A stretch of 64,000 bases of DNA, from contig NZ_CP049910.1 of assembly GCF_011305995.1 (NCBI RefSeq), forward strand, positions 5,470,501 through 5,534,500, written 5' to 3'. Positions 1 to 64,000 of the stretch are shown one piece after another. This DNA is from Diaphorobacter sp. HDW4A (lineage in GTDB: Bacteria; Pseudomonadota; Gammaproteobacteria; Burkholderiales; Burkholderiaceae_C). Made by a program: the position numbers and the translations under genes. The notes below the pieces were generated by a model that was given only the letters and a program-made list of their open reading frames with translations, ran no database searches and had not been told where the DNA came from. Every line of letters begins with the position of its first letter. Position 1 is the stretch's first letter.

Positions 1-434
1 ACCCGCAAGTTGCGCGGAGTGATGTCGCCGCAGAGAAACGGCACGTCACCCGTGTCGTGACGCGCCGTGGTCCATTTCACCTGCTGGCCGTCGGGACGCA
101 GACGCTCGCCGGGCACCGGGCCGCGCAGGGTGTCGAGCCCGCGTGCGCGCGCCGCAGCCAGGTCGCCCACCGGGTCGGCCGAGAGCAGCGCGAAGTCGAC
201 GAGGCCCTCGCCGCTTTTGTCGAGCGTGGCCCACCAGCGCTCCTCGGGAGCGGGCGAGCGCCAGGCCTTGAGCTCCAGATAGGAGCCGTCGGCCAGCAGG
301 ATGAGCGCGTTGTGCGAGCTGCGGCCCTGGTGGTCGCCGCCCGGCTGGACGGTGAAGCCCAGCGCGCGGTACTGTTCGATGGAGCGGGAGAGGTCGTCGA
401 CGGCGATGACAACGTGATCGAGAGAGAGATTCAT
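1..434 (-). CDS. VOC/glyoxalase-like domain protein, 3' end missing
   Basis: Partial gene: it starts at the ATG at 434 and runs off the left edge. The N-terminus MNLSLDHVVIAVDDL followed by an alternating strand/helix pattern (IEQYRALGFTVQPGG, then SYLELKAW) is typical of the glyoxalase-like, vicinal-oxygen-chelate fold. His7 (in LDHVVI) and the Glu of YLEL are the kind of residues used as metal ligands in this superfamily, but no specific substrate can be inferred. It lies 13 bases downstream of the Bug-protein gene on the same strand, so it is probably the last gene of the three-gene leftward operon that begins at 3218. It could be a dioxygenase, an isomerase or a resistance-type VOC protein. 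Confidence 0.75.
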   Translation of the reverse strand, partial: MNLSLDHVVIAVDDLSRSIEQYRALGFTVQPGGDHQGRSSHNALILLADGSYLELKAWRSPAPEERWWATLDKSGEGLVDFALLSADPVGDLAAARARGLDTLRGPVPGERLRPDGQQVKWTTARHDTGDVPFLCGDITPRNLR

Positions 435-447
435 TGAACCGAGTCTC

Positions 448-1443
448 TCACTCTTCGAGCTTCAATTTGGTCTCCAGCACGAACTTGCGCCAGCGCTCGT
501 ACTCCTGATGCGTGTGGCGGTCGAGCCCGGGCCCGTCGCTGCCAATCACCTCGAAGCCCGCAGCCGTGAGCTTGCTGTGCACGTCGGGCGTCTGCAGCGC
601 ACCCTGGAACTCCTTGGTGAGTCGCTGCACCGTCGCGTGCGGCGTGGCCGAGGGCGCGAAGATGCCGATCCACGAGTACGCCTCAAAGCCCGGAAAGCCG
701 CATTCGGCCACGGTCGGCACGTCGGGCAGCTCGGGCAGGCGCTTGGCGCCGGTGACGGCCAGCGGCTTGATCTTGCCCGCGCTGATCTGACCGCGCAGCG
801 CCGCGTAGCTCAGCAGCGTGAGCGTGGTCACGTTGCCAAGCACCGCCTGCACAGCCGGGCCACCGCCGCCGAATGGCACGTGCAGCACGAAGGTGCCCGA
901 GCGGCGCTTGATGTCCTCCATCACCAGGTGGTTCATCGAGCCCACGCCGGTCGACGCATAGCTGAACTTCCCGGGATTGGCCTTGGCCTCCTTGAGGAAG
1001 TCGCGCAGATCCTTGCCCTGCACCGCCTGCGCGTTCGCGCCGATGACCAGCGGAAAGCGCACGGCCAGCGTCACGCCGACGAAGTCCTTGAAGGTGTCGT
1101 AGGGCAGCTTGGGCTTGGCGATGGGGTTGATCGCGTGCGTGTCGAAGCTCACCAGCAGCGTGTTGCCATCAGGCGCGGACTTGGCGACGTACTGCGTGGC
1201 AATCTGGCTGGCCGCGCCGGGGCGGTTTTCGACGACCACCGCACGGCCCGCAAGCTCCGCCAGGCGCGGCTGGATGATGCGTGAGGCGATGTCCGTGCTG
1301 CCGCCCGGCGGGAACGTGACCTGCAGGCGCATCGGCGTTTCCTCGGCATGGGCGAGGCCGCTCATTCCGGACAGGCCGGTGGTGGCGGTGGCCGCGCCCA
1401 GCGCAACGGCCTGGCGGCGGGTGAGTACGGGTCCTCTCGTCAT
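448..1443 (-). CDS. Bug family (TctC-like) periplasmic substrate-binding protein
   Basis: 331 residues, the usual family length. The N-terminus has paired arginines and a hydrophobic stretch (TRRQAVALGAATATT) ending in AHA, a Tat-like or Sec signal peptide. The mature part opens with the Bug signature VTFPPGGSTDIASR, then VVVENRPGAA and HVPFGGGGPA, all hallmarks of the tripartite-tricarboxylate-transporter receptor family. These proteins capture carboxylates or related small molecules in the periplasm; many in this order are orphans with no TctAB membrane partners, as here. A good ribosome site (GAGGAG) lies 7 bases before the ATG. Its position between a ThDP enzyme and a VOC protein suggests delivery or sensing of the substrate those enzymes handle. 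The ligand is unknown. Confidence 0.9.
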   Translation of the reverse strand: MTRGPVLTRRQAVALGAATATTGLSGMSGLAHAEETPMRLQVTFPPGGSTDIASRIIQPRLAELAGRAVVVENRPGAASQIATQYVAKSAPDGNTLLVSFDTHAINPIAKPKLPYDTFKDFVGVTLAVRFPLVIGANAQAVQGKDLRDFLKEAKANPGKFSYASTGVGSMNHLVMEDIKRRSGTFVLHVPFGGGGPAVQAVLGNVTTLTLLSYAALRGQISAGKIKPLAVTGAKRLPELPDVPTVAECGFPGFEAYSWIGIFAPSATPHATVQRLTKEFQGALQTPDVHSKLTAAGFEVIGSDGPGLDRHTHQEYERWRKFVLETKLKLEE

Positions 1444-1514
1444 TCAGTGCTCCTCAGAAAAAATCGGTGATCGAAACGAATCGGTGTGCAGTGCGCAGTG
1501 TCGGGGGAAGGGGA

Positions 1515-3218
1515 TCAGCCCATCCATTGGCTGACCGGGACGGCGGTGTCCTGCAGCGGCTGCGAGAAGATGTCGATGAGCGCCGGGCCATCGTGCGCGA
1601 GCGCGGCCTTCAATGTGCCTTCGAGATCGCTCGGGTCCTGCACCGTCCAGGCCTTGACGCCAAAGGCCTCGGCCACGCGTGCGTGGTTGGTGCGGTTGAA
1701 ATCCACCGAGAAATAGCGCTCGCCATAGCCCGTCTTCTGGCTAGCCTTGATCCAGCCGTAGACCGAGTTCGAGAACACGATCATCTTGAGCGGCACATTG
1801 CGGCGCACGATGGTTTCGAGCTCGCCGCAGGTGAAGCCGAAGCTGCCATCGCCCATGGCCGACACCACCACCGAATCGGGCGCGCCGACCTGCGCGCCGA
1901 ACGCGGCCGACATCGAATAGCCGAGGGCGCCGTGCGCGCGGTTGGTGATGAAGTGGCGGCCTTCCTGCGGCGCGTCGAAATAGGCCGAGAAATACGGGCA
2001 GGGCGTGCCCGGATCGGCCACGGCAATCGCACGCTTGGGCAGCAGCTTGTTGAGCGTGGCGAGCACGCGCTCGGGGCGGATTGGCAGCTCAGCCGATTGC
2101 GCGAGCGGGTTGAAGAAGGCCAGCTTTTCGAGACGCGCCTGCGCCGCCAGCGCACACCCGTCGGAGGTGCCCGCTGGGCGCTGCCCGATGATCTTCTGCA
2201 CGGCGGTATCAAGCGCTTCGAGTGCCAGACGCGCATCGCCCACCATCGCCACATCGGTCAGGTAGTTGGTGCCGATGGTCATCGCATCCACATCGATGTG
2301 CAGGATGGTCACGCCGCGCCCCGGCATCTGGCCGTGCTCGGTGGTGGTCGAGCCAGCGCGGCAGCCGATGAACAGCACCAGATCGGCCTGCGCGACGACG
2401 GCGCGCGTCGCGGGCACACCGCCATTGGTGCCGACCACGCCCGCGTTCAGCGGATGGGTGTCGGCGAGGCTGCCCTGACCGCTCACCGTCAGGCACACCG
2501 GTGCGTTCAGGCGCGTGGCGAGGGCTTCGAGCGCGGCGCTTGCGCCCGAGATCACCACGCCGCCGCCGCAGATCAGCACCGGCGACTTCGCCGCCACGAG
2601 GCGTGCTGCCGCGTCATCAATGGCGGCGGGATCGGGCGCGCTGCGTGTGGCGGGGAAATGGTCGTGGCCGGGTTGCGCCCACACGTCCTGCGGGTTGGGC
2701 AGCTCGTGCTTTTGCAGGTCATACGGCAGGCAGATGTGGGCCGCACCGGGGCGCCCCGTGGTCATCGCGCGGAAGGCGCTTCGCATGGCGTGGGGGATCT
2801 GGTCGACGCGGTCGATGGTGGTGTTCCACTTGGTCAGTGGTTTGTAGAGGGCCTGCTGGTCCAGTTCGGTCAGCGGAAACTTGCCGCGCGCGCCCACTGA
2901 CACATCGGTGGTGATGCCGAGCACCGCAATCGACGACTCGTTGGCCTCCACCAGCCCCGGCAGCAGATAGGTCGCACCGCCGCCGCTCGGGCCCTCGCAC
3001 ACTCCTACCTTGCCAGTCACACGTGCATAGCCGTCGGCCATGTAGCCAGCGCTGCGCTCGTCGCGCGTGAGGATGTGGTCCATGCCATGATCCAGCCGCG
3101 CCATCGCGTCGTAGAACGGCAGGCTGGTGTCGCCACAGAGACCGAAAATATGCTTCACGCCATTGTGTTGCAACATCCGTACCATCGCGTCTGCACCATT
3201 TATGGGCGTTGTGCTCAT
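1515..3218 (-). CDS. ThDP-dependent enzyme of the acetolactate synthase-like family
   Basis: 567 residues. The N-terminal pyrimidine-binding domain has the activating Glu54 in TRDERSAGYMADGYAR. The middle domain follows, and the C-terminal pyrophosphate domain carries the metal/ThDP motif beginning MGDGSFGF and ending in VFSN about 30 residues later. The family splits or joins 2-oxo acids (acetolactate synthase, sulfoacetaldehyde acetyltransferase, oxo-acid decarboxylases). No regulatory small subunit is adjacent, which argues against a biosynthetic acetolactate synthase. AGGAGAT precedes the ATG at a good distance. It is the first gene of a leftward operon with a Bug protein and a VOC protein and diverges from a GntR regulator, so an inducible catabolic role is likely. 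The substrate cannot be named from sequence alone. Confidence 0.85.
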   Translation of the reverse strand: MSTTPINGADAMVRMLQHNGVKHIFGLCGDTSLPFYDAMARLDHGMDHILTRDERSAGYMADGYARVTGKVGVCEGPSGGGATYLLPGLVEANESSIAVLGITTDVSVGARGKFPLTELDQQALYKPLTKWNTTIDRVDQIPHAMRSAFRAMTTGRPGAAHICLPYDLQKHELPNPQDVWAQPGHDHFPATRSAPDPAAIDDAAARLVAAKSPVLICGGGVVISGASAALEALATRLNAPVCLTVSGQGSLADTHPLNAGVVGTNGGVPATRAVVAQADLVLFIGCRAGSTTTEHGQMPGRGVTILHIDVDAMTIGTNYLTDVAMVGDARLALEALDTAVQKIIGQRPAGTSDGCALAAQARLEKLAFFNPLAQSAELPIRPERVLATLNKLLPKRAIAVADPGTPCPYFSAYFDAPQEGRHFITNRAHGALGYSMSAAFGAQVGAPDSVVVSAMGDGSFGFTCGELETIVRRNVPLKMIVFSNSVYGWIKASQKTGYGERYFSVDFNRTNHARVAEAFGVKAWTVQDPSDLEGTLKAALAHDGPALIDIFSQPLQDTAVPVSQWMG

Positions 3219-3253
3219 TGCCGATCTCCTTGAGTAAATACGTTAAGAATCCA

Positions 3254-3269
3254 TTTGAGTATACTTAAA
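3254..3269. promoter_or_regulatory. Candidate GntR operator in the divergent promoter
   Basis: TTTGAGTATACTTAAA is a near-perfect palindrome with an exact AGTATACT core. It ends two bases before the gntR start codon. A related, weaker copy (TTGAGTA...TTAAG) sits at 3230-3247. The placement suggests autoregulation of the GntR gene and control of the divergent ThDP/Bug/VOC operon. That the palindrome is bound by this regulator is inference. Confidence 0.55.
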
Positions 3270-3271
3270 TC

Positions 3272-4009
3272 ATGTCGACGGAGAAATCCCCCCCCAAGGC
3301 CAAAGCGGTCAAAAAGCCGCGCGCCAACCCCATTTCGCGCATGCGGCGCGAGCGCGGCAGCGATGTTTTTCAGACGCTGCGCGACATGGCCATCAGCTAC
3401 CAGCTCAAGCCCGGGGAGCGCCTGAGCGAGATCGAACTCGCCGCGCGCCTCGGCGTGAGCCGCACCCCCGTGCGCGAGGCGCTCGCGCGGCTGGTGACCG
3501 AAGGCTTTCTTGAGCCCTGCACGCGCGGCTATATGCGCCGGCCGTTGCAGGTGCAAGACGTTCTCGACATGTACGAGGCGCGCATGGCTGTCGAGCGCGA
3601 ATGCCTGCGCTACGCCGTCGAACGCGCGAGCCAGACGCAGATTGACGAGATGCAATCCTTCCTCGACAAGAGCCGCGCCGCCGCGCCCGGCACCGCTGTG
3701 CGCGAACTGGTGGAGTTTGACGAGGCCTTCCACAACCGCATCGCGCAGATGTCCGGCAACGGCGAGCTCGCGCGCATGCTCGGCAACCTCAATGAACGCG
3801 TGCGCTTCATCCGTTGGATCGACATGGAAAAAGTCGGCCGCGATTCCACGCAGAAGGAACACGGTGCCATTGCCGACGCCATAGCCCGTCGTGACAACCA
3901 AGCGGCGGCCCAACTCATGGACGAGCACATCGCGCTGCGCCGCGAACAGATCGTCGAGGCCGTGACGCAGGGGCTCGCGCGGATATTCTTGGCCGATGAA
4001 CTGGCATAG
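3272..4009 (+). CDS. GntR family transcriptional regulator, FCD subfamily
   Basis: 245 residues. A Lys-rich N-terminal tail is followed by the winged helix-turn-helix (about residues 30-95), with the GntR recognition motif LGVSRTPVREALARL and a wing region. A C-terminal all-helical FCD effector domain follows; its metal-ligand pattern includes EFDEAFHN and the final DEHI. FCD members bind small carboxylates and usually repress catabolic genes. No Shine-Dalgarno precedes the ATG at 3272 because the palindromic operator abuts it; leaderless translation or a slightly later start is possible. It diverges from the ThDP/Bug/VOC operon and is probably its local regulator. Confidence 0.9.
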   Translation: MSTEKSPPKAKAVKKPRANPISRMRRERGSDVFQTLRDMAISYQLKPGERLSEIELAARLGVSRTPVREALARLVTEGFLEPCTRGYMRRPLQVQDVLDMYEARMAVERECLRYAVERASQTQIDEMQSFLDKSRAAAPGTAVRELVEFDEAFHNRIAQMSGNGELARMLGNLNERVRFIRWIDMEKVGRDSTQKEHGAIADAIARRDNQAAAQLMDEHIALRREQIVEAVTQGLARIFLADELA

Positions 4010-4073
4010 GCGAACGACGTCGATGCTGTATATTTAGCCAGTATTTCTTCACACCCACCACGTGCAGCACCCC

Positions 4074-5462
4074 ATGGCCAAAGACAAGGCAATCTTCACC
4101 TGTACCGAATGCGGCGGCACCAGCCCGCGCTGGCTGGGCAAATGCCCGGCGTGCGGCGCATGGAACACGCTGGTGGAGACGGTGGTCGAGGGCGGCAACG
4201 CGGGCGCAAGCAAGAACCGCATGAGCGCCGGGAGCTATGCCGGCCTTGCGCAGGCCCAGGCCGTCACGCCGCTGGCCGCCATTGAAGCGCAGGATGTGGC
4301 GCGCAGCCCGAGCGGCATCGAGGAGCTGGATCGCGTGCTCGGAGGCGGCATCGTCGAAGGCGGCGTGGTGCTGATCGGCGGCGACCCGGGCATCGGCAAA
4401 TCGACGCTGCTGCTGCAGGCCATGGACGCGCTGCACCGCACTGGCATGCCCACGCTCTACGTGACCGGCGAGGAAAGTGGCGCGCAGGTGGCGCTGCGCT
4501 CGCGGCGTTTGGGGTTGGACCACAGCCAGGTGAATGTGCTGGCCGAAATCCAGCTCGAAAAAATCCTCGCGACCATGGAGGCCACGCAGCCTGCCGTGGT
4601 GGTGATCGACTCGATACAGACGGTGTATTCCGACCAGCTCACCAGCGCGCCCGGCTCGGTCGCGCAGGTGCGCGAGTGCGCGGCTCACCTCACGCGCGCG
4701 GCCAAGTCCACCGGCATCGCGGTGATCCTCGTCGGCCACGTCACCAAGGAAGGCGCATTGGCAGGCCCGCGCGTGCTCGAACACATGGTGGACACCGTGC
4801 TCTATTTCGAGGGCGACACGCATTCGAGCTTCCGCCTCGTCCGTGCGATCAAGAACCGCTTTGGTGCAGTCAACGAAATCGGCGTCTTCGCGATGACTGA
4901 AAAGGGCCTGAAGGGCGTGACCAACCCGAGCGCGATCTTTCTCTCGCAGCACAGCGAACCCGTGCCCGGCAGCTGCGTGCTCGTGACGCTGGAAGGCACG
5001 CGCCCGCTGCTGGTTGAAATCCAGGCGCTCGTCGATTCCTCAGGCCCCGCACCGCGCCGCCTGTCTGTGGGCCTCGACCGTGACCGCCTCGCCATGCTGC
5101 TGGCCGTGCTGCACCGCCACGCAGGCGTGGCCTGCGCCGATCAGGACGTGTTTGTCAACGCGGTCGGCGGCGTGCGCATCAGCGAGCCCGCAGCCGATCT
5201 GGCCGTGATGTTGTCCATCACCAGCAGCCTGCGGGGCAAGGCCCTGCCCAAGGGCTTCATCGCGTTCGGTGAAGTGGGTCTGGCAGGCGAGGTGCGCCCC
5301 GCGCCGCGCGGTCAGGAACGCCTGAAGGAAGCCGCGAAGCTCGGCTTCACCGTAGCGGTAGTGCCCAAGGCCAACGCGCCGAAGAGGCCCATCGAGGGGC
5401 TTGAAATCCACGCGGTGGAGCGGGTGGATGAGGCGATGAGTATTGTGCGGGGGCTGGGCTGA
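4074..5462 (+). CDS. radA: DNA repair protein RadA
   Basis: 462 residues from the ATG at 4074; an upstream in-frame GTG at 4062 is less likely because family members begin MAK. The domains run in order: an N-terminal four-cysteine zinc finger (CTECGG then CPACGAW), the RecA-like ATPase core with Walker A GGDPGIGKST, the RadA-specific KNRFG motif (IKNRFGAVNEIGVF), and a C-terminal Lon-protease-like domain containing GEVGLAGEVR. RadA promotes branch migration of recombination intermediates and helps recombinational repair and transformation. It is a housekeeping gene with no evident operon partner. Confidence 0.97.
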   Translation: MAKDKAIFTCTECGGTSPRWLGKCPACGAWNTLVETVVEGGNAGASKNRMSAGSYAGLAQAQAVTPLAAIEAQDVARSPSGIEELDRVLGGGIVEGGVVLIGGDPGIGKSTLLLQAMDALHRTGMPTLYVTGEESGAQVALRSRRLGLDHSQVNVLAEIQLEKILATMEATQPAVVVIDSIQTVYSDQLTSAPGSVAQVRECAAHLTRAAKSTGIAVILVGHVTKEGALAGPRVLEHMVDTVLYFEGDTHSSFRLVRAIKNRFGAVNEIGVFAMTEKGLKGVTNPSAIFLSQHSEPVPGSCVLVTLEGTRPLLVEIQALVDSSGPAPRRLSVGLDRDRLAMLLAVLHRHAGVACADQDVFVNAVGGVRISEPAADLAVMLSITSSLRGKALPKGFIAFGEVGLAGEVRPAPRGQERLKEAAKLGFTVAVVPKANAPKRPIEGLEIHAVERVDEAMSIVRGLG

Positions 5463-5595
5463 AGCGCTGCGGCGCTGGTATTCCCGCTTGCCACGCTGTA
5501 GCGCAGGGCGCAGCATGTAAGACTCCCCTCAGGCCACGGTGCGTGGCCGGGTTCAGGCATCCGGCCGCATCTGCGACCTGTCGGAGGCAAGCAGC

Positions 5596-6420
5596 ATGAA
5601 CTCTTCTTCCAGCAACCCTGTGTTCTCAGGGTCCGTCCCGCAGTTCTATCAGCGGTACGTGGTCCCCGTGATCTTCGAACCTTATGCGGCCGATCTGGTT
5701 GGGCGAGCGGTTCTGCTTGCGCCCACGTCCGTGCTGGAGATCGCGGCGGGCACGGGTGTGCTGACGCGCCATCTTGCCGATCGATTGCCGTCAACGACCT
5801 CCATCGTCGCGACCGACCTCAATCCCGCCATGCTGGAGCAGGCGCAGCACGTGGGAACTTCGCGCGCAGTGACGTGGCGCCAGGCCGATGCCATGCAGCT
5901 TCCGTTCGCGGCGGACTCGTTCGACGCCGTGATGTGCCAGTTCGGATACATGTTTCCGTCCGACCGGGTGGCCGCCTATGCCGAGGCGCGACGCGTGCTG
6001 CGCCCGGGCGGCACGCTGCTGTTCAATGTATGGGGGCGCATGGAGGACAACGATTTCGCCAATATCGTGACCGAGTCCTTGGCGCAGTTGTTTCCGACGG
6101 ACCCGCCCCGTTTCCTCGCGCGCATCCCGCATGGCTACCATGACCGGGCGGCCATATCGAGTGATCTCGTCCTCGCAGGATTCGGTGGCGTCAACACGGT
6201 GGATACCGTGACGCTGCCAAGTCGTGCCGACTCGGCGCGCGATGCGGCGATTGGCTTCTGTCAGGGCACTCCGCTGCGCGCGGAAATCGAGGCGCGCGGC
6301 GAGAATCTGCTGGAAAGGGCTACCGACATTGCGACCGCTGCCCTCGCGCAGCGTTTCGGCGCGGGGCCGGTTACGGCGAACATGCAGGCGCACGTCGTTG
6401 GCGCGCCGAAAGTGGATTAG
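5596..6420 (+). CDS. Class I SAM-dependent methyltransferase
   Basis: 274 residues from the ATG at 5596. The in-frame start 19 codons upstream is rejected because GGAGG at 5583-5587 is correctly spaced for 5596. The core is a Rossmann-type methyltransferase: motif I is VLEIAAGTGVLTRHLA, the acidic residue after strand 2 is in VATDLNPAM, and DAMQLPFAADSFD plus VLRPGGTLLFNVW complete a UbiE/Methyltransf_11 pattern. The substrate is unknown; small-molecule methylation is usual for this subgroup. A GGCCAC/GTGGCC hairpin sits in the leader at 5532-5548. It is a stand-alone gene downstream of radA. Confidence 0.88.
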   Translation: MNSSSSNPVFSGSVPQFYQRYVVPVIFEPYAADLVGRAVLLAPTSVLEIAAGTGVLTRHLADRLPSTTSIVATDLNPAMLEQAQHVGTSRAVTWRQADAMQLPFAADSFDAVMCQFGYMFPSDRVAAYAEARRVLRPGGTLLFNVWGRMEDNDFANIVTESLAQLFPTDPPRFLARIPHGYHDRAAISSDLVLAGFGGVNTVDTVTLPSRADSARDAAIGFCQGTPLRAEIEARGENLLERATDIATAALAQRFGAGPVTANMQAHVVGAPKVD

Positions 6421-6494
6421 GGCTCGGCGAATTCCCCTGACTCTACGCACCATCCACAGTGGCCATGCAGGCATCCCGTTGCACAATGCGCCCC

Positions 6495-6941
6495 ATGAAT
6501 TTCCGCAAATATCTCATCCCGATCGGTATCGCCTGCCTGTTCATCGCCTCGTACAACGCTTGGGGCTGGCAGGGGCCAATCACCGTCGCGGGCGGCCTGG
6601 TGATGTGGGGGCTGCTGCACTACACGCGCCTTATGAACGTCATGCAGAAGGCCAACAAGAGCCCGATTGGCTATGTTGGCAGTGCGGTCATGCTGAATGC
6701 CAAGCTGCGTCCTGGCGTGAATTTGCTGCACGTGCTGGCGATGACGCGTTCGCTCGGCGAATTGCAGACGCCCGAGGGGACAGACCCGGAAATCTTCCGC
6801 TGGACCGATGGAACCCAGTCCTTCGTGACCTGCGAATTCGTCAATGGTCGACTGGTACGCTGGGAATTAAAGCGCCCCGAAACGCCTGTCGAAGAGGCTC
6901 CAGCCATCGAAATGGAAGCCAATTCATCCGCCCAATCGTAA
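6495..6941 (+). CDS. Conserved small membrane protein of unknown function
   Basis: 148 residues from the ATG at 6495 (MNFRKYLIPIG); other starts at 6459 and 6486 are possible. Two hydrophobic segments lie near the N-terminus (about residues 4-20 and 22-38), followed by a soluble C-terminal half rich in charged residues and ending in a Glu-rich tail. No catalytic motif is visible. It sits 42 bases upstream of ilvE on the same strand. I do not recognise a function; it is probably an inner-membrane protein with a cytoplasmic tail. Confidence 0.75.
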   Translation: MNFRKYLIPIGIACLFIASYNAWGWQGPITVAGGLVMWGLLHYTRLMNVMQKANKSPIGYVGSAVMLNAKLRPGVNLLHVLAMTRSLGELQTPEGTDPEIFRWTDGTQSFVTCEFVNGRLVRWELKRPETPVEEAPAIEMEANSSAQS

Positions 6942-6983
6942 AATGCTGGGTTTTGCGACTCAGAGCAATTCAAAAGGATGACC

Positions 6984-7922
6984 ATGAGCCCCGTAGTTCC
7001 CTCGATGGCTGACCGTGACGGCAAGATCTGGATGGATGGTCAAATGCTGGACTGGCGCGACGCCAAGATCCACGTACTGACCCACTCGCTGCACTATGGC
7101 TGCGGCGCTTTCGAAGGCGTGCGCGCGTACAAGACGGAGCAGGGCACGGCCATCTTCCGCATGGAAGACCACACCGATCGCCTCTTCAACAGCGCCAAGA
7201 TCCTGCGCATGTCGATTCCGTTCACCAAGGATGAGGTGAACGAGGCGCAGAAGGCCGTTGTGCGCGAAAACAAGCTGGAGTCCTGCTATCTGCGTCCGCT
7301 GACCTGGATCGGCTCCGAAAAGCTGGGTGTGTCGCCCAAGGGCAATAAGATCCACCTGATCGTGGCGGCCTGGGCCTGGGGTGCCTACCTCGGTGAAGAC
7401 GGCATGAAGCGTGGCATCCGTGTGAAGACTTCGAGCTTCACGCGTCACCACGTGAACATCACGATGACGCAGGCCAAGGCGTCGAGCAACTACACGAACT
7501 CGATCCTCGCCAACATGGAAGCGACGGACGATGGCTACGATGAGGCGCTGCTGCTGGACAGCTCCGGTTTCGTCTCCGAAGGCTCGGGTGAGAACGTGTT
7601 CATCATCAAGAACGGCGTGGTCTACACGCCCGACCTGTCGGCCGGTGCCCTGAACGGCATCACCCGCAACACCGTGTTCGCGATCTGCAAGGATCTGGGA
7701 ATTGAAGTGGTTCAAAAGCGCATCACGCGCGACGAGGTCTACATCGCCGACGAGGCCTTCTTCAGCGGCACCGCTGCGGAAATCACCCCGATCCGCGAAC
7801 TCGACCGCATTGAAATCGGCACCGGCACCCGTGGCCCGCTGACCGAGAAGATCCAGACCGCGTTCTTTGACATCGTCAATGGCCGCAATCCCAAGTACTC
7901 CAACTGGCTTGCCAAGGTGTAA
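6984..7922 (+). CDS. ilvE: Branched-chain amino acid aminotransferase
   Basis: 312 residues from the ATG at 6984. The ATG at 6978 overlaps the AAAAGGA ribosome site, so 6984 is preferred. It is a class IV PLP aminotransferase: the PLP lysine lies in the motif TQAKASSNYTNS (Lys165), SEGSGENVF and FFSGTAAEITPIRE are diagnostic, and the early LHYGCGAFEGVRAY forms part of the substrate pocket. It transfers the amino group between glutamate and the 2-oxo acids of Leu, Ile and Val in the cytoplasm. It is followed after 5 bases by a small zinc-binding protein, an arrangement common in Burkholderiales. Confidence 0.96.
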   Translation: MSPVVPSMADRDGKIWMDGQMLDWRDAKIHVLTHSLHYGCGAFEGVRAYKTEQGTAIFRMEDHTDRLFNSAKILRMSIPFTKDEVNEAQKAVVRENKLESCYLRPLTWIGSEKLGVSPKGNKIHLIVAAWAWGAYLGEDGMKRGIRVKTSSFTRHHVNITMTQAKASSNYTNSILANMEATDDGYDEALLLDSSGFVSEGSGENVFIIKNGVVYTPDLSAGALNGITRNTVFAICKDLGIEVVQKRITRDEVYIADEAFFSGTAAEITPIRELDRIEIGTGTRGPLTEKIQTAFFDIVNGRNPKYSNWLAKV

Positions 7923-7927
7923 TCGAT

Positions 7928-8134
7928 ATGACCCAAGCTGTTGTTGAACTTCTGGCCAAAGACCTGAATGCGCAGGGCGGTGTGTATTGCCCCAATCCCA
8001 AGGCCGACATGAAGCTTTGGAATTCGCACCCCAAAGTCTATCTCGACGTCGCCCACCACGGCGAAGGCAAGTGCCCATACTGCGGCACGGTGTATCGCCT
8101 GAAGGCAGGCGAAGTGGTCAGCGCCGGCCACTGA
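7928..8134 (+). CDS. Small CHCC-type zinc-finger protein
   Basis: 68 residues. The C-terminal half holds a likely Zn site: Cys21, a His in AHHGEGK, and the pair CPYCGTVY. This matches the zf-CHCC family related to the C-terminus of mitochondrial complex I subunit NDUFS6. The bacterial role is not established. It lies only five bases after ilvE and is probably co-transcribed with it. Confidence 0.85.
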   Translation: MTQAVVELLAKDLNAQGGVYCPNPKADMKLWNSHPKVYLDVAHHGEGKCPYCGTVYRLKAGEVVSAGH

Positions 8135-8268
8135 TCTCGCGGCGTTCGCGGATTGATCGTTCTGCCGGGGTACGCGCTCGCTCCGCCGTTGTTGGTTTCA
8201 ACACGCGGAATGTGTGCGCGCTGCTACAGCTGTGAATTAATGTTTGCACGCTTGGCAGCGGTCCCCGC

Positions 8269-9618
8269 TTGTGGGACAAACTGCGTTCTGCATCCATTGC
8301 GGTACAACACGAGTCCCTCACCTTGAAATTTGCATTTGGAAATCCGGCCGCGTTGTCGTGGCCGGTTCGGCTGAATTCAGCTGCTGCGTTTGCCGTTCCC
8401 GGTCTTGCGCTCTGGTTGGCGTCCGGATACTCATACGGCGCCGTCCTGCTGCTGATCGGCGCTATTGTCACGCTCAAGCGTTGGGTGATTGAACCGCAGC
8501 GCTCGCTTACTTGGTGGTTCGCCGCCTGCATGTTCGCCATGGCAATGCTGTGGGTGGCGCTGGCCGACCCGGCCGAGCGCATGGGTCAATGGGACCGGCC
8601 GTCCAAATTCATCCTTGCGATCCCGTGCCTGCTCTACGCCACGGTGTTTCCGCCGCGTCCCCGGGCGTTTGTCTGGGGGCTGATCGTCGGCTGCCTCGGT
8701 GCCGGTGCCATTGCCATCTGGCAGGTCCATGGTCTTGGTGAGTGGCGCGCTACCGGGCGCACCAATGCCATTCAATACGGCAATCTGGCGCTGCTGCTGG
8801 CGGTGTTGCTCGCGGTGTTCCTGGCTGCCATCCACAAGCAGTTGCACTGGGGCGAGAAGATTCTGGCGGTGGTTGCCATCGTCGCGGGGCTCGATGCCTC
8901 GGTGCTGTCTGCTTCGCGCGGCGGCTGGCTCGCGTTGCTGGTAGTGCTTCCGTTCGGCCTGGGACTGCTGTACCGCTATCGTGCACGGCTGTTCTGGCGC
9001 GTGGTGGTGGGTTTGATGATCGCCGTCGGGTTGATGTCGGTGATCAACCGCGACATGCTGAGCGCGCGCTGGGACGAAATGACCTCGGAAATCAAGGTCT
9101 ACGACACCAAGCGCGATGCCAATACTTCGGTGGGCCAGCGCCTCGAACACTGGCGCTTCGCTGTCGATGCGGGCATGGAAAAGCCGCTGCTCGGCTGGGG
9201 CGTGGCGGGCTATACCGCCGAAAAGCAAAAGCGCGTGGCTGAAGGCAAGTACCAGTCGGCCATCATCGAATACAAGTTCGTGCACAACGAGGTGCTCGAC
9301 GTGTTTGTGAAGACTGGCTTCCTCGGAACGGGGCTGTTGCTGTGGTTCTATCTGCTTCCGATCTGGATGTTTTGGCCCACGCGCGAGCGCATGGCCCTGC
9401 TGGACGCGGGCAGCAATCCGCCACTTCGACGCATGGTGCTGGCCGTGCGCATGTGCGGGGTCTGCGTTCCGGTGCTGTTCATCGGGTTCGGCTTCACGCA
9501 GGTGTTCTTTGCCCATAACAGCGGCATCATGTTCTATCTGTTCAGCCTCATCCTGCTGTGGTCGATGTTGATCGGGCTGGAGCGCACGGCGCGTGGTTTG
9601 TCGCCTGCCAAGGCTTGA
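8269..9618 (+). CDS. O-antigen ligase family membrane protein
   Basis: 449 residues if the TTG at 8269 is used; a TTG a few codons on (before KFAFGN) is an alternative, and no ATG is well placed. About ten hydrophobic segments occur, with a large periplasmic loop (about residues 270-355) carrying the Wzy_C/WaaL-type signature: RLEHWRFAVDAGMEKPLLGWG, here split by a conserved Arg and Gly, then a His in KFVHNEVLDVF. This family joins O-antigen or other polymers to lipid A-core, or polymerises them. The conserved His (about residue 345) is the expected catalytic residue. It heads a block of glycosyltransferases, which fits a role in surface-polysaccharide assembly. Confidence 0.88.
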   Translation: MWDKLRSASIAVQHESLTLKFAFGNPAALSWPVRLNSAAAFAVPGLALWLASGYSYGAVLLLIGAIVTLKRWVIEPQRSLTWWFAACMFAMAMLWVALADPAERMGQWDRPSKFILAIPCLLYATVFPPRPRAFVWGLIVGCLGAGAIAIWQVHGLGEWRATGRTNAIQYGNLALLLAVLLAVFLAAIHKQLHWGEKILAVVAIVAGLDASVLSASRGGWLALLVVLPFGLGLLYRYRARLFWRVVVGLMIAVGLMSVINRDMLSARWDEMTSEIKVYDTKRDANTSVGQRLEHWRFAVDAGMEKPLLGWGVAGYTAEKQKRVAEGKYQSAIIEYKFVHNEVLDVFVKTGFLGTGLLLWFYLLPIWMFWPTRERMALLDAGSNPPLRRMVLAVRMCGVCVPVLFIGFGFTQVFFAHNSGIMFYLFSLILLWSMLIGLERTARGLSPAKA

Positions 9619-9662
9619 AGGGCAAAGGCCCTGCGCGTGGGGCTTCCTTTACACTCGCTGCC

Positions 9663-10841
9663 ATGTCAAAGTTCACGGATGCCCGCCCACCGTCTGAGCC
9701 CGCAGACCGTGCATCCAGACGGCCACGCGTGCTGCATTTCGTCACGGGGGGCTTCTCCGGTGCCACGCAGGTCGCCATCGACATCGTGCGCGGACATCTC
9801 GCTGGCAAGCAGTTCGAGCCACTGCTGGTGCTCAGGCGCAAGCCGCAGACCGAACAGGCGCGTGTGGATGCACTTGTCAACGAAGGCCTTCCCGTGGAGC
9901 TGGTCTCCGGCTGGGCGCACATCGCCACCGTGAGGCAGCTTATCCGGATCTGCGAGCGATTCAAGCCCGACATTCTGGTGGCCCACGGTTTCAGCGAACA
10001 TCTCTGGGGGCGCTACGCGGGGCTGCTCGCGAAGGTGCCGCACCTCGTGCATGTCGAGCACAACTCGCGCGAGCGCTACACTTGGTCGCGCACCCAGCAG
10101 ATGCTGTGGCTGTCGCAGCGCACCGACGCCGTCGTGGGCTGCTCCGAGGGCGTCAAGCAGGTGCTGCTCGGCAAGGGAACGCCGACCGACCGGACGCTCG
10201 CCATCTCGAACGGCATCCGCACCGAGCCCTTCGCCACGGCGCCCGACCACCCTTGGCGCGAACGCATTCCCGGCATCGTCATGGCCGCACGCTTTGCGCG
10301 GCAGAAGGACCACACCACGCTGCTCCAAGCCATCGCGCTGCTGAAGACGCGTGGCCTGAAGCCGCCCGTCAAGCTCGCGGGCGGCGGCAAGGCCAGCGCG
10401 CAGAAGGCCGCGCGCAAGCTCAGCGCGGAGCTCGGGCTCGACGATCAGGTGGAGTTTCTGGGCCACCACAAAGATGTTCCCGGCTTGCTGATGGCGCACC
10501 AGATCTGTCTGCTCTCCACGCATTACGAAGGCATGCCGCTGTCGCTCATTGAAGGCATGGCAGCAGGCTGCACGGCCATCGGCACGCGTGCGCCGGGGGT
10601 GCAGGAGGTGATCGAGCATGACCGCAACGGGTTGCTGGTAGAGCATGCAAATGCCGAGTCGCTCGCCGATGCATTGCAGCGTGTACTGACGCAGGCGGGG
10701 GAGGGCGAGCGCCTCGCTCGGCAGGGGCGTGAAGACGCCATTACCCGCTACACGCTCGAGCGCATGATCTCGCGCTACGAGGCGCTGTTCTCGCTGATCA
10801 TGGCCGGGCAGCGCGGCCATCAGGATTTTTCGCAGATATGA
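9663..10841 (+). CDS. Glycosyltransferase family 4
   Basis: 392 residues from the ATG at 9663. GT-B fold: the N-terminal domain begins VLHFVTGGFSGATQ, and the C-terminal domain has the nucleotide-sugar motif LSTHYEGMPLSLIEGMAAG, where the E-x7-E glutamates contact the donor. This is typical of the GT4 glycosyltransferases that build lipopolysaccharide core or O-antigen. It starts 44 bases after the ligase gene, and its stop overlaps the next start by 4 bases (ATGA), showing translational coupling. The sugar and acceptor cannot be predicted. Confidence 0.92.
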   Translation: MSKFTDARPPSEPADRASRRPRVLHFVTGGFSGATQVAIDIVRGHLAGKQFEPLLVLRRKPQTEQARVDALVNEGLPVELVSGWAHIATVRQLIRICERFKPDILVAHGFSEHLWGRYAGLLAKVPHLVHVEHNSRERYTWSRTQQMLWLSQRTDAVVGCSEGVKQVLLGKGTPTDRTLAISNGIRTEPFATAPDHPWRERIPGIVMAARFARQKDHTTLLQAIALLKTRGLKPPVKLAGGGKASAQKAARKLSAELGLDDQVEFLGHHKDVPGLLMAHQICLLSTHYEGMPLSLIEGMAAGCTAIGTRAPGVQEVIEHDRNGLLVEHANAESLADALQRVLTQAGEGERLARQGREDAITRYTLERMISRYEALFSLIMAGQRGHQDFSQI

Positions 10842-11884
10842 CGCAGCATCCGCAACAACTTCCATCGATCCCGCCGCCATGGCTCAGCGTGCTGGTGCCT
10901 GCCTACAACGTCGAGCCGTACCTCGAGGAATGCCTCGCGTCGGTGATGGAGCAGACTGCCGATCTGCCGGGCGTGGAAGTGCTGGTGCGCAACGACTGCT
11001 CGACCGACGGCACGGGCGCGCTCATGCAGCGCCTGGCCGAACGCTGGCCGGGGCGGCTCACGCTGATGGAGAACGAGCGCAACTGGGGCCTGAGTGCCAC
11101 GCGCAACGCCATGCTCGACGCGGCGCGCGGCGAGTATCTGTGGTTCATCGATTCCGACGACAAGATCCTGCCCGGCAGCATGGCCGCGCTGCACGACATC
11201 GTCGCAACGCATTCCCCCGACGTGGTGCTCTGCGACTTCGCGGTCTGGCGCGAGAAACCCAGGCTCAAGCACCGCCTGCGTGGGGAGCGCCATCGCCGCA
11301 CCTTCGCGGGCGCGGCGCGCACGCTGTTGACGGACCGATGCGATGCCCTCGCCGATGTGTTGATGCCCGGCGAGCTGCACGCATGGTCCAAGATCACACG
11401 GCGCGCGCTGTGGGGGCGCGACCTGCATTTCCCCGTCGGACAATGCTACGAGGACATGACGAGCATGCCGCTCGTGATGCTGCGCGCGGCGAGTTTCTAT
11501 TACGCCGACGAGCCGTGGATTGCCTACCGCCAGCGCAGCACGAGCGTGCTGGCCAATCCGAATTTGAGCAAGGCACTGGACCAGTCGATGGCGCTCAAGG
11601 AATTTCATATGGCGCTGCAGACCAGTGGCTGCGCGGACCACGCGCGCTTGCAACTCGCGCTTGCGCATCAGAACGCGCGCAACTTCATCGGTTCGATGCG
11701 CTTTGTCGACGCCATGGACGACCTCAATCCGAAAAAACGCGAGGCCGTGCAGCGCATTCGCGCGAACTTTCTGGCCGCATCACCACTCTCGCCAGAGGCT
11801 TTGTGCAAGGCCTACAGCGCACGTGGCTGGTGGCTGCGCAGATCCAAGCTCCAGCGCTGGCTGAAGGCGAGCGAGACCGCATGA
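10838..11884 (+). CDS. Glycosyltransferase family 2
   Basis: 348 residues. GT-A fold: the opening LSVLVPAYNVEPYLEECL, the NDCSTDGTG loop, NWGLSATRNAMLD, and the metal/nucleotide-binding DxD-like FIDSDDKI are all present. The C-terminal portion is basic and likely peripheral to the membrane. It overlaps both neighbours by 4 bases, so the three transferase genes (9663-12852) form a tightly coupled operon. It probably adds one sugar during O-antigen or core synthesis; donor and linkage are unknown. Confidence 0.92.
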   Translation: MTQHPQQLPSIPPPWLSVLVPAYNVEPYLEECLASVMEQTADLPGVEVLVRNDCSTDGTGALMQRLAERWPGRLTLMENERNWGLSATRNAMLDAARGEYLWFIDSDDKILPGSMAALHDIVATHSPDVVLCDFAVWREKPRLKHRLRGERHRRTFAGAARTLLTDRCDALADVLMPGELHAWSKITRRALWGRDLHFPVGQCYEDMTSMPLVMLRAASFYYADEPWIAYRQRSTSVLANPNLSKALDQSMALKEFHMALQTSGCADHARLQLALAHQNARNFIGSMRFVDAMDDLNPKKREAVQRIRANFLAASPLSPEALCKAYSARGWWLRRSKLQRWLKASETA

Positions 11885-12852
11885 GCCAGCCGCAGGACAT
11901 TGCATTGCGCGACAAGGGCGAGCTGCTGCTCGCGCGCCTCATCTACGGCTGGGAGCGGCTGCGCAACAAGCCGGTGCGCGACTACGTCGCCAAGTCGTTC
12001 GAGCTGATCGAGATTCCGCTCGCCACGGGCGCCAAGCCTGCTCCGAACACGCGGAGCATTCCCCGCATTATCTGGGCGTTCTGGACCGGTGCCTCCAAGC
12101 CCGAGCTCATCGAACGCTGCTTCGCCAACTGGCACCGAATGTGCCCGCAGTTCGACATCCGCATCCTCGACGAGGACAGCGTGCTGCAGTATCTGGACGC
12201 CATACCGCCATCGTTGCAGCAGGCGAGCGCTCCCAAGCGCGCCGACTGGGTGCGCGCCGAGTTGCTCAAGCGCCATGGCGGTATCTGGCTTGATGCGAGC
12301 ACGATACTCACCACGTCACTGGATTGGGTGATCGACGAACAGGCCCGCACGCAGAGCGACTATGTGGGCTTTTATCTCGAGCAGTTCACGGCCGATGCTG
12401 CCTACCCCGTCATTGAAAACTGGTTCATGGCCGCGCCACCTGGAAGCCCGTTCATCGTCGATCTGCAGGACGAATTCACCACGCGCGTGGTTCCCGGCAG
12501 CAACGAAGCCTACATCGACAAATTGCGCGAAGAGGGTGTTTACGACCAGTTGCGCCAGCGCATTTTCTCGCCCGAATATTTGACCATGCACTTGGCGATC
12601 CAGTACGTGATGCGCAAGCGCGGCGGCTACCGCCTGGCGCTGGCACGCGCGGAAGACGGTCCGTTTTACTACCACGTGGCGGCGCGCTGGAGCCGTGGCC
12701 TGCTCAAGGTGCAACTCATGATGCGCCCCAGAGCCCCGGTGATGCCGCCCATGGTCAAACTGCGCAAGCCCGACCGCAAGCGGCTGGACCTGTATACGCA
12801 GCGCCGGCTGGTGCGCCCTGACAGCATTCTTGGTCACTATCTGGGTCTTTAA
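11881..12852 (+). CDS. Capsular polysaccharide synthesis protein-type glycosyltransferase
   Basis: 323 residues. The pattern IPRIIWAFWTG, then ADWVRAELLKRHGGIWLDA, is the signature of the Caps_synth/Gly_transf_sug group; the aspartate in GGIWLDAS belongs to the DxD-like donor site. It overlaps the preceding GT2 gene by 4 bases and is followed 29 bases later by an unknown gene. It probably transfers a sugar in the same surface-glycan pathway. The family contains capsule and LPS-modifying enzymes, so the exact polymer cannot be stated. Confidence 0.88.
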   Translation: MSQPQDIALRDKGELLLARLIYGWERLRNKPVRDYVAKSFELIEIPLATGAKPAPNTRSIPRIIWAFWTGASKPELIERCFANWHRMCPQFDIRILDEDSVLQYLDAIPPSLQQASAPKRADWVRAELLKRHGGIWLDASTILTTSLDWVIDEQARTQSDYVGFYLEQFTADAAYPVIENWFMAAPPGSPFIVDLQDEFTTRVVPGSNEAYIDKLREEGVYDQLRQRIFSPEYLTMHLAIQYVMRKRGGYRLALARAEDGPFYYHVAARWSRGLLKVQLMMRPRAPVMPPMVKLRKPDRKRLDLYTQRRLVRPDSILGHYLGL

Positions 12853-12881
12853 CACTACGGCAGACGAGACACATACACACC

Positions 12882-13640
12882 ATGATCCATCGTCGCAAAT
12901 CAGCATTCGAAAAATGGTTCTCCTTCACCCGCCACCGTCGGCGTTTCGGTGCGGATGAACATGTTCAGCGACTTGATGCACAGGGCTTTGAAAAGCTGCG
13001 CGAGAGCATCATTCAGAGCGAGGGTGATGACGCGAAATACGCGCATGGCGCATCGGTCAATCTCGACGAACACCTGGCCAAGGTGCGCCGCGAATTCATC
13101 GGCCAGTCCGAGCTGCTGTACCAGCACGCCATGCTCATCGTGTTGATTCGCCGCGAGGCTGACGTGGCCGCCAACTACGAACGCTTCAAACGCATGTGGA
13201 TGGCCGAGCGCGATTTTCTGACCACACATCTCGACATGCGCTGGCTGCTCTCGGCTTGTGACACCTTCATCGACCTCGACACCGACCCGTTGTTGCGCGC
13301 CGTCGCCATGAACGGCCCGCTGCTCGCCAACACCGTGAAGCTCGGCGAGACGGAGCGCTTCATTCTGGGCGTCAACGCCGAAACGCCCGACAAGCAGGCC
13401 GCGCTCGACGAACTATGGACCCATCGCGTGGGGCTGTTCGATGGCGTCTCGGGTTTCATTCCGGGCACGGATGACACCTTGCGCAATATGCGGTGGCGGT
13501 TGGAGGACGTGTGCAAGCTGCATCCGCTTGGGGTGGTGGTGATGGAGATTTTTGACCGGTTGCAGCGGGATGCCAATGAGAACGTTTATTTGCGGTTCAA
13601 GAAGCGGCATACGCGGGAGAAGACGCGGTGGTGGGATTGA
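12882..13640 (+). CDS. Hypothetical protein of the polysaccharide block
   Basis: 252 residues, soluble and rich in charged helices, with no signal peptide or membrane segment. A basic N-terminus (MIHRRKSAFEKWFSFTRHRRR) is followed by an acidic helical body. No motif I recognise is present. It is 29 bases downstream of the capsule-type transferase and is the last plus-strand gene before a convergent gap, so it is probably co-transcribed with the glycosyltransferases. It might serve as an accessory or regulatory factor of polysaccharide assembly, but that is only context. Confidence 0.75.
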   Translation: MIHRRKSAFEKWFSFTRHRRRFGADEHVQRLDAQGFEKLRESIIQSEGDDAKYAHGASVNLDEHLAKVRREFIGQSELLYQHAMLIVLIRREADVAANYERFKRMWMAERDFLTTHLDMRWLLSACDTFIDLDTDPLLRAVAMNGPLLANTVKLGETERFILGVNAETPDKQAALDELWTHRVGLFDGVSGFIPGTDDTLRNMRWRLEDVCKLHPLGVVVMEIFDRLQRDANENVYLRFKKRHTREKTRWWD

Positions 13641-13710
13641 GGGGCAGTGTTGCGTACTGACAGCCGTTGTTCTTTGATTTTTTTGGTTGTTGCTGGTTGG
13701 TTGAGGGAAG

Positions 13711-14101
13711 AGGCCGGGACTGCCCCCGGCGGGGCAATCACTTTTTGCTTGCGCGCAAAAAGTAATCAAAAACGCGCTTGGAAGTCATCCGGCGGAACTC
13801 GCTGCGTTCCTTCGTCACTCCGCTCAAGCAACCGCCGGAAATCAGTTTGGAAAGAGGTGTTTACGGCACGTCGCTTCGCTCGTGCCAGGGTGTTTGCGTG
13901 GCTGCGTTGGGGTTCAAATGCCCACTGCGTTTTTGAGCGAGGGTGATCTCGCGGTTGCCAGCAAATCGCACAACGTCTGCGCACCCACATCTCGCGAAGT
14001 CGCACAGTGAGTTCTGCCGCGGGTATTGAAAACGCATTTTTGGTGACTTTTTGGGCGTGACCAAAAAGTGACTCCGCCGCCGGGCGGAACTCCCGGCCTC
14101 A
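13711..14101. repeat. Dispersed intergenic repeat, copy A (two inverted arms)
   Basis: This fills the gap between two convergent genes. The left arm (13711 to about 13885) has a GC-rich stem near GGGACTGCCCCCGGCGGGG, then the hairpin ACTTTTTGC-TTGC-GCGCAAAAAGT, then CCGGCGGAACTCGC...ACCGCCGGAAATCAG. The right arm (about 13984-14101) carries the same kind of elements in reverse: GTGACTTTTTGGGCGTGACCAAAAAGTGAC and CCGCCGGGCGGAACTCCCGGCCTC. Related copies lie at 17527-17737 and 46367-46860. No open reading frame is credible here. The hairpins and position suggest a bidirectional transcription terminator or a REP-like element. Confidence 0.8.
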
Positions 14102-14140
14102 GAAATCAAAGCCCCAACAGAACCAAGCCAAGATAAAAAA

Positions 14141-15208
14141 TCAGCGCTTCAAAGAAGCAACCAACAACTCATCAACCAACACCTTCACCAACTCCGATGC
14201 GGGCATCACACGAGATGCCCCCACCCCCTGCCCAGCCCACAAAGAAAGATAATCCGCACGCCCTGCAGCGCCACAAGCCTTGCGCAACGCCCCCGTCAAC
14301 GCATTCTGCACAGGGTACTCAGGAACGGCGTCCTCAAAGTCAGCAAGCCGCGACATCATCGAATTCACGATGCCACGCGCATACCTCCCGGAGATGGTCC
14401 GGGTGCAGCGCGTATCCACCGCGGTGGCACGTGCCATCGCTTCGCGGTAGGCGGGACCGACGCCCGATTCAGGGCAGACGAGGAACGCTGTGCCCATCTG
14501 CACGGCCTGCGCACCGAGGGTCAGGGCGGCGGCGATGCTGCGACCGTTCATGATGCCGCCCGCTGCGATCACGGGGATGGTCAGCTTGGCCGCGCACTCG
14601 GCGACGAGGGGCAGGGTGCCGATCATGCTGGCCTGGAAATCACCGAGAAAGGTGCCGCGATGGCCGCCGGCTTCCATGCCTGATGCGACGACTGCATCGG
14701 CGCCGACGGCCTGCCAGGCTTCGGCTTCGGCGACCGTGGTGGCGGTGCCGATCACGTAGCTACCAGCGGTGTGCAATTGCTCGACCTGGTGCTTGGTGAG
14801 GATGCCAAAAGTAAAGCTCGCGATGGTGGGCTTTTGTGCGATGAGGGCTTCGAACTGGGCGTCGAAGTCTTCACACCACTGCGCGGGCACGCTGGGGGTG
14901 AGGCCGAATTCGGCGTACAGCGGCGCGAGGCGGTCCATCGCCTGTTGGACGATGACGGGGTCTGGCGTGGGGGTCTTCTGCACAAAGAGGTTCATGCCGA
15001 AGGGGCGGTCCGTGGCCTGGCGCACCGCGTTGGCGGCTTCTTCCATGGCGGCGGGGGAGCGCATGCCGCAGCCGAGCATTCCGAGCGCTCCGGCCTTCGA
15101 TACCGCAGCGGCGAGCGCGGGGGTGTCTGAGCCGGTCATTGGGCCCTGGATGATCGGGTGTTCGATGTTCAGGTGCTTGAGCAGCGAAGGGGTGGATGTG
15201 GTGGTCAT
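14141..15208 (-). CDS. Nitronate monooxygenase
   Basis: 355 residues. A TIM-barrel FMN enzyme with the family opening HPIIQGPMTGSDTPALAAA and the loop GMEAGGHRG, in which His183 is the catalytic-base position of 2-nitropropane dioxygenases. AAGGIMNGRSIAAALTLGAQ and VQMGTAFL form the FMN phosphate site. The enzyme oxidises alkyl nitronates to carbonyl compounds and nitrite in the cytoplasm. Part of this family includes 2-oxo-reductase-like members, so the native substrate may differ. It is followed 19 bases upstream on the same strand by a LysR gene that ends at 15228, so the two may be co-transcribed. Confidence 0.9.
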   Translation of the reverse strand: MTTTSTPSLLKHLNIEHPIIQGPMTGSDTPALAAAVSKAGALGMLGCGMRSPAAMEEAANAVRQATDRPFGMNLFVQKTPTPDPVIVQQAMDRLAPLYAEFGLTPSVPAQWCEDFDAQFEALIAQKPTIASFTFGILTKHQVEQLHTAGSYVIGTATTVAEAEAWQAVGADAVVASGMEAGGHRGTFLGDFQASMIGTLPLVAECAAKLTIPVIAAGGIMNGRSIAAALTLGAQAVQMGTAFLVCPESGVGPAYREAMARATAVDTRCTRTISGRYARGIVNSMMSRLADFEDAVPEYPVQNALTGALRKACGAAGRADYLSLWAGQGVGASRVMPASELVKVLVDELLVASLKR

Positions 15209-15227
15209 GGAAAAGCGCTCCTTGAAA

Positions 15228-16124
15228 TCATGAATGCGGGTTCAGGACATTGGCGCTGGCCAGGAGTTGTTCCTTCAGCGCGGTGAACGCGGGCGTGTCG
15301 TAGCCCTGCCTTGTGACCAGCATGGTCGTGCAGTGCGCGAGTGGCACCCATTGCAGAGCGGGCGGGGTGCGCAGCTGCTCGAGTAGCGCCTGTGGCACCA
15401 CGCCCGCGCAGCTGCCCGCGGCCACGCAGGCGAGGATTGCGGGGTAGGAGGCGAGCTCCATCACCTGCGGCTGCTGGCGTGCGTTCTTTTTGTTGCCGCT
15501 ACGCATCCAGTCCTCGCCAATCTGGCGGTAGGTGCAGCCCCGGGTGAAGGCGGCGATCGTGTGCAACTGCAGATCCTTGGGCGATGCAACGGGCGGATGC
15601 GTGCCGGGCAGGGCCAGCAGTAGGGGCTCGTCGTAGACCGGGGTGCGGTCGAGCGCCAGCGCGTCGGCGTCGATGTCCGGCGGCGGCCAGGCGACGAGGG
15701 CGGCGTCGATCTCGTGTGTGAGCAGTTGTTCGATCAGCTGGCGCGATGGCGCGGTGCGCAGCTCCAGCCGCAGCTCGGGCCACGCGGCATGCAGTTGGGC
15801 GAGGGGGTGGGGCAGGCGCACGAGCGAGGTGCTCTCCATCGCGCCGAGCCGCAGCCGCCCCGTGGGATGGTCGGGCGAGACGGCCTGACGCGCTTCCTCG
15901 GCCAGCGTGAGCAGCTTTTGCGCGTAGCCGAGGAGGGTCTCCCCGGCGGGCGTGAGCAACATGCGCCGCCCCTCGCGTAGAAACAGCGCCGTGCCCAGTT
16001 GCTCCTCCAACTGCTGGATGCGCGTCGTGACGTTGGATTGCACGCGCCCCAGCCGCTCGGCGGCGCGGGTGACGCTGTGCTCCTCGGCCACGACACAGAA
16101 GATCTCAAGCGCAAGCAGGTCCAT
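15228..16124 (-). CDS. LysR family transcriptional regulator
   Basis: 298 residues from the ATG at 16124 (MDLLALEIFCVVAEEHS); longer in-frame extensions upstream are not conserved-looking. The N-terminal winged helix-turn-helix has SVTRAAERLGRVQSNVTTRI and a linker helix; the effector domain begins at about residue 90. It lies just upstream of the nitronate monooxygenase gene on the same strand and diverges from an MFS transporter gene across a 105-base gap that holds a perfect dyad. The transporter, and perhaps the monooxygenase, are the likely targets. Confidence 0.92.
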   Translation of the reverse strand: MDLLALEIFCVVAEEHSVTRAAERLGRVQSNVTTRIQQLEEQLGTALFLREGRRMLLTPAGETLLGYAQKLLTLAEEARQAVSPDHPTGRLRLGAMESTSLVRLPHPLAQLHAAWPELRLELRTAPSRQLIEQLLTHEIDAALVAWPPPDIDADALALDRTPVYDEPLLLALPGTHPPVASPKDLQLHTIAAFTRGCTYRQIGEDWMRSGNKKNARQQPQVMELASYPAILACVAAGSCAGVVPQALLEQLRTPPALQWVPLAHCTTMLVTRQGYDTPAFTALKEQLLASANVLNPHS

Positions 16125-16197
16125 GGTGCAGGATAGGGTGGTGGATACGTTGGAGTTGGCAAAGAAAATCTTTTTGTGAGATGATTTTATAACATTC

Positions 16198-16214
16198 AAT
16201 CTCAAAATGAGATT
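16198..16214. promoter_or_regulatory. Candidate LysR box (T-N11-A) between lysR and MFS gene
   Basis: AATCTCAAAATGAGATT is a perfect 7-base inverted repeat around AAA and fits the LysR T-N11-A rule. A further TGAGAT half-site lies at 16177-16182. It sits 16 bases before the MFS start codon, a position where binding could repress or, with the second half-site, activate. Binding by this regulator is inferred. Confidence 0.65.
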
Positions 16215-16229
16215 CAAATCAGATTCCCC

Positions 16230-17519
16230 ATGAAGGCTATTCCCTTGAACCCCTCGGAAAGCGCGACAGTAGACCCAGCATCCAGCCAACCCAGCGGCTC
16301 GATGAAGCCCTGGCCCATTGCCTTCGCTGGCATGGCCTGTCTTGCGATTGCCATGGGCATAGGCCGTTTCGCCTTCACGCCGCTGCTGCCGATGATGCTG
16401 CACGACGGGACCCTCACGCTTGCGGAGGGCAGCTGGCTCGCCACCGCCAACTACCTCGGCTACCTCGCGGGCGCACTCTTCGGCATGGCCCTGCCATGGC
16501 TTGCCCCGCGCGCCTATGCCGTGCTGCACCCGGCGGTGCTCGCCAAGCTCGGCATCGCGTTCACGGTCATCTTCACCGTCGCCATGGCCCTGCCCGTGGT
16601 GTCCCCCGCCTTGTGGACCGCGCTGCGCTTCGGTGCGGGCGTGTGCAGTGCCATCACGCTGCTCGGCATCGCCTCGTGGTGCATGGTGCGACTGGCAGCT
16701 CTAGGCCGCCCCGAACTCGCCGCCCTGATTTTCGCCGGCCCCGGCCTCGGCATTCTGCTGACCGGCGTCATCGCCAGCGGCATGGTCGCCCTGCACTGGC
16801 AAGCCACCAGCGGCTGGCTGCTCTTTGCCGTGCTCGCGCTGCTGCTCTGCATCCCCATCTGGCCCCAAATCGCAGGCCGCGCAGCATTGCCAAAACCAGA
16901 TGGCGCAGCATCCACGACCACCCAGACCACTCCCGCCGAACCCGCAGCCCCAGTCCCCGCACGCATACTGCATGCGCTTGCCTACGGCCTCTCGGGCCTC
17001 GGCTACATCGTCTCAGCCACCTTCCTGCCCGTCATCGCCCGCACCGTGCTCCCCGGCAACTCCATCTGGGCCGACCTGTTCTGGCCCATCGCTGGCTTGG
17101 GCGCGGTCGTCGGCACGATCCTGAGCACTCGCGCAAAAGGACGCTGGGATCGTCGCTGGCTGTTGATCGCAGCCTATTTGGTGCAGGCATCCGGCATCGC
17201 GCTAGGCCTGCTCTTGCCCACCACGCTTGGCTTCGCACTTGGCAGCGTGCTCCTCGGTCTGCCATTCACCGTGATCACCTTCTTCGGCCTGCAGGAAGCC
17301 AGAAGACTCTGGCCGACCTCGGCCGACAGCTTCGTGGCCCTGGTCAGTGTGCTCTACGGAATAGGCCAGATCGCAGGCCCACCCCTGGTGAACTGGCTGC
17401 TGCACCACGCAGAAAACGGAAAGGGTTTTGAAAATGGTCTAGCACTGGCAGCCATGTCATTGGTATTGGGCGCAGCCATGTACGCAATCTCGATATGGCG
17501 CTGGCCCCAAAAAGCATGA
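16230..17519 (+). CDS. YbfB/YjiJ-type MFS transporter
   Basis: 429 residues with about twelve hydrophobic segments. After a polar N-terminal stretch the first helix reads AFAGMACLAIAMGIGRFAF, with TPLLPMML following, the marks of the YbfB/YjiJ branch of the major facilitator superfamily. Inner-membrane transporter of unknown substrate. The ATG at 16230 lacks a clear ribosome site; Met25 is an alternative. It diverges from a LysR gene and is probably controlled by it through the dyad at 16198-16214. Confidence 0.88.
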   Translation: MKAIPLNPSESATVDPASSQPSGSMKPWPIAFAGMACLAIAMGIGRFAFTPLLPMMLHDGTLTLAEGSWLATANYLGYLAGALFGMALPWLAPRAYAVLHPAVLAKLGIAFTVIFTVAMALPVVSPALWTALRFGAGVCSAITLLGIASWCMVRLAALGRPELAALIFAGPGLGILLTGVIASGMVALHWQATSGWLLFAVLALLLCIPIWPQIAGRAALPKPDGAASTTTQTTPAEPAAPVPARILHALAYGLSGLGYIVSATFLPVIARTVLPGNSIWADLFWPIAGLGAVVGTILSTRAKGRWDRRWLLIAAYLVQASGIALGLLLPTTLGFALGSVLLGLPFTVITFFGLQEARRLWPTSADSFVALVSVLYGIGQIAGPPLVNWLLHHAENGKGFENGLALAAMSLVLGAAMYAISIWRWPQKA

Positions 17520-17526
17520 ATCGAAA

Positions 17527-17737
17527 GCATCTCGCGAAGTCGCGAGAAAAAGGCACGAGCGCAGCGAAGTGCCGAACACACCTCTTCAAATCACTTTTGC
17601 GGCAAGCTGTCTGAACGGAGCGCCGCAGGCGCGCAGTGAGTTTTGCCGCATGACTTCCAAGCGCGGTTTTGGTGACTTTTTGCGCGCAAGCAAAAAGTTA
17701 CTGCCCCGCCGGGGGCAGTCCCGGCCTCCGCTCTCAA
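17527..17737. repeat. Dispersed intergenic repeat, copy B (one arm)
   Basis: Between the convergent MFS and histidine-kinase genes. It contains the perfect stem TCTCGCGA-AG-TCGCGAGA, then a GCGCAGTGAG segment, GGTGACTTTTTGCGCGC-AAGC-AAAAAGTTAC, and a GC-rich end GCCCCGCCGGGGGCAG-TCCCGGCC. It corresponds to the right arm of copies A and C. No gene is visible. Confidence 0.8.
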
Positions 17738-17759
17738 CCACCAAGCAGAGACTAAAAAA

Positions 17760-18998
17760 TCAAGCCCCGTCTACGGGCAGCCGCAAAACAAAACAAGCCC
17801 CTGACGCTCCGTCAGACCGCCCCTCACAATGCACACTCCCATGGTGCCGCTCTGCAATAGACCGCACCAAAGCCAACCCAAGCCCCACCCCCCCAGACCG
17901 CTCACTGGCCCCAGGCAGCCGGTAGAACGGCTCAAAGATCCGTTCCCTCTGCTCCGCAGGCACCCCCGGCCCATGATCACTCACGCGAATCACCGCGTGA
18001 TCTCCCTCGCGCGTGAGGTCCAGCGTGATCTCGCCGAGGCTGTAGCGGCGCGCGTTCTCCAGCAGATTACGCACCGCGCGGCGCAGCAGCTTGGAGATGC
18101 CTTGCACATCGAGGTCCGTGGCAGACAGCCCGTCGGTGTGTGCGTTCAGATCGGCATCGACGCGCATGCATTCCTCGGCCGAAAGACCCAGCAGATCGAC
18201 TGGCTCCAGCGTGCCGATGTTGGTCGCGCCCGCATCAAGGCGGCTGGCCAGCAGGATTTCATCAACGAGCTGGTCGAGCTCGGTGATGTTGCGCAGAATT
18301 TCGGCGCGTGAGGCGGGCGAGGGCACGCCATCCTGCATCAGCTCCATGCCCATGCGGATGCGGGTGAGCGGTGAGCGCAGCTCGTGCGATGCGTTGGCGA
18401 GCAGCGACTTGTGCGAATCCACCAGCGTCTCGATGCGTGAGGCTGCTGCGTTGAACTGGCGCGCCAGATCGGCCACCTCGTCGTGCCCCTGCGTGCGCAC
18501 CCGCACTTTGAGATCGCCCTCGCCAAAGCGCTTGACGCTGCGCTGCAGATTCTCAAGCCGCTGCAGCAGCTTGCGAATGATGGGAAACACGCCGATGGTG
18601 ACGGCGATGCCCACGCCTGCGAGCATCCAGAAAAAACCAAATGGTGGACGCAGCCAGAACGCCACATCGTGCGGCGGGCCGCCGCGTCCGTCGGGACGTG
18701 GTGCGCGAGCCGACAGCTGCAACTGCAGCTTGTCGCCCGACTCGGTCTCGATGTTGTATTCCGTGGGGTCACCGGGCTCGCGCCGCTCGCGGGTGGCCAG
18801 GCCCTGCAGCACCGGCTTGCCGCTGGCATCGGTGATCACGATTTCGCGTGCCGGTGGCTGCTGCAGATTCTGCGCGTTGTGCTCCGCCGCCCAGCGCCAC
18901 GCGAGGCCCACGGCGAACGCAAAGACCAGCATGCCGCCGACCACCGCGAGCCAGATGCGCAGATAGAGTCGACGGGAGAACGGGCTGATCAGAGACAT
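17760..18998 (-). CDS. Sensor histidine kinase
   Basis: 412 residues. Transmembrane segments lie at about residues 15-35 and 120-142 and enclose a short periplasmic domain of roughly 80 residues. A HAMP linker (about 143-197) follows; the phosphoacceptor His205 is in NASHELRSPLTRIRM. The HATPase domain has the N box (LLENARRY), G1 (VSDHGPGVP), F box (IFEPFYR) and G2 (GGVGLGLALV). It autophosphorylates and passes phosphate to the response regulator encoded 13 bases upstream. The signal is unknown; the small periplasmic domain suggests an envelope cue. Confidence 0.95.
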   Translation of the reverse strand: MSLISPFSRRLYLRIWLAVVGGMLVFAFAVGLAWRWAAEHNAQNLQQPPAREIVITDASGKPVLQGLATRERREPGDPTEYNIETESGDKLQLQLSARAPRPDGRGGPPHDVAFWLRPPFGFFWMLAGVGIAVTIGVFPIIRKLLQRLENLQRSVKRFGEGDLKVRVRTQGHDEVADLARQFNAAASRIETLVDSHKSLLANASHELRSPLTRIRMGMELMQDGVPSPASRAEILRNITELDQLVDEILLASRLDAGATNIGTLEPVDLLGLSAEECMRVDADLNAHTDGLSATDLDVQGISKLLRRAVRNLLENARRYSLGEITLDLTREGDHAVIRVSDHGPGVPAEQRERIFEPFYRLPGASERSGGVGLGLALVRSIAERHHGSVHCEGRSDGASGACFVLRLPVDGA

Positions 18999-19011
18999 GG
19001 AAAAAAATCAA

Positions 19012-19728
19012 TCAATCCTGCTGTTTGGCGAAAACGTAGCCGACGCCGCGCACCGTCAGAATGCGGCGCGGGTTCTTGGGATCGGCCTCGATGGCCGCGC
19101 GGATGCGGCCCATGTGCACGTCGATGGAGCGGTCGAACGCCTCCAGCTCCCGGCCGCGCACGGCCTCCATGATCTGGTCGCGGGTGAGCACGCGGCCCGC
19201 GCGTTCGGCAATCGTCACGAGCAGGTCGAACTGGTAGGAAGTGAGATCGGCGAGCTGGCCGTTCACAGACACGGTGCGCGCGTCGCGGTCGATTTCGAGA
19301 GAGCCGAAACGCAGCGAGGTCGTCGCTGGTTGCGTGCCGGTCTCGCGGCGGCGCAGGATGGCGCGGATGCGCGCCAGCAGCTCGCGGGGTTCGAAGGGCT
19401 TGGGTAGGTAGTCGTCGGCGCCGATCTCTAGGCCGATCACGCGGTCCATCGGGTCGCCCTTGGCGGTCAGCATCAGCACCGGCACCTGCGACGCGGGCGC
19501 AGGCAGAGCGCGGATGCGGCGGCAGATTTCGAGGCCATCCATGTCGGGCAGCATCAGGTCGAGGATCACCAAATCGGGCAGCGCATTTGCGTCCGGCCCC
19601 GTCAATCGCGCCAGCCCGCTCGTGCCATCGCCGCAGTGCGTGACTTGCAGGCCGGATTGCCCGAGATACTCGCTCACCATCTGGGCGAGGCGGGTGTCAT
19701 CTTCAATCATCAGCAGGTTGTGAGGCAT
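19012..19728 (-). CDS. OmpR family response regulator
   Basis: 238 residues. The receiver domain has the acidic pair (EDD, residues 9-11), phospho-acceptor Asp57 in VILDLMLPDMDG, a Thr in MLTAKG and Lys in LPKPFEP. The C-terminal winged helix ends with the typical TVRGVGYVF. It is a DNA-binding transcription factor activated by the kinase encoded directly downstream (13-base gap), and the pair forms one operon. Targets are unknown. Confidence 0.95.
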   Translation of the reverse strand: MPHNLLMIEDDTRLAQMVSEYLGQSGLQVTHCGDGTSGLARLTGPDANALPDLVILDLMLPDMDGLEICRRIRALPAPASQVPVLMLTAKGDPMDRVIGLEIGADDYLPKPFEPRELLARIRAILRRRETGTQPATTSLRFGSLEIDRDARTVSVNGQLADLTSYQFDLLVTIAERAGRVLTRDQIMEAVRGRELEAFDRSIDVHMGRIRAAIEADPKNPRRILTVRGVGYVFAKQQD

Positions 19729-19879
19729 GGCGTGTGTTGTTCTTTGGGGTTCGAGGAGATTCGGTCAGGCATCGACTGCAGTGTTGGATGCGGACAGCGA
19801 TGCTTGAACGAAATGGTGCATGAGGAGTGCTGCGCCTGTTCCCGGTTTCCGTAAAGAAAGGTAAAGCGCTCCTTTTCCG

Positions 19880-21259
19880 TCATCCGTCAACGCGTGAGTG
19901 CTCACTCGTCCGCGACGTCTGTGGCGCCGCGCCGCTCTTCTTCACATGACCGGCGGCCCACACCAGCAGCAGCACCGGCAGGCCCAGCGCCGCCGTACTG
20001 ACGAAGAAGTTGGCATAGCCGTGCGCGTTCACGTAGTCGCCCGAGAAGCCCGCGATGAACTTGGGCAGCAGCAGCATGAGGGAGGAAAACAGCGCGTACT
20101 GCGAGGCCGAGTAGCTGATGTTGGTGAGGCTCGACAGATAGCCCACGAACGCGGCCGAGGCGATGCCCGAGGCCAGGTTGTCGGCCGAGACCACGGCGAT
20201 CAGCGCGGGCACGCTGTGGCCGTAGCCCGCGAGCCAGGCGAACAGCAGGTTGGTGAAGGCGCTGAGGATCGCGCCGAGCATGAGGATGCGCATCACGCCG
20301 AAGCGCATGGACAGGCTGCCGCCGACGAACGCGCCGACCAGTGTCATGATCACGCCGTAGACTTTGGTGACGGTGGCGACCTCTTCCTTGGTGAAGCCGG
20401 TGTCCACATAGAACGGATTGGCCATGATGCCCATGACCACGTCGCTGATGCGGTAGACCGCGATCAGTGCGAGGATCACGGCGGCATGCCATTTGTAGCG
20501 GCGAAAGAAGTCCGCGAACGGCTCGATCAGCGTGCTCTGCAGCCATTCGGCCGCGTTGCGGGCGGGTGGCATTTCCACCCGCTTGGGTTCGGGCGAGATC
20601 AACACGGTGGCGATGCCTACCAGCATGGACACGGCCATCACGAGGTAGGCGGTTTGCCAGGCATCGTTCTGGTAGCTGCCCGCCGCGCCCGCGAGTTCGG
20701 AGCGCGCGGCCAGCCACAGCACGCCCGCACCGGACCAGATCATCGCGAGGCGGTAGCCGGTCTGGTAGCTCGCGGCAAGCGCGGGTTGCTCTTTTTCCGG
20801 CGCGGATTCGATGCGGTAAGCGTCGAGCGCGATGTCTTGCGTGGCCGAGGCGAAGGCGGTGAGCAGCGCCCACATCACCATCGGCTGCAGGGCGGTCTGC
20901 GGATTCGCGAGCGCCATGCTCGCGAGGCCGCACATCACGCCGATCTGCGCGAGCAGCAGCCAGCTGCGCCGACGCCCGAGCGCGCGGGTGAGGCCCGGCA
21001 GCGGTACGCGGTCGACGATGGGTGCCCAGATCCATTTGAAACCGTAGGCCAGACCCACCCAGCTCAGGTGCCCGATGGTGCCCCGGTCGATGCCCGCCTC
21101 GCGCAGGCGAAACGACAGCGTGCCCAACACCAGCATCAGTGGCAGCCCGGCCGCGAACCCGAGCGAGAGCATGCGCAGGCTCTCGGGTTGCAGATAGACC
21201 AGCAGCGACTCGCGCCACGAGCGTTTGGAGGGGGCTTCGAAGAGAGTGGAGTCGGACAT
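19880..21259 (-). CDS. ampG: AmpG-type muropeptide MFS transporter
   Basis: 459 residues from the ATG at 21259 (MSDSTLFEAPSKRSW); the reading frame stays open upstream but no conserved segment is seen there. It has twelve or more hydrophobic segments. The early motif LGFAAGLPLMLVLGTLSFRL and the loop with WVGLAYGFKWIWAPIVDR, plus ASATQDIALDAYR, are characteristic of AmpG permeases. AmpG imports anhydromuropeptides for cell-wall recycling and feeds AmpR-dependent beta-lactamase induction in species that have it. No ampD or ampR is adjacent. Confidence 0.9.
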   Translation of the reverse strand: MSDSTLFEAPSKRSWRESLLVYLQPESLRMLSLGFAAGLPLMLVLGTLSFRLREAGIDRGTIGHLSWVGLAYGFKWIWAPIVDRVPLPGLTRALGRRRSWLLLAQIGVMCGLASMALANPQTALQPMVMWALLTAFASATQDIALDAYRIESAPEKEQPALAASYQTGYRLAMIWSGAGVLWLAARSELAGAAGSYQNDAWQTAYLVMAVSMLVGIATVLISPEPKRVEMPPARNAAEWLQSTLIEPFADFFRRYKWHAAVILALIAVYRISDVVMGIMANPFYVDTGFTKEEVATVTKVYGVIMTLVGAFVGGSLSMRFGVMRILMLGAILSAFTNLLFAWLAGYGHSVPALIAVVSADNLASGIASAAFVGYLSSLTNISYSASQYALFSSLMLLLPKFIAGFSGDYVNAHGYANFFVSTAALGLPVLLLVWAAGHVKKSGAAPQTSRTSEHSRVDG

Positions 21260-21356
21260 GCAGGAGGTCTTTGGAGCGGCCGCGCGAAGGCGCATGTAAA
21301 AGCGAATGCGCACATTATGCGGACAGTCGCCCGGCGCTGGCGCTACCATGCGCTCC

Positions 21357-22052
21357 ATGGCACGCCATGTCCACAGTTCCACCGCGCTCACCGAGCCTGT
21401 CGCGTCGATTCGCCAATACAGCGGCGAACACACGGCGCATGCGCACGACCATGCGCAGGTGCTCTACGCGCTGCACGGCCGCATGGAGCTGGAGGTGGCG
21501 GGGCGCGCGGCCTTTGTCGATACGGCTTGCGGCATGGTCGTTCCGGCAGGCGTGGAGCACGGCTTTCTCGCCGCGCCTGGCGCGCAACTGGTGGTGATCG
21601 ACGCGCCGGATGTGGGCAGCACTGGGCGCACGCGCCGCTTTTCCGTGCCGGCCCCACTGCGCGGCAAGCAGCCCGTGCTGGATGCGGATGCGAGCGATCA
21701 TCTGGCCGCGCTGCTCGACGCACCGCGCGTGCTTGCGCGCCGCGATCTGGATCTGCAGATTGTCAACCTGCAAGTGGCGCGCAGCCTGCATGAAGACTGG
21801 AACACCCGCCGCATGGCCGCGCTCGTGCATCTGAGCCCGCAGCGCTTTCATGTGCGCTGGCAGGAGCTGACCGGCAAGACCCCCCAGCAATGGCTGCGCG
21901 ATCTGAGACTGGACGCGGCCGAGACCGCGCTGGCACGCGGCGAATCGCTCGAAAACACGGCGCTGCGATGGGGCTACCGCAGCGCCAGCGCGCTGGCTTT
22001 TGCGCTTCGCCGCGACAGAAATATCGGCGCACGCGATCTGCGCAAGGGCTGA
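21357..22052 (+). CDS. AraC family transcriptional regulator
   Basis: 231 residues from the ATG at 21357; starts at 21348 or 21306 are possible. A cupin-like N-terminal effector domain (HAHDHAQVLYALHGRMELE, then VVPAGVEHGF) is followed by a C-terminal double helix-turn-helix containing MAALVHLSPQRFHVRW and a second, weaker helix pair (SLENTALRWGYRSASALAFA). It diverges from ampG with under 100 bases between and is followed by an EamA exporter on the same strand. Target genes are unknown; the exporter is a good candidate. Confidence 0.87.
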   Translation: MARHVHSSTALTEPVASIRQYSGEHTAHAHDHAQVLYALHGRMELEVAGRAAFVDTACGMVVPAGVEHGFLAAPGAQLVVIDAPDVGSTGRTRRFSVPAPLRGKQPVLDADASDHLAALLDAPRVLARRDLDLQIVNLQVARSLHEDWNTRRMAALVHLSPQRFHVRWQELTGKTPQQWLRDLRLDAAETALARGESLENTALRWGYRSASALAFALRRDRNIGARDLRKG

Positions 22053-22108
22053 TTTCAGCACAAGCGTTTCTCGACAATTGCGCGCCGCCCAGGCGGCAAG
22101 ATGGGCGC

Positions 22109-23101
22109 ATGACGCAACCCGCCACTGCATCCTCTTGCACCCTGTCCCCCCACCCGCATTCCGCCGCCCATGTCTCATCGCTGCTCGGCGTCGCGCTGGT
22201 GTCCGCCGCCGCGCTGCTCTGGGGCACGACCGGCACGGTGCAGAGCCTGGGCGCGGGCGGGCTGTCGCCGTTTTGGGTGGGGGCGGCGCAGTTGGCGGTG
22301 GCCAGCGTGTTCTTTGTCTTGGTGCTGGCCGTGTCCAGAAAACGCATCGCGGGCCAGAGTCTGCCGCTGCTGCCCACGCCTTCGCGCATGGGTTTGAAGC
22401 TGGGCTGGTTCGTGATTGCCGCCGCAGGCGTTGCGGGCTACAGCATTAGTTTTTATGCGGGCGTGAAGCTCGCTGGCGTGGCTGTGGGTACAGCCGTGGC
22501 GATCGGCAGCAGCCCCATCTGGGCCGGGCTGATTCAGGCCTTGGTGTTGCGCACGCCGCTGTCGGGCCTGTGGTGGCTTGGCACGGCGGTGAGTGTGGGC
22601 GGCGGCGTGGCGATGGTGCTCAGCAAGGGCGGTGCGGCGACGGGGGATATCTCGTGGTTCGGCCTGCTGCTGTGCCTGCTTGCCGGGCTGTCGTATGCGA
22701 GCTATGCGCTGGTCAACAAGCGGCTCGTAGCGCATGCGCCCACGCAGGTGGTGAATTTTTATGTGTTCACCGGCGCGGCGATTCTGGCCGTTCCTGCGGC
22801 GTTGCTGCTGGCAGGTGTGCCGGTGATGAACGCATCGTCGCTGCTGGTGGTCGTCTATCTGGGGCTGGTGGTGTCGGGTGTGGCCTATGTGCTGTTCTCC
22901 AACGGCCTGCGCGGCATCTCGGGGCCAACGGGGGTGACGCTCACGCTCATCGAGCCCGTGGCTGCGTTTCTGCTGGCCGTGTGGGCGGTGGGGGAGCACC
23001 AGCCGCTGGTGTCGTGGCTCGGGCTGCTGGCTGTGCTGCTGGGCCTCATCGTGGTGATCCGTGCGGAACTGTTGGCTGCAAGGACTGAGGCTGCCGGGTA
23101 G
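22109..23101 (+). CDS. EamA/DMT family transporter
   Basis: 330 residues from the ATG at 22109. Ten predicted membrane segments are arranged as two EamA repeats; the first begins LVSAAALLWGTTGTVQ and the second near LLLCLLAGLSYASYALVNKR. The end of repeat two, TLIEPVAAFLLAVWAVGE, is diagnostic. These inner-membrane proteins export amino acids or other metabolites. It is 56 bases after the AraC gene and likely under its control. Confidence 0.9.
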   Translation: MTQPATASSCTLSPHPHSAAHVSSLLGVALVSAAALLWGTTGTVQSLGAGGLSPFWVGAAQLAVASVFFVLVLAVSRKRIAGQSLPLLPTPSRMGLKLGWFVIAAAGVAGYSISFYAGVKLAGVAVGTAVAIGSSPIWAGLIQALVLRTPLSGLWWLGTAVSVGGGVAMVLSKGGAATGDISWFGLLLCLLAGLSYASYALVNKRLVAHAPTQVVNFYVFTGAAILAVPAALLLAGVPVMNASSLLVVVYLGLVVSGVAYVLFSNGLRGISGPTGVTLTLIEPVAAFLLAVWAVGEHQPLVSWLGLLAVLLGLIVVIRAELLAARTEAAG

Positions 23102-23137
23102 ACTGCGCATGTCACTTCGCCGCCGTTGCCACCGACC

Positions 23138-23998
23138 ATGAAACACACCGCATCCACCTCCTGCGCTTGCGCCATGCCCCATGGCTCACTCTGGAGCGCG
23201 CGCCGCGCCTTTTTGCTCACGGCTGCTGCGGCGAGCGCGTCGCCCGTGCTCGCGCAGGTCGATGTGGGCAATGCGTCGTCCATGCGCAAGCTGGTTCCGG
23301 CCGAGACGCTCGAGGGCGCGGCCACGCAGCAGTACGACCAGTTGCTCGCGCAGGCCAAAGCCAAGAATGCGCTCGCGGGTCCTGACAACCCGCAGCTCAT
23401 GCGCCTTCGCAGCATCGCGAAACAGCTGATTCCGTTCACCTATCCATGGAACGAGCGGGCCAAGGGCTGGAAGTGGGAGGTCAACCTCATCGGCAGCAAG
23501 CAGATCAACGCCTTCTGCATGCCCGGCGGCAAGATCGCGTTCTTCACCGGCATCCTCGACCAGCTCAAGCTGACCGACGATGAGGTCGCCATGATCATGG
23601 GCCATGAAATGGCGCACGCGTTGCGTGAGCATTCCCGGGAGCGGCTGGCCAAAACGCAGGCTACCAACATCGGCATCTCGTTGGGCGCTGCGCTGCTCGG
23701 GCTGGGCGACGTGGGACGTGCTGCGGCAGGCCTCGGCTCGCAGTTGCTTACGCTGAAGTTCAGTCGCAATGATGAATCCGAGGCCGATCTGGTCGGCCTG
23801 GAACTGGCTGCACGCGCGGGCTACAACCCCCAGGCTTCCGTCACGCTCTGGGAAAAAATGGGTAAGGCAACGGGCACCCAGCAGGGCATGCAGTTTCTCT
23901 CGACCCACCCGAGCGGCCCGAACCGCATCAAGGAACTCAAGGAAAACATCGCGCGCGTACAGGGCCTGTACGAAGCGACCCGGCGCGGCCAGAAGTAG
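23138..23998 (+). CDS. M48 family metalloprotease
   Basis: 286 residues from the ATG at 23138. It has an N-terminal hydrophobic stretch after ARR (AFLLTAAAASASPVLAQ), a Tat-like or Sec signal peptide. Zinc motif HEMAH (156-160) is followed by the third ligand in ESEADLVGLELAARAGY. This resembles the BepA/LoiP type of periplasmic M48 proteases, which degrade or assist misfolded outer-membrane proteins; the C-terminal TPR domain of BepA is absent. It is convergent with the next gene across a hairpin-rich repeat. Confidence 0.9.
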   Translation: MKHTASTSCACAMPHGSLWSARRAFLLTAAAASASPVLAQVDVGNASSMRKLVPAETLEGAATQQYDQLLAQAKAKNALAGPDNPQLMRLRSIAKQLIPFTYPWNERAKGWKWEVNLIGSKQINAFCMPGGKIAFFTGILDQLKLTDDEVAMIMGHEMAHALREHSRERLAKTQATNIGISLGAALLGLGDVGRAAAGLGSQLLTLKFSRNDESEADLVGLELAARAGYNPQASVTLWEKMGKATGTQQGMQFLSTHPSGPNRIKELKENIARVQGLYEATRRGQK

Positions 23999-24039
23999 GC
24001 CATAGGGCGAGGACTTCAAATCTGCACGGTCGTAGCCGA

Positions 24040-24140
24040 CAGCCGCCGCGCAAGGGCCGTCCCGCCGCGCTGGCGGCGTCCCCCTCCGTTGCGCGTTGCG
24101 CAACACAAGAGAGGGGGAAGGCGCGAAGCGCCTCAGGGGG
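24040..24140. repeat. Hairpin-rich intergenic repeat at a convergent junction
   Basis: Between the M48 and MBL genes. It contains the stem CCCCCTC (24080-24086) / GAGGGGG (24111-24117) enclosing GTTGCGCGTTGCGCAAC, then the small hairpin GGCGC-GAA-GCGCC. This layout is common in Comamonadaceae intergenic DNA. It is different in sequence from copies A, B and C, yet occupies the same type of site. Confidence 0.6.
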
Positions 24141-24148
24141 TGAAACTT

Positions 24149-24787
24149 TTATGTATTTCCGACGTAGGGATTGGTGCGGCGCTCGCGGCCGAAGGTGCTC
24201 TCCGGCCCGTGCCCTGGAATGAACACCGTCTGATCGCCCATGGGCCACAGGCGCTGAGTGATCGAGTCGATCAGCTGCTGGTGGTTGCCCTTGGGGAAAT
24301 CCGTGCGCCCGATGCTGCCCGCAAACAGCACGTCACCGACAAAGGCGCGGTCGATCTGCGGCGCGTGGAACACCACGTGGCCCGGCGTGTGGCCGGGGCA
24401 GTGGCGCACGTTGAGCGTTTCGTTGCCAATCTGCACTGTATCGCCGTCATGCAGCCAGCGCGTGGGCGTGAATGGCAGAGCGGGCGGAAAGCCGAACATC
24501 TGGCTTTGCTGCGGCAGCCCGTCGATCCAGAACTGATCACCTTCTTCGGGTCCGATGATCGGCAGCCCGAGCTTTTGTGACAGCTCGCCCGTGCCACCCG
24601 CATGGTCGATGTGCGCATGCGTGAGCCACAGTGCCTTGAGGTTCAAGCCGAGCTTGCTCACCTCGGCGAGCAGCACATCGAGATCGCCACCGGGATCGAC
24701 GATGGCGGCGTCTTGGGTGGCATCGCACCAGACGATGGACGAATTTTGCTGGAACTGGGTGACAGGGACGGTGAGGTACTGAAGCAT
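24149..24787 (-). CDS. Metallo-beta-lactamase-fold hydrolase, glyoxalase II-like
   Basis: 212 residues from the ATG at 24787 (MLQYLTVPVTQFQQNSS). The zinc motif THAHIDHAGG (His57, His59, Asp61, His62) is followed by CPGHTPGHVVF and FVGDVLFAGSIGRTD and a late His in FIPGHGPES. This is the YcbL-type hydroxyacylglutathione hydrolase-like group. It probably hydrolyses thioesters such as S-lactoylglutathione in the cytoplasm. A further hydrophilic extension upstream of 24787 is open but not conserved-looking. Confidence 0.9.
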   Translation of the reverse strand: MLQYLTVPVTQFQQNSSIVWCDATQDAAIVDPGGDLDVLLAEVSKLGLNLKALWLTHAHIDHAGGTGELSQKLGLPIIGPEEGDQFWIDGLPQQSQMFGFPPALPFTPTRWLHDGDTVQIGNETLNVRHCPGHTPGHVVFHAPQIDRAFVGDVLFAGSIGRTDFPKGNHQQLIDSITQRLWPMGDQTVFIPGHGPESTFGRERRTNPYVGNT

Positions 24788-24908
24788 GGCGGTTCTTGAG
24801 GGGCGCGTGCGACGTCTGCGTGAGGTCGGTGGCGCTCGATCATGGATGGTTTCCCGCAAGTATATGCATGCCCGTCCGCCCCGGCAGCCATGCCTTCGAG
24901 TCGCCGCT

Positions 24909-25256
24909 CAGTCTGCCTTGGCTCCCGACAGCCGTACGATCTCTGCCCATTTCTTCTCTTCGGAGCGCATGTATGCCGGAAATTCTTTGGATCGGTGAGG
25001 GCTGAGGCACTGCCTTTGTAGGGTACATGCTGCATCGCGATGCCGGTCTTCCGTCGGAACAGTTCGCCCGAAAGATGCTGCGAAGACGCATTTCCTGCCG
25101 AGCCGAAGTTGATCGTGCCCTTGCTTTTCTTAAGGTAGGCGCCCGACCAGATCCGTCGGCCCGCCAGGTGGGTACGGAATGACGAGCGTGATCACTGATT
25201 TGGGATAGTCGGCAGCGGGCGAGGCCTGTGCGGCCATTGAGCATGTATCGCTTCAT
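24909..25256 (-). pseudogene. Decayed Bug (TctC-like) substrate-binding protein gene
   Basis: Three pieces of a Bug protein are visible in different frames. The start MKRYMLN at 25256 overlaps the quinone-oxidoreductase stop by 4 bases. After a frameshift come the signal-peptide end and the first motif (SVITLVIPYPPGGPTDLVGR). After an internal deletion and a TAA comes TINFGSAGNASSQHLSGE with MQHVPYKGSASALTD. Another deletion and frameshift lead to the typical C-terminus RSEEKKWAEIVRLSGAKAD and a stop at 24909. About two thirds of the expected 320 residues are missing. It cannot be functional. Confidence 0.85.
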
Positions 25257-26269
25257 CTTGCGTCTCCGTGAATGGCGAGAGCCAGCTTGCCCACCACCGC
25301 GCGGCCATGCAGTGCGTCGAGCGCGTCGCAGAGTTGAGTCATCCGCAGTACCTGTGTGATCCCGGGATGAATGGCCTCTCGCAGCGCCATGTCGAGCAGT
25401 TCGGCCATCATCGATTGCATGTCGTCGGCGTAGCGCTCGCGTTCATTGGCCGGTGTCCAGCCGATGTATTGGCCGTAGAAGAAGCCGTGAATCGTAAGGT
25501 TCTTCACGAGCGCGATATTCATTGGGACCTGTGGGATCGTGCCGCTTGCAAAGCCGATGATGAGTACCTTGCCATTCGGCGCGGTGCAGCGCAGGGAGGT
25601 GAGCAGTAGATCGCCACCGACTGGATCGAACACGATGCTCGCGCCCAGCCCATGGGTGAGTTGCTTGACCTGTTCGATCAAATGCTGTGGATCGACCGCA
25701 TGCTGCGCACCATGGCGCAGAGCGGCCAGCCGTTTGCCCTCGTTGCTTGCGCAGGCGATCACGGTGACGTTCGGAATCTGCGCGGCCAACTCCACAGCCG
25801 CCAACCCCACGCCCGAGCCCGCGCCGAGCACGAGAATGGAATCGCCCTCGCGCACTTGCGCCCGCCAATGCAGTGCGGTGTAAGCAGTGCCATACGAAAT
25901 CGGTAGCGCCAGTGCCTTGAGCGGGTCCAGCGTCTTCGGCACCGGATAGACCGTGGTGGCGTGGACCACCAGTTGCTCGCTGTACGCGCCCCAATCGCAG
26001 ATGAACACCACCGTGTCGCCGGGCTGCACATGGCGCACGGTGCTTCCCGTGCGTAGCACCCGGCCGACGCCCTCGGTGCCGGGCACGAAGGGAAAGGGCG
26101 GCGATTTCTGGTAGCGGCCCTCGATGAGCAACCCTGTGGCGTGACTGACCGTGGCGTGGTGCACCTCGATCAGTACCTCGTTGTCGCCCACGATACGGGG
26201 TGCACCGATGGACTGTACCGAGGTGACTTCGCGCGGCGCTCCATACGCGCGGCAGACGATGGCTTTCAT
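25253..26269 (-). CDS. Zinc-independent quinone oxidoreductase-type MDR dehydrogenase
   Basis: 338 residues from the ATG at 26269. Medium-chain dehydrogenase/reductase: the N-terminal GroES-like domain has FPFVPGTEGVGRVLRTG, and the Rossmann domain has the NADP(H) motif VLGAGSGVGLAAVELA. The cysteine ligands of zinc alcohol dehydrogenases are missing, so it fits the NADPH:quinone oxidoreductase/crotonyl-CoA reductase-like branch. It overlaps the CoA-transferase stop region by 4 bases and the decayed Bug gene at its own stop, so the three were one operon. A role in handling an acyl-CoA or enone product is plausible. Confidence 0.9.
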   Translation of the reverse strand: MKAIVCRAYGAPREVTSVQSIGAPRIVGDNEVLIEVHHATVSHATGLLIEGRYQKSPPFPFVPGTEGVGRVLRTGSTVRHVQPGDTVVFICDWGAYSEQLVVHATTVYPVPKTLDPLKALALPISYGTAYTALHWRAQVREGDSILVLGAGSGVGLAAVELAAQIPNVTVIACASNEGKRLAALRHGAQHAVDPQHLIEQVKQLTHGLGASIVFDPVGGDLLLTSLRCTAPNGKVLIIGFASGTIPQVPMNIALVKNLTIHGFFYGQYIGWTPANERERYADDMQSMMAELLDMALREAIHPGITQVLRMTQLCDALDALHGRAVVGKLALAIHGDAR

Positions 26270-27477
26270 CGTGAGGGCTCCGTCGGCAGACCGCCCAACG
26301 CGATGATCCGCGCGTCTGCCAGCACCTGTATCTGGACTGCTTCGAGCCCTAGGCTGCCGAGCACCTGCCACGTGTGCTCGCCCACCTGCGGCGAGGGTAC
26401 AGGCGGCTCGCCATGGCATTTCCACGGTGTGGCGGACATGAGCATGTCGCCGAAGCCCGGTTGATGCAGGGTGTTGAACGTGGTGAGGTGCATGGCCTGC
26501 GGGTGGTCCACCACCTCCTGTGCCGTGCGCACGCGGGCATGCAGCACGCTGTGCTGTGTGAGCACGGCGGCAAGGTCATCCACCGTACGGGTCAGCACCA
26601 CGAGTGCCATTTCTGCGTGCAGTAGCTCGCGATGCTGCAGCCGCAGGTCGTTGGTGGCAAAGCGCGGATCGCTCTTCCAGTGTGGCAGGTCGAGCGCGCT
26701 GCAGATGCGCTCGAAGTGCTCGGTGTTGAGCGCAAGGATCGTGAGCTGGCCATCGGCCGCCTGAAAGATGCCATTCGGCGCGCTCACCGCCTGACGGGTC
26801 AGCTGCTTGGCGATCACCTCGTCCGAGATCATTGAAGACTGCAGCGCGCAGCACACGTTGAAGAGATTGAGTTCAACATGTGTGCCCCGGCCTGTCTTGA
26901 GTTTGTGCAGCAGCGCGGCCGTGCAGGCCTGCGCGGCGTACACGCCGGTGGCGATGTCAGCCAGCAGCAGACCCACGCGCTGCGGCGTGCCGCTCGCGTC
27001 GCGGTTGGTGTTCATCAGACCACTGTCGGCCTGCATGACGGAGTCAGTTGCGGGGTGCTCGGCAAACGGCCCATCGGCACCATAGCCGCTGATAGAGACG
27101 TAGACCGGATCGATCCCCTCTGCCGCAAGGCTTGCCGGGTCCAACCCGAGCCGCTGCATGACCTGCGGGCGAAAGCTCTGGATCACCACGTCTGTCTTTC
27201 TCGCGAGCTCCAGAATCAGGGCCTTGCCCTGCGGCTGGCGAGCGTCCACCGCCACGCTCAGCTTGCCGCTGTTGAAGGTGTTGGAGAGCGTGCTGTGGCC
27301 GTTTCTGGCAACGCCGACATGCCGGCCCCAGTCGCCTTGTGGCGGCTCGATCTTGATGACCTCGGCCCCCTGATGGCACAGCAACTGCGCGCAATACGGT
27401 CCGGCCACGCCCTGGCTCAGGTCGAGCACCTTGAATCCTGCGAGTGGGGAAAACCCCGCTGTTGACGGTGAGGTCAC
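26266..27477 (-). CDS. CaiB/BaiF family (class III) CoA-transferase
   Basis: 403 residues. It has the family features KVLDLSQGVAGPYCAQLL, VIKIEPPQGD, and the catalytic Asp174 in VGLLLADIATGVYAAQA, the residue that forms the aspartyl-CoA intermediate. It moves CoA between carboxylic acids. It is the first gene of a leftward operon with a quinone-oxidoreductase-type enzyme and a lost Bug receptor, suggesting uptake, activation and reduction of a carboxylate. A dyad upstream (27533-27547) may be its operator. Confidence 0.92.
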   Translation of the reverse strand: MTSPSTAGFSPLAGFKVLDLSQGVAGPYCAQLLCHQGAEVIKIEPPQGDWGRHVGVARNGHSTLSNTFNSGKLSVAVDARQPQGKALILELARKTDVVIQSFRPQVMQRLGLDPASLAAEGIDPVYVSISGYGADGPFAEHPATDSVMQADSGLMNTNRDASGTPQRVGLLLADIATGVYAAQACTAALLHKLKTGRGTHVELNLFNVCCALQSSMISDEVIAKQLTRQAVSAPNGIFQAADGQLTILALNTEHFERICSALDLPHWKSDPRFATNDLRLQHRELLHAEMALVVLTRTVDDLAAVLTQHSVLHARVRTAQEVVDHPQAMHLTTFNTLHQPGFGDMLMSATPWKCHGEPPVPSPQVGEHTWQVLGSLGLEAVQIQVLADARIIALGGLPTEPSR

Positions 27478-27532
27478 GTGTTGTCTCCTGCATGCGGTGA
27501 TCTCTGGACCTGCGGGCCTGAGTCGTTACCGT

Positions 27533-27547
27533 CTACCAACATGGTAG
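27533..27547. promoter_or_regulatory. Perfect dyad upstream of the CoA-transferase operon
   Basis: CTACCA-ACA-TGGTAG is a perfect six-base inverted repeat 56 bases before the CoA-transferase start. It has the size of a dimeric-regulator operator. No regulator gene is adjacent, so the binding protein is unknown. The rest of 27478-27647 shows nothing else. Confidence 0.45.
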
Positions 27548-27647
27548 GAGTTTGTGCGCGGGATGGGAACCCTCAATTCATTGCCGCATCCCGTGATCCA
27601 TACGGGATTCCAGCGAGCCCGAAGGCAGGGCGCTTGACGATGCGGTG

Positions 27648-27908
27648 TCAGTTGCTGCCGCGTGCGGCCTCGCGCTTCTGATCGCGCAGCATGAACAGAT
27701 AAAGACTCTCCACCTTCTCGCGCGCCCACGGCGTCTTGCGCAGGAACTTGAGGCTCGAGGCGACGCTCGGGTCGAGGTTGAAGCAGCGCACCGGAATGCG
27801 TTCACCCAGCTCGGCCCAGCCGAAGTAGTCGGCCAGATCGGTCACCATGCGTTCGAGGGTGACGCCGTGCAGGGGGTCGCGGGATCGGGGCTGTTCGGGA
27901 GTGGTCAT
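27648..27908 (-). CDS. VF530 family DNA-binding protein
   Basis: 86 residues from the ATG at 27908; a start six codons upstream is possible. The motifs [27 protein letters not shown] and [18 protein letters not shown] match the VF530 family (DUF2132), small basic proteins reported to bind DNA. Its role is not known. It is a single gene 37 bases... beyond which lies the truncated aldehyde dehydrogenase next to IS1071. The context gives no functional hint. Confidence 0.85.
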
Positions 27909-27963
27909 GGCGCCATTGTCGTGCATTCGCGCGGCGCCATGGGCTTGTCGGGCCTCTCCGAAA

Positions 27964-28098
27964 TCAGAAGGGCAAGTGGCGTGGCGTCGTCTGCAGCGTG
28001 ATCCAGCGCAGCTCGGTGAAAGCGTCCACCCCGGCCTTGCCGCCGAACTTGCCGAAGCCCGATTGCTTCACGCCACCGAAGGGCATTTGCGCCTCGTC
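27964..28098 (-). pseudogene. Aldehyde dehydrogenase gene, 3' remnant cut by IS1071
   Basis: Forty-four codons that read [16 protein letters not shown], then [15 protein letters not shown] and a stop at 27964. This is the C-terminal end of an NAD-dependent aldehyde dehydrogenase of the aromatic or semialdehyde type. The gene is cut exactly where IS1071 begins (28099); the rest of it is not found on the far side of the element. It is therefore a remnant without function. Confidence 0.88.
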
Positions 28099-28204
28099 GG
28101 GGTCTCCTCGTTTTCAGTGCAATAAGTGACGGTACGCAAAGCTAGCACTGGCGCGGGGGTGGTCTGGGTAGACCGTTGATTTCATTGACTTTCCTGTTCG
28201 CTTT
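28099..28204 (+). repeat. IS1071 left terminal inverted repeat
   Basis: About 106 bases that pair with 31197-31302. Differences between arms are scattered single bases, for example GGTACGCAAAGC here against GGTACGAAAAGC in the other arm. Such unusually long ends bind the transposase. Confidence 0.93.
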
Positions 28205-28243
28205 GTAAACGGGTATGGTGGCCTCCCACTTTTGAGGTTCACG

Positions 28244-31159
28244 ATGCAGGGTTGGCACACAACGTTTTTGGGGATGCGTGGGCTCCCCCGCGATATCAGC
28301 GACTTCGAGATGAAGGCATTTTTCACCTTCGATGGTGCCGAGCGCGACGCAATCAATGCACGCCGAGGTGATTCCCACAAGCTTGGTCTGGCGCTCCATA
28401 TTGGTTTCCTGCGCATGAGTGGGCGTTTGCTCGGTGCCTTTCGGGTAATTCCAGTAGCCTTGTGGCGCCACCTTGGCAACGAGCTTGGCATTGCAGCACC
28501 AGAAGTCGCCTCGCTGAGAGCCATGTATGAACGCGGGCGCACGCTATTCGATCACCAACAAGTAGCCTGCACGGTCCTTGGATTCCAGTGGATGAGCGAG
28601 CACCAGCGCCGCTCACTGGTACGTGAACTGCGCGACGAAGTGGCGCGCTGCGCCGACCGCGATCAGCTACTCGTGCGGGCGCGTCAATGGCTGTACAAGA
28701 ACAAGCTGGTGATCGTGCACGAGCGGGCAATTCGGACACTGATTGCGGCGGCACTTGCCCAGCTTGAAGTTGAAACAGGCACCGCCATCGCCGCCAGCGT
28801 TGATCCAGCAACACTTGATCGCTGGCGAGCCTCAGTTTCAGAGCTGCGCCCAGATGGACAAACCCAGCAGAGTTGGCTATGGGCTGCACCGGCGAAACAC
28901 TCAACCCGCCAAATCAGCGAGGTACTGGAGCGCATCGACCTGCTTTACACGCTGGACGTTCATAAGCACCTGGCAGACATCCCCGATCTCATCTTGCGCC
29001 GCTACGCGCGCCGACTTGTCTCCAGGCCGCCCTCAGCCGGAGCCAAGATCAAAGAGCCAGCGCGCACCGTGGAGGTCGCATGCTTTCTTCGGTATTGCCT
29101 GTTCACCACCACAGACCAGTTGATCCTTATGGTGCAGCGCCGGATCGCCGATCTGTGGCGTCAGGCTGCCGCCGATGTCCCCGCTACCGTCAATTGGGCC
29201 GCAATGTACAAAACGCTGCTCGGCGAACTTGTTGCCTTGAGCGCGCAAGGTGCGGTGCCAGATGCTGAGTTGCGTGCCCGTCTTGAAGCCTTGATCACCG
29301 AAACCCAGAAACGCAAACCACCGAGCAGGGCCTCCCTGGTCCGCGAGGGATTGATTGATGGAATTCGCCCCGTGCGGTCGTTGCTCGTCGCCATTGCAAA
29401 GCTGCCCTGGCAGGCCACCGGCGAGCATCCTGCCATCGAGTACCTTGCCAAGCTGCAAGCTTTATATCTCAAAGGATCCAGAAAGCTGCCAGTTGAAGTG
29501 GTGGCACCAAGTCTGGGAATGATCTGGCAGGTTTCGATCTCCAGCCCAGACCGGGAACGGGCGTTTCAGGCGTTGGAGGTGGCCACCCTGTTTGCCCTGC
29601 GCCGCGCGGTGCGCAATGGCTCGGTCTGGATTGAGCACAGCCTGAGCTTTCGGGGTCGTGCGCGCTTGTTCTTCACGGACGAGCGTTGGCAGGCAGAGTC
29701 CAAGAAACACTATGCCCGTCTATCGTTACCCAGCAAGGCTGCCACTTTCTTGAAGCCTTTGCTGGCCAGAGTAACTGCCGGTGTCGATGCGGTGGCCGCT
29801 GCAGCCCGCAGTGGCGTACTGCGCGTGGATGATGAACTCCATTTGTCGCCATTGCCCGCAGAGGACGAAGACCCAGAAGTGACCAAGCTGCGCGCGGCTT
29901 TGGGTCACCGCATCGGTGAGGTTCAATTGCCGGAAGTGATTCTGGCCGTTGACGCCCAGGTGCGCTTTAGCTGGATCATGCTCGGACGTGAGCCGCGCTC
30001 TACCGACGAGCTGCTGATGGTCTATGCCGGCATCATGGCCCACGGCACCAGTCTGACTGCGGTCGAATGCGCGCGCATGATTCCGCAATTGTCTGCCACC
30101 AGCATTCGCCAGGCCATGCGCTGGGCGCGGGACGAACGGCGTCTGAGCCAGGCCTGCCAGGCTGTGCTGGAATTCATGCAGCGACACCCGATTGCCGCCA
30201 CCTGGGGGCGGTCCGATTTGGCATCTTCTGACATGATGAGCATGGAGACCACCAAACGGGTGTGGCAAGCCCGGCTTGATCCTCGGCGCAACACACCTTC
30301 CATTGGAATCTACTCCCATGTAAAAGACCGGTGGGGCATCTTCCATGCGCAGCCCTTTGTGCTCAATGAGCGCCAGGCGGGCGTGGCCATTGAAGGTGTC
30401 ATCCGCCAAGAAAAGCTGGAGACCAGCCAGCTTGCTGTGGATACCCATGGCTACACCGACTTTGCCATGTCACATGCCCGTTTGCTTGGTTTTGATCTTT
30501 GCCCGCGGTTGAAGGAACTCAAACAGCGCCACCTCTTTGTGCCACGCGGCACCAAAGTGCCCGCAGAAATCGCTGCGGTGTGCGAAGCCAATGTCGACGT
30601 CGCTTTGATCGAAAAGCATTGGGATAGTCTGGTGCACCTGGCAGCCTCGGTCATGAGCGGACATGCCAGTGCGGTGGCAGCTCTTGCGCGGTTCGGTTCT
30701 GCCGCCCAGGGCGATCCAATCTATGAGGCTGGCGTGCAATTGGGGCGGTTGCTGCGTACGGCGTTTTTGGCTGACTACTTTGTCAAGGACGCTTTCAGGA
30801 ACGAGTTGCGCCGGGTGCTCAATCGGGGCGAGGCTGTTAACGCCCTCAAGCGCGCCATTTATACCGGCCGGATCAGCCCGGCGCAGGCCAAACGTGTCGA
30901 TGAAATGCAGGCTGTGGCCGATGCGTTGAGCCTGATGGCCAACATCGTGATGGCGTGGAATACCTCACAGATGCAGGCGGTCCTGGATCGCTGGTCGAAC
31001 CGCCGCCAGGTCATTCCACCGGAACTGATCGGGAAGATTGCGCCCACCAGGCTGGAGAGCATCAACTTGCGGGGTGTGTTTCGCTTCCCGGTTGACCGCT
31101 ATGCTGACCAAATCCTGCCTTCGCGGCCAAATGCATCGATAACTGGCACCAATGGATGA
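28244..31159 (+). CDS. tnpA: IS1071 transposase, Tn3 family
   Basis: 971 residues from the ATG at 28244; an in-frame TTG at 28232 is less likely. The N-terminal DNA-binding region begins MQGWHTTFLGMRGLPRDI. The DDE catalytic triad is recognisable: Asp663 in SSDMMSMET, Asp733 in AVDTHGYTD, and Glu863 in NRGEAVNALKRAI. It is full length with no visible lesion, so the element may still move. It catalyses replicative transposition, giving cointegrates that need host recombination to resolve because IS1071 has no resolvase. Confidence 0.97.
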   Translation: MQGWHTTFLGMRGLPRDISDFEMKAFFTFDGAERDAINARRGDSHKLGLALHIGFLRMSGRLLGAFRVIPVALWRHLGNELGIAAPEVASLRAMYERGRTLFDHQQVACTVLGFQWMSEHQRRSLVRELRDEVARCADRDQLLVRARQWLYKNKLVIVHERAIRTLIAAALAQLEVETGTAIAASVDPATLDRWRASVSELRPDGQTQQSWLWAAPAKHSTRQISEVLERIDLLYTLDVHKHLADIPDLILRRYARRLVSRPPSAGAKIKEPARTVEVACFLRYCLFTTTDQLILMVQRRIADLWRQAAADVPATVNWAAMYKTLLGELVALSAQGAVPDAELRARLEALITETQKRKPPSRASLVREGLIDGIRPVRSLLVAIAKLPWQATGEHPAIEYLAKLQALYLKGSRKLPVEVVAPSLGMIWQVSISSPDRERAFQALEVATLFALRRAVRNGSVWIEHSLSFRGRARLFFTDERWQAESKKHYARLSLPSKAATFLKPLLARVTAGVDAVAAAARSGVLRVDDELHLSPLPAEDEDPEVTKLRAALGHRIGEVQLPEVILAVDAQVRFSWIMLGREPRSTDELLMVYAGIMAHGTSLTAVECARMIPQLSATSIRQAMRWARDERRLSQACQAVLEFMQRHPIAATWGRSDLASSDMMSMETTKRVWQARLDPRRNTPSIGIYSHVKDRWGIFHAQPFVLNERQAGVAIEGVIRQEKLETSQLAVDTHGYTDFAMSHARLLGFDLCPRLKELKQRHLFVPRGTKVPAEIAAVCEANVDVALIEKHWDSLVHLAASVMSGHASAVAALARFGSAAQGDPIYEAGVQLGRLLRTAFLADYFVKDAFRNELRRVLNRGEAVNALKRAIYTGRISPAQAKRVDEMQAVADALSLMANIVMAWNTSQMQAVLDRWSNRRQVIPPELIGKIAPTRLESINLRGVFRFPVDRYADQILPSRPNASITGTNG

Positions 31160-31196
31160 AACCGACCACGGTTTGACGCCACGAATCGCAGATTTG

Positions 31197-31302
31197 AAAG
31201 TGAACAGGAAAGTCAATGAAATCAACGATCTACCAACACCACCTCCGCGCCAGTGCTAGCTTTTCGTACCGTCACTTATTGCACTGAAAACGAGGAGACC
31301 CC
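31197..31302 (-). repeat. IS1071 right terminal inverted repeat
   Basis: Inverted partner of 28099-28204. It ends GAGGAGACCCC at 31302 and is directly followed by codons of the truncated Bug gene. Confidence 0.93.
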
Positions 31303-31599
31303 GAAAAAGCCAGCGGGCTTGCACCCGGCGTGAAGACGGTGGCCGAGCAGGGCTACCCGGGCTACGAGGTGATTGCGTGGAACGCGCTCTATGCACCGCG
31401 CGGCACGCCGGCGCAGGTGATCGCCACCGTCAACGCGGCGATGAACAAGGCCCTCGCGCGGCCCGAGACGCGTCAGCGCCTGCTGGAGCTGGGCTTCGAG
31501 CCTGCAGGTGGTGCGCCCGGCGATCTGGCGACGTTCGCCAAATCGGAGCGCACCAAATGGGCGCCCGTCATCAAGAGTGCAGGGCTGAAGGCAGACTGA
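31303..31599 (+). pseudogene. Bug (TctC-like) protein gene, 3' remnant cut by IS1071
   Basis: The frame is open from the IS1071 boundary to the stop at 31599 and reads LAPGVKTVAEQGYPGYEV, then APRGTPAQVIATVNAAMN and the usual family C-terminus ERTKWAPVIKSAGLKAD. About the last 98 residues of a Bug receptor remain; the first two thirds are missing. It has no own start, though a GTG at 31330 could be used spuriously. It converges on the IclR gene. Confidence 0.9.
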
Positions 31600-31618
31600 A
31601 GGTCGTTTGAAAAAAAGA

Positions 31619-32464
31619 TCAGGGCAGAGCGCCCGCGAGTTGACGCGCTTCCTGCAGCATCCTGGCTGCCAGCGCATTGACAGCGGAAGGATCCAGATGG
31701 CTGGACAGACCCACCGACGCGAGCGTGTGGGTCATGCGCCCGGACTGCCCGATCACCGGAACCGCCACCGCCGTCATGCCATTGATGAAGTGGTCGCGAT
31801 CCATGCTCCAGCCCAACGCGCGGGCCTGCTCGATCTCGCTTTTCCACTGATCGAACGTGGGCGCGTTGTCCCACTCGATCTTGTCAAACCGCTTGCGCAG
31901 TTGCGACCAGGTCTCGCCGTTGTGCGCCGCGATCAGCCGCCCGGTCGCGCTGACGAGTGAGTTGAACTGGCTGCCCACATCGGTGTGAAAGCGAAACGGC
32001 TGGTCCGAGCGCGACAGCGCCAACACCACGGCCGACTGCACGCCGGTCACCTCCACGCCCATCGCCGTCACACCACTGTGCGCGGCAAGGCGATCAAGCG
32101 CCGGTTGCACCAGCTGCGCAAAACTGCCACCGCCCAGCACGCTGCGTGCCAGACTGATCATGCCGCTACCGAGCGCATAGCGCTTGGTGGAGGGATCGAC
32201 CGTCACCAGCCCTTCGCTCACCAGCACCCGCAGAATATGCAGGCAGGTGCTCGGGATCAGCTCCAGCGCATCAGCAATCGCTTTCACCCCCATGGGCTGC
32301 TTGGTGTCGCCCAGCAGGCGCAGGATGGCAATGGTGCGGCTCACTGCAGGCACGGGGCGCACGCGCGTGCCGCGCGGTGCCTTGTTGCTCGTGGCGGCTG
32401 TTGTCGTTGCCACCGCTTCATTGCCGGAGACACCGGAAGATTTCGTCGTGCGCTGAGTTGCCAT
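31619..32464 (-). CDS. IclR family transcriptional regulator
   Basis: 281 residues. A Thr/Ser-rich tail is followed by the winged helix-turn-helix (about residues 38-100: AILRLLGDTKQPMGVKAIAD, then LELIPSTCLHILRVL) and an IclR effector domain, whose small-molecule pocket is in the last 170 residues. IclR proteins regulate catabolic operons of carboxylic and aromatic acids. It is convergent with the truncated Bug gene, which may once have belonged to its target operon. A thioesterase gene is 43 bases upstream on the same strand. Confidence 0.92.
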   Translation of the reverse strand: MATQRTTKSSGVSGNEAVATTTAATSNKAPRGTRVRPVPAVSRTIAILRLLGDTKQPMGVKAIADALELIPSTCLHILRVLVSEGLVTVDPSTKRYALGSGMISLARSVLGGGSFAQLVQPALDRLAAHSGVTAMGVEVTGVQSAVVLALSRSDQPFRFHTDVGSQFNSLVSATGRLIAAHNGETWSQLRKRFDKIEWDNAPTFDQWKSEIEQARALGWSMDRDHFINGMTAVAVPVIGQSGRMTHTLASVGLSSHLDPSAVNALAARMLQEARQLAGALP

Positions 32465-32507
32465 GAACGTCGGAAGATTGGGTCTGAATTGGGGTCTGAA
32501 TGAATGC

Positions 32508-32957
32508 TCAGGTGCGGGCCGCAGCCATTATCTTCATGACCGCCTGCGTCGTCGCCGAGAGCGTGCCATTCACCACCATTTCACCATAGAGAAACATCAG
32601 ACTGCGCGAGCGGCTGTTCACCTTCACCCGCACCTCGGCAAACTGCCCCTCGGCCACCGGTGCGAGAAAGTGCGTGTCGAGCTGCACTGTCAGGCACGGC
32701 AACCTGCCAGCCGTTTCCCATGCCACGGCGCTGATTGCGTGATCAAGCAAGCTGGTCGTCACCCCGCCATGCATCACGCCAGCAGGGTTGAGATGCTTGC
32801 TCTCGCACAGCAGACCGTAGGCCCAACCCTCGGGCTCTTTGCGCGTCCACATGGGGCCGATCTGACCGATGTGGCCGGGGAGATCGCGGGGTTTCCATTG
32901 GAGAGATTCGAGGTGCGCCGCAGTGGTGATTGAGCCTGTGGAGTTCATGCCTTGCAT
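32508..32957 (-). CDS. PaaI-type hotdog thioesterase
   Basis: 149 residues (start 32957, or 32948 three codons later). A single hotdog domain with the motif HLNPAGVMHGGVTTSLLDHA, in which the Asn/Gly/Asp cluster forms the acyl-CoA site. These enzymes hydrolyse acyl-CoA thioesters, often aromatic ones, and act as tetramers. Probably co-transcribed with the downstream IclR gene. The substrate is not determinable. Confidence 0.88.
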   Translation of the reverse strand: MQGMNSTGSITTAAHLESLQWKPRDLPGHIGQIGPMWTRKEPEGWAYGLLCESKHLNPAGVMHGGVTTSLLDHAISAVAWETAGRLPCLTVQLDTHFLAPVAEGQFAEVRVKVNSRSRSLMFLYGEMVVNGTLSATTQAVMKIMAAART

Positions 32958-32975
32958 TCTGGCTCAAGATCGATT

Positions 32976-33938
32976 TTATGGCGCAGATTCCAGTGTGTGG
33001 GCATGCTCTGTGCGACCGACCGTTTTGGCGATGTTCACAAAGTCGTTCACGGTCTCTGAGTAGATATCTCGGTTCCAGAGAACGCCCACGGCGCCGAATT
33101 TGATGATGCGATCAATCTCGATGTGCTGCAGTGTGCCTTGTGCCACTTGGTACCGGGTCATTTCTGCGGAACAGATTCCGATGTAGTCCCCTCGATTGAG
33201 CATGGCGAGCAACGTTGTGATCGCTGCCGTTTCCACCTTGGGTTGAAGCCAGGGGACCCCCGCATCCACCAGTGCCGAGTCGAGTTGGCTGCGCATCGAG
33301 GTTCCGTGCGGAGGTACGACCCAGTTCTCGTCGATCAACTCGCTGAGGAGGTGGTGCGATTGCGTTCCCCAATGTCTGCTGCCCCGTCCCGCGACGACGC
33401 ATACCTCGTCATCAAAGAGGACTTCGTGGTTGAGGGTGATGTGCTGCGCACGCGCATCGATCGTTCCCATCACCACGTCCAGCTCCCCGCGCGTGAGACG
33501 TTCCAGCAGCGTGTTGAAAGGCTCTTCCGTCACCATGACCGCGACTGACGGATGCACGGCATGGAACAGGGTGATGGTCGATGGCAGCAAGGAGGCCATG
33601 CCCGCCCAGACGCTGCCCACATGCAGCCGGGAAGCCTTGCCCTGCGCCGCGGCATGAAGCTCCTGTCCGATTCGGGATACGTCGCCGAGCACGCTGATGG
33701 CGAGCCGTTTCATCAGCTGCCCGGCAGGCGTCAGCTCCAGCTGCCGACCTCGAACCACGATGGGAGCGCCAACCAGACTTTCCATTTCTGCGAGCCAATG
33801 TGACATCGCCGATTGGGTCAAATGCAGTCGTGCTGCAGCCTCGGTCAGAGTCCCCGCCTTTTCAAGCACCAACAGCGATTCCAGATGCCGGACTTTCAGC
33901 CGTCGAGCCCAGGCAAATCCATCGGCCAAGTCACGCAT
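32976..33938 (-). CDS. LysR family transcriptional regulator
   Basis: 320 residues from the ATG at 33938, preceded by AGGAA; a TTG two codons upstream also exists. The helix-turn-helix is AGTLTEAAARLHLTQSAMSHW; the linker and periplasmic-binding-like effector domain follow. It diverges from the Bug/CocE-hydrolase genes over 209 bases, in which half-sites ATTTCA (33967) and TGAAAT (34002) are seen. It is probably the activator of those two genes, with the receptor's ligand or the hydrolase product as effector; this is inference from gene order. Confidence 0.9.
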   Translation of the reverse strand: MRDLADGFAWARRLKVRHLESLLVLEKAGTLTEAAARLHLTQSAMSHWLAEMESLVGAPIVVRGRQLELTPAGQLMKRLAISVLGDVSRIGQELHAAAQGKASRLHVGSVWAGMASLLPSTITLFHAVHPSVAVMVTEEPFNTLLERLTRGELDVVMGTIDARAQHITLNHEVLFDDEVCVVAGRGSRHWGTQSHHLLSELIDENWVVPPHGTSMRSQLDSALVDAGVPWLQPKVETAAITTLLAMLNRGDYIGICSAEMTRYQVAQGTLQHIEIDRIIKFGAVGVLWNRDIYSETVNDFVNIAKTVGRTEHAHTLESAP

Positions 33939-34147
33939 GAGCAATTCCTAATGAGGGTATCGATTAATTTCAGTAGCACTGGGCGGCATTGCTGCGAATA
34001 ATGAAATCCATCTGCTGCAGCCGATGCTTCTTGGGAAAAGGTACACATTCACATAGCCGTTGATGAGGACATGCGTCTACAAGCTTATGGGGGCGTGCAT
34101 GGATACCGATTCGAATTTTGTTTCTATCAAGGGTTCAAGAGGGGCAT

Positions 34148-35131
34148 ATGTTTAGCGAGGGTATTCGACGACGTGAATTGATGGCTTTGGCAGCCATCTC
34201 GGGCTTGGCGACACGGCCTGTGTTCGCCCAGGATTTTCCAACGAAGCCAATCAGACTGGTGGTTCCGCAAGGGCCGGGCTCAGGCGCAGACGCCACGGGA
34301 CGACAGCTGGCGGAATTTCTGGCGAGACATCTCAACGGTTCGGTGGTGGTGGACAACAAGCCGGGCGCGAACGGCATTCTGGCCGCTTCCGTGGTGGCAA
34401 AGGAGAAGCCTGATGGATACACGGTATTTCTCACCAGTGTTTCCATCGCGAGCTTCAACCAGCATCTGTACAAGAAGGTGCCATACGACGCGTTGAACGA
34501 TTTCACGTATATCGCGCCCGTGGCGGATGCCAGCTTCATGGTGATCGCGAGCAAGAGCAGCGGAATCAAAAACTGGGCCGACTTCGTTGTCAAGGCAAAG
34601 CAGTCGCCGGGAAAGCTGACGTTCGCCAGCGGTGGTCTTGGAAATTCGACGCATCTCTACATGGAGAAGATCGCACGCGATCTCGGACTCGATCTTCGGC
34701 ATATTCCATACAAGGGCTCGGGGCCCGCGCTGCTTTCCGTCGTTTCCGGAGAAACGGATCTGATGTGCGTGACCACGGTGACCGCTCTCCCGCAATACGA
34801 GGCCGGTACGGTCATCGCATTGGCACAGTCCGGCGACAAGCGCGCCAGCCGCATGGCAGACATTCCGCTGATCAAGGAACTCGCGCCGGGTGTTCCGGCA
34901 CTGCCGGGTTGGTATGCCTTGGTGGGGCCTGCAGGAATGGCGTCTGATGTTGTCAAGAAAATGTCCTCGGCCGTTTCGGCATTTCTTGAAGATGAGCAGA
35001 ACAAGAAGAAGCTGAACGAGCAATTTCTGTTCCCGATTCCTGGCAGCAGCGAGCAGATCAAGGCACGCGCCGCTCAGGAATCAAAAGTCTGGGGCGATCT
35101 GATCAAGACGCTGAACATTACGCTGGATTGA
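34148..35131 (+). CDS. Bug family (TctC-like) periplasmic substrate-binding protein
   Basis: 327 residues from the ATG at 34148, which has AGAGGGG at the right distance; an upstream start (34118) is rejected. The signal peptide has RRRELMALAAISGL and ends in VFAQ. The family motifs are RLVVPQGPGSGADATGR, VVDNKPGANG and HIPYKGSGPALLS. No membrane partner is nearby. Directly followed by a secreted-type or cytoplasmic CocE hydrolase gene (8 bases), so ligand and hydrolase substrate are likely the same or related. Confidence 0.93.
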   Translation: MFSEGIRRRELMALAAISGLATRPVFAQDFPTKPIRLVVPQGPGSGADATGRQLAEFLARHLNGSVVVDNKPGANGILAASVVAKEKPDGYTVFLTSVSIASFNQHLYKKVPYDALNDFTYIAPVADASFMVIASKSSGIKNWADFVVKAKQSPGKLTFASGGLGNSTHLYMEKIARDLGLDLRHIPYKGSGPALLSVVSGETDLMCVTTVTALPQYEAGTVIALAQSGDKRASRMADIPLIKELAPGVPALPGWYALVGPAGMASDVVKKMSSAVSAFLEDEQNKKKLNEQFLFPIPGSSEQIKARAAQESKVWGDLIKTLNITLD

Positions 35132-35139
35132 GTACATAC

Positions 35140-36981
35140 ATGTCGGATTTGGATATCAACGGAGCGGCGTGGAATGTTCCACCCAGCGAATACATCAAGC
35201 AGCGTCCCGCTACCTGGAAGATCGGAGAACCGCGATCACGTTATCTGCGCATGCGGGACGGCTGTGAACTGGCACTGGATGTCTATCTTCCAGTGGTGCA
35301 GGCGAACGGAGCAAGTCAGGAAAGCTTTCCGGTCATCGCCGTCATGACGCCGTATTACCGGCGCTTCCAGGTGACGGAGCCGGGTGCAGAAGCGGCCCCC
35401 AACATCGCCATCTATCGCGATTTCTTTGTTCCACGTGGCTATGCGTTGGTGGTGCTGGATGTGCGTGGCAGTGGAGCGAGCTTCGGGCGGCGCGACGCAT
35501 TCCGTTCGCCCAAGGAACGAGGCGACTATCTGGAATTCGCGCAATGGATTGCATCCCAATCATGGTGCAACGGCAGCATTGGAGCGACCGGAATTTCGTA
35601 TCTTGGTGCGGCATCGTGCTTCCTTGGCAGCACGGGCCATCCTGCGGTGAAGGCGGTGGCACCGCTGTTCGCTGTGTCCGACACCTACTCCGATCATGTT
35701 TTTCCCGGCGGGATCATGTGCAAGACGGTCACGTCGAACTATGACGATCTGATCCGTGCGCTCGACTGGGATCAGAGGGACGAGCTCAAAGCCTATTCTT
35801 ATTTCAGTGATCCGCGCTACGCAGGCCCTGCGCCGGTGGACGATGATCCGGAAGGCATCAAGGTACGTCAGGCCGTCGAGGAGCACAAGGACAGCTTCAT
35901 GCTGCGTGACATGGCTGCGGAGATGTCGTTTCGGGAAGAGGGCTGTCTGCATGATCCAGATTTGCACAGCGGAGCTTGCAGTCCTTACTGGTATCTGCAT
36001 GAAGTCGCCGGCAAAGTGGCTGTGTACTCGGTATCGGGGTGGTATGACGGAAGCGCTTTCGTCCACGGTTCCATCTCGCGATTTCTGACGCTTAAGGGCC
36101 CATCGGATCGCTTGTTGCTGGGGCCATGGGACCATGGTGCCCGGGCCAACGGATCACCGTGGCGAAGTGAAGGGCAGAGTGCTCCGGAGTTTTCGATACT
36201 GGCAGAAGTGCTTCGGTTCTTTGATCAACATCTTGCGGGGATGCACACCGACATCGATGGGGAAGCGCCAGTTCACTATTTCTGCACGCATGCAGAGGAG
36301 TGGCGCAACAGCTCTCAATGGCCGCCAAAGTCCGATGCACAGATCTTGCATCTGGCTCCTGGAAAGTTGCGTGGTGAAGGTACATCGCAGATCGAGACGG
36401 TGGAATACCAAACGAAGTTCACGGTATCGAGTGGAACGGATACACGTTTCGAACGTCTGTCCGCGCAACCCACGGTGGACTATTACAAGCACTGGCATTC
36501 GCATGAGCGGCAGATGCTGTCGTTCCTGTCGGAGCCGCTACAGGGCGACCTGGAGCTGGGAGGCCATCCTCTGCTCGATCTGCATGTGAGCAGCAGCGAG
36601 AGCGATGGAGCGATCTTCGCCTACCTGTCCGAGTTGGATGCCGCTGGGAATCTCCACTTCATCACGGACGGGTGCCTGCGACTTGCGCACCGGCATGTCA
36701 GCGAGCCGCCTGCGAAGTATCAGACGGCGTGGCCTTTCCGGGACTACTCACGCGAACATGCGGAGCGCATGACGCCGTCGCAGATGGAGCGCGTGCAGGT
36801 CGCTCTGCTGCCGATCGGGTGGACGTTGAAGGCGGGAAGTCGACTCAAGCTGTCGTTGAGCGGAGCAGACGCAGAGCACTTCCAGCAAGTGCCCCATGGT
36901 CGTCCCCCGTTGTACGCTTTCCAACTGGGTGGCCCGCAAGGCTGCACGTTGCGACTGCCGGTCGTCGCCCACAAGCCCTGA
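35140..36981 (+). CDS. CocE/NonD family alpha/beta hydrolase (S15-like)
   Basis: 613 residues from the ATG at 35140; the TTG at 35128 overlapping the previous stop is less likely. The hydrolase domain shows nucleophile Ser153 in IGATGISYLG, acid Asp303 in VSGWYDGSA and His332 in LLGPWDHGA, the same order as in cocaine esterase. The last 200 residues form the jelly-roll domain typical of X-Pro dipeptidyl-peptidase-type enzymes. No signal peptide is visible, so it acts in the cytoplasm. It probably cleaves an ester or amide of a compound delivered with the help of the upstream Bug protein. Confidence 0.92.
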   Translation: MSDLDINGAAWNVPPSEYIKQRPATWKIGEPRSRYLRMRDGCELALDVYLPVVQANGASQESFPVIAVMTPYYRRFQVTEPGAEAAPNIAIYRDFFVPRGYALVVLDVRGSGASFGRRDAFRSPKERGDYLEFAQWIASQSWCNGSIGATGISYLGAASCFLGSTGHPAVKAVAPLFAVSDTYSDHVFPGGIMCKTVTSNYDDLIRALDWDQRDELKAYSYFSDPRYAGPAPVDDDPEGIKVRQAVEEHKDSFMLRDMAAEMSFREEGCLHDPDLHSGACSPYWYLHEVAGKVAVYSVSGWYDGSAFVHGSISRFLTLKGPSDRLLLGPWDHGARANGSPWRSEGQSAPEFSILAEVLRFFDQHLAGMHTDIDGEAPVHYFCTHAEEWRNSSQWPPKSDAQILHLAPGKLRGEGTSQIETVEYQTKFTVSSGTDTRFERLSAQPTVDYYKHWHSHERQMLSFLSEPLQGDLELGGHPLLDLHVSSSESDGAIFAYLSELDAAGNLHFITDGCLRLAHRHVSEPPAKYQTAWPFRDYSREHAERMTPSQMERVQVALLPIGWTLKAGSRLKLSLSGADAEHFQQVPHGRPPLYAFQLGGPQGCTLRLPVVAHKP

Positions 36982-36984
36982 GAT

Positions 36985-37932
36985 TCAGGCTGGGGTCACT
37001 CCGTCATTCACGAGCTTGGCCCCGATCCACTTCCCCGACTGCACCAGCTGCTTTGCGCAATCCGTCAGCACCACCCGCGCGGCGAGTGCGGCGGGGGAGA
37101 GTTCGTCGTCCGACAGGCTGCACAGCAGCGCGTGGCGGCGCACGCGTTCGTCGTCGATTTCGGACCACCAGAAGCGCTCCGCCGCGTCCTCATACGGATT
37201 GACGGCGGACCAGGGCTGGACGGTGGCGCCTAGGCCCGCGTCTACGGCTTCCATGAGCATGGTGAGGGAGTCGATCTCCATCGCGAGCTGCGGCTGAAAG
37301 CCCGCCTGCGCGCAGGCGGTGACGACGGAGCTGCGCAGACCGTGGCTGCCCGAGGGGAGAATCAGCGGTTTTTCCTGAAGCTGTTGGAGCTTCATCTTTT
37401 CGGCGAGCGGCCACAGCGGTTTGCGGCGCGACTGGATGAGGAACAGGCGCTCTTCGAGCAGCGGTGTCACGCTCCAGCGGCGGGCGGCGTTGGTGTCGAA
37501 GAGGATGGCGAGATCGAGCTGGCGGGCGTTGAGCAGGCTCGAGAGATGGCCCGATAGCGCTGAGACCATGTGCAGCCGCACGTCGGGATAGCGCTCGCGC
37601 ATCGCGCGCATGAGCGGCAGGCCGAGCACCGATGCGATGGTGGGTGACAGGCCCACGCTCACCGCGCCCGACAGCCGCGCCTGCTGCGCTGCGAGGATGG
37701 CCTGATCGGCGTGGCGCAGCGTGAGCTGGGCCTCGTGAAAGAACGCGAGCCCCGCTTCGGTGGGCACGGCGCCCTTGCTGGTGCGTTGTAGCAGGCGCGT
37801 GGAGAGTTCGCTCTCCAGGCGGCTGATCTGCTGGCTCAACGCGGACTGCACCATGCCCAGGTCGAGCGCGGCCCGGCCCATCGAGCCGAGTTCGACGATG
37901 CGGACGAAGTAGCGGAGTTGGCGCAGTTCCAT
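36985..37932 (-). CDS. LysR family transcriptional regulator
   Basis: 315 residues from the ATG at 37932 (MELRQLRYFVRIVELGS). The helix-turn-helix includes MGRAALDLGMVQSALSQQIS; the effector domain resembles the CbbR/NAC-type subset that begins VSVGLSPTIASVLG. It is convergent with the CocE gene, with only three bases between, and diverges from the Hsp70 gene by 192 bases. The target is not evident. Confidence 0.92.
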   Translation of the reverse strand: MELRQLRYFVRIVELGSMGRAALDLGMVQSALSQQISRLESELSTRLLQRTSKGAVPTEAGLAFFHEAQLTLRHADQAILAAQQARLSGAVSVGLSPTIASVLGLPLMRAMRERYPDVRLHMVSALSGHLSSLLNARQLDLAILFDTNAARRWSVTPLLEERLFLIQSRRKPLWPLAEKMKLQQLQEKPLILPSGSHGLRSSVVTACAQAGFQPQLAMEIDSLTMLMEAVDAGLGATVQPWSAVNPYEDAAERFWWSEIDDERVRRHALLCSLSDDELSPAALAARVVLTDCAKQLVQSGKWIGAKLVNDGVTPA

Positions 37933-38124
37933 GGGAATCCGGGGCGAGGGTCCTCTTGTTGGAGAAGGCTGGATCGTAAACCAATGCAAGTCTTTTTCTC
38001 CCGGCCCTTGTCGGATCGGAGTGTGGAGATGGCTTCGGGTAATCTGCGCCTTTCTTCCGCTTGTTTTTGTTCATTGATACATTCAACAGGCCAAACCGGG
38101 TTGGGCTGCACGAGGGAGCAATCG

Positions 38125-39819
38125 ATGTTCGTAGGGATTGATCTGGGCACGACGCACAGCCTCGTGGCCGTGTGGCAGGACGGCAAGGCGCGGCTGGTGC
38201 CCAATGCGCTGGGGGAGGTGCTGACGCCGTCGGTGGTCAGCGTGGACAAGGACGGCAGCTTTCTGGTGGGTGCGGCGGCGAGGGAGCGGCTGCAGAGCCA
38301 TCCGCAGCTGAGCGCGGCGGTGTTCAAGCGCGACATGGGAACGGCGCGGGTCTTCAGGCTCGGCCAGCACGCGATGCGGGCAGAGGAGCTGTCGGCGCTG
38401 GTGCTGCGCTCGCTCAAGGCCGATGCGGAGGCGGATCTGGGCCAGCCCGTCACCGAGGTGGTGATCACCGTGCCCGCGTATTTCTCGGACGCGCAGCGCC
38501 AGGCCACGCGGGCTGCAGGCACGCTGGCGGGGTTCACCGGCGTCACTTTGCTCAACGAGCCGACGGCTGCGGCGCTCGCTTATGGGCTGCATCAGGAGGA
38601 AGGACGCTTTCTCGTTTTTGACCTTGGCGGCGGGACCTTTGACGTATCGGTGTTGGAGCTGTTTGAAGGCGTGATGGAAGTGCGCGCCACGGCGGGCGAC
38701 AACCGCCTGGGCGGCGAGGATGTGGACGAGCTGATGGTGCGACGCTTCGTGCAGGACACGCAGATGCCCGACGAGCTCGCGCATCAGCCGCTGGTGCAGG
38801 CGCGTTTGATGCGTACGGTGGAGATCGCCAAATGCGCGCTGTCGACGCAGGAAGAAGCCGAGATGCGGCTCGACATGAGCGATGGGTCTTATGCGAAATG
38901 CTGGACCGCGCACGATCTCGATCAGGTGCTGGAGCCGTTGCTCGAGCGCATGCGCCAGCCGGTGGAGCGCGCGCTGGGCGACTCACGCATCCGGCCGCAG
39001 GAGCTGGACACCGTGGTGCTCGCCGGTGGCAGCACGCGCCTTGTGGCCGTGCGCCAACTGGTTACGCGCATGTTCGGGCGGTTTCCACAGGTGGGGCTGG
39101 ACCCGGACCACATCGTGGCGCTGGGCGCGGCGGTGCAGGCGGCGCTGCGCGGGCGCGATGCGGCGCTGGCCGAGCGGGTGATGACGGACGTGTGCCCGTA
39201 CACGCTCGGCGTGCATGTCTCCAAGGACTTCGGCGGCGGGCAGCGGCAGACCGGCTTCATGGCGCCGGTGCTCGAGCGCAACACCATCATTCCGGCGAGC
39301 CGCGTGGAGCGTTTCCATCCGGTATCGCCGGATCAGCGGCAGATCGACATCGAGGTCTATCAGGGCGAGGCCAGGCGCGTGCAGGACAACATCCGGTTGG
39401 GAGAGCTTCATCTGGAATTGCCCAGAAACGGCTGCGAGGGCGTCGTGGCCGATGTGCGCTTCACGCTCGATGCGAACGGCCTGCTGGAGGTCGAAGCGGT
39501 GCTGCTGCGCAATGAGCAGTCGCTTGGTCCTGCACAAAGTCTGGTGATCGAGTCGAACGCCGAGCGGCTGTCGCCCGACGAGCTGAAAAAGCGGCTTGAG
39601 AAGCTCAAGGCACTCAAGCTGCACCCGCGCGACCGCATGGAGGTGCGCGCGCTGCTCGCGCGTGCCGAGCGCCACTACACGCAGTTGCTCGGGCCATGGC
39701 GCGAGCTGCTCTCCAACACCATGCTCGCGTTTGAAATGGCGCTGGAAACCCAGGACGACCGCAAGATTGTGGCCCCTCGCAAGCAGTTGGAGGAACTGCT
39801 CTCGCGCATCGATGCCTAG
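38125..39819 (+). CDS. hscC: HscC-type Hsp70 family chaperone
   Basis: 564 residues from the ATG at 38125, with GGGAG 8 bases upstream; the frame is open further upstream but without conserved sequence. The ATPase domain has phosphate-1 [30 protein letters not shown], phosphate-2 [16 protein letters not shown] and adenosine motif [17 protein letters not shown]. The substrate-binding domain is present, and the C-terminal lid is short, as in E. coli HscC (also near 556 residues). HscC-type proteins work apart from DnaK with dedicated J-proteins. The next gene, 29 bases on, encodes a J-like membrane protein. Confidence 0.9.
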
Positions 39820-39848
39820 CCGTTTCTTCATGACCGGGAGTGAGCGCC

Positions 39849-41561
39849 ATGCGCGATGCGTTTGAACTTTTCGAACTGCCCGAGGATGCCGATGAACGCG
39901 CGGTGCGCCGCGCTTACGCTCGGCTACTTAAGGGCATCGATCAGGTGAAGGAGCCACAGGCCTTCATGGAGTTGAGGGCTGCATACGAGCGTGCACTGGC
40001 AATTGCGCGCGCAAATGCGGAAGAAGAGGATCAGGAGGATGAAGAAGGCGACGCTGATCAGGTTCAGCCATCGCAGGTATCTGAACCATCGCCCGAGAGT
40101 GCGCGATACGAAGATTCAGCGCAGGCGGAGCCAGAACCTGAACCTCGCGTATTCATGATGCAGTTTCCAGGCACCACTGCCGAGCGGCTTTTGAGCGAGG
40201 TGCAATGGAGCTTTCAGCCTTGGGAGGTGGATGTCGCGACCGATGAACTGAGGCGGCTTCTTGCACTTCCGGAGCTGGAGAACTTCGAAAACCGCGCAGC
40301 GTTTGAGCTGCAACTCGCGCGACAGATCGCGGGGAAGACTCTCGGGGCTCGTCGCAGCGCGCTACTGTTGGCTGCGGACAGCATGTTCGATTGGCGGCGC
40401 AAGGGCATCGGGGTAGAGCCGCTGGAGTCCGTTCTCGACACGCTGGAGTCACTTCGCCCATCGCAACGGAAGACCGCGATGGCGTTGCTTGGCGAGCCCG
40501 ATCCCGGGGTCGCGAGGGAGCTTCAGCTCACACCGGAGCACCTGCGCCATTTCTATGTGCAATGGCAGAACTTGCTGGACTGGTGGCTGCCTGAGGAGCA
40601 TATGCATCGCTGGACGGGAGCTTGGGGGCGTCTGCCTGCGCCTTTGCGTGCCGTGGAGAAGTTCCGACAGACGAAGATGGAGTTCGTGTGGTGGATCAGG
40701 ACCTATGCCAAGCGTTTGCTCGTGATTGGCATAATTGCGATGGTCGGGATTTTTTTGTTTCAACAGATCGCAGAGCGGACCAGGGAAAAGCAGAGCGCGC
40801 AGACCCTTCAAGTCTGTGCACAGAAGTTGGCGATTCCTCGGGCTGCTGCTTGGCAGGATGTACCTGCAGAAAAGCTCTGGGAGACGGAGCAGTGCAGCTC
40901 CAATCCCGCCATTGCCACTGGGGCTGATATGCGCGGCATGGCGCAAGCGCAACGCATTGCCAATGCGTTATCGGGGAAAAGCGAGTCTCGCTGGGCTAGT
41001 TTGTCCGGCCTGGGGGAACGCTACCTGCAGTTGAATCTGCGCGATGGCCGTGCTTTCGGTTTTGTACGTCCTGAGTCGCCCGTGCTCTATTGTCCCGAAC
41101 TGCGAAATTTCATGCTGCGCAGCCATTGGCTGCAAGTGGGTGACCTGCCTTCCGCAAAGGCCATCGTTCATGAACTGGCATGGTGCGAGGAGCAAACCGC
41201 ATCCGGTGTTTCGCGCGGGAACAAGTACATGATGGCTAGCGACAAGTATCGAATAGCAGAGATCGAACGCAACGACTCCCCCAGTTTCTGGAAGCTGCTG
41301 CACCACGTGGACGCCTGGCCCGGTGCAGATCGACCTGTGATTTCGCTGCAATCCTTGGTGCACGAGGCAACCCCGAAGGACTTCGACTGGAGGCTGCCGC
41401 CGGAGCTCGGCACCATCGAATGTGCCCCGGGCGCATCTGCATCCACACCCTGCAGGCCGCCGGGGGATCGCACATCTAAGGTCGCCAAGGACCTCGACGC
41501 AGCGCTGCGTCGCCTTGAACAGCCCAAGCTCAAGGAGCTGAGAACCTACGAGCCGCAGTGA
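39849..41561 (+). CDS. J-domain-like membrane protein, partner of HscC
   Basis: 570 residues from the ATG at 39849. GGGAG at 39835-39839 fits this start, not the GTG at 39840. Residues 3-52 resemble a J domain ([21 protein letters not shown], split here: helix [12 protein letters not shown], helix [17 protein letters not shown]), but the HPD tripeptide between the helices is replaced by Gly-Ile-Asp. An acidic stretch (58-100) follows, then a soluble region, one transmembrane segment at about 288-306 ([15 protein letters not shown]) and a long C-terminal domain. In E. coli hscC is also linked to genes for J-like proteins (DjlB, DjlC). It could recruit HscC to the inner membrane. Confidence 0.75.
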
Positions 41562-41582
41562 TCACCAACGCGCCGCACAGCC

Positions 41583-42662
41583 TCAGAACCGGTACTGCAT
41601 CCCCACCCCGAACCCGGTCGCGCGGCTCTTGTTGCCTGCGCCTTGGTAGCCGTCGTTCCAGTTGGTGATGTCGAATTCGGCGTACAGCTTGGTGCGGTAC
41701 GAGAATTTGTATTCGTAGAGCGCGATCAGACGGCCGTAGCCGTCGTCAGCGTATTGCGAGCGCTCGCGGGTGACTTTGTAGTAGGCGAGGGTCCAGTCTG
41801 TCTTGTTGGTGGTGGACACCGTCGCGCCGAGCGAGTACACGCGCTGGACGGTGCTTTGGGAGCTGCCTTGATCGGCCTCGCTGTGCGCTGCAGAGGCGGC
41901 GAGGCGCACGGTGCCGGCCTTGTAGGAGGTGCCTACGTTCCATGCCTTGAGCGCGTGGCCTTCGGTGTCCTTGAAGGTCTGGTAGGCGCCTGAGACGACC
42001 ATGTCACGGTCTTCGAAGCTGAACAGCAGGCCGCCGGAGGACAGCGCCTTGTGGTCGCCCGCCTGCTCGCCGAAGCTGTACATGGCGCTCAGGCGATAGT
42101 TGTTCGCGCGGCTGGTGTATTTGACGGAGTTGTCCAGCCAGTAGGCGTTGCCCGCGAGGCCGCTGTTGCCGTATTGGTTGGTCAGGCCCGGTTGGCTCAG
42201 CGCGCCGATGGTGACGTTGGGGTTGAAGTCGGGAAAACGCTTTTGCAGCGGGTCGATGGACGAGAGTGTGTCGGCCAGCAGCGAGCTTTGGCGGCCGAGG
42301 GTGAGGGTTTCGCTCTGGTTCTGCAGGCCAATCCAGCTCGCGCGGTCGAAATACTTGCCGCTGTGGCTCTGGGTGCCGGTATCAGCGTTGATGCCAGATT
42401 CGAGCTCCCAGACGGTGTTCACGCCGCCGCCCAGCGGGGTGATGCCGCGCACACCCCAGCGGCTGGCGTCGGAGATGCCGTTGCTCATGCTGGTGAGCGA
42501 GGTGCTGGTGGGCTGGTGGGTGTCCGAGAGGCCGGACGAACGGCGCACGCCGAGATCCATCACGCCGTAGACCGTGAAATCCTTGAGTTGTGCGGCGGCC
42601 GGCATCGCCAGCGTGGTGGCGGCGAGCGCGGCACAGAGCGCGCCGAGTTCTTTCTTCAACAA
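41583..42662 (-). CDS. Gram-negative trimeric porin
   Basis: About 359 residues from the TTG at 42662 (a second TTG is at 42659), chosen because GGAG lies 7 bases upstream and the next residues form a signal peptide ([16 protein letters not shown], ending in AAAQ). An in-frame ATG further up, inside a CATT repeat, would add a non-conserved leader. The mature protein begins [13 protein letters not shown] and ends in a strand with terminal Phe (VGMQYRF), the signals for outer-membrane assembly. It is the Burkholderiales general porin family with 16 strands, allowing diffusion of small solutes. It is a single gene, convergent with the J-like gene. Confidence 0.92.
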
Positions 42663-42717
42663 AACTGACTCCGTTGTCGGGGTGCGGGAGGGCCGCGCGG
42701 TGCGGGGCCTCCTCTGG

Positions 42718-42745
42718 CATTCATTCATTCATTCATTCATTCATT
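42718..42745. repeat. Tetranucleotide simple repeat (CATT)7 upstream of the porin
   Basis: Seven perfect copies of CATT (ATGA on the porin strand) lie 56-83 bases before the porin TTG start. Such tracts change length by slippage. It sits within or next to the porin leader/promoter, between the porin and mnmA. The rest of 42746-43038 is divergent-promoter DNA with no other feature noticed. Confidence 0.85.
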
Positions 42746-43038
42746 CAAACTTTGTGGGCGAGGACCTGCGATGGCAGGGCCGACGGGATCATGCGCGAAG
42801 TCCGGGCGCAGACCCAGCGGCGTTGCCGTTGCAGACACTTGCGGAGAAAGTTGGGAAATCGCGCGCAAGTGCTTGTCGGATAGGGAGAAGTTTACCCTTC
42901 GACTCGTGGATCGGGCATTTTTCTCCCGGGACTGTTGTTTTGCCCCTTGGTCGTTGCCACGATGTGAAATGGTCATGCAGCAGGGGTATGCGATGTGGTG
43001 GCGCGCGCGGGGGCGTGCAAAAAAATACAATTCAGGCA

Positions 43039-44184
43039 ATGAGCAGCGCTTCCTCTTCCTCATCTTCATCTTCTTCTGCCAAGCACCGTATCGTCGTCGG
43101 CCTGTCGGGCGGCGTGGATTCGGCCGTCACCGCGTATCTGTTGAAAAAACAGGGGCACGAGGTGGTTGGCATCTTCATGAAGAACTGGGAGGATGACGAC
43201 GACAGTGAATTCTGCTCGTCCAACGTCGACTTTGTGGACGCGGCGGCGGTGGCCGATGTGATCGGCATCGAGATCGAGCATGTGAATTTCGCCGCCGAGT
43301 ACAAGGACCGCGTGTTCGCCGAGTTCCTGCGCGAATACCAGGCCGGGCGCACGCCCAATCCGGACGTGCTGTGCAATGCCGAGATCAAGTTCAAGGCGTT
43401 CCTCGACCACGCCATGCGGCTCGGTGCCGAAAAAATCGCCACCGGCCACTATGCGCGTGTGCGCCAGAACCCGGACACGCAGCTGTTTGAGCTGCTCAAG
43501 GGGCTGGACCCGTCCAAGGACCAGAGCTATTTTCTGCATCGCCTGAATCAGGCGCAGCTCTCCAAATCGATGTTTCCCGTGGGCGAGCTGCACAAGACCG
43601 AGGTGCGCAGCATCGCCGAGGAAATTGGCCTGCCTAACGCCAAGAAGAAGGATTCGACCGGCATCTGCTTTATCGGCGAGCGGCCGTTCCGCGATTTTCT
43701 GAACCGTTACATCAAGCACGAGCCGGGTCTCATCCTCGACGACCGGGGCCGCAAGCTCGGCAAGCATGTCGGGCTGTCGTTCTACACGCTGGGTCAGCGT
43801 CAGGGCCTGGGCATTGGCGGCGTGAAGGAAAAGGGCGCTGAGCGCGGCGCGGGCGATCACTCGCCATGGTTCGTCGCGCGCAAGGATCTGGAAAAGAACG
43901 CCTTGCGCGTGGTGCAGGGACATGACCACCCGTGGCTGCTCTCGCATGATCTGCAGGCCCAGGACGCGAGCTGGGTCGCCGGTCACCCGCCCGCCACTGG
44001 CGCCTGCGCGGCCAAGTCCCGCTACCGCCAGCAGGACGCCAACTGCAACGTGGTGCAGGCCGACGGCGAGACCTTCAGCCTGCACTTCCCGGCCGCACAA
44101 TGGGCCGTGACACCGGGCCAATCGGCCGTGCTGTATGACGGGGATGTGTGTCTGGGTGGTGGGGTGATTTCGTCGATGGCCTGA
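43039..44184 (+). CDS. mnmA: tRNA-specific 2-thiouridylase MnmA
   Basis: 381 residues from the ATG at 43039. The PP-loop is [15 protein letters not shown] (SGGVDS 23-28), the nucleophile Cys112 is in [12 protein letters not shown] and the second catalytic Cys210 in [22 protein letters not shown] is diagnostic. It puts sulfur on U34 of Lys, Glu and Gln tRNAs in the cytoplasm. The N-terminus carries an unusual serine run (residues 2-13) encoded by TCC/TCT/TCA codons, itself a short repetitive tract. A longer in-frame upstream extension is not supported. Confidence 0.96.
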
Positions 44185-44608
44185 CCGGCCTCGTCTCCGG
44201 GTCGGTCCCCACTGCCCACGGCAGCGGATGACTGACATGAATTGCTTCGACATCTGTCCCCGGATCGATGTCTGGACTCATCTTGCCGGGCTGGCTTTGA
44301 GGTTTTCAGCTATCCAGTGCATCTTCCGTTTGAAAATTTCGGTAGTCAATTGAAAAGAATTCCGCAGGGTGGCCTCCCTATAGCGGGGCGTTGCATTTGC
44401 GCTTTCTCAGTGTTCCTTCCAATGGCTGCCCACTTGACGCTTCCCTAGACTCGTGCCCGCTCTGCGGAAAGCGGGTTTGCCCGCTCACGCACAGAAAAAA
44501 AGTTGCATGAAACTCATCGACGCCCGCAACCATGGGCCGTCGGTCAGTTCGTTCACGCAATCAACTCACAACAGCTGGTTTTTTTCAGACTAAAAAAGGG
44601 GCGTACAG
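44185..44608. other. Long leader/intergenic region before lldP
   Basis: 424 bases without a gene. The only structure noticed is at 44457-44485: CCCGCT, then AGCGGG (44470-44475), then a second CCCGCT (44480-44485), so the middle segment can pair with either neighbour but not both. It is followed by an A-run rather than a T-run, so it is not a simple terminator. The lldP ribosome site (AAAGGGG) is at the end of the region. Confidence 0.5.
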
Positions 44609-46270
44609 ATGATTTGGCAACAGGTCTACGATCCGTTAGGGAACATGGTGATCTCCACCTTGCTCGCAGCAATACCCGTGGTGGTGATGCTCGCGGCGCT
44701 GGGGTTCTTTCACATCAAGGCGCACATCGCCGCAGGCATGGGGCTGATCGCAGCCGTGCTGGTGGCGGTGTTTGCCTACGGCATGCCAGCCGAAATGGCA
44801 GGGCGCGCGGCGCTGTTCGGGGGCTTCACCGGGCTGCTGCCGATTGGCTGGATCGTGCTGAACATCATTTTTCTGCACCAGCTCACCGAGCAGAACGGCA
44901 GCTTCAAGGTGCTGCAGGATTCGCTCTCGGGCATCACCGAAGATCGCCGCATTCAGTTGCTGCTGATCGCGTTCTGTTTCGGCGCGTTCTTTGAAGGCGC
45001 TGCCGGTTTCGGCACTCCCGTGGCGGTGACGGCGGCGATCCTGATCGGCCTCGGTTTCTCGCCGCTGGCCGCTTCGGGCCTGTCGCTGATCGCCAATACC
45101 GCACCGGTCGCGTTCGGCGCGCTCGGCACGCCGGTGATCACGCTGGCCAAGGTGCACGGCTACGACCTGATGGAAGTGACAGCGATGATCGGCCGACAGT
45201 TGCCGTTCTTCTCGGTGCTGGTGCCGTTCTGGCTGATCTGGGCGTTCGCCGGTCGCAAGGGCATGATGGAAATCTGGCCAGCGATCCTGGTCGCTGGCTT
45301 GACGTTTGCGATTCCCCAGTTCCTCGTGTCGAACTTCATCGGCCCCGAGCTGGTGGACATCATTGCGGCCATCGTGTCGATGATTTGCCTGGTGGGCTTT
45401 CTGCGCGTGTGGCAGCCCAAGAAGATCTGGACCTCTGCGTCGCTGCGCGGCAAGGACGTGAGCGCTTCGGAAGTCAAGCCGCCGCAGCCCGTGGTCAAGC
45501 ACAGCAAGCAGGCGCTGATCGCCGCGTGGATGCCTTGGGTGATTCTGTCGGTGTTTGTGTTCATCTGGGGCCTGCCTTCGGTGAAGACCTGGCTCAACGG
45601 CCTGTTCGCACCGTCGTTCCCGATGGCCGGTCTGCACAACATGATCGAGAAGGTGCCGCCCGTCGTCACCAAGCCGACCAAGGAAGGCGCGGTCTACGTG
45701 CTGAACCTGCTGTCGGCCACCGGCACCGCGATTCTGCTGTCCGCCGTGATCAGCGGTTTCCTGATGAAGTACAACCCGGTCGCCATCGTGCGCACCTTCT
45801 TCAAGACGATCTGGCTGGTGCGTTATTCGCTGCTGACCATCGTGCTGATGCTGGCGCTGGGCACTCTCACTCGCTACTCTGGCACCGACACGACGCTGGG
45901 CCTGGCATTCGCCAACACGGGCGTGCTGTATCCGTTCTTCGGCACCTTGATGGGTTGGCTGGGCGTGGCGCTCACGGGCTCCGATACCGCATCGAACGTG
46001 TTGTTCGGCGGCATGCAGAAGGTGGCTGCGGATCAGCTGGGGTTGTCGCCTAACCTGATGGGTGCGGCGAACAGCTCGGGTGGTGTGATGGGCAAGATGA
46101 TCGACGCGCAGTCGATCGTGGTGGCTTCCACTGCTACGCGTTGGTTCAATCGCGAAGGGGACATTTTGCGTTATGTGTTCTTCCATTCGATTGCGCTGGC
46201 TTGTCTGGTGGGGTTGTATGTGACTATGCAGGCGTATGTCTGGCCGTTTACTTTGATGGTGGTGCATTGA
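44609..46270 (+). CDS. lldP: L-lactate permease
   Basis: 553 residues, the usual length of LldP/GlcA permeases. About 12-14 hydrophobic segments are present. Diagnostic motifs: FGAFFEGAAGFGTPVAVTAA, NTAPVAFGALGTPVITLAK, and near the C-terminus LTGSDTASNVLFGGMQK and AANSSGGVMGKMIDAQS. It brings L-lactate, D-lactate or glycolate into the cell with protons. The glyoxylate operon (gcl etc.) is convergent next door, so glycolate is a reasonable additional substrate, but lactate-type permease is all that sequence shows. It is followed by a clear terminator. Confidence 0.94.
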   Translation: MIWQQVYDPLGNMVISTLLAAIPVVVMLAALGFFHIKAHIAAGMGLIAAVLVAVFAYGMPAEMAGRAALFGGFTGLLPIGWIVLNIIFLHQLTEQNGSFKVLQDSLSGITEDRRIQLLLIAFCFGAFFEGAAGFGTPVAVTAAILIGLGFSPLAASGLSLIANTAPVAFGALGTPVITLAKVHGYDLMEVTAMIGRQLPFFSVLVPFWLIWAFAGRKGMMEIWPAILVAGLTFAIPQFLVSNFIGPELVDIIAAIVSMICLVGFLRVWQPKKIWTSASLRGKDVSASEVKPPQPVVKHSKQALIAAWMPWVILSVFVFIWGLPSVKTWLNGLFAPSFPMAGLHNMIEKVPPVVTKPTKEGAVYVLNLLSATGTAILLSAVISGFLMKYNPVAIVRTFFKTIWLVRYSLLTIVLMLALGTLTRYSGTDTTLGLAFANTGVLYPFFGTLMGWLGVALTGSDTASNVLFGGMQKVAADQLGLSPNLMGAANSSGGVMGKMIDAQSIVVASTATRWFNREGDILRYVFFHSIALACLVGLYVTMQAYVWPFTLMVVH

Positions 46271-46301
46271 TGAGCTGATCATTCGCTGATCTGCGCTCTC
46301 G

Positions 46302-46342
46302 GGCTCTCTCTTCTTTTTGGAAGAGGGAGCCTTTGTTTTTTG
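46302..46342 (+). terminator. Rho-independent terminator of lldP
   Basis: Stem GGCTCTCTCTTC (46302-46313) pairs with GAAGAGGGAGCC (46321-46332), with one wobble pair, loop TTTTTGG, and is followed by TTTGTTTTTT. Confidence 0.9.
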
Positions 46343-46366
46343 GGCTTCTGCTGGGGTGTTGTTTAC

Positions 46367-46860
46367 GGAGGCCGGGACTGCCCCCGGCGGGGCAATCACT
46401 TTTTGCTTGCGCGCAAAAAGTAATCAAAAACGCGCTTTTCAATACCTCCGGCGGAACTCGCGGCGTTCCTTCGTCACTCTGCTCGGACAACCGCCGGAAA
46501 TCAGTTGGGAAAGAGGTGTGTACGGCACGTCGCTGCGCTCGTGCCGGGGGTGTTTTTGGAGTTGGGTGAAGGGGTGCATGCCCACTGCTCTTTTGAGCAA
46601 AGATGCTCGCGTTAGCCGCAAGCAAAATCAAATCTAACAACACCGGCGCACCCACATCTCGCGAAGTCGCGAGATGAGCGGCACGAGCGCAGCGATGTGC
46701 CGTACACACCTCTTATGAAACCTCTGACTCGCGGCGGTTGCCCGAACGGAGCGACGCAGTCGCGCAGTGAGTTCTGCTGCGGGTATTAAAAGCGCATTTT
46801 TGGTGACTTTTTGGGCGCGACCAAAAAGTTACTCGCCCGCCGGGGCGAGACCCGGCCTCC
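46367..46860. repeat. Dispersed intergenic repeat, copy C (two inverted arms)
   Basis: Between convergent lldP and ttuD. The left arm (46367 to about 46550) is nearly identical to the left arm of copy A: GGACTGCCCCCGGCGGGG, ACTTTTTGC-TTGC-GCGCAAAAAGT, CCGGCGGAACTCGC, ACCGCCGGAAATCAGT. The right arm (about 46650-46860) has TCTCGCGA-AG-TCGCGAGA, GGCACGAGCGCAGCGATGTG, GTGACTTTTTGGGCGCGACC, and a GC-rich end GCCCGCCGGGGCGAGACC. No gene is visible between the arms. Together with the terminator it fills the 687-base gap; 46861-46957 shows nothing. Confidence 0.82.
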
Positions 46861-46957
46861 GTAAGCAACCCCCCAGCAGAAGCCAAAAAAGAAACCGAAT
46901 ACCAACCCCCACCCCAACCCTCCCCCGCAAGCGGGAGAGGAAGAGGAAGCCGACCAC

Positions 46958-48259
46958 CTACGTAATCAAAAACGCCCGAAAGTCATTCACATTGGTGCGC
47001 GTCGGCCCGGTGACGAGCGATGCACCCAGTGCCTGAAAAAAGCCATGCCCATTGTTGTTGACGAGTTCTTCGGCGGGGTTCAGCCCCCGTTCCCAAGCAC
47101 ACTCCAACGTCTGCGGCGTGATGATCGCGCCCGCAATTTCCTCTGCGCCGTCCACGCCATCGGTATCGGCCATGAGAGCGTGGATGTGTTGGTTGCCGCG
47201 CAGGGTGAGCAGCGCCGAGAGCAGGCATTCGACGTTGCGGCCGCCTCGGCCTTTGCCGCGCAGGGTGACTGTGGTTTCGCCGCCGGAGAGCAGTACGCAA
47301 GGCCAGGCGAAGGGCTGTGCGTGTTGCGCGACTTGCAGGGCGATGCCTGCCAGCACCGTGCCTACGTCTCGGGCTTCGCCTTCCAACGAGTCGCCGAGGA
47401 TGTGGGCGGCGTAGCCTGCGTCGCGGGCCACTTCGGCTGCGGCTTCGAGGGCCAATTGCGGGGTGGCGATCATGCGGGTTTCGCAGCGTGCCAGGCGCGG
47501 GTCGCCGGGTTTGATGGATTCGGCTGCGTCGGCTTGCTGCAGAAGTTTGAGAGCAGCTTCGGGCAGGGCGATGCTGTAGCGCTGGACGATGGCCAGAGCG
47601 TTGGCGCAGGTGCTGGGGTCGGCAACTGTCGGACCGGATGCGATGCCGGTGGGGTCGTCGCCGGGTACGTCGGAGAGCAGCAGGGTGATCACGCGCGCGG
47701 GGTGGCAGGCGGCGGCGAGGCGGCCGCCCTTGATGGCGGAGAGGTGGCGGCGCACGCAGTTCATTTCGCTGATGGTTGCGCCACTTTTGAGCAGGGACTG
47801 GTTGATGCTTTGTTTGTCTGCGAGCGAGATGCCTTTGAGTGGCAGGGGCAGCAGTGCCGAGCCGCCGCCGCTGATGAGGCAGAGCACGGTGTCTTTGGCG
47901 CTCAGGTCTTTGACGAGCGCGAGCATGCGCTCGGCGGCTTGCAGGCCTGCGGCGTCGGGAACGGGGTGGGCGGCTTCGACGATTTCGATGCGCTGGCACG
48001 GCGCGCCGTAGCCGTAGCGGGTGACGACGAGGCCTTCGAGCGGGCCCGGCCAGTGGGCTTCGACGGCCTCGGCCATGGCGGCGCTGGCTTTGCCTGCGCC
48101 GATCACGATGAGGCGGCCGCCCGGCGGTATTTCATGCGCGGAGGGCAGGTGTGGGGGCACGCACAGCGCCGGTTGCGCGCTGGCGACGGCCGCGTCGAAC
48201 ATGCGACGCAGCAGCGCGGTTTGCGGTGCGGTCGACGGGACTGTGCGTGCACCGGTCAT
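46958..48259 (-). CDS. ttuD: Glycerate kinase, type 2 (MOFRL/TtuD family)
   Basis: 433 residues. Features: RLIVIGAGKASAAMAEAVE, LCLISGGGSALLPLP, VITLLLSDVPGDDPTGIASGP, again split here by family numbering, and the C-terminal MOFRL-like segment with GGRNVECLLSALL and ADTDGVDG. It phosphorylates D-glycerate (to 2-phosphoglycerate in this class) with ATP. Its start overlaps the glxR stop by 4 bases. It is the last step of the gcl-hyi-glxR-ttuD operon, which turns glyoxylate into a glycolytic intermediate. Confidence 0.92.
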   Translation of the reverse strand: MTGARTVPSTAPQTALLRRMFDAAVASAQPALCVPPHLPSAHEIPPGGRLIVIGAGKASAAMAEAVEAHWPGPLEGLVVTRYGYGAPCQRIEIVEAAHPVPDAAGLQAAERMLALVKDLSAKDTVLCLISGGGSALLPLPLKGISLADKQSINQSLLKSGATISEMNCVRRHLSAIKGGRLAAACHPARVITLLLSDVPGDDPTGIASGPTVADPSTCANALAIVQRYSIALPEAALKLLQQADAAESIKPGDPRLARCETRMIATPQLALEAAAEVARDAGYAAHILGDSLEGEARDVGTVLAGIALQVAQHAQPFAWPCVLLSGGETTVTLRGKGRGGRNVECLLSALLTLRGNQHIHALMADTDGVDGAEEIAGAIITPQTLECAWERGLNPAEELVNNNGHGFFQALGASLVTGPTRTNVNDFRAFLIT

Positions 48260-49158
48260 AGCTTCTGGCCGATCTCGAAGTTGGCCATTTTTTCGAGCGC
48301 GCGCACCATGCCGGAGTGGTCCCAGGCCTTGCCGCCGTGCGACACGCAGGTGCTGAACAGCTGCTGCGCGATGGCGGTGTTGGGCAGCGAGACGCCGAGG
48401 CTGCGGGCGGTGGAGAGCGCGAGGTTCAGGTCCTTCTGGTGCAGCTCGATGCGAAAGCCCGGATCGAACGTGCGCTTGATCATGCGCTCGCCATGCACTT
48501 CAAGAATCTTGCTCGACGCGAAGCCGCCCATCAGCGCCTGGCGCACGCGCGCCGGATCGGCACCGGCGCGTGATGCGAACAGCAGGGCCTCGCCGACGGA
48601 CTCGATGTTGAGCGCGACGATGATCTGGTTGGCCACCTTGGCGGTCTGGCCATCGCCGTTGCCGCCGACCAGCGTGATGTTCTTGCCCATGGCTTCGAAG
48701 AGCTGCTTCACGCGGCCAAACACCACCTCGTCACCGCCGACCATGATGGACAGCGTGGCGTTCTTCGCGCCCACCTCGCCGCCCGAGACCGGCGCGTCGA
48801 GATAGTCGCAGCCGAGGGCGTTGATGCGCTTGGCGAAGTCCTTGGTGGCAATGGGCGAGATCGAGCTCATGTCGACCACGGTCTTGCCCTTGGTGAGTCC
48901 GGCGGCGATGCCGTATTCGCTGAACAGTACGGTCTCCACATCGGGCGTGTCGGGCAGCATGGTGAAGATGATGTCGGCGCGCTCGGCCACGCCGCGCGCG
49001 TTGGTGCACTTGGTGGCACTGGATTCGGCGATGTGATCGGGGATCTTGCCGCGTGTGTAGACATAGAGCTGATGGCCCGCCTTGATGAGCTGCGCGGCCA
49101 TGGGCGCGCCCATGATGCCGAGGCCGACGAATCCGATCTTGAGTTGGGTGGTGGTCAT
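48256..49158 (-). CDS. glxR: 2-hydroxy-3-oxopropionate (tartronate semialdehyde) reductase
   Basis: 300 residues from the ATG at 49158. The beta-hydroxyacid dehydrogenase pattern is complete: NAD(P) motif GFVGLGIMGAPMAAQLIKAG, substrate motif DAPVSGGEVGA, and the catalytic Lys174 in GQTAKVANQI. It reduces tartronate semialdehyde to D-glycerate. The flanking genes for hydroxypyruvate isomerase, carboligase and glycerate kinase make this assignment firm against other family members. Confidence 0.94.
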   Translation of the reverse strand: MTTTQLKIGFVGLGIMGAPMAAQLIKAGHQLYVYTRGKIPDHIAESSATKCTNARGVAERADIIFTMLPDTPDVETVLFSEYGIAAGLTKGKTVVDMSSISPIATKDFAKRINALGCDYLDAPVSGGEVGAKNATLSIMVGGDEVVFGRVKQLFEAMGKNITLVGGNGDGQTAKVANQIIVALNIESVGEALLFASRAGADPARVRQALMGGFASSKILEVHGERMIKRTFDPGFRIELHQKDLNLALSTARSLGVSLPNTAIAQQLFSTCVSHGGKAWDHSGMVRALEKMANFEIGQKL

Positions 49159-49210
49159 GTGGTGTGTCCTGGTCGTTGACTTTGTGTGACTGGCGTGTTG
49201 GCTTGTCCGT

Positions 49211-49990
49211 TCATTCGGCGAAGGCCTGCAGCCAGCCGAGGCCAGCTTCCGTCGTGGTTGCGGGCTTGTATTCGCAGCCCACCCAGCCGGTGTAGCCAAT
49301 GCGGTCGAGCAGCGCGAACAGGTAGGCGTAGTTGATCTCGCCGGTGCCGGGCTCGTTGCGGCCGGGGTTGTCGGCGATCTGCACGTGGCGGATCAGCGGC
49401 AGGTATTTGATGAGCGTGTTCGCGAGCTCGCCCTGCATGCGCTGCGTGTGATAGATGTCGTACTGCAGGAACGCGTTGGGCGCGTCGAGCGCTTCGAGCA
49501 GTGCCACGGCCTGCGTGGGGCGGTTCAGATAAAAGCCCGGAATGTCGTGGGTGTTGACCGGCTCGATCAGCAGGTTCAATCCAGCGCCGCGCAACTGGTC
49601 TGCAGCAAAGCGGATGTTTTCCAGAAACGTGGCGCGCAGCGTGTCCAGTGCCACGCCATCGGGCGCCTTGCCCGCAAGGCAGTTGAGCTGCTTGACGCCG
49701 AGTGCGCCCGCGTAGTCGATGGCCTTGGCCACGCCCGCGCGGAAGTCGGCCACGCGCTCGGGTTGGCAGGCGATGCCGCGCTCGCCCGCATTCCAGTCGC
49801 CTGCGGGCAGGTTGTGCAGCACGAGCGTGAGACCGTTGTCGTCAAGGCGCTGGCGGATTTCCCTGGCTGTCCACTCGTATGGAAACATGAATTCGACGGC
49901 CGAGAAGCCGACCTGTGCGGCGCGTTCGAAGCGGTCGAGAAACGGCACTTCGGTGAACAGCATCGAGAGATTGGCGGCAAATTGGGGCAT
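49211..49990 (-). CDS. hyi: Hydroxypyruvate isomerase
   Basis: 259 residues from the ATG at 49990 (MPQFAANLSMLFTEVPFLDR). AP-endonuclease-2-like TIM barrel; the catalytic glutamates are in LLIEPVNTHDIPGFYL and VGCEYKP, with metal-binding His in RHVQIADNPGRNEPG. It interconverts hydroxypyruvate and tartronate semialdehyde. Lies 52 bases after gcl and upstream of glxR, all on the minus strand. Confidence 0.94.
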   Translation of the reverse strand: MPQFAANLSMLFTEVPFLDRFERAAQVGFSAVEFMFPYEWTAREIRQRLDDNGLTLVLHNLPAGDWNAGERGIACQPERVADFRAGVAKAIDYAGALGVKQLNCLAGKAPDGVALDTLRATFLENIRFAADQLRGAGLNLLIEPVNTHDIPGFYLNRPTQAVALLEALDAPNAFLQYDIYHTQRMQGELANTLIKYLPLIRHVQIADNPGRNEPGTGEINYAYLFALLDRIGYTGWVGCEYKPATTTEAGLGWLQAFAE

Positions 49991-50043
49991 GACTTGCTCC
50001 TTGGTGTTGATGTGAAAAACGGGGCGCTGAATCAGTCGAGCAG

Positions 50044-51834
<1,791 letters not shown>

Positions 51835-51970
51835 GGTGTCTCCTGCGGATTGAGTGAATGTGGATGGTGAAAAATCGCTGCGATGCATGTATGAAGGAAT
51901 GAATCGCGGGTTGGATGGATGGTCTCGTTTTCACGCCGACAAGGGAATGCTGGTACGCTGCATGACGCTT

Positions 51971-51985
51971 ATTCCGTGGTGGAAT
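51971..51985. promoter_or_regulatory. Candidate LysR box (T-N11-A) of the gcl promoter
   Basis: ATTCC-GTGGT-GGAAT is a perfect 5-base inverted repeat and an exact T-N11-A match, lying in the 197-base gap between gcl and its divergent LysR gene. Its place closer to the regulator start fits an activator/autorepressor site. Confidence 0.6.
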
Positions 51986-52031
51986 GGCCTGCGGTGACGC
52001 TGAGGGGACGGTTTTCCCGTCCAATCGAGAC

Positions 52032-52943
52032 ATGGACCGAATACAAGCGCTTCTTCTCTTCACGCGGGTCGTGGATCTGGGCTCGTTCAGCCGTGCGGCG
52101 GCCGAACTGGGCATTGGCCAGCCAGCTGCGACCAAGCAGATCGCGCGCATGGAAAAGGAACTCGGCGCGCGCCTGCTGCACCGCTCCACGCATGGCGTCA
52201 CGCCCACCGAGGTGGGCACGCTCTACTACGACAAATGCAAGCTCATCGTTCACCACGACGAGGAGGCCCGCTCCGTCGCAGCGCTCATGCAGTCGCAGGT
52301 GCAGGGCGTGCTGCGCATCAGCACGTCCATCGCCTTTGGCCGCCGCGTGCTCGCGCCGATGGTGAGCAGCTTCATGCGCACGCATCCGCTGCTCAACGTG
52401 GACTTGAGCTTTGAAGACCGTTATGTGAATCTGGTGGAACAGGGTGTGGACGTGGCCATCCGCATGGGGCGCCTGGCCGATTCATCGCTCGGCGCAACCT
52501 ACCTCGGCGTGAGCCCCTGGGTGGCCGTGGCGTCGCCCGACTACCTGCGCGAGCGCGGCACGCCCAAGGCGCCCGCTGATCTCACGCAACACGCCGCGCT
52601 GGTCTACAGCACCGTGCAGGGCGACGCGATCTGGCACTTCAGCGCCGCGCATGAACCCACGCAGGCCATTCCGGTGAACGGCCGCCTGCGCTCGAACAAC
52701 CTCTCAGCACTTTTGGCCGCCGCGCGCGACGGCTTCGGCGTGGCCGTGCTGCCGCTCTACGTCGCCAACGATGGGCTGCGCACCGGCGAGCTGGTGGCGA
52801 TCCTCGATGGCTGGAGTTTGCCGAGCCAGGAGATGCACGCGGTCTACCCCTCGCCGCGCCTCGTGCCTGCGAAGGTGCAGGAGTTGGTGGCGTGGCTCAA
52901 GGGGCAGTTCACGGGGGAGTGGTGGAACGCCGGGGCGCGTTGA
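52032..52943 (+). CDS. LysR family transcriptional regulator of the gcl operon
   Basis: 303 residues from the ATG at 52032 (MDRIQALLLFTRVVDLGS). CrgA-like LysR subgroup: helix-turn-helix with FSRAAAELGIGQPAATKQI, effector domain beginning VQGVLRISTSIAFGRR. It diverges from gcl, so glyoxylate or allantoin/glycolate metabolites are likely effectors. It is convergent with the GGDEF/EAL gene 31 bases away. Confidence 0.92.
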   Translation: MDRIQALLLFTRVVDLGSFSRAAAELGIGQPAATKQIARMEKELGARLLHRSTHGVTPTEVGTLYYDKCKLIVHHDEEARSVAALMQSQVQGVLRISTSIAFGRRVLAPMVSSFMRTHPLLNVDLSFEDRYVNLVEQGVDVAIRMGRLADSSLGATYLGVSPWVAVASPDYLRERGTPKAPADLTQHAALVYSTVQGDAIWHFSAAHEPTQAIPVNGRLRSNNLSALLAAARDGFGVAVLPLYVANDGLRTGELVAILDGWSLPSQEMHAVYPSPRLVPAKVQELVAWLKGQFTGEWWNAGAR

Positions 52944-52974
52944 ATCCGGGCATGCGCGACAGGGCTTGAGCAGC

Positions 52975-55131
52975 CTACTTCTTGCCCAGAATCTCGCGCG
53001 CTTGATCTTCCGACAACGCCTCGGCGAACAGATAGCCTTGCCCGATCCAGCAGCCCGCCGTTTGCAGCACAAGGCTCTGTTCCTGAGACTCGATGCCCTC
53101 GGCAACGATGTCCAGCGACATGTCGGCAGCGAGCTGGCACATGGCCTTGACGATGGCGCGAATCGATTTGTCCTTGGGTGTACGCTGCACGAAATCGCGG
53201 TCGATCTTGATGCAGTCCACCGGGTAGTCGCGCAGGTCGGTGAAGGAAGAGTGGCCTGTGCCGAAGTCGTCGAGTGCGATGCGGATGCCGGCCTTTTTCA
53301 ACAGGCGCAGCGCGCGGGCGACGTATTCCGAGCCACGTTCGCCGAGCACGTACTCGGTGATCTCGAGCTCGATGTAGCGGTGCGGGATCTGGTGTTGCGC
53401 AAGGCGTTTGAGAAAGCGCTCGGCAAAGTCGTCGCGCAGGAATTCGACCGGTGCAGCATTGATGGACACGGGCAGCAGGGTGAGACCTTGTGCGATCCAG
53501 CGCGCCATGTCGGCAAGCACCCTGGTCTGCATGGCGTCGCCGATGCGTGTGGCGAGCTCGTAGTCCTTGAAGGCCTCGAGCACTGTCGCGGGGCTTTGCA
53601 GGCCGTGGACCGGATCGTTCCAGCGCAGCAGCGCCTCGAAGCCGACGACCTCGCCCGTGTGCAGGTTCACCTTGGGCTGGTAATGCGGCACGATGAGACC
53701 GTCACGCACGATCAGATGCGCCTGCGCGATCTGCGATGCGGCGAACTCCGCCGCATCGTGCATGTCGCTGCTGAACATGCGCACGCCGCCACGGCCAGCG
53801 GCCTTGATGTCGTTGAGTGCGGTATCGGCACATTTGAGTAGGCCCGCTGCATCCTTGGCGTCGCGTGGGAACAGCGCACAGCCGATGCTCATGCCGCCGT
53901 TGATCACCTTGCTCGCATAGTGGATGGGCTCGTTGATCTGCACGCGCACCTGCTCGGCCACGCGCAGCAGCTCAGCCTCGTCGGTCACGTCGTTGACGAA
54001 AACGGCGAACTCGTCGCCGCCCAGGCGTGCGAGCAGCGCCTTGGGAGGCAGATGCGCGGTCAGGCGTTTGGCGAGCACGCGCAGCAGGTGGTCTCCAGCG
54101 GTGTGGCCGAGGGTGTCATTGACTTGCTTGAAGTGATCCAGATCGAGGAGCAGCAGGCCGAACTGGAGGTTTTCTTCGCGGCAATAGCGAATCAGTTGCC
54201 GTGCCTTGTGCTTGAATGCGCGGCGGTTGGGCAGGCCAGTGAGGTCATCGGTGTCGCTGGCGATACGCAGGCGGCGCTCGGCCTCCTTTTGCAGAGTGAC
54301 ATCGCGTGACACGCAGAGAATGCCCGAGGTGCTGCCATCGGCCGCTTGCATGGGCGTGAGGATGTTGTCCCAGTGCTGCGCCTTCTGGCCGGGAATCACG
54401 CTCATGCCTGTAAAGCGCGCATTCTTGCCAGTGCGCGCCACGCGCAGCGCACGTTTGCCGCGCACGCGGATTTCGCCGGGCAACAGGTTCAGCCATTCCA
54501 TGCCGAATCCGGAGTCGGCCGCCACGCCCAGCGCTTCGCAGCCGGATTTGTTCATGTGAGTGAGCGCTCCGTCGGGGCGGATGATCTTGATGCAGTCCAC
54601 GCTCACATCCAGCATCTTGTTGCGCATGCGCACGTTTTCGCTGAGGAGCTGGCGCGTGACCATGTGGTCGTGCACGTCACTGCAGGTGATGAGCGATACA
54701 CCGTTGTCGTCCGCCCCGGGGTTGGACGACTGGATATGGCACCAGCGGTACATGTCGCTGTGGTGCTGCAGGCGGTAGTCTTGCGCGAAGCCGTCATCAT
54801 TCTTGAGAAACTGTTGCCACAGCAGCCGGGCTTGGTGCTGGTCCTCAGGGTGCAGGCAGTTCATCCAGTCATTGTGGGCACGCAGCTGTCGCTCTCCATG
54901 GCCGGTGAATTGCTGCCAAGCGAGATTGAAATGGCTCTCGCCAGTCGAATGAACGTGAATCCATACGGGTTGAGGCAGGAGGTTCAGCGCCTGAACCATA
55001 CCTGCAATGAGACTGCGCCCAGTGCTTTCGATGCCAAGGTCCCCGTCCTGCGACTGGGTCGGATTCATGGGCTCAGGAGCAATGAAGAACCCCGTGGGTC
55101 CGACTCCTGGTTTGTTGATCAGCCTGCTCAT
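52975..55131 (-). CDS. PAS-GGDEF-EAL cyclic-di-GMP turnover protein
   Basis: 718 residues from the ATG at 55131 with GGAG 8 bases before it; a start 12 codons upstream is less likely. Two PAS-type sensor regions occupy about residues 40-290. The GGDEF domain has RLGGDEFAVF (GGDEF at 371-375) and the EAL domain has GFEALLRW (EAL at 499-501), followed by LEITEYVL, DDFGTGHSS and EGIESQEQ, the metal and catalytic residues of active phosphodiesterases. Both active sites appear intact. No membrane segments are seen, so it is a cytoplasmic sensor that can make or break c-di-GMP. Confidence 0.95.
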   Translation of the reverse strand: MSRLINKPGVGPTGFFIAPEPMNPTQSQDGDLGIESTGRSLIAGMVQALNLLPQPVWIHVHSTGESHFNLAWQQFTGHGERQLRAHNDWMNCLHPEDQHQARLLWQQFLKNDDGFAQDYRLQHHSDMYRWCHIQSSNPGADDNGVSLITCSDVHDHMVTRQLLSENVRMRNKMLDVSVDCIKIIRPDGALTHMNKSGCEALGVAADSGFGMEWLNLLPGEIRVRGKRALRVARTGKNARFTGMSVIPGQKAQHWDNILTPMQAADGSTSGILCVSRDVTLQKEAERRLRIASDTDDLTGLPNRRAFKHKARQLIRYCREENLQFGLLLLDLDHFKQVNDTLGHTAGDHLLRVLAKRLTAHLPPKALLARLGGDEFAVFVNDVTDEAELLRVAEQVRVQINEPIHYASKVINGGMSIGCALFPRDAKDAAGLLKCADTALNDIKAAGRGGVRMFSSDMHDAAEFAASQIAQAHLIVRDGLIVPHYQPKVNLHTGEVVGFEALLRWNDPVHGLQSPATVLEAFKDYELATRIGDAMQTRVLADMARWIAQGLTLLPVSINAAPVEFLRDDFAERFLKRLAQHQIPHRYIELEITEYVLGERGSEYVARALRLLKKAGIRIALDDFGTGHSSFTDLRDYPVDCIKIDRDFVQRTPKDKSIRAIVKAMCQLAADMSLDIVAEGIESQEQSLVLQTAGCWIGQGYLFAEALSEDQAREILGKK

Positions 55132-55298
55132 TGCAATCTCCAAAGCTGCAGTAGGCGTCATAAGCAATCGCGCTGCTGCAATGTCACGTTCCCACAGGAT
55201 ACAAAGCTTGCTATACGCTTGTCCAATAGAGGAATTGACGCTTCAGAGTCGCGGCATTGGGCGTTCCAAGCCGAGAATGAAAGTTCACATTTCCAAAA

Positions 55299-55337
55299 AG
55301 CAAAAGCCCGTGAATACGGAGGTCACGGGCTTTTGCT
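55299..55337. terminator. Strong bidirectional Rho-independent terminator
   Basis: AGCAAAAGCCCGTGA (55299-55313) pairs perfectly with TCACGGGCTTTTGCT (55323-55337) around a 9-base loop. T-runs follow on both strands (GCTTTTTGG on the minus side). It marks the boundary between the core chromosome and the accessory island. Between 55132 and 55298 no gene is visible; part is the GGDEF/EAL promoter. Confidence 0.85.
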
Positions 55338-55410
55338 TTGTTGGTCTTGCCTGGCTGGCGCAGCGCGCCTCAGCAGCAGAGTGACTTAGAATGGTCATGC
55401 GCACCAAAAT

Positions 55411-55446
55411 ATGTTGATACTGAAAATTTATTATATATTTCAACAT
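55411..55446. promoter_or_regulatory. AT-rich dyad, probable promoter/operator
   Basis: ATGTTGA (55411-55417) and TCAACAT (55440-55446) are perfect inverted arms around an AT-only core that includes TTTATTATATATT, a good -10-like region. TGAAA/TTTCA extends the dyad inwards. It precedes the small reading frame at 55477. The AT content is strikingly unlike the surrounding GC-rich DNA. Confidence 0.5.
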
Positions 55447-55476
55447 CATGCATATATGGAAAGGAAAAATTTGTTG

Positions 55477-55635
55477 ATGAACAGGGCAAAAACACAGAAA
55501 ATTGCCTTAAAAGTAGCCAAAACCACAAAAATGTTGATAGCGTTTCAGGAGCTAGCTTCTCGCGCCGACTTGCGACTCGTCTATCCAAAAGCACATGTAC
55601 AAGACCCGGGATTTGGCGCGCGCCGATGTCATTGA
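55477..55635 (+). pseudogene. Small protein gene, probably truncated by an IS3 remnant
   Basis: From the ATG at 55477 (or 55456) the frame reads MNRAKTQKIALKVAKTTKML, then AFQELASRADLRLVYP, before running into the IS3-derived piece at about 55595 and stopping at 55635. The basic helical N-terminus and the dyad upstream look like a small regulator or antitoxin, but I do not recognise the family. Only about 40 native residues remain. Confidence 0.45.
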
Positions 55636-55702
55636 CTACATCGAGGCGTTCTACAACCGAAGCTCCAGGAGACCTAAACATGAACTCACCATCAACACAT
55701 AG
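55595..55702 (+). pseudogene. IS3-family transposase OrfB, C-terminal remnant
   Basis: Codons from 55598 read YKTRDLARADVIDYIEAFYN followed by RSSRR and a stop at 55700-55702. DVIDYIEAFYNR is the near-C-terminal signature of IS3-type OrfB. Only about 35 codons are left. Confidence 0.7.
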
Positions 55703-55724
55703 CGCTTCTCATCAATCATAGAAC

Positions 55725-55919
55725 TCAATGACGTTGAGCTGGCGATGTCCTCTGAGCTAGGCATGTCGCGAGGAATTTTGTAGCACGCACAGTTGTACGG
55801 TTCCAGGTAGTCAAGCTCAGTTTCTCCATTGCCCGTATGGCCGCTTCATCCTTCTTCTCCAGCAGCAATTCTGCTATTGCATTTTCAAGGGTCTTGCTGT
55901 GGGCTAGCACCAACCGCAT
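55725..55919 (-). CDS. Small hypothetical reading frame after the HipB-like gene
   Basis: 64 residues (MRLVLAHSKTLENAIAELLL at the start), helical with many charged residues. It starts 18 bases after the stop of the HipB-like gene on the same strand, where hipA would be expected. No hipA motif is seen. It may be a remnant or a chance frame. Confidence 0.3.
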   Translation of the reverse strand: MRLVLAHSKTLENAIAELLLEKKDEAAIRAMEKLSLTTWNRTTVRATKFLATCLAQRTSPAQRH

Positions 55920-55937
55920 TAGCTCAGTCAGTGACTG

Positions 55938-56339
55938 TCAATACTTGATGCGAAGAGGGTCGAGGCTATCCACTTGCAGCGGTGCCGCCGAGCTAGATGA
56001 CGATGCTTGGCTTGCCATGTAAGCAGGCGGAGTTCTGCCTACCTCGCCTTTACTACGTGCTCTCTGACGCTGCGTTGCACGAGATGTAAAGGTGAGTGGG
56101 TTAACGGTCGGAACAGGCGCTACGGTATCTAGCCAAGACTCGCGACCGAGAGCGCGCACCACACTTAAGAGTGTTTTGACTGTAGTGCCTCCGCCGCTTT
56201 CAAGATTACGCAGCGCACGCACGCTCACCCCAGCACGAGCAGCAAGCGTCTTCTGTTCAATGTTCTTGTTCAGACGCAGCAACTTGAGCTTTTCGCCCAA
56301 GCCAATTTCCATCTCGGCTACGGTTTTATTGGTCGTCAT
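55938..56339 (-). CDS. HipB-like XRE family transcriptional regulator
   Basis: 133 residues from the ATG at 56339, with GAGGAA 9 bases before it. Helix-turn-helix: LGEKLKLLRLNKNIEQKTLA, then ARAGVSVRALRNLESG. The following TTVKTLLSVVRALGRESWLDT and the segment with PLTFTSRATQRQRAR are typical of the regulators encoded with HipA-type kinases. Such proteins repress their own promoter and neutralise the toxin. No hipA follows, so it is an orphan. The C-terminal tail is Ser/Ala-rich. Confidence 0.8.
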   Translation of the reverse strand: MTTNKTVAEMEIGLGEKLKLLRLNKNIEQKTLAARAGVSVRALRNLESGGGTTVKTLLSVVRALGRESWLDTVAPVPTVNPLTFTSRATQRQRARSKGEVGRTPPAYMASQASSSSSAAPLQVDSLDPLRIKY

Positions 56340-56557
56340 GCGGTTCCTCACAATTGCCCTAAGTCTGCCTTTTAACTTGAAAATACGTGTTAAACGACCC
56401 TTTAAGGCATTTTATGACGAATAGCCATTTAGGGAGATTACTGGCACACGAATCGTCCGAGCTGAGTTCAACTTGCCGCTTTGAGGTGAAGAAGTCGTAC
56501 TTCTTACCTCATCATTTGCTAGCTGACTCGCAACGGCGTTGACGGAGAAGCCGGTCT

Positions 56558-56611
56558 TAATCTTCTCAATCTTCTCACTTTGATAAGAATTTGATGAGAT
56601 TGATAAGATTA
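56558..56611. repeat. Large imperfect inverted repeat
   Basis: TAATCTTCTCAATC (56558-56571) pairs with GATTGATAAGATTA (56598-56611), 13 of 14 positions, with a 26-base loop that contains further CTTCTC and GATAAG units. A smaller dyad, AAGAAGT-CGT-ACTTCTT, lies near 56488-56505. The region 56340-56635 upstream of the HipB-like gene has no gene. Confidence 0.55.
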
Positions 56612-56635
56612 GTTAGACACAGGTGCTTCAAGGAA

Positions 56636-57183
56636 CTAGAACGCGAGAACATCTTGCAGGAGCTGCAGCATGGAGTGAAACGGTGCGGCTTCCCCAACCT
56701 GTTGCTTTCTGGGGCTGGACAAGGTCGCAAGCGCATTCCCTGCGGCCAAAAGCTTCATCTCGCGCTGCTACAGACCTGCATGTCGAGCCAACTCCTCGGC
56801 GCAGTTGAAGGGGGTAACCGCGCGCTCGACCTGGATGCGTTCCGCGCTTTCTCTGCGTAGGCCGCTGACCATTCGTAGCCCGAGTCAAACGGCGGGCTCC
56901 TGCCCAGCGTCTTCAAGCATGCAGTCGACGTTGCAGTGCATGACGTTCATCGGCCGTACTTCAACGCCGTGGCGGATTGCGTCCTGCACGAGCTGGCTTG
57001 GGGAATAGACTCCTAGGGGGAAACGATTCAGCATCGCCGCCAGGAAGGCTGCGGGCCCATGATGCTTCAACCAGCATGAGGCGTAGACCAGCAGCGCAAA
57101 GCTCGCGGCTGGCTTACCGGAAAACCGTAGCTCGAGAACCCCTTTATCTGTTCGGAGATGGCGTCTGCAAAGTTCCGTTCTAC
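56636..57183 (-). pseudogene. dnaE2: Error-prone DNA polymerase (dnaE2/imuC) remnant
   Basis: The minus strand reads NFADAISEQIKGFSSYGFP, then after a 1-base shift ASFALLVYASCWLKHHGPAA, AMLNRFPLGVYSPSQLVQDA and HGVEVRPM, which are strong DnaE2 signatures. The same frame continues LGLRMVSGLRRESAERIQ and CAEELARHAGL with stop codons TGA and TAG replacing residues, ending at TAG 56636. About 180 of over 1000 residues survive. No imuA or imuB is nearby. Confidence 0.85.
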
Positions 57184-57187
57184 CTAC

Positions 57188-57754
57188 TCATTCGACCCAA
57201 GTTGAACCACTACGACGTAACTTAAGAAGTCGTCGCATCAGTTTGAACTCGTACTCTTGCAGTCCTTTTCCTTCCCAGCACATCAACACAAACTCTCTTT
57301 TTAAATGGCTCCAAAAATGGAGACCTGTGCAAGAGACTTCGTCGTCTAGAACAACCCATTGACTCTCCGCTTCAGGATGCCGGGAAAGCCACTGCGAGAC
57401 TTCTGCAATCCTGTGCGCACTCCGAGAAATCTGCGGGGTGCACCAGTCGTCATGCAGGTTGCTAGCAACAAAACCCAGCCCTCCGAGCTGCAAGATTTGG
57501 ACCAACATGTCACGGTCGAAGAACCATCGCCAACTAGTCGATAGGACATATATTGGCGAAAACTCCTCATGCAGCAGATGAAGATGTCGCTTGGCGGCTA
57601 GGTCAAACAGGCACCCCCACAAAGCAGGTCTAGTTTCGATTGGCTCCCCGCTCCGAACGGATTCCGCATACGCTTCAAGTACGTCATACCCACCATATGG
57701 GCTGTTTAGGCAAATGACATCATCAAAATCCAAAAAAACTAGGGGTCGAGTCAT
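57188..57754 (-). CDS. HAD-fold protein
   Basis: 188 residues from the ATG at 57754 (a start four codons earlier is possible). The phosphatase-like motifs of the HAD superfamily are present: motif I RPLVFLDFDDVICL with DxD-type acids, motif II IYVLSTSWRW, and motif IV VVLDDEVSC. This layout (STSWR, DDE) matches small HAD domains found in bacterial nucleic-acid repair and phage-conflict proteins. The substrate is unknown. It may be co-transcribed with the hypothetical gene upstream; it lies against the dnaE2 remnant. Confidence 0.75.
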   Translation of the reverse strand: MTRPLVFLDFDDVICLNSPYGGYDVLEAYAESVRSGEPIETRPALWGCLFDLAAKRHLHLLHEEFSPIYVLSTSWRWFFDRDMLVQILQLGGLGFVASNLHDDWCTPQISRSAHRIAEVSQWLSRHPEAESQWVVLDDEVSCTGLHFWSHLKREFVLMCWEGKGLQEYEFKLMRRLLKLRRSGSTWVE

Positions 57755-57871
57755 CCGGTAGTCCATGAGAAAAATTTGAGTAAATCCAGACCGAAATTAC
57801 GAGTGCCTGGGAAGTCAAGAATGCTCATGCCGAGGGTGAATCCAACAATGACACCGTTGCAATGCCCCTGT

Positions 57872-58312
57872 TCAACATATTTCGAATAGCTTGGTCCAGC
57901 TGCCTCGGTCTTCTTCGTTGACTGGAGCCAGCGTGTACGCATCTTTAAAACGACCAGGCTCACCAGCAAATTGAAGATAGGCAACATGGACCTCGTGTCC
58001 AGGTCGTGTCCAAACTTCGGCAACTTCGCGAGAGCGCCAGGATGAGTTTTCGTGCGTTCGAGCGAGACAGTCGACCGATAGAATTTTTGTGACTGAGGGA
58101 AGGATGCTCAACTTCCAGAATGAGCCCGCGTCTGACGCGAGATGAGTTATTTCGGCTGGACCTGTGCCTAAATCCTGCAACAGCGTCACAGTGAACATGG
58201 GCCGCTTGCCCTGCTTGATGACTGAAGTCCAGTGCCCCCCTCCACTTGGCACAGGAAAAAATTTATCAAGAAGTCGGTTGTGAGTGCGGTACTCCGGAGG
58301 GCAAAGAAACAT
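57872..58312 (-). CDS. Hypothetical protein of the accessory island
   Basis: 146 residues, soluble, mixed composition (MFLCPPEYRTHNRLLDKFFP at the start). I do not recognise a family. A second frame (57751-58023) overlaps its 3' part and ends with a 4-base overlap to the HAD gene, so a frameshifted longer gene cannot be ruled out. It diverges from an XRE regulator gene, and its promoter region holds palindromes. Confidence 0.5.
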   Translation of the reverse strand: MFLCPPEYRTHNRLLDKFFPVPSGGGHWTSVIKQGKRPMFTVTLLQDLGTGPAEITHLASDAGSFWKLSILPSVTKILSVDCLARTHENSSWRSREVAEVWTRPGHEVHVAYLQFAGEPGRFKDAYTLAPVNEEDRGSWTKLFEIC

Positions 58313-58389
58313 CGGTTGCGGTCAGTAATTGGCCGGCAATTGTGACATATAAGGAGTAGTCCTAAAACGAGTATACATGTATGGAGTCG

Positions 58390-58407
58390 ACACGTAGGAC
58401 CACGTGT
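58390..58407. promoter_or_regulatory. Candidate operator of the XRE regulator
   Basis: ACACGT-AGGACC-ACGTGT is a perfect 6-base inverted repeat, 14 bases before the XRE start. A further palindrome, ATACATGTAT, lies at about 58374-58383. Both are in the divergent promoter between the XRE gene and the hypothetical/HAD pair. Confidence 0.5.
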
Positions 58408-58420
58408 TTGACACTTAAGC

Positions 58421-58696
58421 ATGCCCATTCCCAAGTTGCCAAAGCCAGCGCAAGCTGTGCCCCTGAAAGTTGTACTGGCCTACCAGATGAAGAAGTACAG
58501 AGCAAAGTTGGGGTGTTCGCAGGAAGAGTTGAGCTATCTTGCTGGGATACATCGTGCGGCTGTAGGACATATCGAAAACGGCAGACGCAACGTCACTCTA
58601 GAAACGCTTGAGGCCTTGGCTGGAGCTCTTCAGGTAGCTCCCAACAAGCTACTTGAACTTCCTGCAGAACTCAAACAGCAGCAAAAATCTGAATAG
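58421..58696 (+). CDS. XRE family helix-turn-helix regulator
   Basis: 91 residues. HTH_3 domain: KYRAKLGCSQEELSYLAGIH, then RAAVGHIENGRRNVTLETLE and ALAGALQVAPNKLLEL. It is a short Cro/C1-like DNA-binding protein with a Gln/Lys tail. Similar small regulators are the controller proteins of restriction-modification and toxin-antitoxin systems. It diverges from the hypothetical/HAD genes and probably regulates them. No ribosome site is obvious. Confidence 0.85.
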   Translation: MPIPKLPKPAQAVPLKVVLAYQMKKYRAKLGCSQEELSYLAGIHRAAVGHIENGRRNVTLETLEALAGALQVAPNKLLELPAELKQQQKSE

Positions 58697-58781
58697 CGGA
58701 CGATGTTTTTTGTGGTTGCGTCGACTTGCGTAAAGAAGCGAGCGACTGGTATTTTTTGCCGCAGTTCGTCAATTGGCGCAT

Positions 58782-59812
58782 GGCGTTGTTGCATAAATCG
58801 GCCATAGGTCGAGACGTCCCCAATCCCAAATGGATTTACGCAGCAGCGACCATCTGGGGCATGTCCAGCACGGTAAATTGATTGAGGATAGATGCTCAGA
58901 TATTGAGCTTGGCCACCTGCTGCTCAAACGTCCTAGCCATCACTTTCTCGCCTAGGCGCTTGAAGCAATTCATCTTGGTCTCCACCAGGAATTTCGGTGG
59001 TATCCGCTCCAGCGTTTCCAGATAGCCCGCCCAACTGCCTGCACGCCTTGAACGCTGCATTGCGCTGCGCAAATGCCAGGCCTTTGCGCAGCTTTGCTCC
59101 TTTGCGCGGTGGGATGATTGGAATAGCTCCCCTCGGGTAGCAGTCCTCATGTACATCCTTGGTGCCATATGCCCCATCACCTGTAAAGCTAGCTAGCTGT
59201 TCATGCCTGAGGATTTGGCCCAGTAAGGCTGCTGGCATGGGTGAGTCGCCCACTTCATGGGTGGTCACTGCAATGGCCCGTATCAGCAGCGTCTCGGCAT
59301 CGATACCCAGATGCACCTTGCGCCACTGGCGGCGGCACTCTGCGCCGTGCTTCTCGGTCTTCTACTCACCTTCGCCCAAGAATTTGATGCCCGTGAAGTC
59401 AGCAAGCATATGCACGCCCTTAGTACTTGCCTTGTAGTGCACCTGCACGTCCAAGCTCTTTTGCCTACGGCACACTGTGCTGTAGTCGGGAGCGGTCCAC
59501 AGCAAGCCCGCCATACCAAATAGCGACTGCACCAAGCCTAGTGTCTGACGCAAGGGCTGGCCAAACAAGCACTTAATGGTCAGGCAAAACTGGATGGCTG
59601 CATCTGAGAACTTCTGGCAACGACCACGCTTGCCCGTAGGCAGGGCTAGCCACTGCATGTCCCTATCGAGCCAGATGCTCAGTTCCTCTCGCGCCTTCAA
59701 CGCTGCGTTGTACGCCTTCCAGTTTGTAGTGCGGTATTTGCGCCGCCCCCAGCTCGTCTCACTCATCCCCCGAGCCTACGCTAACCGAGGAAAGCGTTTG
59801 CGCAACAAGGCC
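58782..59812 (-). mobile_element. Decayed IS5-family insertion sequence
   Basis: About 1031 bp between imperfect terminal repeats: GGCGTTGTTGCATAAATCG (58782-58800) and, inverted, GGCCTTGTTGCGCAAACGC (ending at 59812). The single transposase gene inside is inactivated. No target duplication is visible. The element abuts an IS3 remnant on its right side. Confidence 0.8.
58836..59766 (-). pseudogene. IS5-family transposase, inactivated
   Basis: The reading runs from MSETSWGRRKYRTTNWKAYN at 59766 through DYSTVCRRQKSLDVQVHY and HMLADFTGIKFLGEGE, where TAG at 59362 replaces a Trp codon. It continues in the same frame (WRKVHLGIDAETLLIRAIAV, split by family motif DGAYGTKDVHE). A frameshift near 59040 leads to PPKFLVETKMNCFKRLGEKV, and a TGA at 58896 precedes the true C-terminus ILNQFTVLDMPQMVAAA. 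Three lesions make it non-functional unless suppressed. Confidence 0.88.
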
Positions 59813-59839
59813 GAGGGCCGAGGGTAACGTCGGTCCACA

Positions 59840-59985
59840 GACGGTATCCTCAACTACATCGAGATGTTCTACAAACCCAAGTGGCGCCACTGCGTTGCCG
59901 GAGAAATTTCTCCGATAGAGGTCAATAGACGTTATTCCCAACGGCTCAAAAGTGTCTAGGGAATCCTGAGCGATTCAATATTCAA
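59840..59985 (+). pseudogene. IS3-family OrfB C-terminus with element end
   Basis: Codons read ILNYIEMFYKPKWRH, then GEISPIEVNRRYSQRLKSV and a stop at 59957-59959, followed by TCTAGGGAATCCTGAGCGATT, which resembles an IS3-type terminal repeat shortened here. The rest of the element is missing; the IS5 element lies directly to its left. Confidence 0.78.
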
Positions 59986-60145
59986 GTGTCCATTCCTAAT
60001 AGATTCAACAAGTTGGATATACCTCACGCAATTGCGGAGGCATAGCTACCGTTGGGTTTTGGGTGTTTCGGCTTCAGGCCGCTTTGGTTAACTGCGTGGC
60101 GTTACTGTTAAGCTTGCCAAAATAGATAATTGAAACCATTTGCAA

Positions 60146-63073
60146 ATGCTTCCGTTCGCCCCCGGCTCCCGCGCTGTCATCCGTGATGAGGAGTGGCTCA
60201 TTCGACGCATCGACCCCTCCGCCGACGGTGGCTGGCTCCTCACCTGCGATGGTATTTCTGACCTTGTTCGGGGGCAGCCCGCACTCTTTCTGACTGCTCT
60301 GGAAGACACCATCGAGGTGCTCGACCCCGCCAAAACCGAGCTGGTGCCAGACACTAGCCCCACATACAACGCCACCGTGCTGTACCTAGAGAGCCTGCGG
60401 CGGCGCAGCGTGGTCAACGACGACAAGATTCACCTAGGCCATCGCGGCGTGATGAATCTGGTGCCTTACCAGTTGGACCCCGCCCTGCAAGCGCTGAAAC
60501 AACCGCGCTCCCGCATATTGATTGCCGACTCAGTGGGCTTGGGCAAAACGCTAGAGGCAGGCATTCTCGCCACCGAGCTGATTCAGCGTGGCCGTGGCAA
60601 GCGCATTCTGGTGGTCACCCAAAAAGCCATGCTAACCCAGTTCCAAAAGGAGTGGTGGAGCCGCTTTTCCATTCCGCTGGTACGGCTTGATTCTGTCGGC
60701 CTGGCTCGGGTCCGTAACCGCATTCCGGCTAACCACAATCCGTTCAATTACTTCGACCGCAGCATCATCTCTATCGACACGCTCAAGAGCAATCTGGAGT
60801 ACCGCAACTACCTCGAAAACGCCTGGTGGGACATCATCGTCATTGACGAGTGCCACAACGTCGCAGCTCGCGCGGGCGAGTCTGCGCTGTCGCGCCGCGC
60901 ACGGCTGGCGCGGCTACTGTCCAACCGGTCCGACACGCTCATGTTGCTGTCTGCGACGCCACACGATGGCTCGGCGCGCAGTTTTGCCTCACTGATGAGC
61001 CTCCTCGACCCCACCGCCATTGCCGACCCCGACGACTACACCCCCGAAGACTTCCGCAGCAAGGGCCTGGTCATCAGGCGATTCAAGAAAGACATCAAAG
61101 ACCAAGTGCAGGCTGACTTTCAAGAGCGCCAGACCGTATGCCTGCGCCAACCGGCTAGCGCGCCGGAAGAGGCAGCCTACCGCGCTTTGCTCGACGTGGC
61201 CTTCACTCAGGGTGGCCAGCACAAGGCCGGGCGCCAGCAGGAGCTGCAGCGCATCGGTCTGCAGAAGGGCCTATTTTCGAGCCCGGCTGCGGCGCTGGAG
61301 TCCACCGTCAAGCGCATGGAGCTGCTGTCCAGCAAATCCAGCCCCACGCACGAGGAACATACCGAAGTGCGCGGTCTGGAGGAACTGGCCCACAGCCTGC
61401 GGGCGTTGACCTCTGACGCCTCTGCACAAGGCTTCAGCAAATACCAACGCCTGCTCGCCCACCTTCGCTCGCCCGACTTTGCCTGGAAGACCGGCGAAGC
61501 CTCTGACCGCTTGGTCATTTTCTCTGAGCGCATTGAAACACTGCGCTGGCTGCAAGCACAGCTCGCCGCCGACCTGAAGATGAAGCCCAACCAACTGGCC
61601 GTGCTGCATGGCCAGATGGCAGATACCGAGCAGCAAGACCTGGTGGACCGCTTTGGCCGGCTGGACGACCCCATCCGCGTGCTGTTGTGCTCTGATGTGG
61701 CCAGTGAAGGGCTGAACCTGCACTACTTCTGCCACCGTCTGGTGCATTTCGATTTGCCTTGGTCGCTCATGGTCTTCCAGCAGCGCAACGGCCGGGTGGA
61801 CCGCTACGGTCAAAAGCACCAGCCGCAAATCGTGTACCTGTTCACCGAGGCCACCACCGACAAAATCAAGGGCGACCTGCGTATTCTGGAGATTCTGGCA
61901 GCGAAGGACGAGCAGGCAGCCCTGAACCTGGGCGACCCATCTGCCTTCTTGAACGTCTTTGACCCTGACAAAGAAGTCGAAAAAGTCGCAAATTTCATGG
62001 TCGAGGGTATGAGTCCAGAGCAGGTCGAGACTAAGTTGGACAAAGCTGCGACGGATGAGGACGACAACGAAGGCGACTACCTGCTCAGCCTTTTCGGCGG
62101 AGACGAAGTACCGGTAACCGTTAGCAGCACCAGTCAGATTGACGAGGCCACGTCCCTGTTCGACAGCGACTATCACTACACCAAGACCGCGCTCACCCAG
62201 CTCAACCAGGGCCACCAGTCCAACCACCTGTGCCAGTGGACGCCCCACGACGCCGAGCAAATCATTGCCCTGACTGCGCCGCGCGACCTGCAAGAACGCC
62301 TCAAGCAGCTCCCGCGTGAAGTGCAGGCCGTCAACGACCTCTACTCCCTGTGCGCCAATCCCCAGCGCATGGCCGAAGCCATCGAAACCGCTCGCCAGGC
62401 CCGCTCTGAAGACGACACCTGGCCCCAGCTGCATTACCTGTGGCCGCAACACCCCATCATGGATTGGCTGGGCGACCGCGTGCTCACTCACTTTGGCCGC
62501 CACCGCGCGCCGCTGCTGCAAAGCGGCAAGTTGCAGCCGCACGAGCAAGCCTTCATCCTCATGAGCATGGTGCCCAACCGCAAAGGCCAACCCCTGCTGG
62601 TCGAGTGGCAAGTGGCGCACCGCATTGGCAACGGCCCCTTCGTGCTTGAATCGTTCGACACCTTTGCCGCCCGTGCTGGCCTGCGCGCAGGCGGGCTACC
62701 GAACCGGGGCCACAGCGAAGCGCTAGCGGGCACCTGCGCCGTCATGCAGCAAGCTTTGCCCTTAGCGGTAGAAAAAATGCATGCCCACATGCAAGGCAAG
62801 CAGGCCACGTTCGCCTGCCAGCTAGATGAACGCCTGAAAGGCACATTGGCAGAGCTGCAGCGCCTACAAGGCCGCCAGGTTGAGCAGCTCACCCTGGAAC
62901 TGGAAAAGCAGTTGGAGACTGTCAAACGCGGCCGCTTCGAGCAGCGCAGCCAACAAATCAACCGCGTTTTTGACGACTATCGCCAATGGGTGCAAGACAC
63001 CCTCTCCACTGAACCCCAGCCTTGGATTCAGGTGCTCGCCGGTGTTTGTCACCCTCAAATAGCTGGAGCGTGA
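60146..63073 (+). CDS. SNF2-family helicase, DrmD-like
   Basis: 975 residues from the ATG at 60146. After an N-terminal beta-rich segment with VIRDEEWLIRRID, the two helicase lobes carry Walker A ADSVGLGKTLEAG (GLGKT 131-135), DECH box IIVIDECHNV (234-237), motif III LLSATPHDGS, and motif VI QQRNGRVDRYGQ (QRNG starts at 546). The C-terminal 350 residues have a Gln-rich helical tail. The architecture matches the helicase DrmD of class 1 DISARM phage-defence systems. The next gene, two bases on, is large and looks like the start of a DNA methyltransferase, as in that system. Other SNF2 proteins (ZorD, RapA-type) are possible alternatives. Confidence 0.85.
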   Translation: MLPFAPGSRAVIRDEEWLIRRIDPSADGGWLLTCDGISDLVRGQPALFLTALEDTIEVLDPAKTELVPDTSPTYNATVLYLESLRRRSVVNDDKIHLGHRGVMNLVPYQLDPALQALKQPRSRILIADSVGLGKTLEAGILATELIQRGRGKRILVVTQKAMLTQFQKEWWSRFSIPLVRLDSVGLARVRNRIPANHNPFNYFDRSIISIDTLKSNLEYRNYLENAWWDIIVIDECHNVAARAGESALSRRARLARLLSNRSDTLMLLSATPHDGSARSFASLMSLLDPTAIADPDDYTPEDFRSKGLVIRRFKKDIKDQVQADFQERQTVCLRQPASAPEEAAYRALLDVAFTQGGQHKAGRQQELQRIGLQKGLFSSPAAALESTVKRMELLSSKSSPTHEEHTEVRGLEELAHSLRALTSDASAQGFSKYQRLLAHLRSPDFAWKTGEASDRLVIFSERIETLRWLQAQLAADLKMKPNQLAVLHGQMADTEQQDLVDRFGRLDDPIRVLLCSDVASEGLNLHYFCHRLVHFDLPWSLMVFQQRNGRVDRYGQKHQPQIVYLFTEATTDKIKGDLRILEILAAKDEQAALNLGDPSAFLNVFDPDKEVEKVANFMVEGMSPEQVETKLDKAATDEDDNEGDYLLSLFGGDEVPVTVSSTSQIDEATSLFDSDYHYTKTALTQLNQGHQSNHLCQWTPHDAEQIIALTAPRDLQERLKQLPREVQAVNDLYSLCANPQRMAEAIETARQARSEDDTWPQLHYLWPQHPIMDWLGDRVLTHFGRHRAPLLQSGKLQPHEQAFILMSMVPNRKGQPLLVEWQVAHRIGNGPFVLESFDTFAARAGLRAGGLPNRGHSEALAGTCAVMQQALPLAVEKMHAHMQGKQATFACQLDERLKGTLAELQRLQGRQVEQLTLELEKQLETVKRGRFEQRSQQINRVFDDYRQWVQDTLSTEPQPWIQVLAGVCHPQIAGA

Positions 63074-63075
63074 GA

Positions 63076-64000
63076 ATGCCCGCAATCGAAAATGTTCAAA
63101 CCTTCGCTGGTATCACCAACGAAAACGAGTTCTATAGCCACCCCTACCTGGCTGAAGTGTTCAAAGGCGACATCAAAGACCGCCTGACCGCTTGGGAGGC
63201 CGAAGAAGCCCAGCACGCCAGTGATGATGCTGGCGATACCAACCGCACGCCTAATAAACGCCTGCAAGCTTGGGCCCAGCGCTGGTTTGCCCTGCGAGGT
63301 CAGGTGCAGCGCGGCAAAGACGAGCACGAGCGCTGGCACGCCTTCATGCAGATGCAGTCCGGCCTGCTGCAAGCGCTGGGCTATGCGCCACCACCGCGCA
63401 CCCTCACGCTGCACGAACTGGCCAGCGGCCTGCCCCTGCCCCTGTGGCAGCTGCAAGGCCAGCGCCTTGCCATCATCCCCGCCTACCAGCCCAGCCGCGA
63501 AGACGACGACCTGCTCGACCACCAGCTCACCGCCTTTCACTACGGCACCGAGCCTTTGCCGACCCATATCAAGGGCGAGACCTGGGCCGAGTTGCTGTCA
63601 GACGCCGTATTTGGTGCCGACCAGCCCCCTCGCTACGTACTGCTGCTGGGCCTGGACGAATGGCTGCTGCTCGACCGTTACAAATGGCCCAACAACCGTG
63701 CCCTGCGCTTCAACTGGGCCGACATCCTTGACCGCAAAGACGCCGACACCCTCAAAGCCTGCGCCGCGCTCTTGCACCAAGACAGCTTGGCTCCGGGGGA
63801 GGGCAGCAGCCTGCTGGAGAGCCTGGACGAAAACGCCCACAAACACGCCTTTGGGGTCAGCGAAGATTTGAAATACGCCCTGCGCGAAGCCATTGAACTG
63901 CTGGGCAACGAAGCTGCCCGCCAGCTCGACGAACAAGCCAGCGGCAGCAAGAAAAGCGTTTACTCCGGCCAATACAAGCTCGACGCCAGCGTGCTCAGCC
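63076..64000 (+). CDS. N-terminus of a large protein, probably DNA methyltransferase (DrmMI-like)
   Basis: At least 308 residues from the ATG at 63076; GGAG precedes it and the frame is open to the right edge. The visible part is soluble, Trp- and Gln-rich; YVLLLGLDEWLLLDRYKWP and EDLKYALREAIELLGNEAAR resemble the N-terminal regions of Eco57I-type and DISARM methyltransferases. The catalytic NPPY and SAM motifs would lie further on, beyond this window. Coupled to the helicase gene with a 2-base gap. The methyltransferase call is inference from N-terminus and context. Confidence 0.55.
   Translation, partial: MPAIENVQTFAGITNENEFYSHPYLAEVFKGDIKDRLTAWEAEEAQHASDDAGDTNRTPNKRLQAWAQRWFALRGQVQRGKDEHERWHAFMQMQSGLLQALGYAPPPRTLTLHELASGLPLPLWQLQGQRLAIIPAYQPSREDDDLLDHQLTAFHYGTEPLPTHIKGETWAELLSDAVFGADQPPRYVLLLGLDEWLLLDRYKWPNNRALRFNWADILDRKDADTLKACAALLHQDSLAPGEGSSLLESLDENAHKHAFGVSEDLKYALREAIELLGNEAARQLDEQASGSKKSVYSGQYKLDASVLS

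Follow-up and report, generated by a model that had tools for sequence, protein, structure and literature searches.

A disrupted ARMADA type II operon in Diaphorobacter sp. HDW4A with a Mokosh type I module between armB and armC

The window analyzed here, a stretch of 64,000 nucleotides (C1:5470501-5534500), holds at its right-hand end the first gene of a putative defense operon and the beginning of the second; all other operon parts lie outside it on contig C1 (Table 1). The frame of the SNF2 helicase gene armA is open over 60140-63073 (977 aa from the TTG at 60140, with an ATG at 60146), and its product carries the motifs GLGKT, DECH, SATP, and QRNGRVDR, in agreement with an earlier sequence-only reading that had called the helicase intact. 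As also noted there, the second gene, armB, begins two bases after the armA stop and remains open to the window edge. That reading had the operon cut by the edge, which is the case, but armB also continues for 556 bp past it and is interrupted by an ICE 557 bp beyond the edge. The region upstream of armA contains a gene for a small Xre-type HTH protein and, as had been claimed, IS5 remains and a different base composition, with a G+C content of 52.5% at 56000-60139 vs. 62.2% in the window and 60.9% in the helicase gene. IS3 remains, claimed as well, were not seen in the listed frames, although this negative is a weak one, as only five upstream ORFs were run against Pfam.

Table 1. Features of the operon and of the region upstream of it (positions without prefix are those of the window; C1, contig positions).
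Feature	Position	Strand	Remarks
Small Xre-type HTH protein	58421..58696	+	upstream of armA
IS5-type transposase remains	58933..59775	-	upstream of armA; two broken frames; Pfam DDE_Tnp_1, DDE_Tnp_1_5
armA	60146..63073	+	SNF2/RapA-like (BrxHII/DrmD-like) helicase; ATG start; 48% identity to ATCC 8739 ArmA
armB, first part (within window)	63076..64000	+	ATG start; 46% identity to ATCC 8739 ArmB N-terminus
ICE	C1:5535057-5613020		about 78 kb, Tn4371-type
armB, second part	C1:5613021-5616800
mkoA	C1:5616865-5621748
mkoB, two parts	C1:5621745-5622563 and 5626361-5627050		around IS66-bearing insertion
armC	C1:5627574-5633972		one 2132-aa YprA/MZB helicase
armD	C1:5633977-5636094		UvrD helicase, operon end

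The first part of armB belongs to the type IIG/DrmMI/ArmB family, which bears out the Eco57I/DrmMI-like N-terminus of the sequence-only reading as to family; none of the searched methyltransferase motifs is present there, however. SYYTP, EPAMGS, and NPPW all occur in the distant second part beyond the ICE. Between armB and armC lies a Mokosh type I module, in which MkoA has NERD, kinase-like, and SF1 helicase parts and is matched by its model over positions 1–1603 of 1607 (1719 bits), and MkoB adjoins it. As in known Mokosh type I systems, MkoA is near full-length and MkoB adjacent; the difference is that here the module is embedded between two arm genes and that mkoB is split by an IS66-bearing insertion. 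The genes armC and armD are located 93–102 kb beyond the window edge. ArmC contains DEAD, helicase C, and MZB domains and has DruE as its top PADLOC match; a PDB sequence search of its C-terminal 472 aa for a Vsr-type nuclease returned one match, to a non-nuclease, at E 0.17. The N-terminus of ArmD aligns with that of ATCC 8739 ArmD, and a PDB sequence search for a RelE-like domain gave no match up to E 1.

Judging from homology and gene order, we assign the locus to ARMADA type II and not to class 1 DISARM. ARMADA type II was described from Escherichia coli NCTC 12900 and ATCC 8739 (Bell et al., 2025, preprint; PMC12458937), and the same four genes in the same order were found here, with near end-to-end homology to the ATCC 8739 proteins at 36–48% identity: 48% for ArmA (residues 6–970), 46% for each part of ArmB, 42% for ArmD (residues 5–698 of 705), and, as a caveat on its membership, 36% only for ArmC (residues 1–2101 of 2132). 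A BrxHII/RapA-like SNF2 helicase comes first, followed by a PglX/BrxX-like methyltransferase with NPPW, a YprA-family helicase that combines helicase and MZB/DUF1998 in a single polypeptide, and a UvrD/GajB-like helicase 3' of armC. All four arm genes and the NPPW motif are reported in print to be required in an E. coli relative. The locus differs from these E. coli systems in that Mokosh I and the IS66-bearing insertion separate armB from armC and the ICE splits armB; this split bears on activity, not on ARMADA II membership.

A class 1 DISARM operon (drmD-drmMI-drmA-drmB-drmC) truncated at the edge of the window, as the sequence-only reading had it, would share with our locus a start in which a PglX-like methyltransferase follows a DrmD/BrxHII-like helicase, with DrmD the best single PADLOC match of the SNF2 helicase (333 bits) and weaker DrmMI matches of the second gene (40 and 112 bits in its first and second parts), but type IIG models score these parts far higher (178 and 598 bits), the large helicase matches DruE at 344 bits vs. 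54 bits for DrmA and aligns with E. coli ArmC, and we now regard this identity as scarcely tenable. It was dropped after PADLOC, Pfam, and whole-genome MZB searches found no drmA and separate drmB pair downstream, an outcome that the sequence-only reading had itself named as refuting; the single MZB match in the genome at E 0.001 is fused to the helicase in ArmC, so there is no separate DrmB, and a scan of the five operon proteins downstream gave no match to drmC (PLD nuclease). Where drmA, drmB, and drmC had been anticipated, one DEAD-helicase C-MZB protein is followed by an ArmD-type UvrD helicase. The defense reading itself survives in the form of a helicase-methyltransferase operon in a region rich in mobile elements. 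The genome has another SNF2 locus (C1:3130657), whose match to ArmA was weak (29–33%) in the 40 kb checked for ArmA-D relatives; it was discarded.

The type II gene order is called strict in the ARMADA description (PMC12458937), and armB adjoins armC, with no cargo, in the four E. coli ARMADA copies examined. Our locus keeps the order, with armB lying apart from armC. We surveyed this junction in 80 named loci, which scored best among 214 with a six-row ArmB profile; because one family supplied five of its rows, Betaproteobacteria are over-represented, and the rates of occupancy should not be read as global frequencies. Genes were called from ORFs. Both the armB end and the armC start were present in 58 of the 80 loci, of which L128 was left out as doubtful. 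Its armC is more DruE-like, and a DruH match there was not counted as slot cargo. In the 57 checkable loci the distance was at most 120 bp in 15, 121–500 bp in one, 501–1200 bp in seven, and more than 1200 bp in 34. Among the control junctions, armA-armB had a median of 3 bp and exceeded 1200 bp in 3/71 loci, and armC-armD had a median of 0.5 bp, with >250 bp in 1/30 and >1200 bp in 0/30, this junction being measurable mainly in loci with shorter slots because the loci reach no further than 10 kb beyond armB. The armA-armB junction is not immune, with more than 250 bp in 11/71. The armB-armC junction is thus a variable slot, whereas the other two are mostly tight. The measured slots of L069, L096, and L135 are too short, since partial copies of the armC or armB ends were taken as the real ends; these loci stay in the >1200 bp class, and their ORF counts rest on the shorter ends. 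At least nine changes between empty and occupied states were found on a 60-row ArmB tree.

Among the slot contents are Mokosh, Qat, Zorya, PsyrTA, GmrSD, SIR2, and KAP modules (in L069 the cargo annotation stops about 1.9 kb before the slot end). A family of about 240 aa, for which a profile search of the PDB gave nothing, recurs in the slots of L061, L070, L082, L104, and L113.

Comparison of our locus with related ones gives mosaic identities. Compared with G262 and G256, it has 85–90% nucleotide identity in armA, the N-terminal part of armB, and the armC start, yet the cargo is different. Compared with L069 of Simplicispira metamorpha DSM 1837, identity is high in the armB 3' end (91%), mkoA (92%), and mkoB (95%) but lower in armA (77%), the N-part of armB (85%), and the armC start (74%). 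Close cargo (92–95%) is found in a more divergent chassis, and a close chassis with different cargo. The armB 3' end is also slightly above the rest of armB in L065 and L066, which carry other cargo (80–81% vs. 76–77%), so part of the mosaic signal may be due to constraint. The armB 3' or armC 5' end occurs a second time as a partial copy in seven of the 42 named slots and, among eight further loci that include our own, in one (G333). Among the first-look candidates scored, matches to ArmA were obtained in 27 other genomes; the seven strongest were followed, and the remaining 20 have 29–35% identity.

Taking this together, we consider it highly likely that the locus is a disrupted ARMADA II operon, armA-armB-[cargo]-armC-armD, broken by the ICE and the IS66-bearing insertion, with a slot between armB and armC in which defense modules appear to be swapped. 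In an intact operon, ArmB, as a BrxX/PglX-like adenine methyltransferase, would mark self DNA, and the helicases ArmA, ArmC, and ArmD would attack phage DNA that lacks the mark while leaving the cell alive. The armB-armC junction would take other defense modules, here Mokosh I, the operon serving as a chassis; the identities suggest swapping by homologous recombination via the armB 3' end and the armC start, and the cargo may ride in the transcription unit of the chassis. The further-reaching view, that ARMADA II has a dedicated cargo bay where whole anti-phage systems are exchanged by homologous recombination via the conserved gene ends, in some cases stacked, with partial armB/armC copies left as scars, and are co-expressed as a second line of defense against phages that get past the chassis, we put forward only tentatively.

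The strongest competitor is a neutral insertion hotspot, in which stray and mobile genes gather in the armB-armC gap of decayed ARMADA copies without being functionally coupled to them. Several loci are indeed broken, namely our own in armB and mkoB, G256 with armA and armC in pieces, and G333 with armB in two pieces. Some cargo is not defense-like, such as GST-like ORFs in L099 and L135 (seen by eye) and HSP70 in L129, and ORFs of at least 100 aa are opposed in 12 of the 42 slots longer than 250 bp (without L128), L088 and L094 holding opposed ones exclusively. This explanation is nevertheless rather unlikely in view of the order within the slots. All ORFs of this size are co-directional with the operon in 30/42 slots, and 94% are so by amino acids (43,877 aa vs. 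2,993 aa opposed). In 27/40 slots the armB stop and the start of the first co-directional ORF are no more than 70 nt apart, and in 26/40 the end of the last such ORF is no more than 120 nt away from armC. Multi-gene systems such as QatA/C/D, PsyrTA, ZorAB, and MkoAB occur as cargo, and the neighboring junctions are mostly tight.

The same tight spacing and shared orientation, together with the recurrent family in five slots, would also fit cargo genes that are true extra ARMADA II subunits, defining subtypes with lineage-specific effectors, rather than independent systems. We find this quite improbable: MkoA relatives (35–52%) occur in four of the other 398 genomes searched, and three of these (G108, G116, and G376) have no ArmA match at 1e-40 among the first-look candidates scored. 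In addition, Qat, Zorya, and PsyrTA are known as stand-alone systems (PADLOC names), close relatives carry different cargo, and the E. coli copies examined have none.

Exchange of modules in the slot, which we prefer, has its nearest parallel in BREX, where auxiliary or backup effectors are embedded in the loci (Rakesh and Krishnan, 2026; PMC12839542): nucleases and other effectors, GmrSD and Schlafen among them, lie within the core locus of a methyltransferase system. The scope of that survey is BREX and related systems, and DISARM, Mokosh, YprA, and DUF1998 are absent from its main text; in the present case, one fixed junction takes multi-gene systems. No description of the armB-armC slot and no paper treating both Mokosh and ARMADA were found in the literature searched, and the sections consulted of the ARMADA paper (PMC12458937) do not mention inserts between these genes. 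Since the published order is called strict and the ATCC 8739 genes are adjacent, many loci may be missed or split by annotation rules that expect armB beside armC. Provided that the slot exists and is functional, ARMADA II loci would be a pre-sorted site for the discovery of new defense genes by position alone, with the family of about 240 aa and a 1142-aa protein of Caenimonas (L070) as candidates. They would also provide a testable case of defense stacking by exchange inside the operon of another system, and not side by side in an island.

In this genome, the breaks indicate that both ARMADA and Mokosh I are probably inactive. The ICE, whose integrase uses T-tracts, lies within the oligo-A run of lysine codons in armB; in relatives, armB is unbroken and reads through this site (consensus PAPKKGRAA). 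We assign the element to the Tn4371 type by comparing its gene content (TrbI, a coupling protein, a DUF3363 relaxase-type protein, and an integrase) and T-tract repeats with published descriptions. The core TAAAAAA is present at both ends, and the sequence at the integrase-side junction is TTTTTTAT, which published members of the family also show; the direct repeats given for them are TTTTTCAT, TTTTTTAT, and TTTTTTGT (PMC2789088). The trb genes, the tyrosine integrase, and the T-tract attachment site are shared with this family, but the target here is the coding sequence of a defense gene. T-tracts are not universal in the family: a 9-bp repeat close to a tRNA gene is described for ICEKKS102Tn4677 (PMC11448139), and the L169 and L170 junctions also lack them. 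At most of the related ICE junctions seen, the T-tract is directly flanked by a hairpin.

The genes of the locus follow the order SNF2 helicase, methyltransferase, YprA helicase and UvrD helicase, which is that of ARMADA type II in the accessible text of its description (PMC12458937), and because of this order we assign the locus, on sequence grounds, to ARMADA type II (armA-armB-armC-armD). The sequence-only reading had proposed a class 1 DISARM operon cut by the window edge, with drmA and drmB expected downstream. This was rejected, because DISARM needs a separate DrmB, and the genome (6.76 Mb, three contigs) has a single MZB (DUF1998-type) match at E 0.001, fused within the 2132-aa helicase. 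E. coli ATCC 8739, which is shown in Figure 4 of PMC12458937, has its ARMADA II genes beside Druantia III and Zorya II, and their products are 48% (ArmA, 6–970), 46% (each of the two parts of ArmB), 36% (ArmC, 1–2101) and 42% (ArmD, 5–698) identical to those of HDW4A.

Other parts of the first reading were confirmed: the SNF2 helicase is intact, the second gene starts directly behind it, and broken IS5-type transposase remains lie immediately upstream; IS3 remains, also named there, were not found in the few upstream frames tested. The helicase matched DrmD (333 bits) and also BrxH (197 bits) in PADLOC. The suggestion of a DrmMI/Eco57I-like second gene was borne out in part: its first part matched type IIG restriction-methylase models (178 bits, against 40 bits for DrmMI), but it lacks SYYTP, EPAMGS and NPPW, all of which are in the second part of armB. 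Further upstream (window 56575–57187, minus strand) there are broken frames that we take to resemble the error-prone polymerase DnaE2; a 100-aa piece of them had no Pfam match.

Coordinates of the arm and mko genes of HDW4A (window positions, the window being C1:5470501-5534500, or C1, contig NZ_CP049910.1) and of a slot protein family (positions within L loci, from named species genomes)
Feature	Position	Remarks
armA (helicase gene)	window 60146-63073	open frame; GLGKT, DECH, SATP, QRNGRVDR motifs
armB, first part	window, start 63076	two bases past helicase stop; open up to window edge
armB, second part	C1, ends 5616800	resumes beyond ~78-kb element
mkoA	C1:5616865-5621748	1627 aa; matches the Mokosh MkoA model over almost its full length (1719 bits)
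mkoB	C1, from 5621745	MkoB, after mkoA
armC	C1:5627574-5633972	2132-aa helicase; DEAD, helicase C, MZB
armD	C1:5633977-5636094	705-aa UvrD helicase
~240-aa family	L061:16999-17724	
~240-aa family	L070:19522-20262	
~240-aa family	L082:7025-7747	
~240-aa family	L104:10057-10791	
~240-aa family	L113:10427-11158	

Between armB and armC, HDW4A carries the Mokosh genes mkoA (with NERD, kinase-like and AAA_11/AAA_12 domains) and mkoB. The latter is in two parts, 97% (residues 1–273) and 92% (271–500) identical to the 500-aa MkoB of Simplicispira metamorpha (L069) and separated by 3.8 kb with an IS66 transposase. In HDW4A the frames of armA, armC and armD are open and those of armB and mkoB are split; between the armC-armD pair and the armA end of the operon lie 78 kb of an integrative element (ICE). 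In E. coli NCTC 12900, where infected cells remained viable, protection needed each of the four genes as well as the NPPW motif (PMC12458937, accessible text); the break in armB therefore likely turns the system off, and both ARMADA II and Mokosh are probably inactive in HDW4A. On its right side armD is followed by three genes in a row (C1:5637298–5642063): two code for tyrosine recombinases of 418 and 475 aa, possibly those of an older element, and one, of 666 aa, had no Pfam match.

The armB-armC junction was found to be a variable slot. Among 399 sampled family genomes, including HDW4A, 28 had an ArmA match at 1e-40, and we followed the seven strongest of the other 27 (G handles), the rest having 29–35% identity. 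All seven have the four genes in order, the armD of G393 lying beyond its fetched stretch, with armB-armC gaps of 1.5–8.2 kb of largely different gene content; shared are a KAP ATPase (G256, G081), a NOV_C-type protein (G081, G297) and a ~270-aa protein (G262, G393). In the six relatives showing both genes, armC and armD are close (HSP gaps of at most ~100 bp). Broken copies also occur (G256, armA and armC in pieces; G333, armB in two pieces). Named-species loci came from an ArmB profile scan, of which the best 80 of 214 were kept; the closest named ArmB loci are mostly from Burkholderiales, and the 80 include three of the relatives (G034 = L091, Roseateles violae; G393 = L070, Caenimonas; G297 = L075, Paucibacter). 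The armB end and armC start were both visible in 58 of the 80; L128, with a DruE-like helicase, was doubtful and was removed. In the remaining 57, 15 slots were closed (≤120 bp), 1 measured 121–500 bp, 7 measured 501–1200 bp and 34 exceeded 1200 bp (15, 1, 7 and 32 in the 55 loci with armA also seen). Gaps above 250 and 1200 bp occurred in 43 and 35 of the 58 measurable armB-armC junctions (L128 included), in 11 and 3 of 71 armA-armB controls (median 3 bp), and in 1 and 0 of 30 armC-armD controls. Thirty loci showed all three junctions and were biased towards short slots, because loci end 10 kb past armB; in these the respective counts for armA-armB, armB-armC and armC-armD were 4, 15 and 1 (>250 bp) and 0, 12 and 0 (>1200 bp). 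In E. coli, a 2-kb query over the junction found matches in 519 of 5426 genomes, 475 of which had 80% or more of the query in a single place, with pieces up to ~1.5 kb apart joined, so that short inserts may hide; armB and armC were adjacent in all four copies read.

For the cargo, we scanned selected ORFs, mostly the larger ones. In Pfam and PADLOC these were 30 proteins, from 19 named loci (L128 later dropped) and two unnamed ones, and five further proteins were run in Pfam only. With a threshold of 1e-15, PADLOC matched one or more proteins in 14 of the 18 kept named loci, and nothing in the scanned cargo of L070, L112, L113 and L129. Among the slot matches were Qat (L068; QatA 904, QatC 632, QatD 398 bits), Zorya (L076, ZorA 595 and ZorB 304 bits; L089, ZorD 934 bits), PsyrTA (G333; 993 and 473 bits), PifA-like KAP ATPases (L118, G256), GmrSD (L061, L063, L095), SIR2 (L067) and a second, DrmD-like SNF2 helicase (L061; 854 bits), and Pfam matches included Schlafen (L112), AbiEii (G256), RES (L065) and HSP70 (L129). 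Mokosh also occupies the slots of L069 (MkoA 94% identical) and Parazoarcus communis (L064; 86% aa), and MkoA relatives of 35–52% identity were found in 4 of 398 other genomes. Proteins of 1142 (L070), 1121 (L107), 270 (L113) and 241 aa (L061) matched neither Pfam nor PADLOC, nor did a 615-aa protein of L061 match Pfam, in which alone it was scanned. A protein-database search at E 0.001 gave 330 relatives of a ~240-aa family that is present in five named slots; the L061 member was unmatched in Pfam and PADLOC (1e-15), and the family profile in the PDB.

Cargo and the armB 3' end seem, from nucleotide comparisons, to differ in history from the chassis of arm genes, because close chassis carry different cargo and close cargo sits in diverged chassis. 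HDW4A, G262 and G256 have three different cargos, although HDW4A is 86–87% (armA), 90% (armB N-part) and 85–86% (armC start) identical to the other two, whereas against L069 the armB 3' end (91%), mkoA (92%) and mkoB (95%) exceed armA (77%), the armB N-part (85%) and the armC start (74%). Constraint may contribute, since in some loci with other cargo (L065, L066) the armB 3' end likewise shows somewhat higher conservation than the remainder. Repeated homologous recombination at both slot edges would leave partial second gene ends as its expected trace, and such ends were found in 7 of 42 scanned named slots (armB 3', L096, L110, L129, L135; armC 5', L069, L072, L120) and in G333, and not in HDW4A or six other unnamed relatives. 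On a quick 60-row ArmB N-part tree, with long branches flagged in a few rows, empty (15) and occupied (45) states switch at least nine times. By length, 94% of cargo ORFs of at least 100 aa are co-directional; all are so in 30 of 42 slots, and L088 and L094 have only opposed ones. The specificity of armB seems to be swapped too, judging from a ~650-bp stretch (L008:9971–10630 in the HDW4A locus), presumably the target recognition domain, that had no blastn match in 18 rows (17 distinct loci, G034 being L091), while neighbouring armB stretches were up to 92% identical.

Auxiliary effectors embedded in BREX and BREX-related loci have been described (PMC12839542, accessible text), and the accessible main text of PMC12458937 calls the type II gene order “strict” and holds no mention that we found of inserts between armB and armC; the principle is thus known, and the ARMADA slot appears new relative to the literature searched. 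No paper combining Mokosh and ARMADA was found in the searchable literature.

The ~78-kb element interrupts armB at C1:5535057, 557 bp past the window edge. A tyrosine integrase gene stands at its far end, and its other genes include those for TrbI, a coupling protein and a relaxase-type protein with DUF3363. A TAAAAAA core lies at both junctions (C1:5535057 and 5613014), and the ArmB consensus of unbroken relatives runs through the site as PAPKKGRAA; the element thus entered an A-run in two lysine codons. Its integrase-side junction is TTTTTTAT, one of the direct repeats given for Tn4371-family ICEs (TTTTTCAT, TTTTTTAT or TTTTTTGT; PMC2789088), a source whose accessible text lacks the word “terminator.” We surveyed this side in 28 Tn4371-type ICEs (L141–L168, that of HDW4A among them; L169 and L170, with no T-tract, were left out of the 30). 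Hairpins of at least 5 pairs abut the T-tract at 24 of 28 junctions (6 pairs in 20); the corresponding figures in relatives are 64 (48) of 210 T5+ tracts and 902 (575) of 3000 positions taken at random. Intrinsic terminators thus seem to be preferred sites of this family; the criterion is lax, and the HDW4A junction, though in coding sequence, also has such a hairpin. Inside the ICE, beside the integrase, a co-directional gene run (C1:5598382–5611503; by eye, AbiEii-like, AAA ATPase and UvrD-like) looks like more defence cargo. At C1:4983832–4985031 a further integrase shares 82% identity with the ICE integrase, and the genome therefore perhaps contains a second related element.
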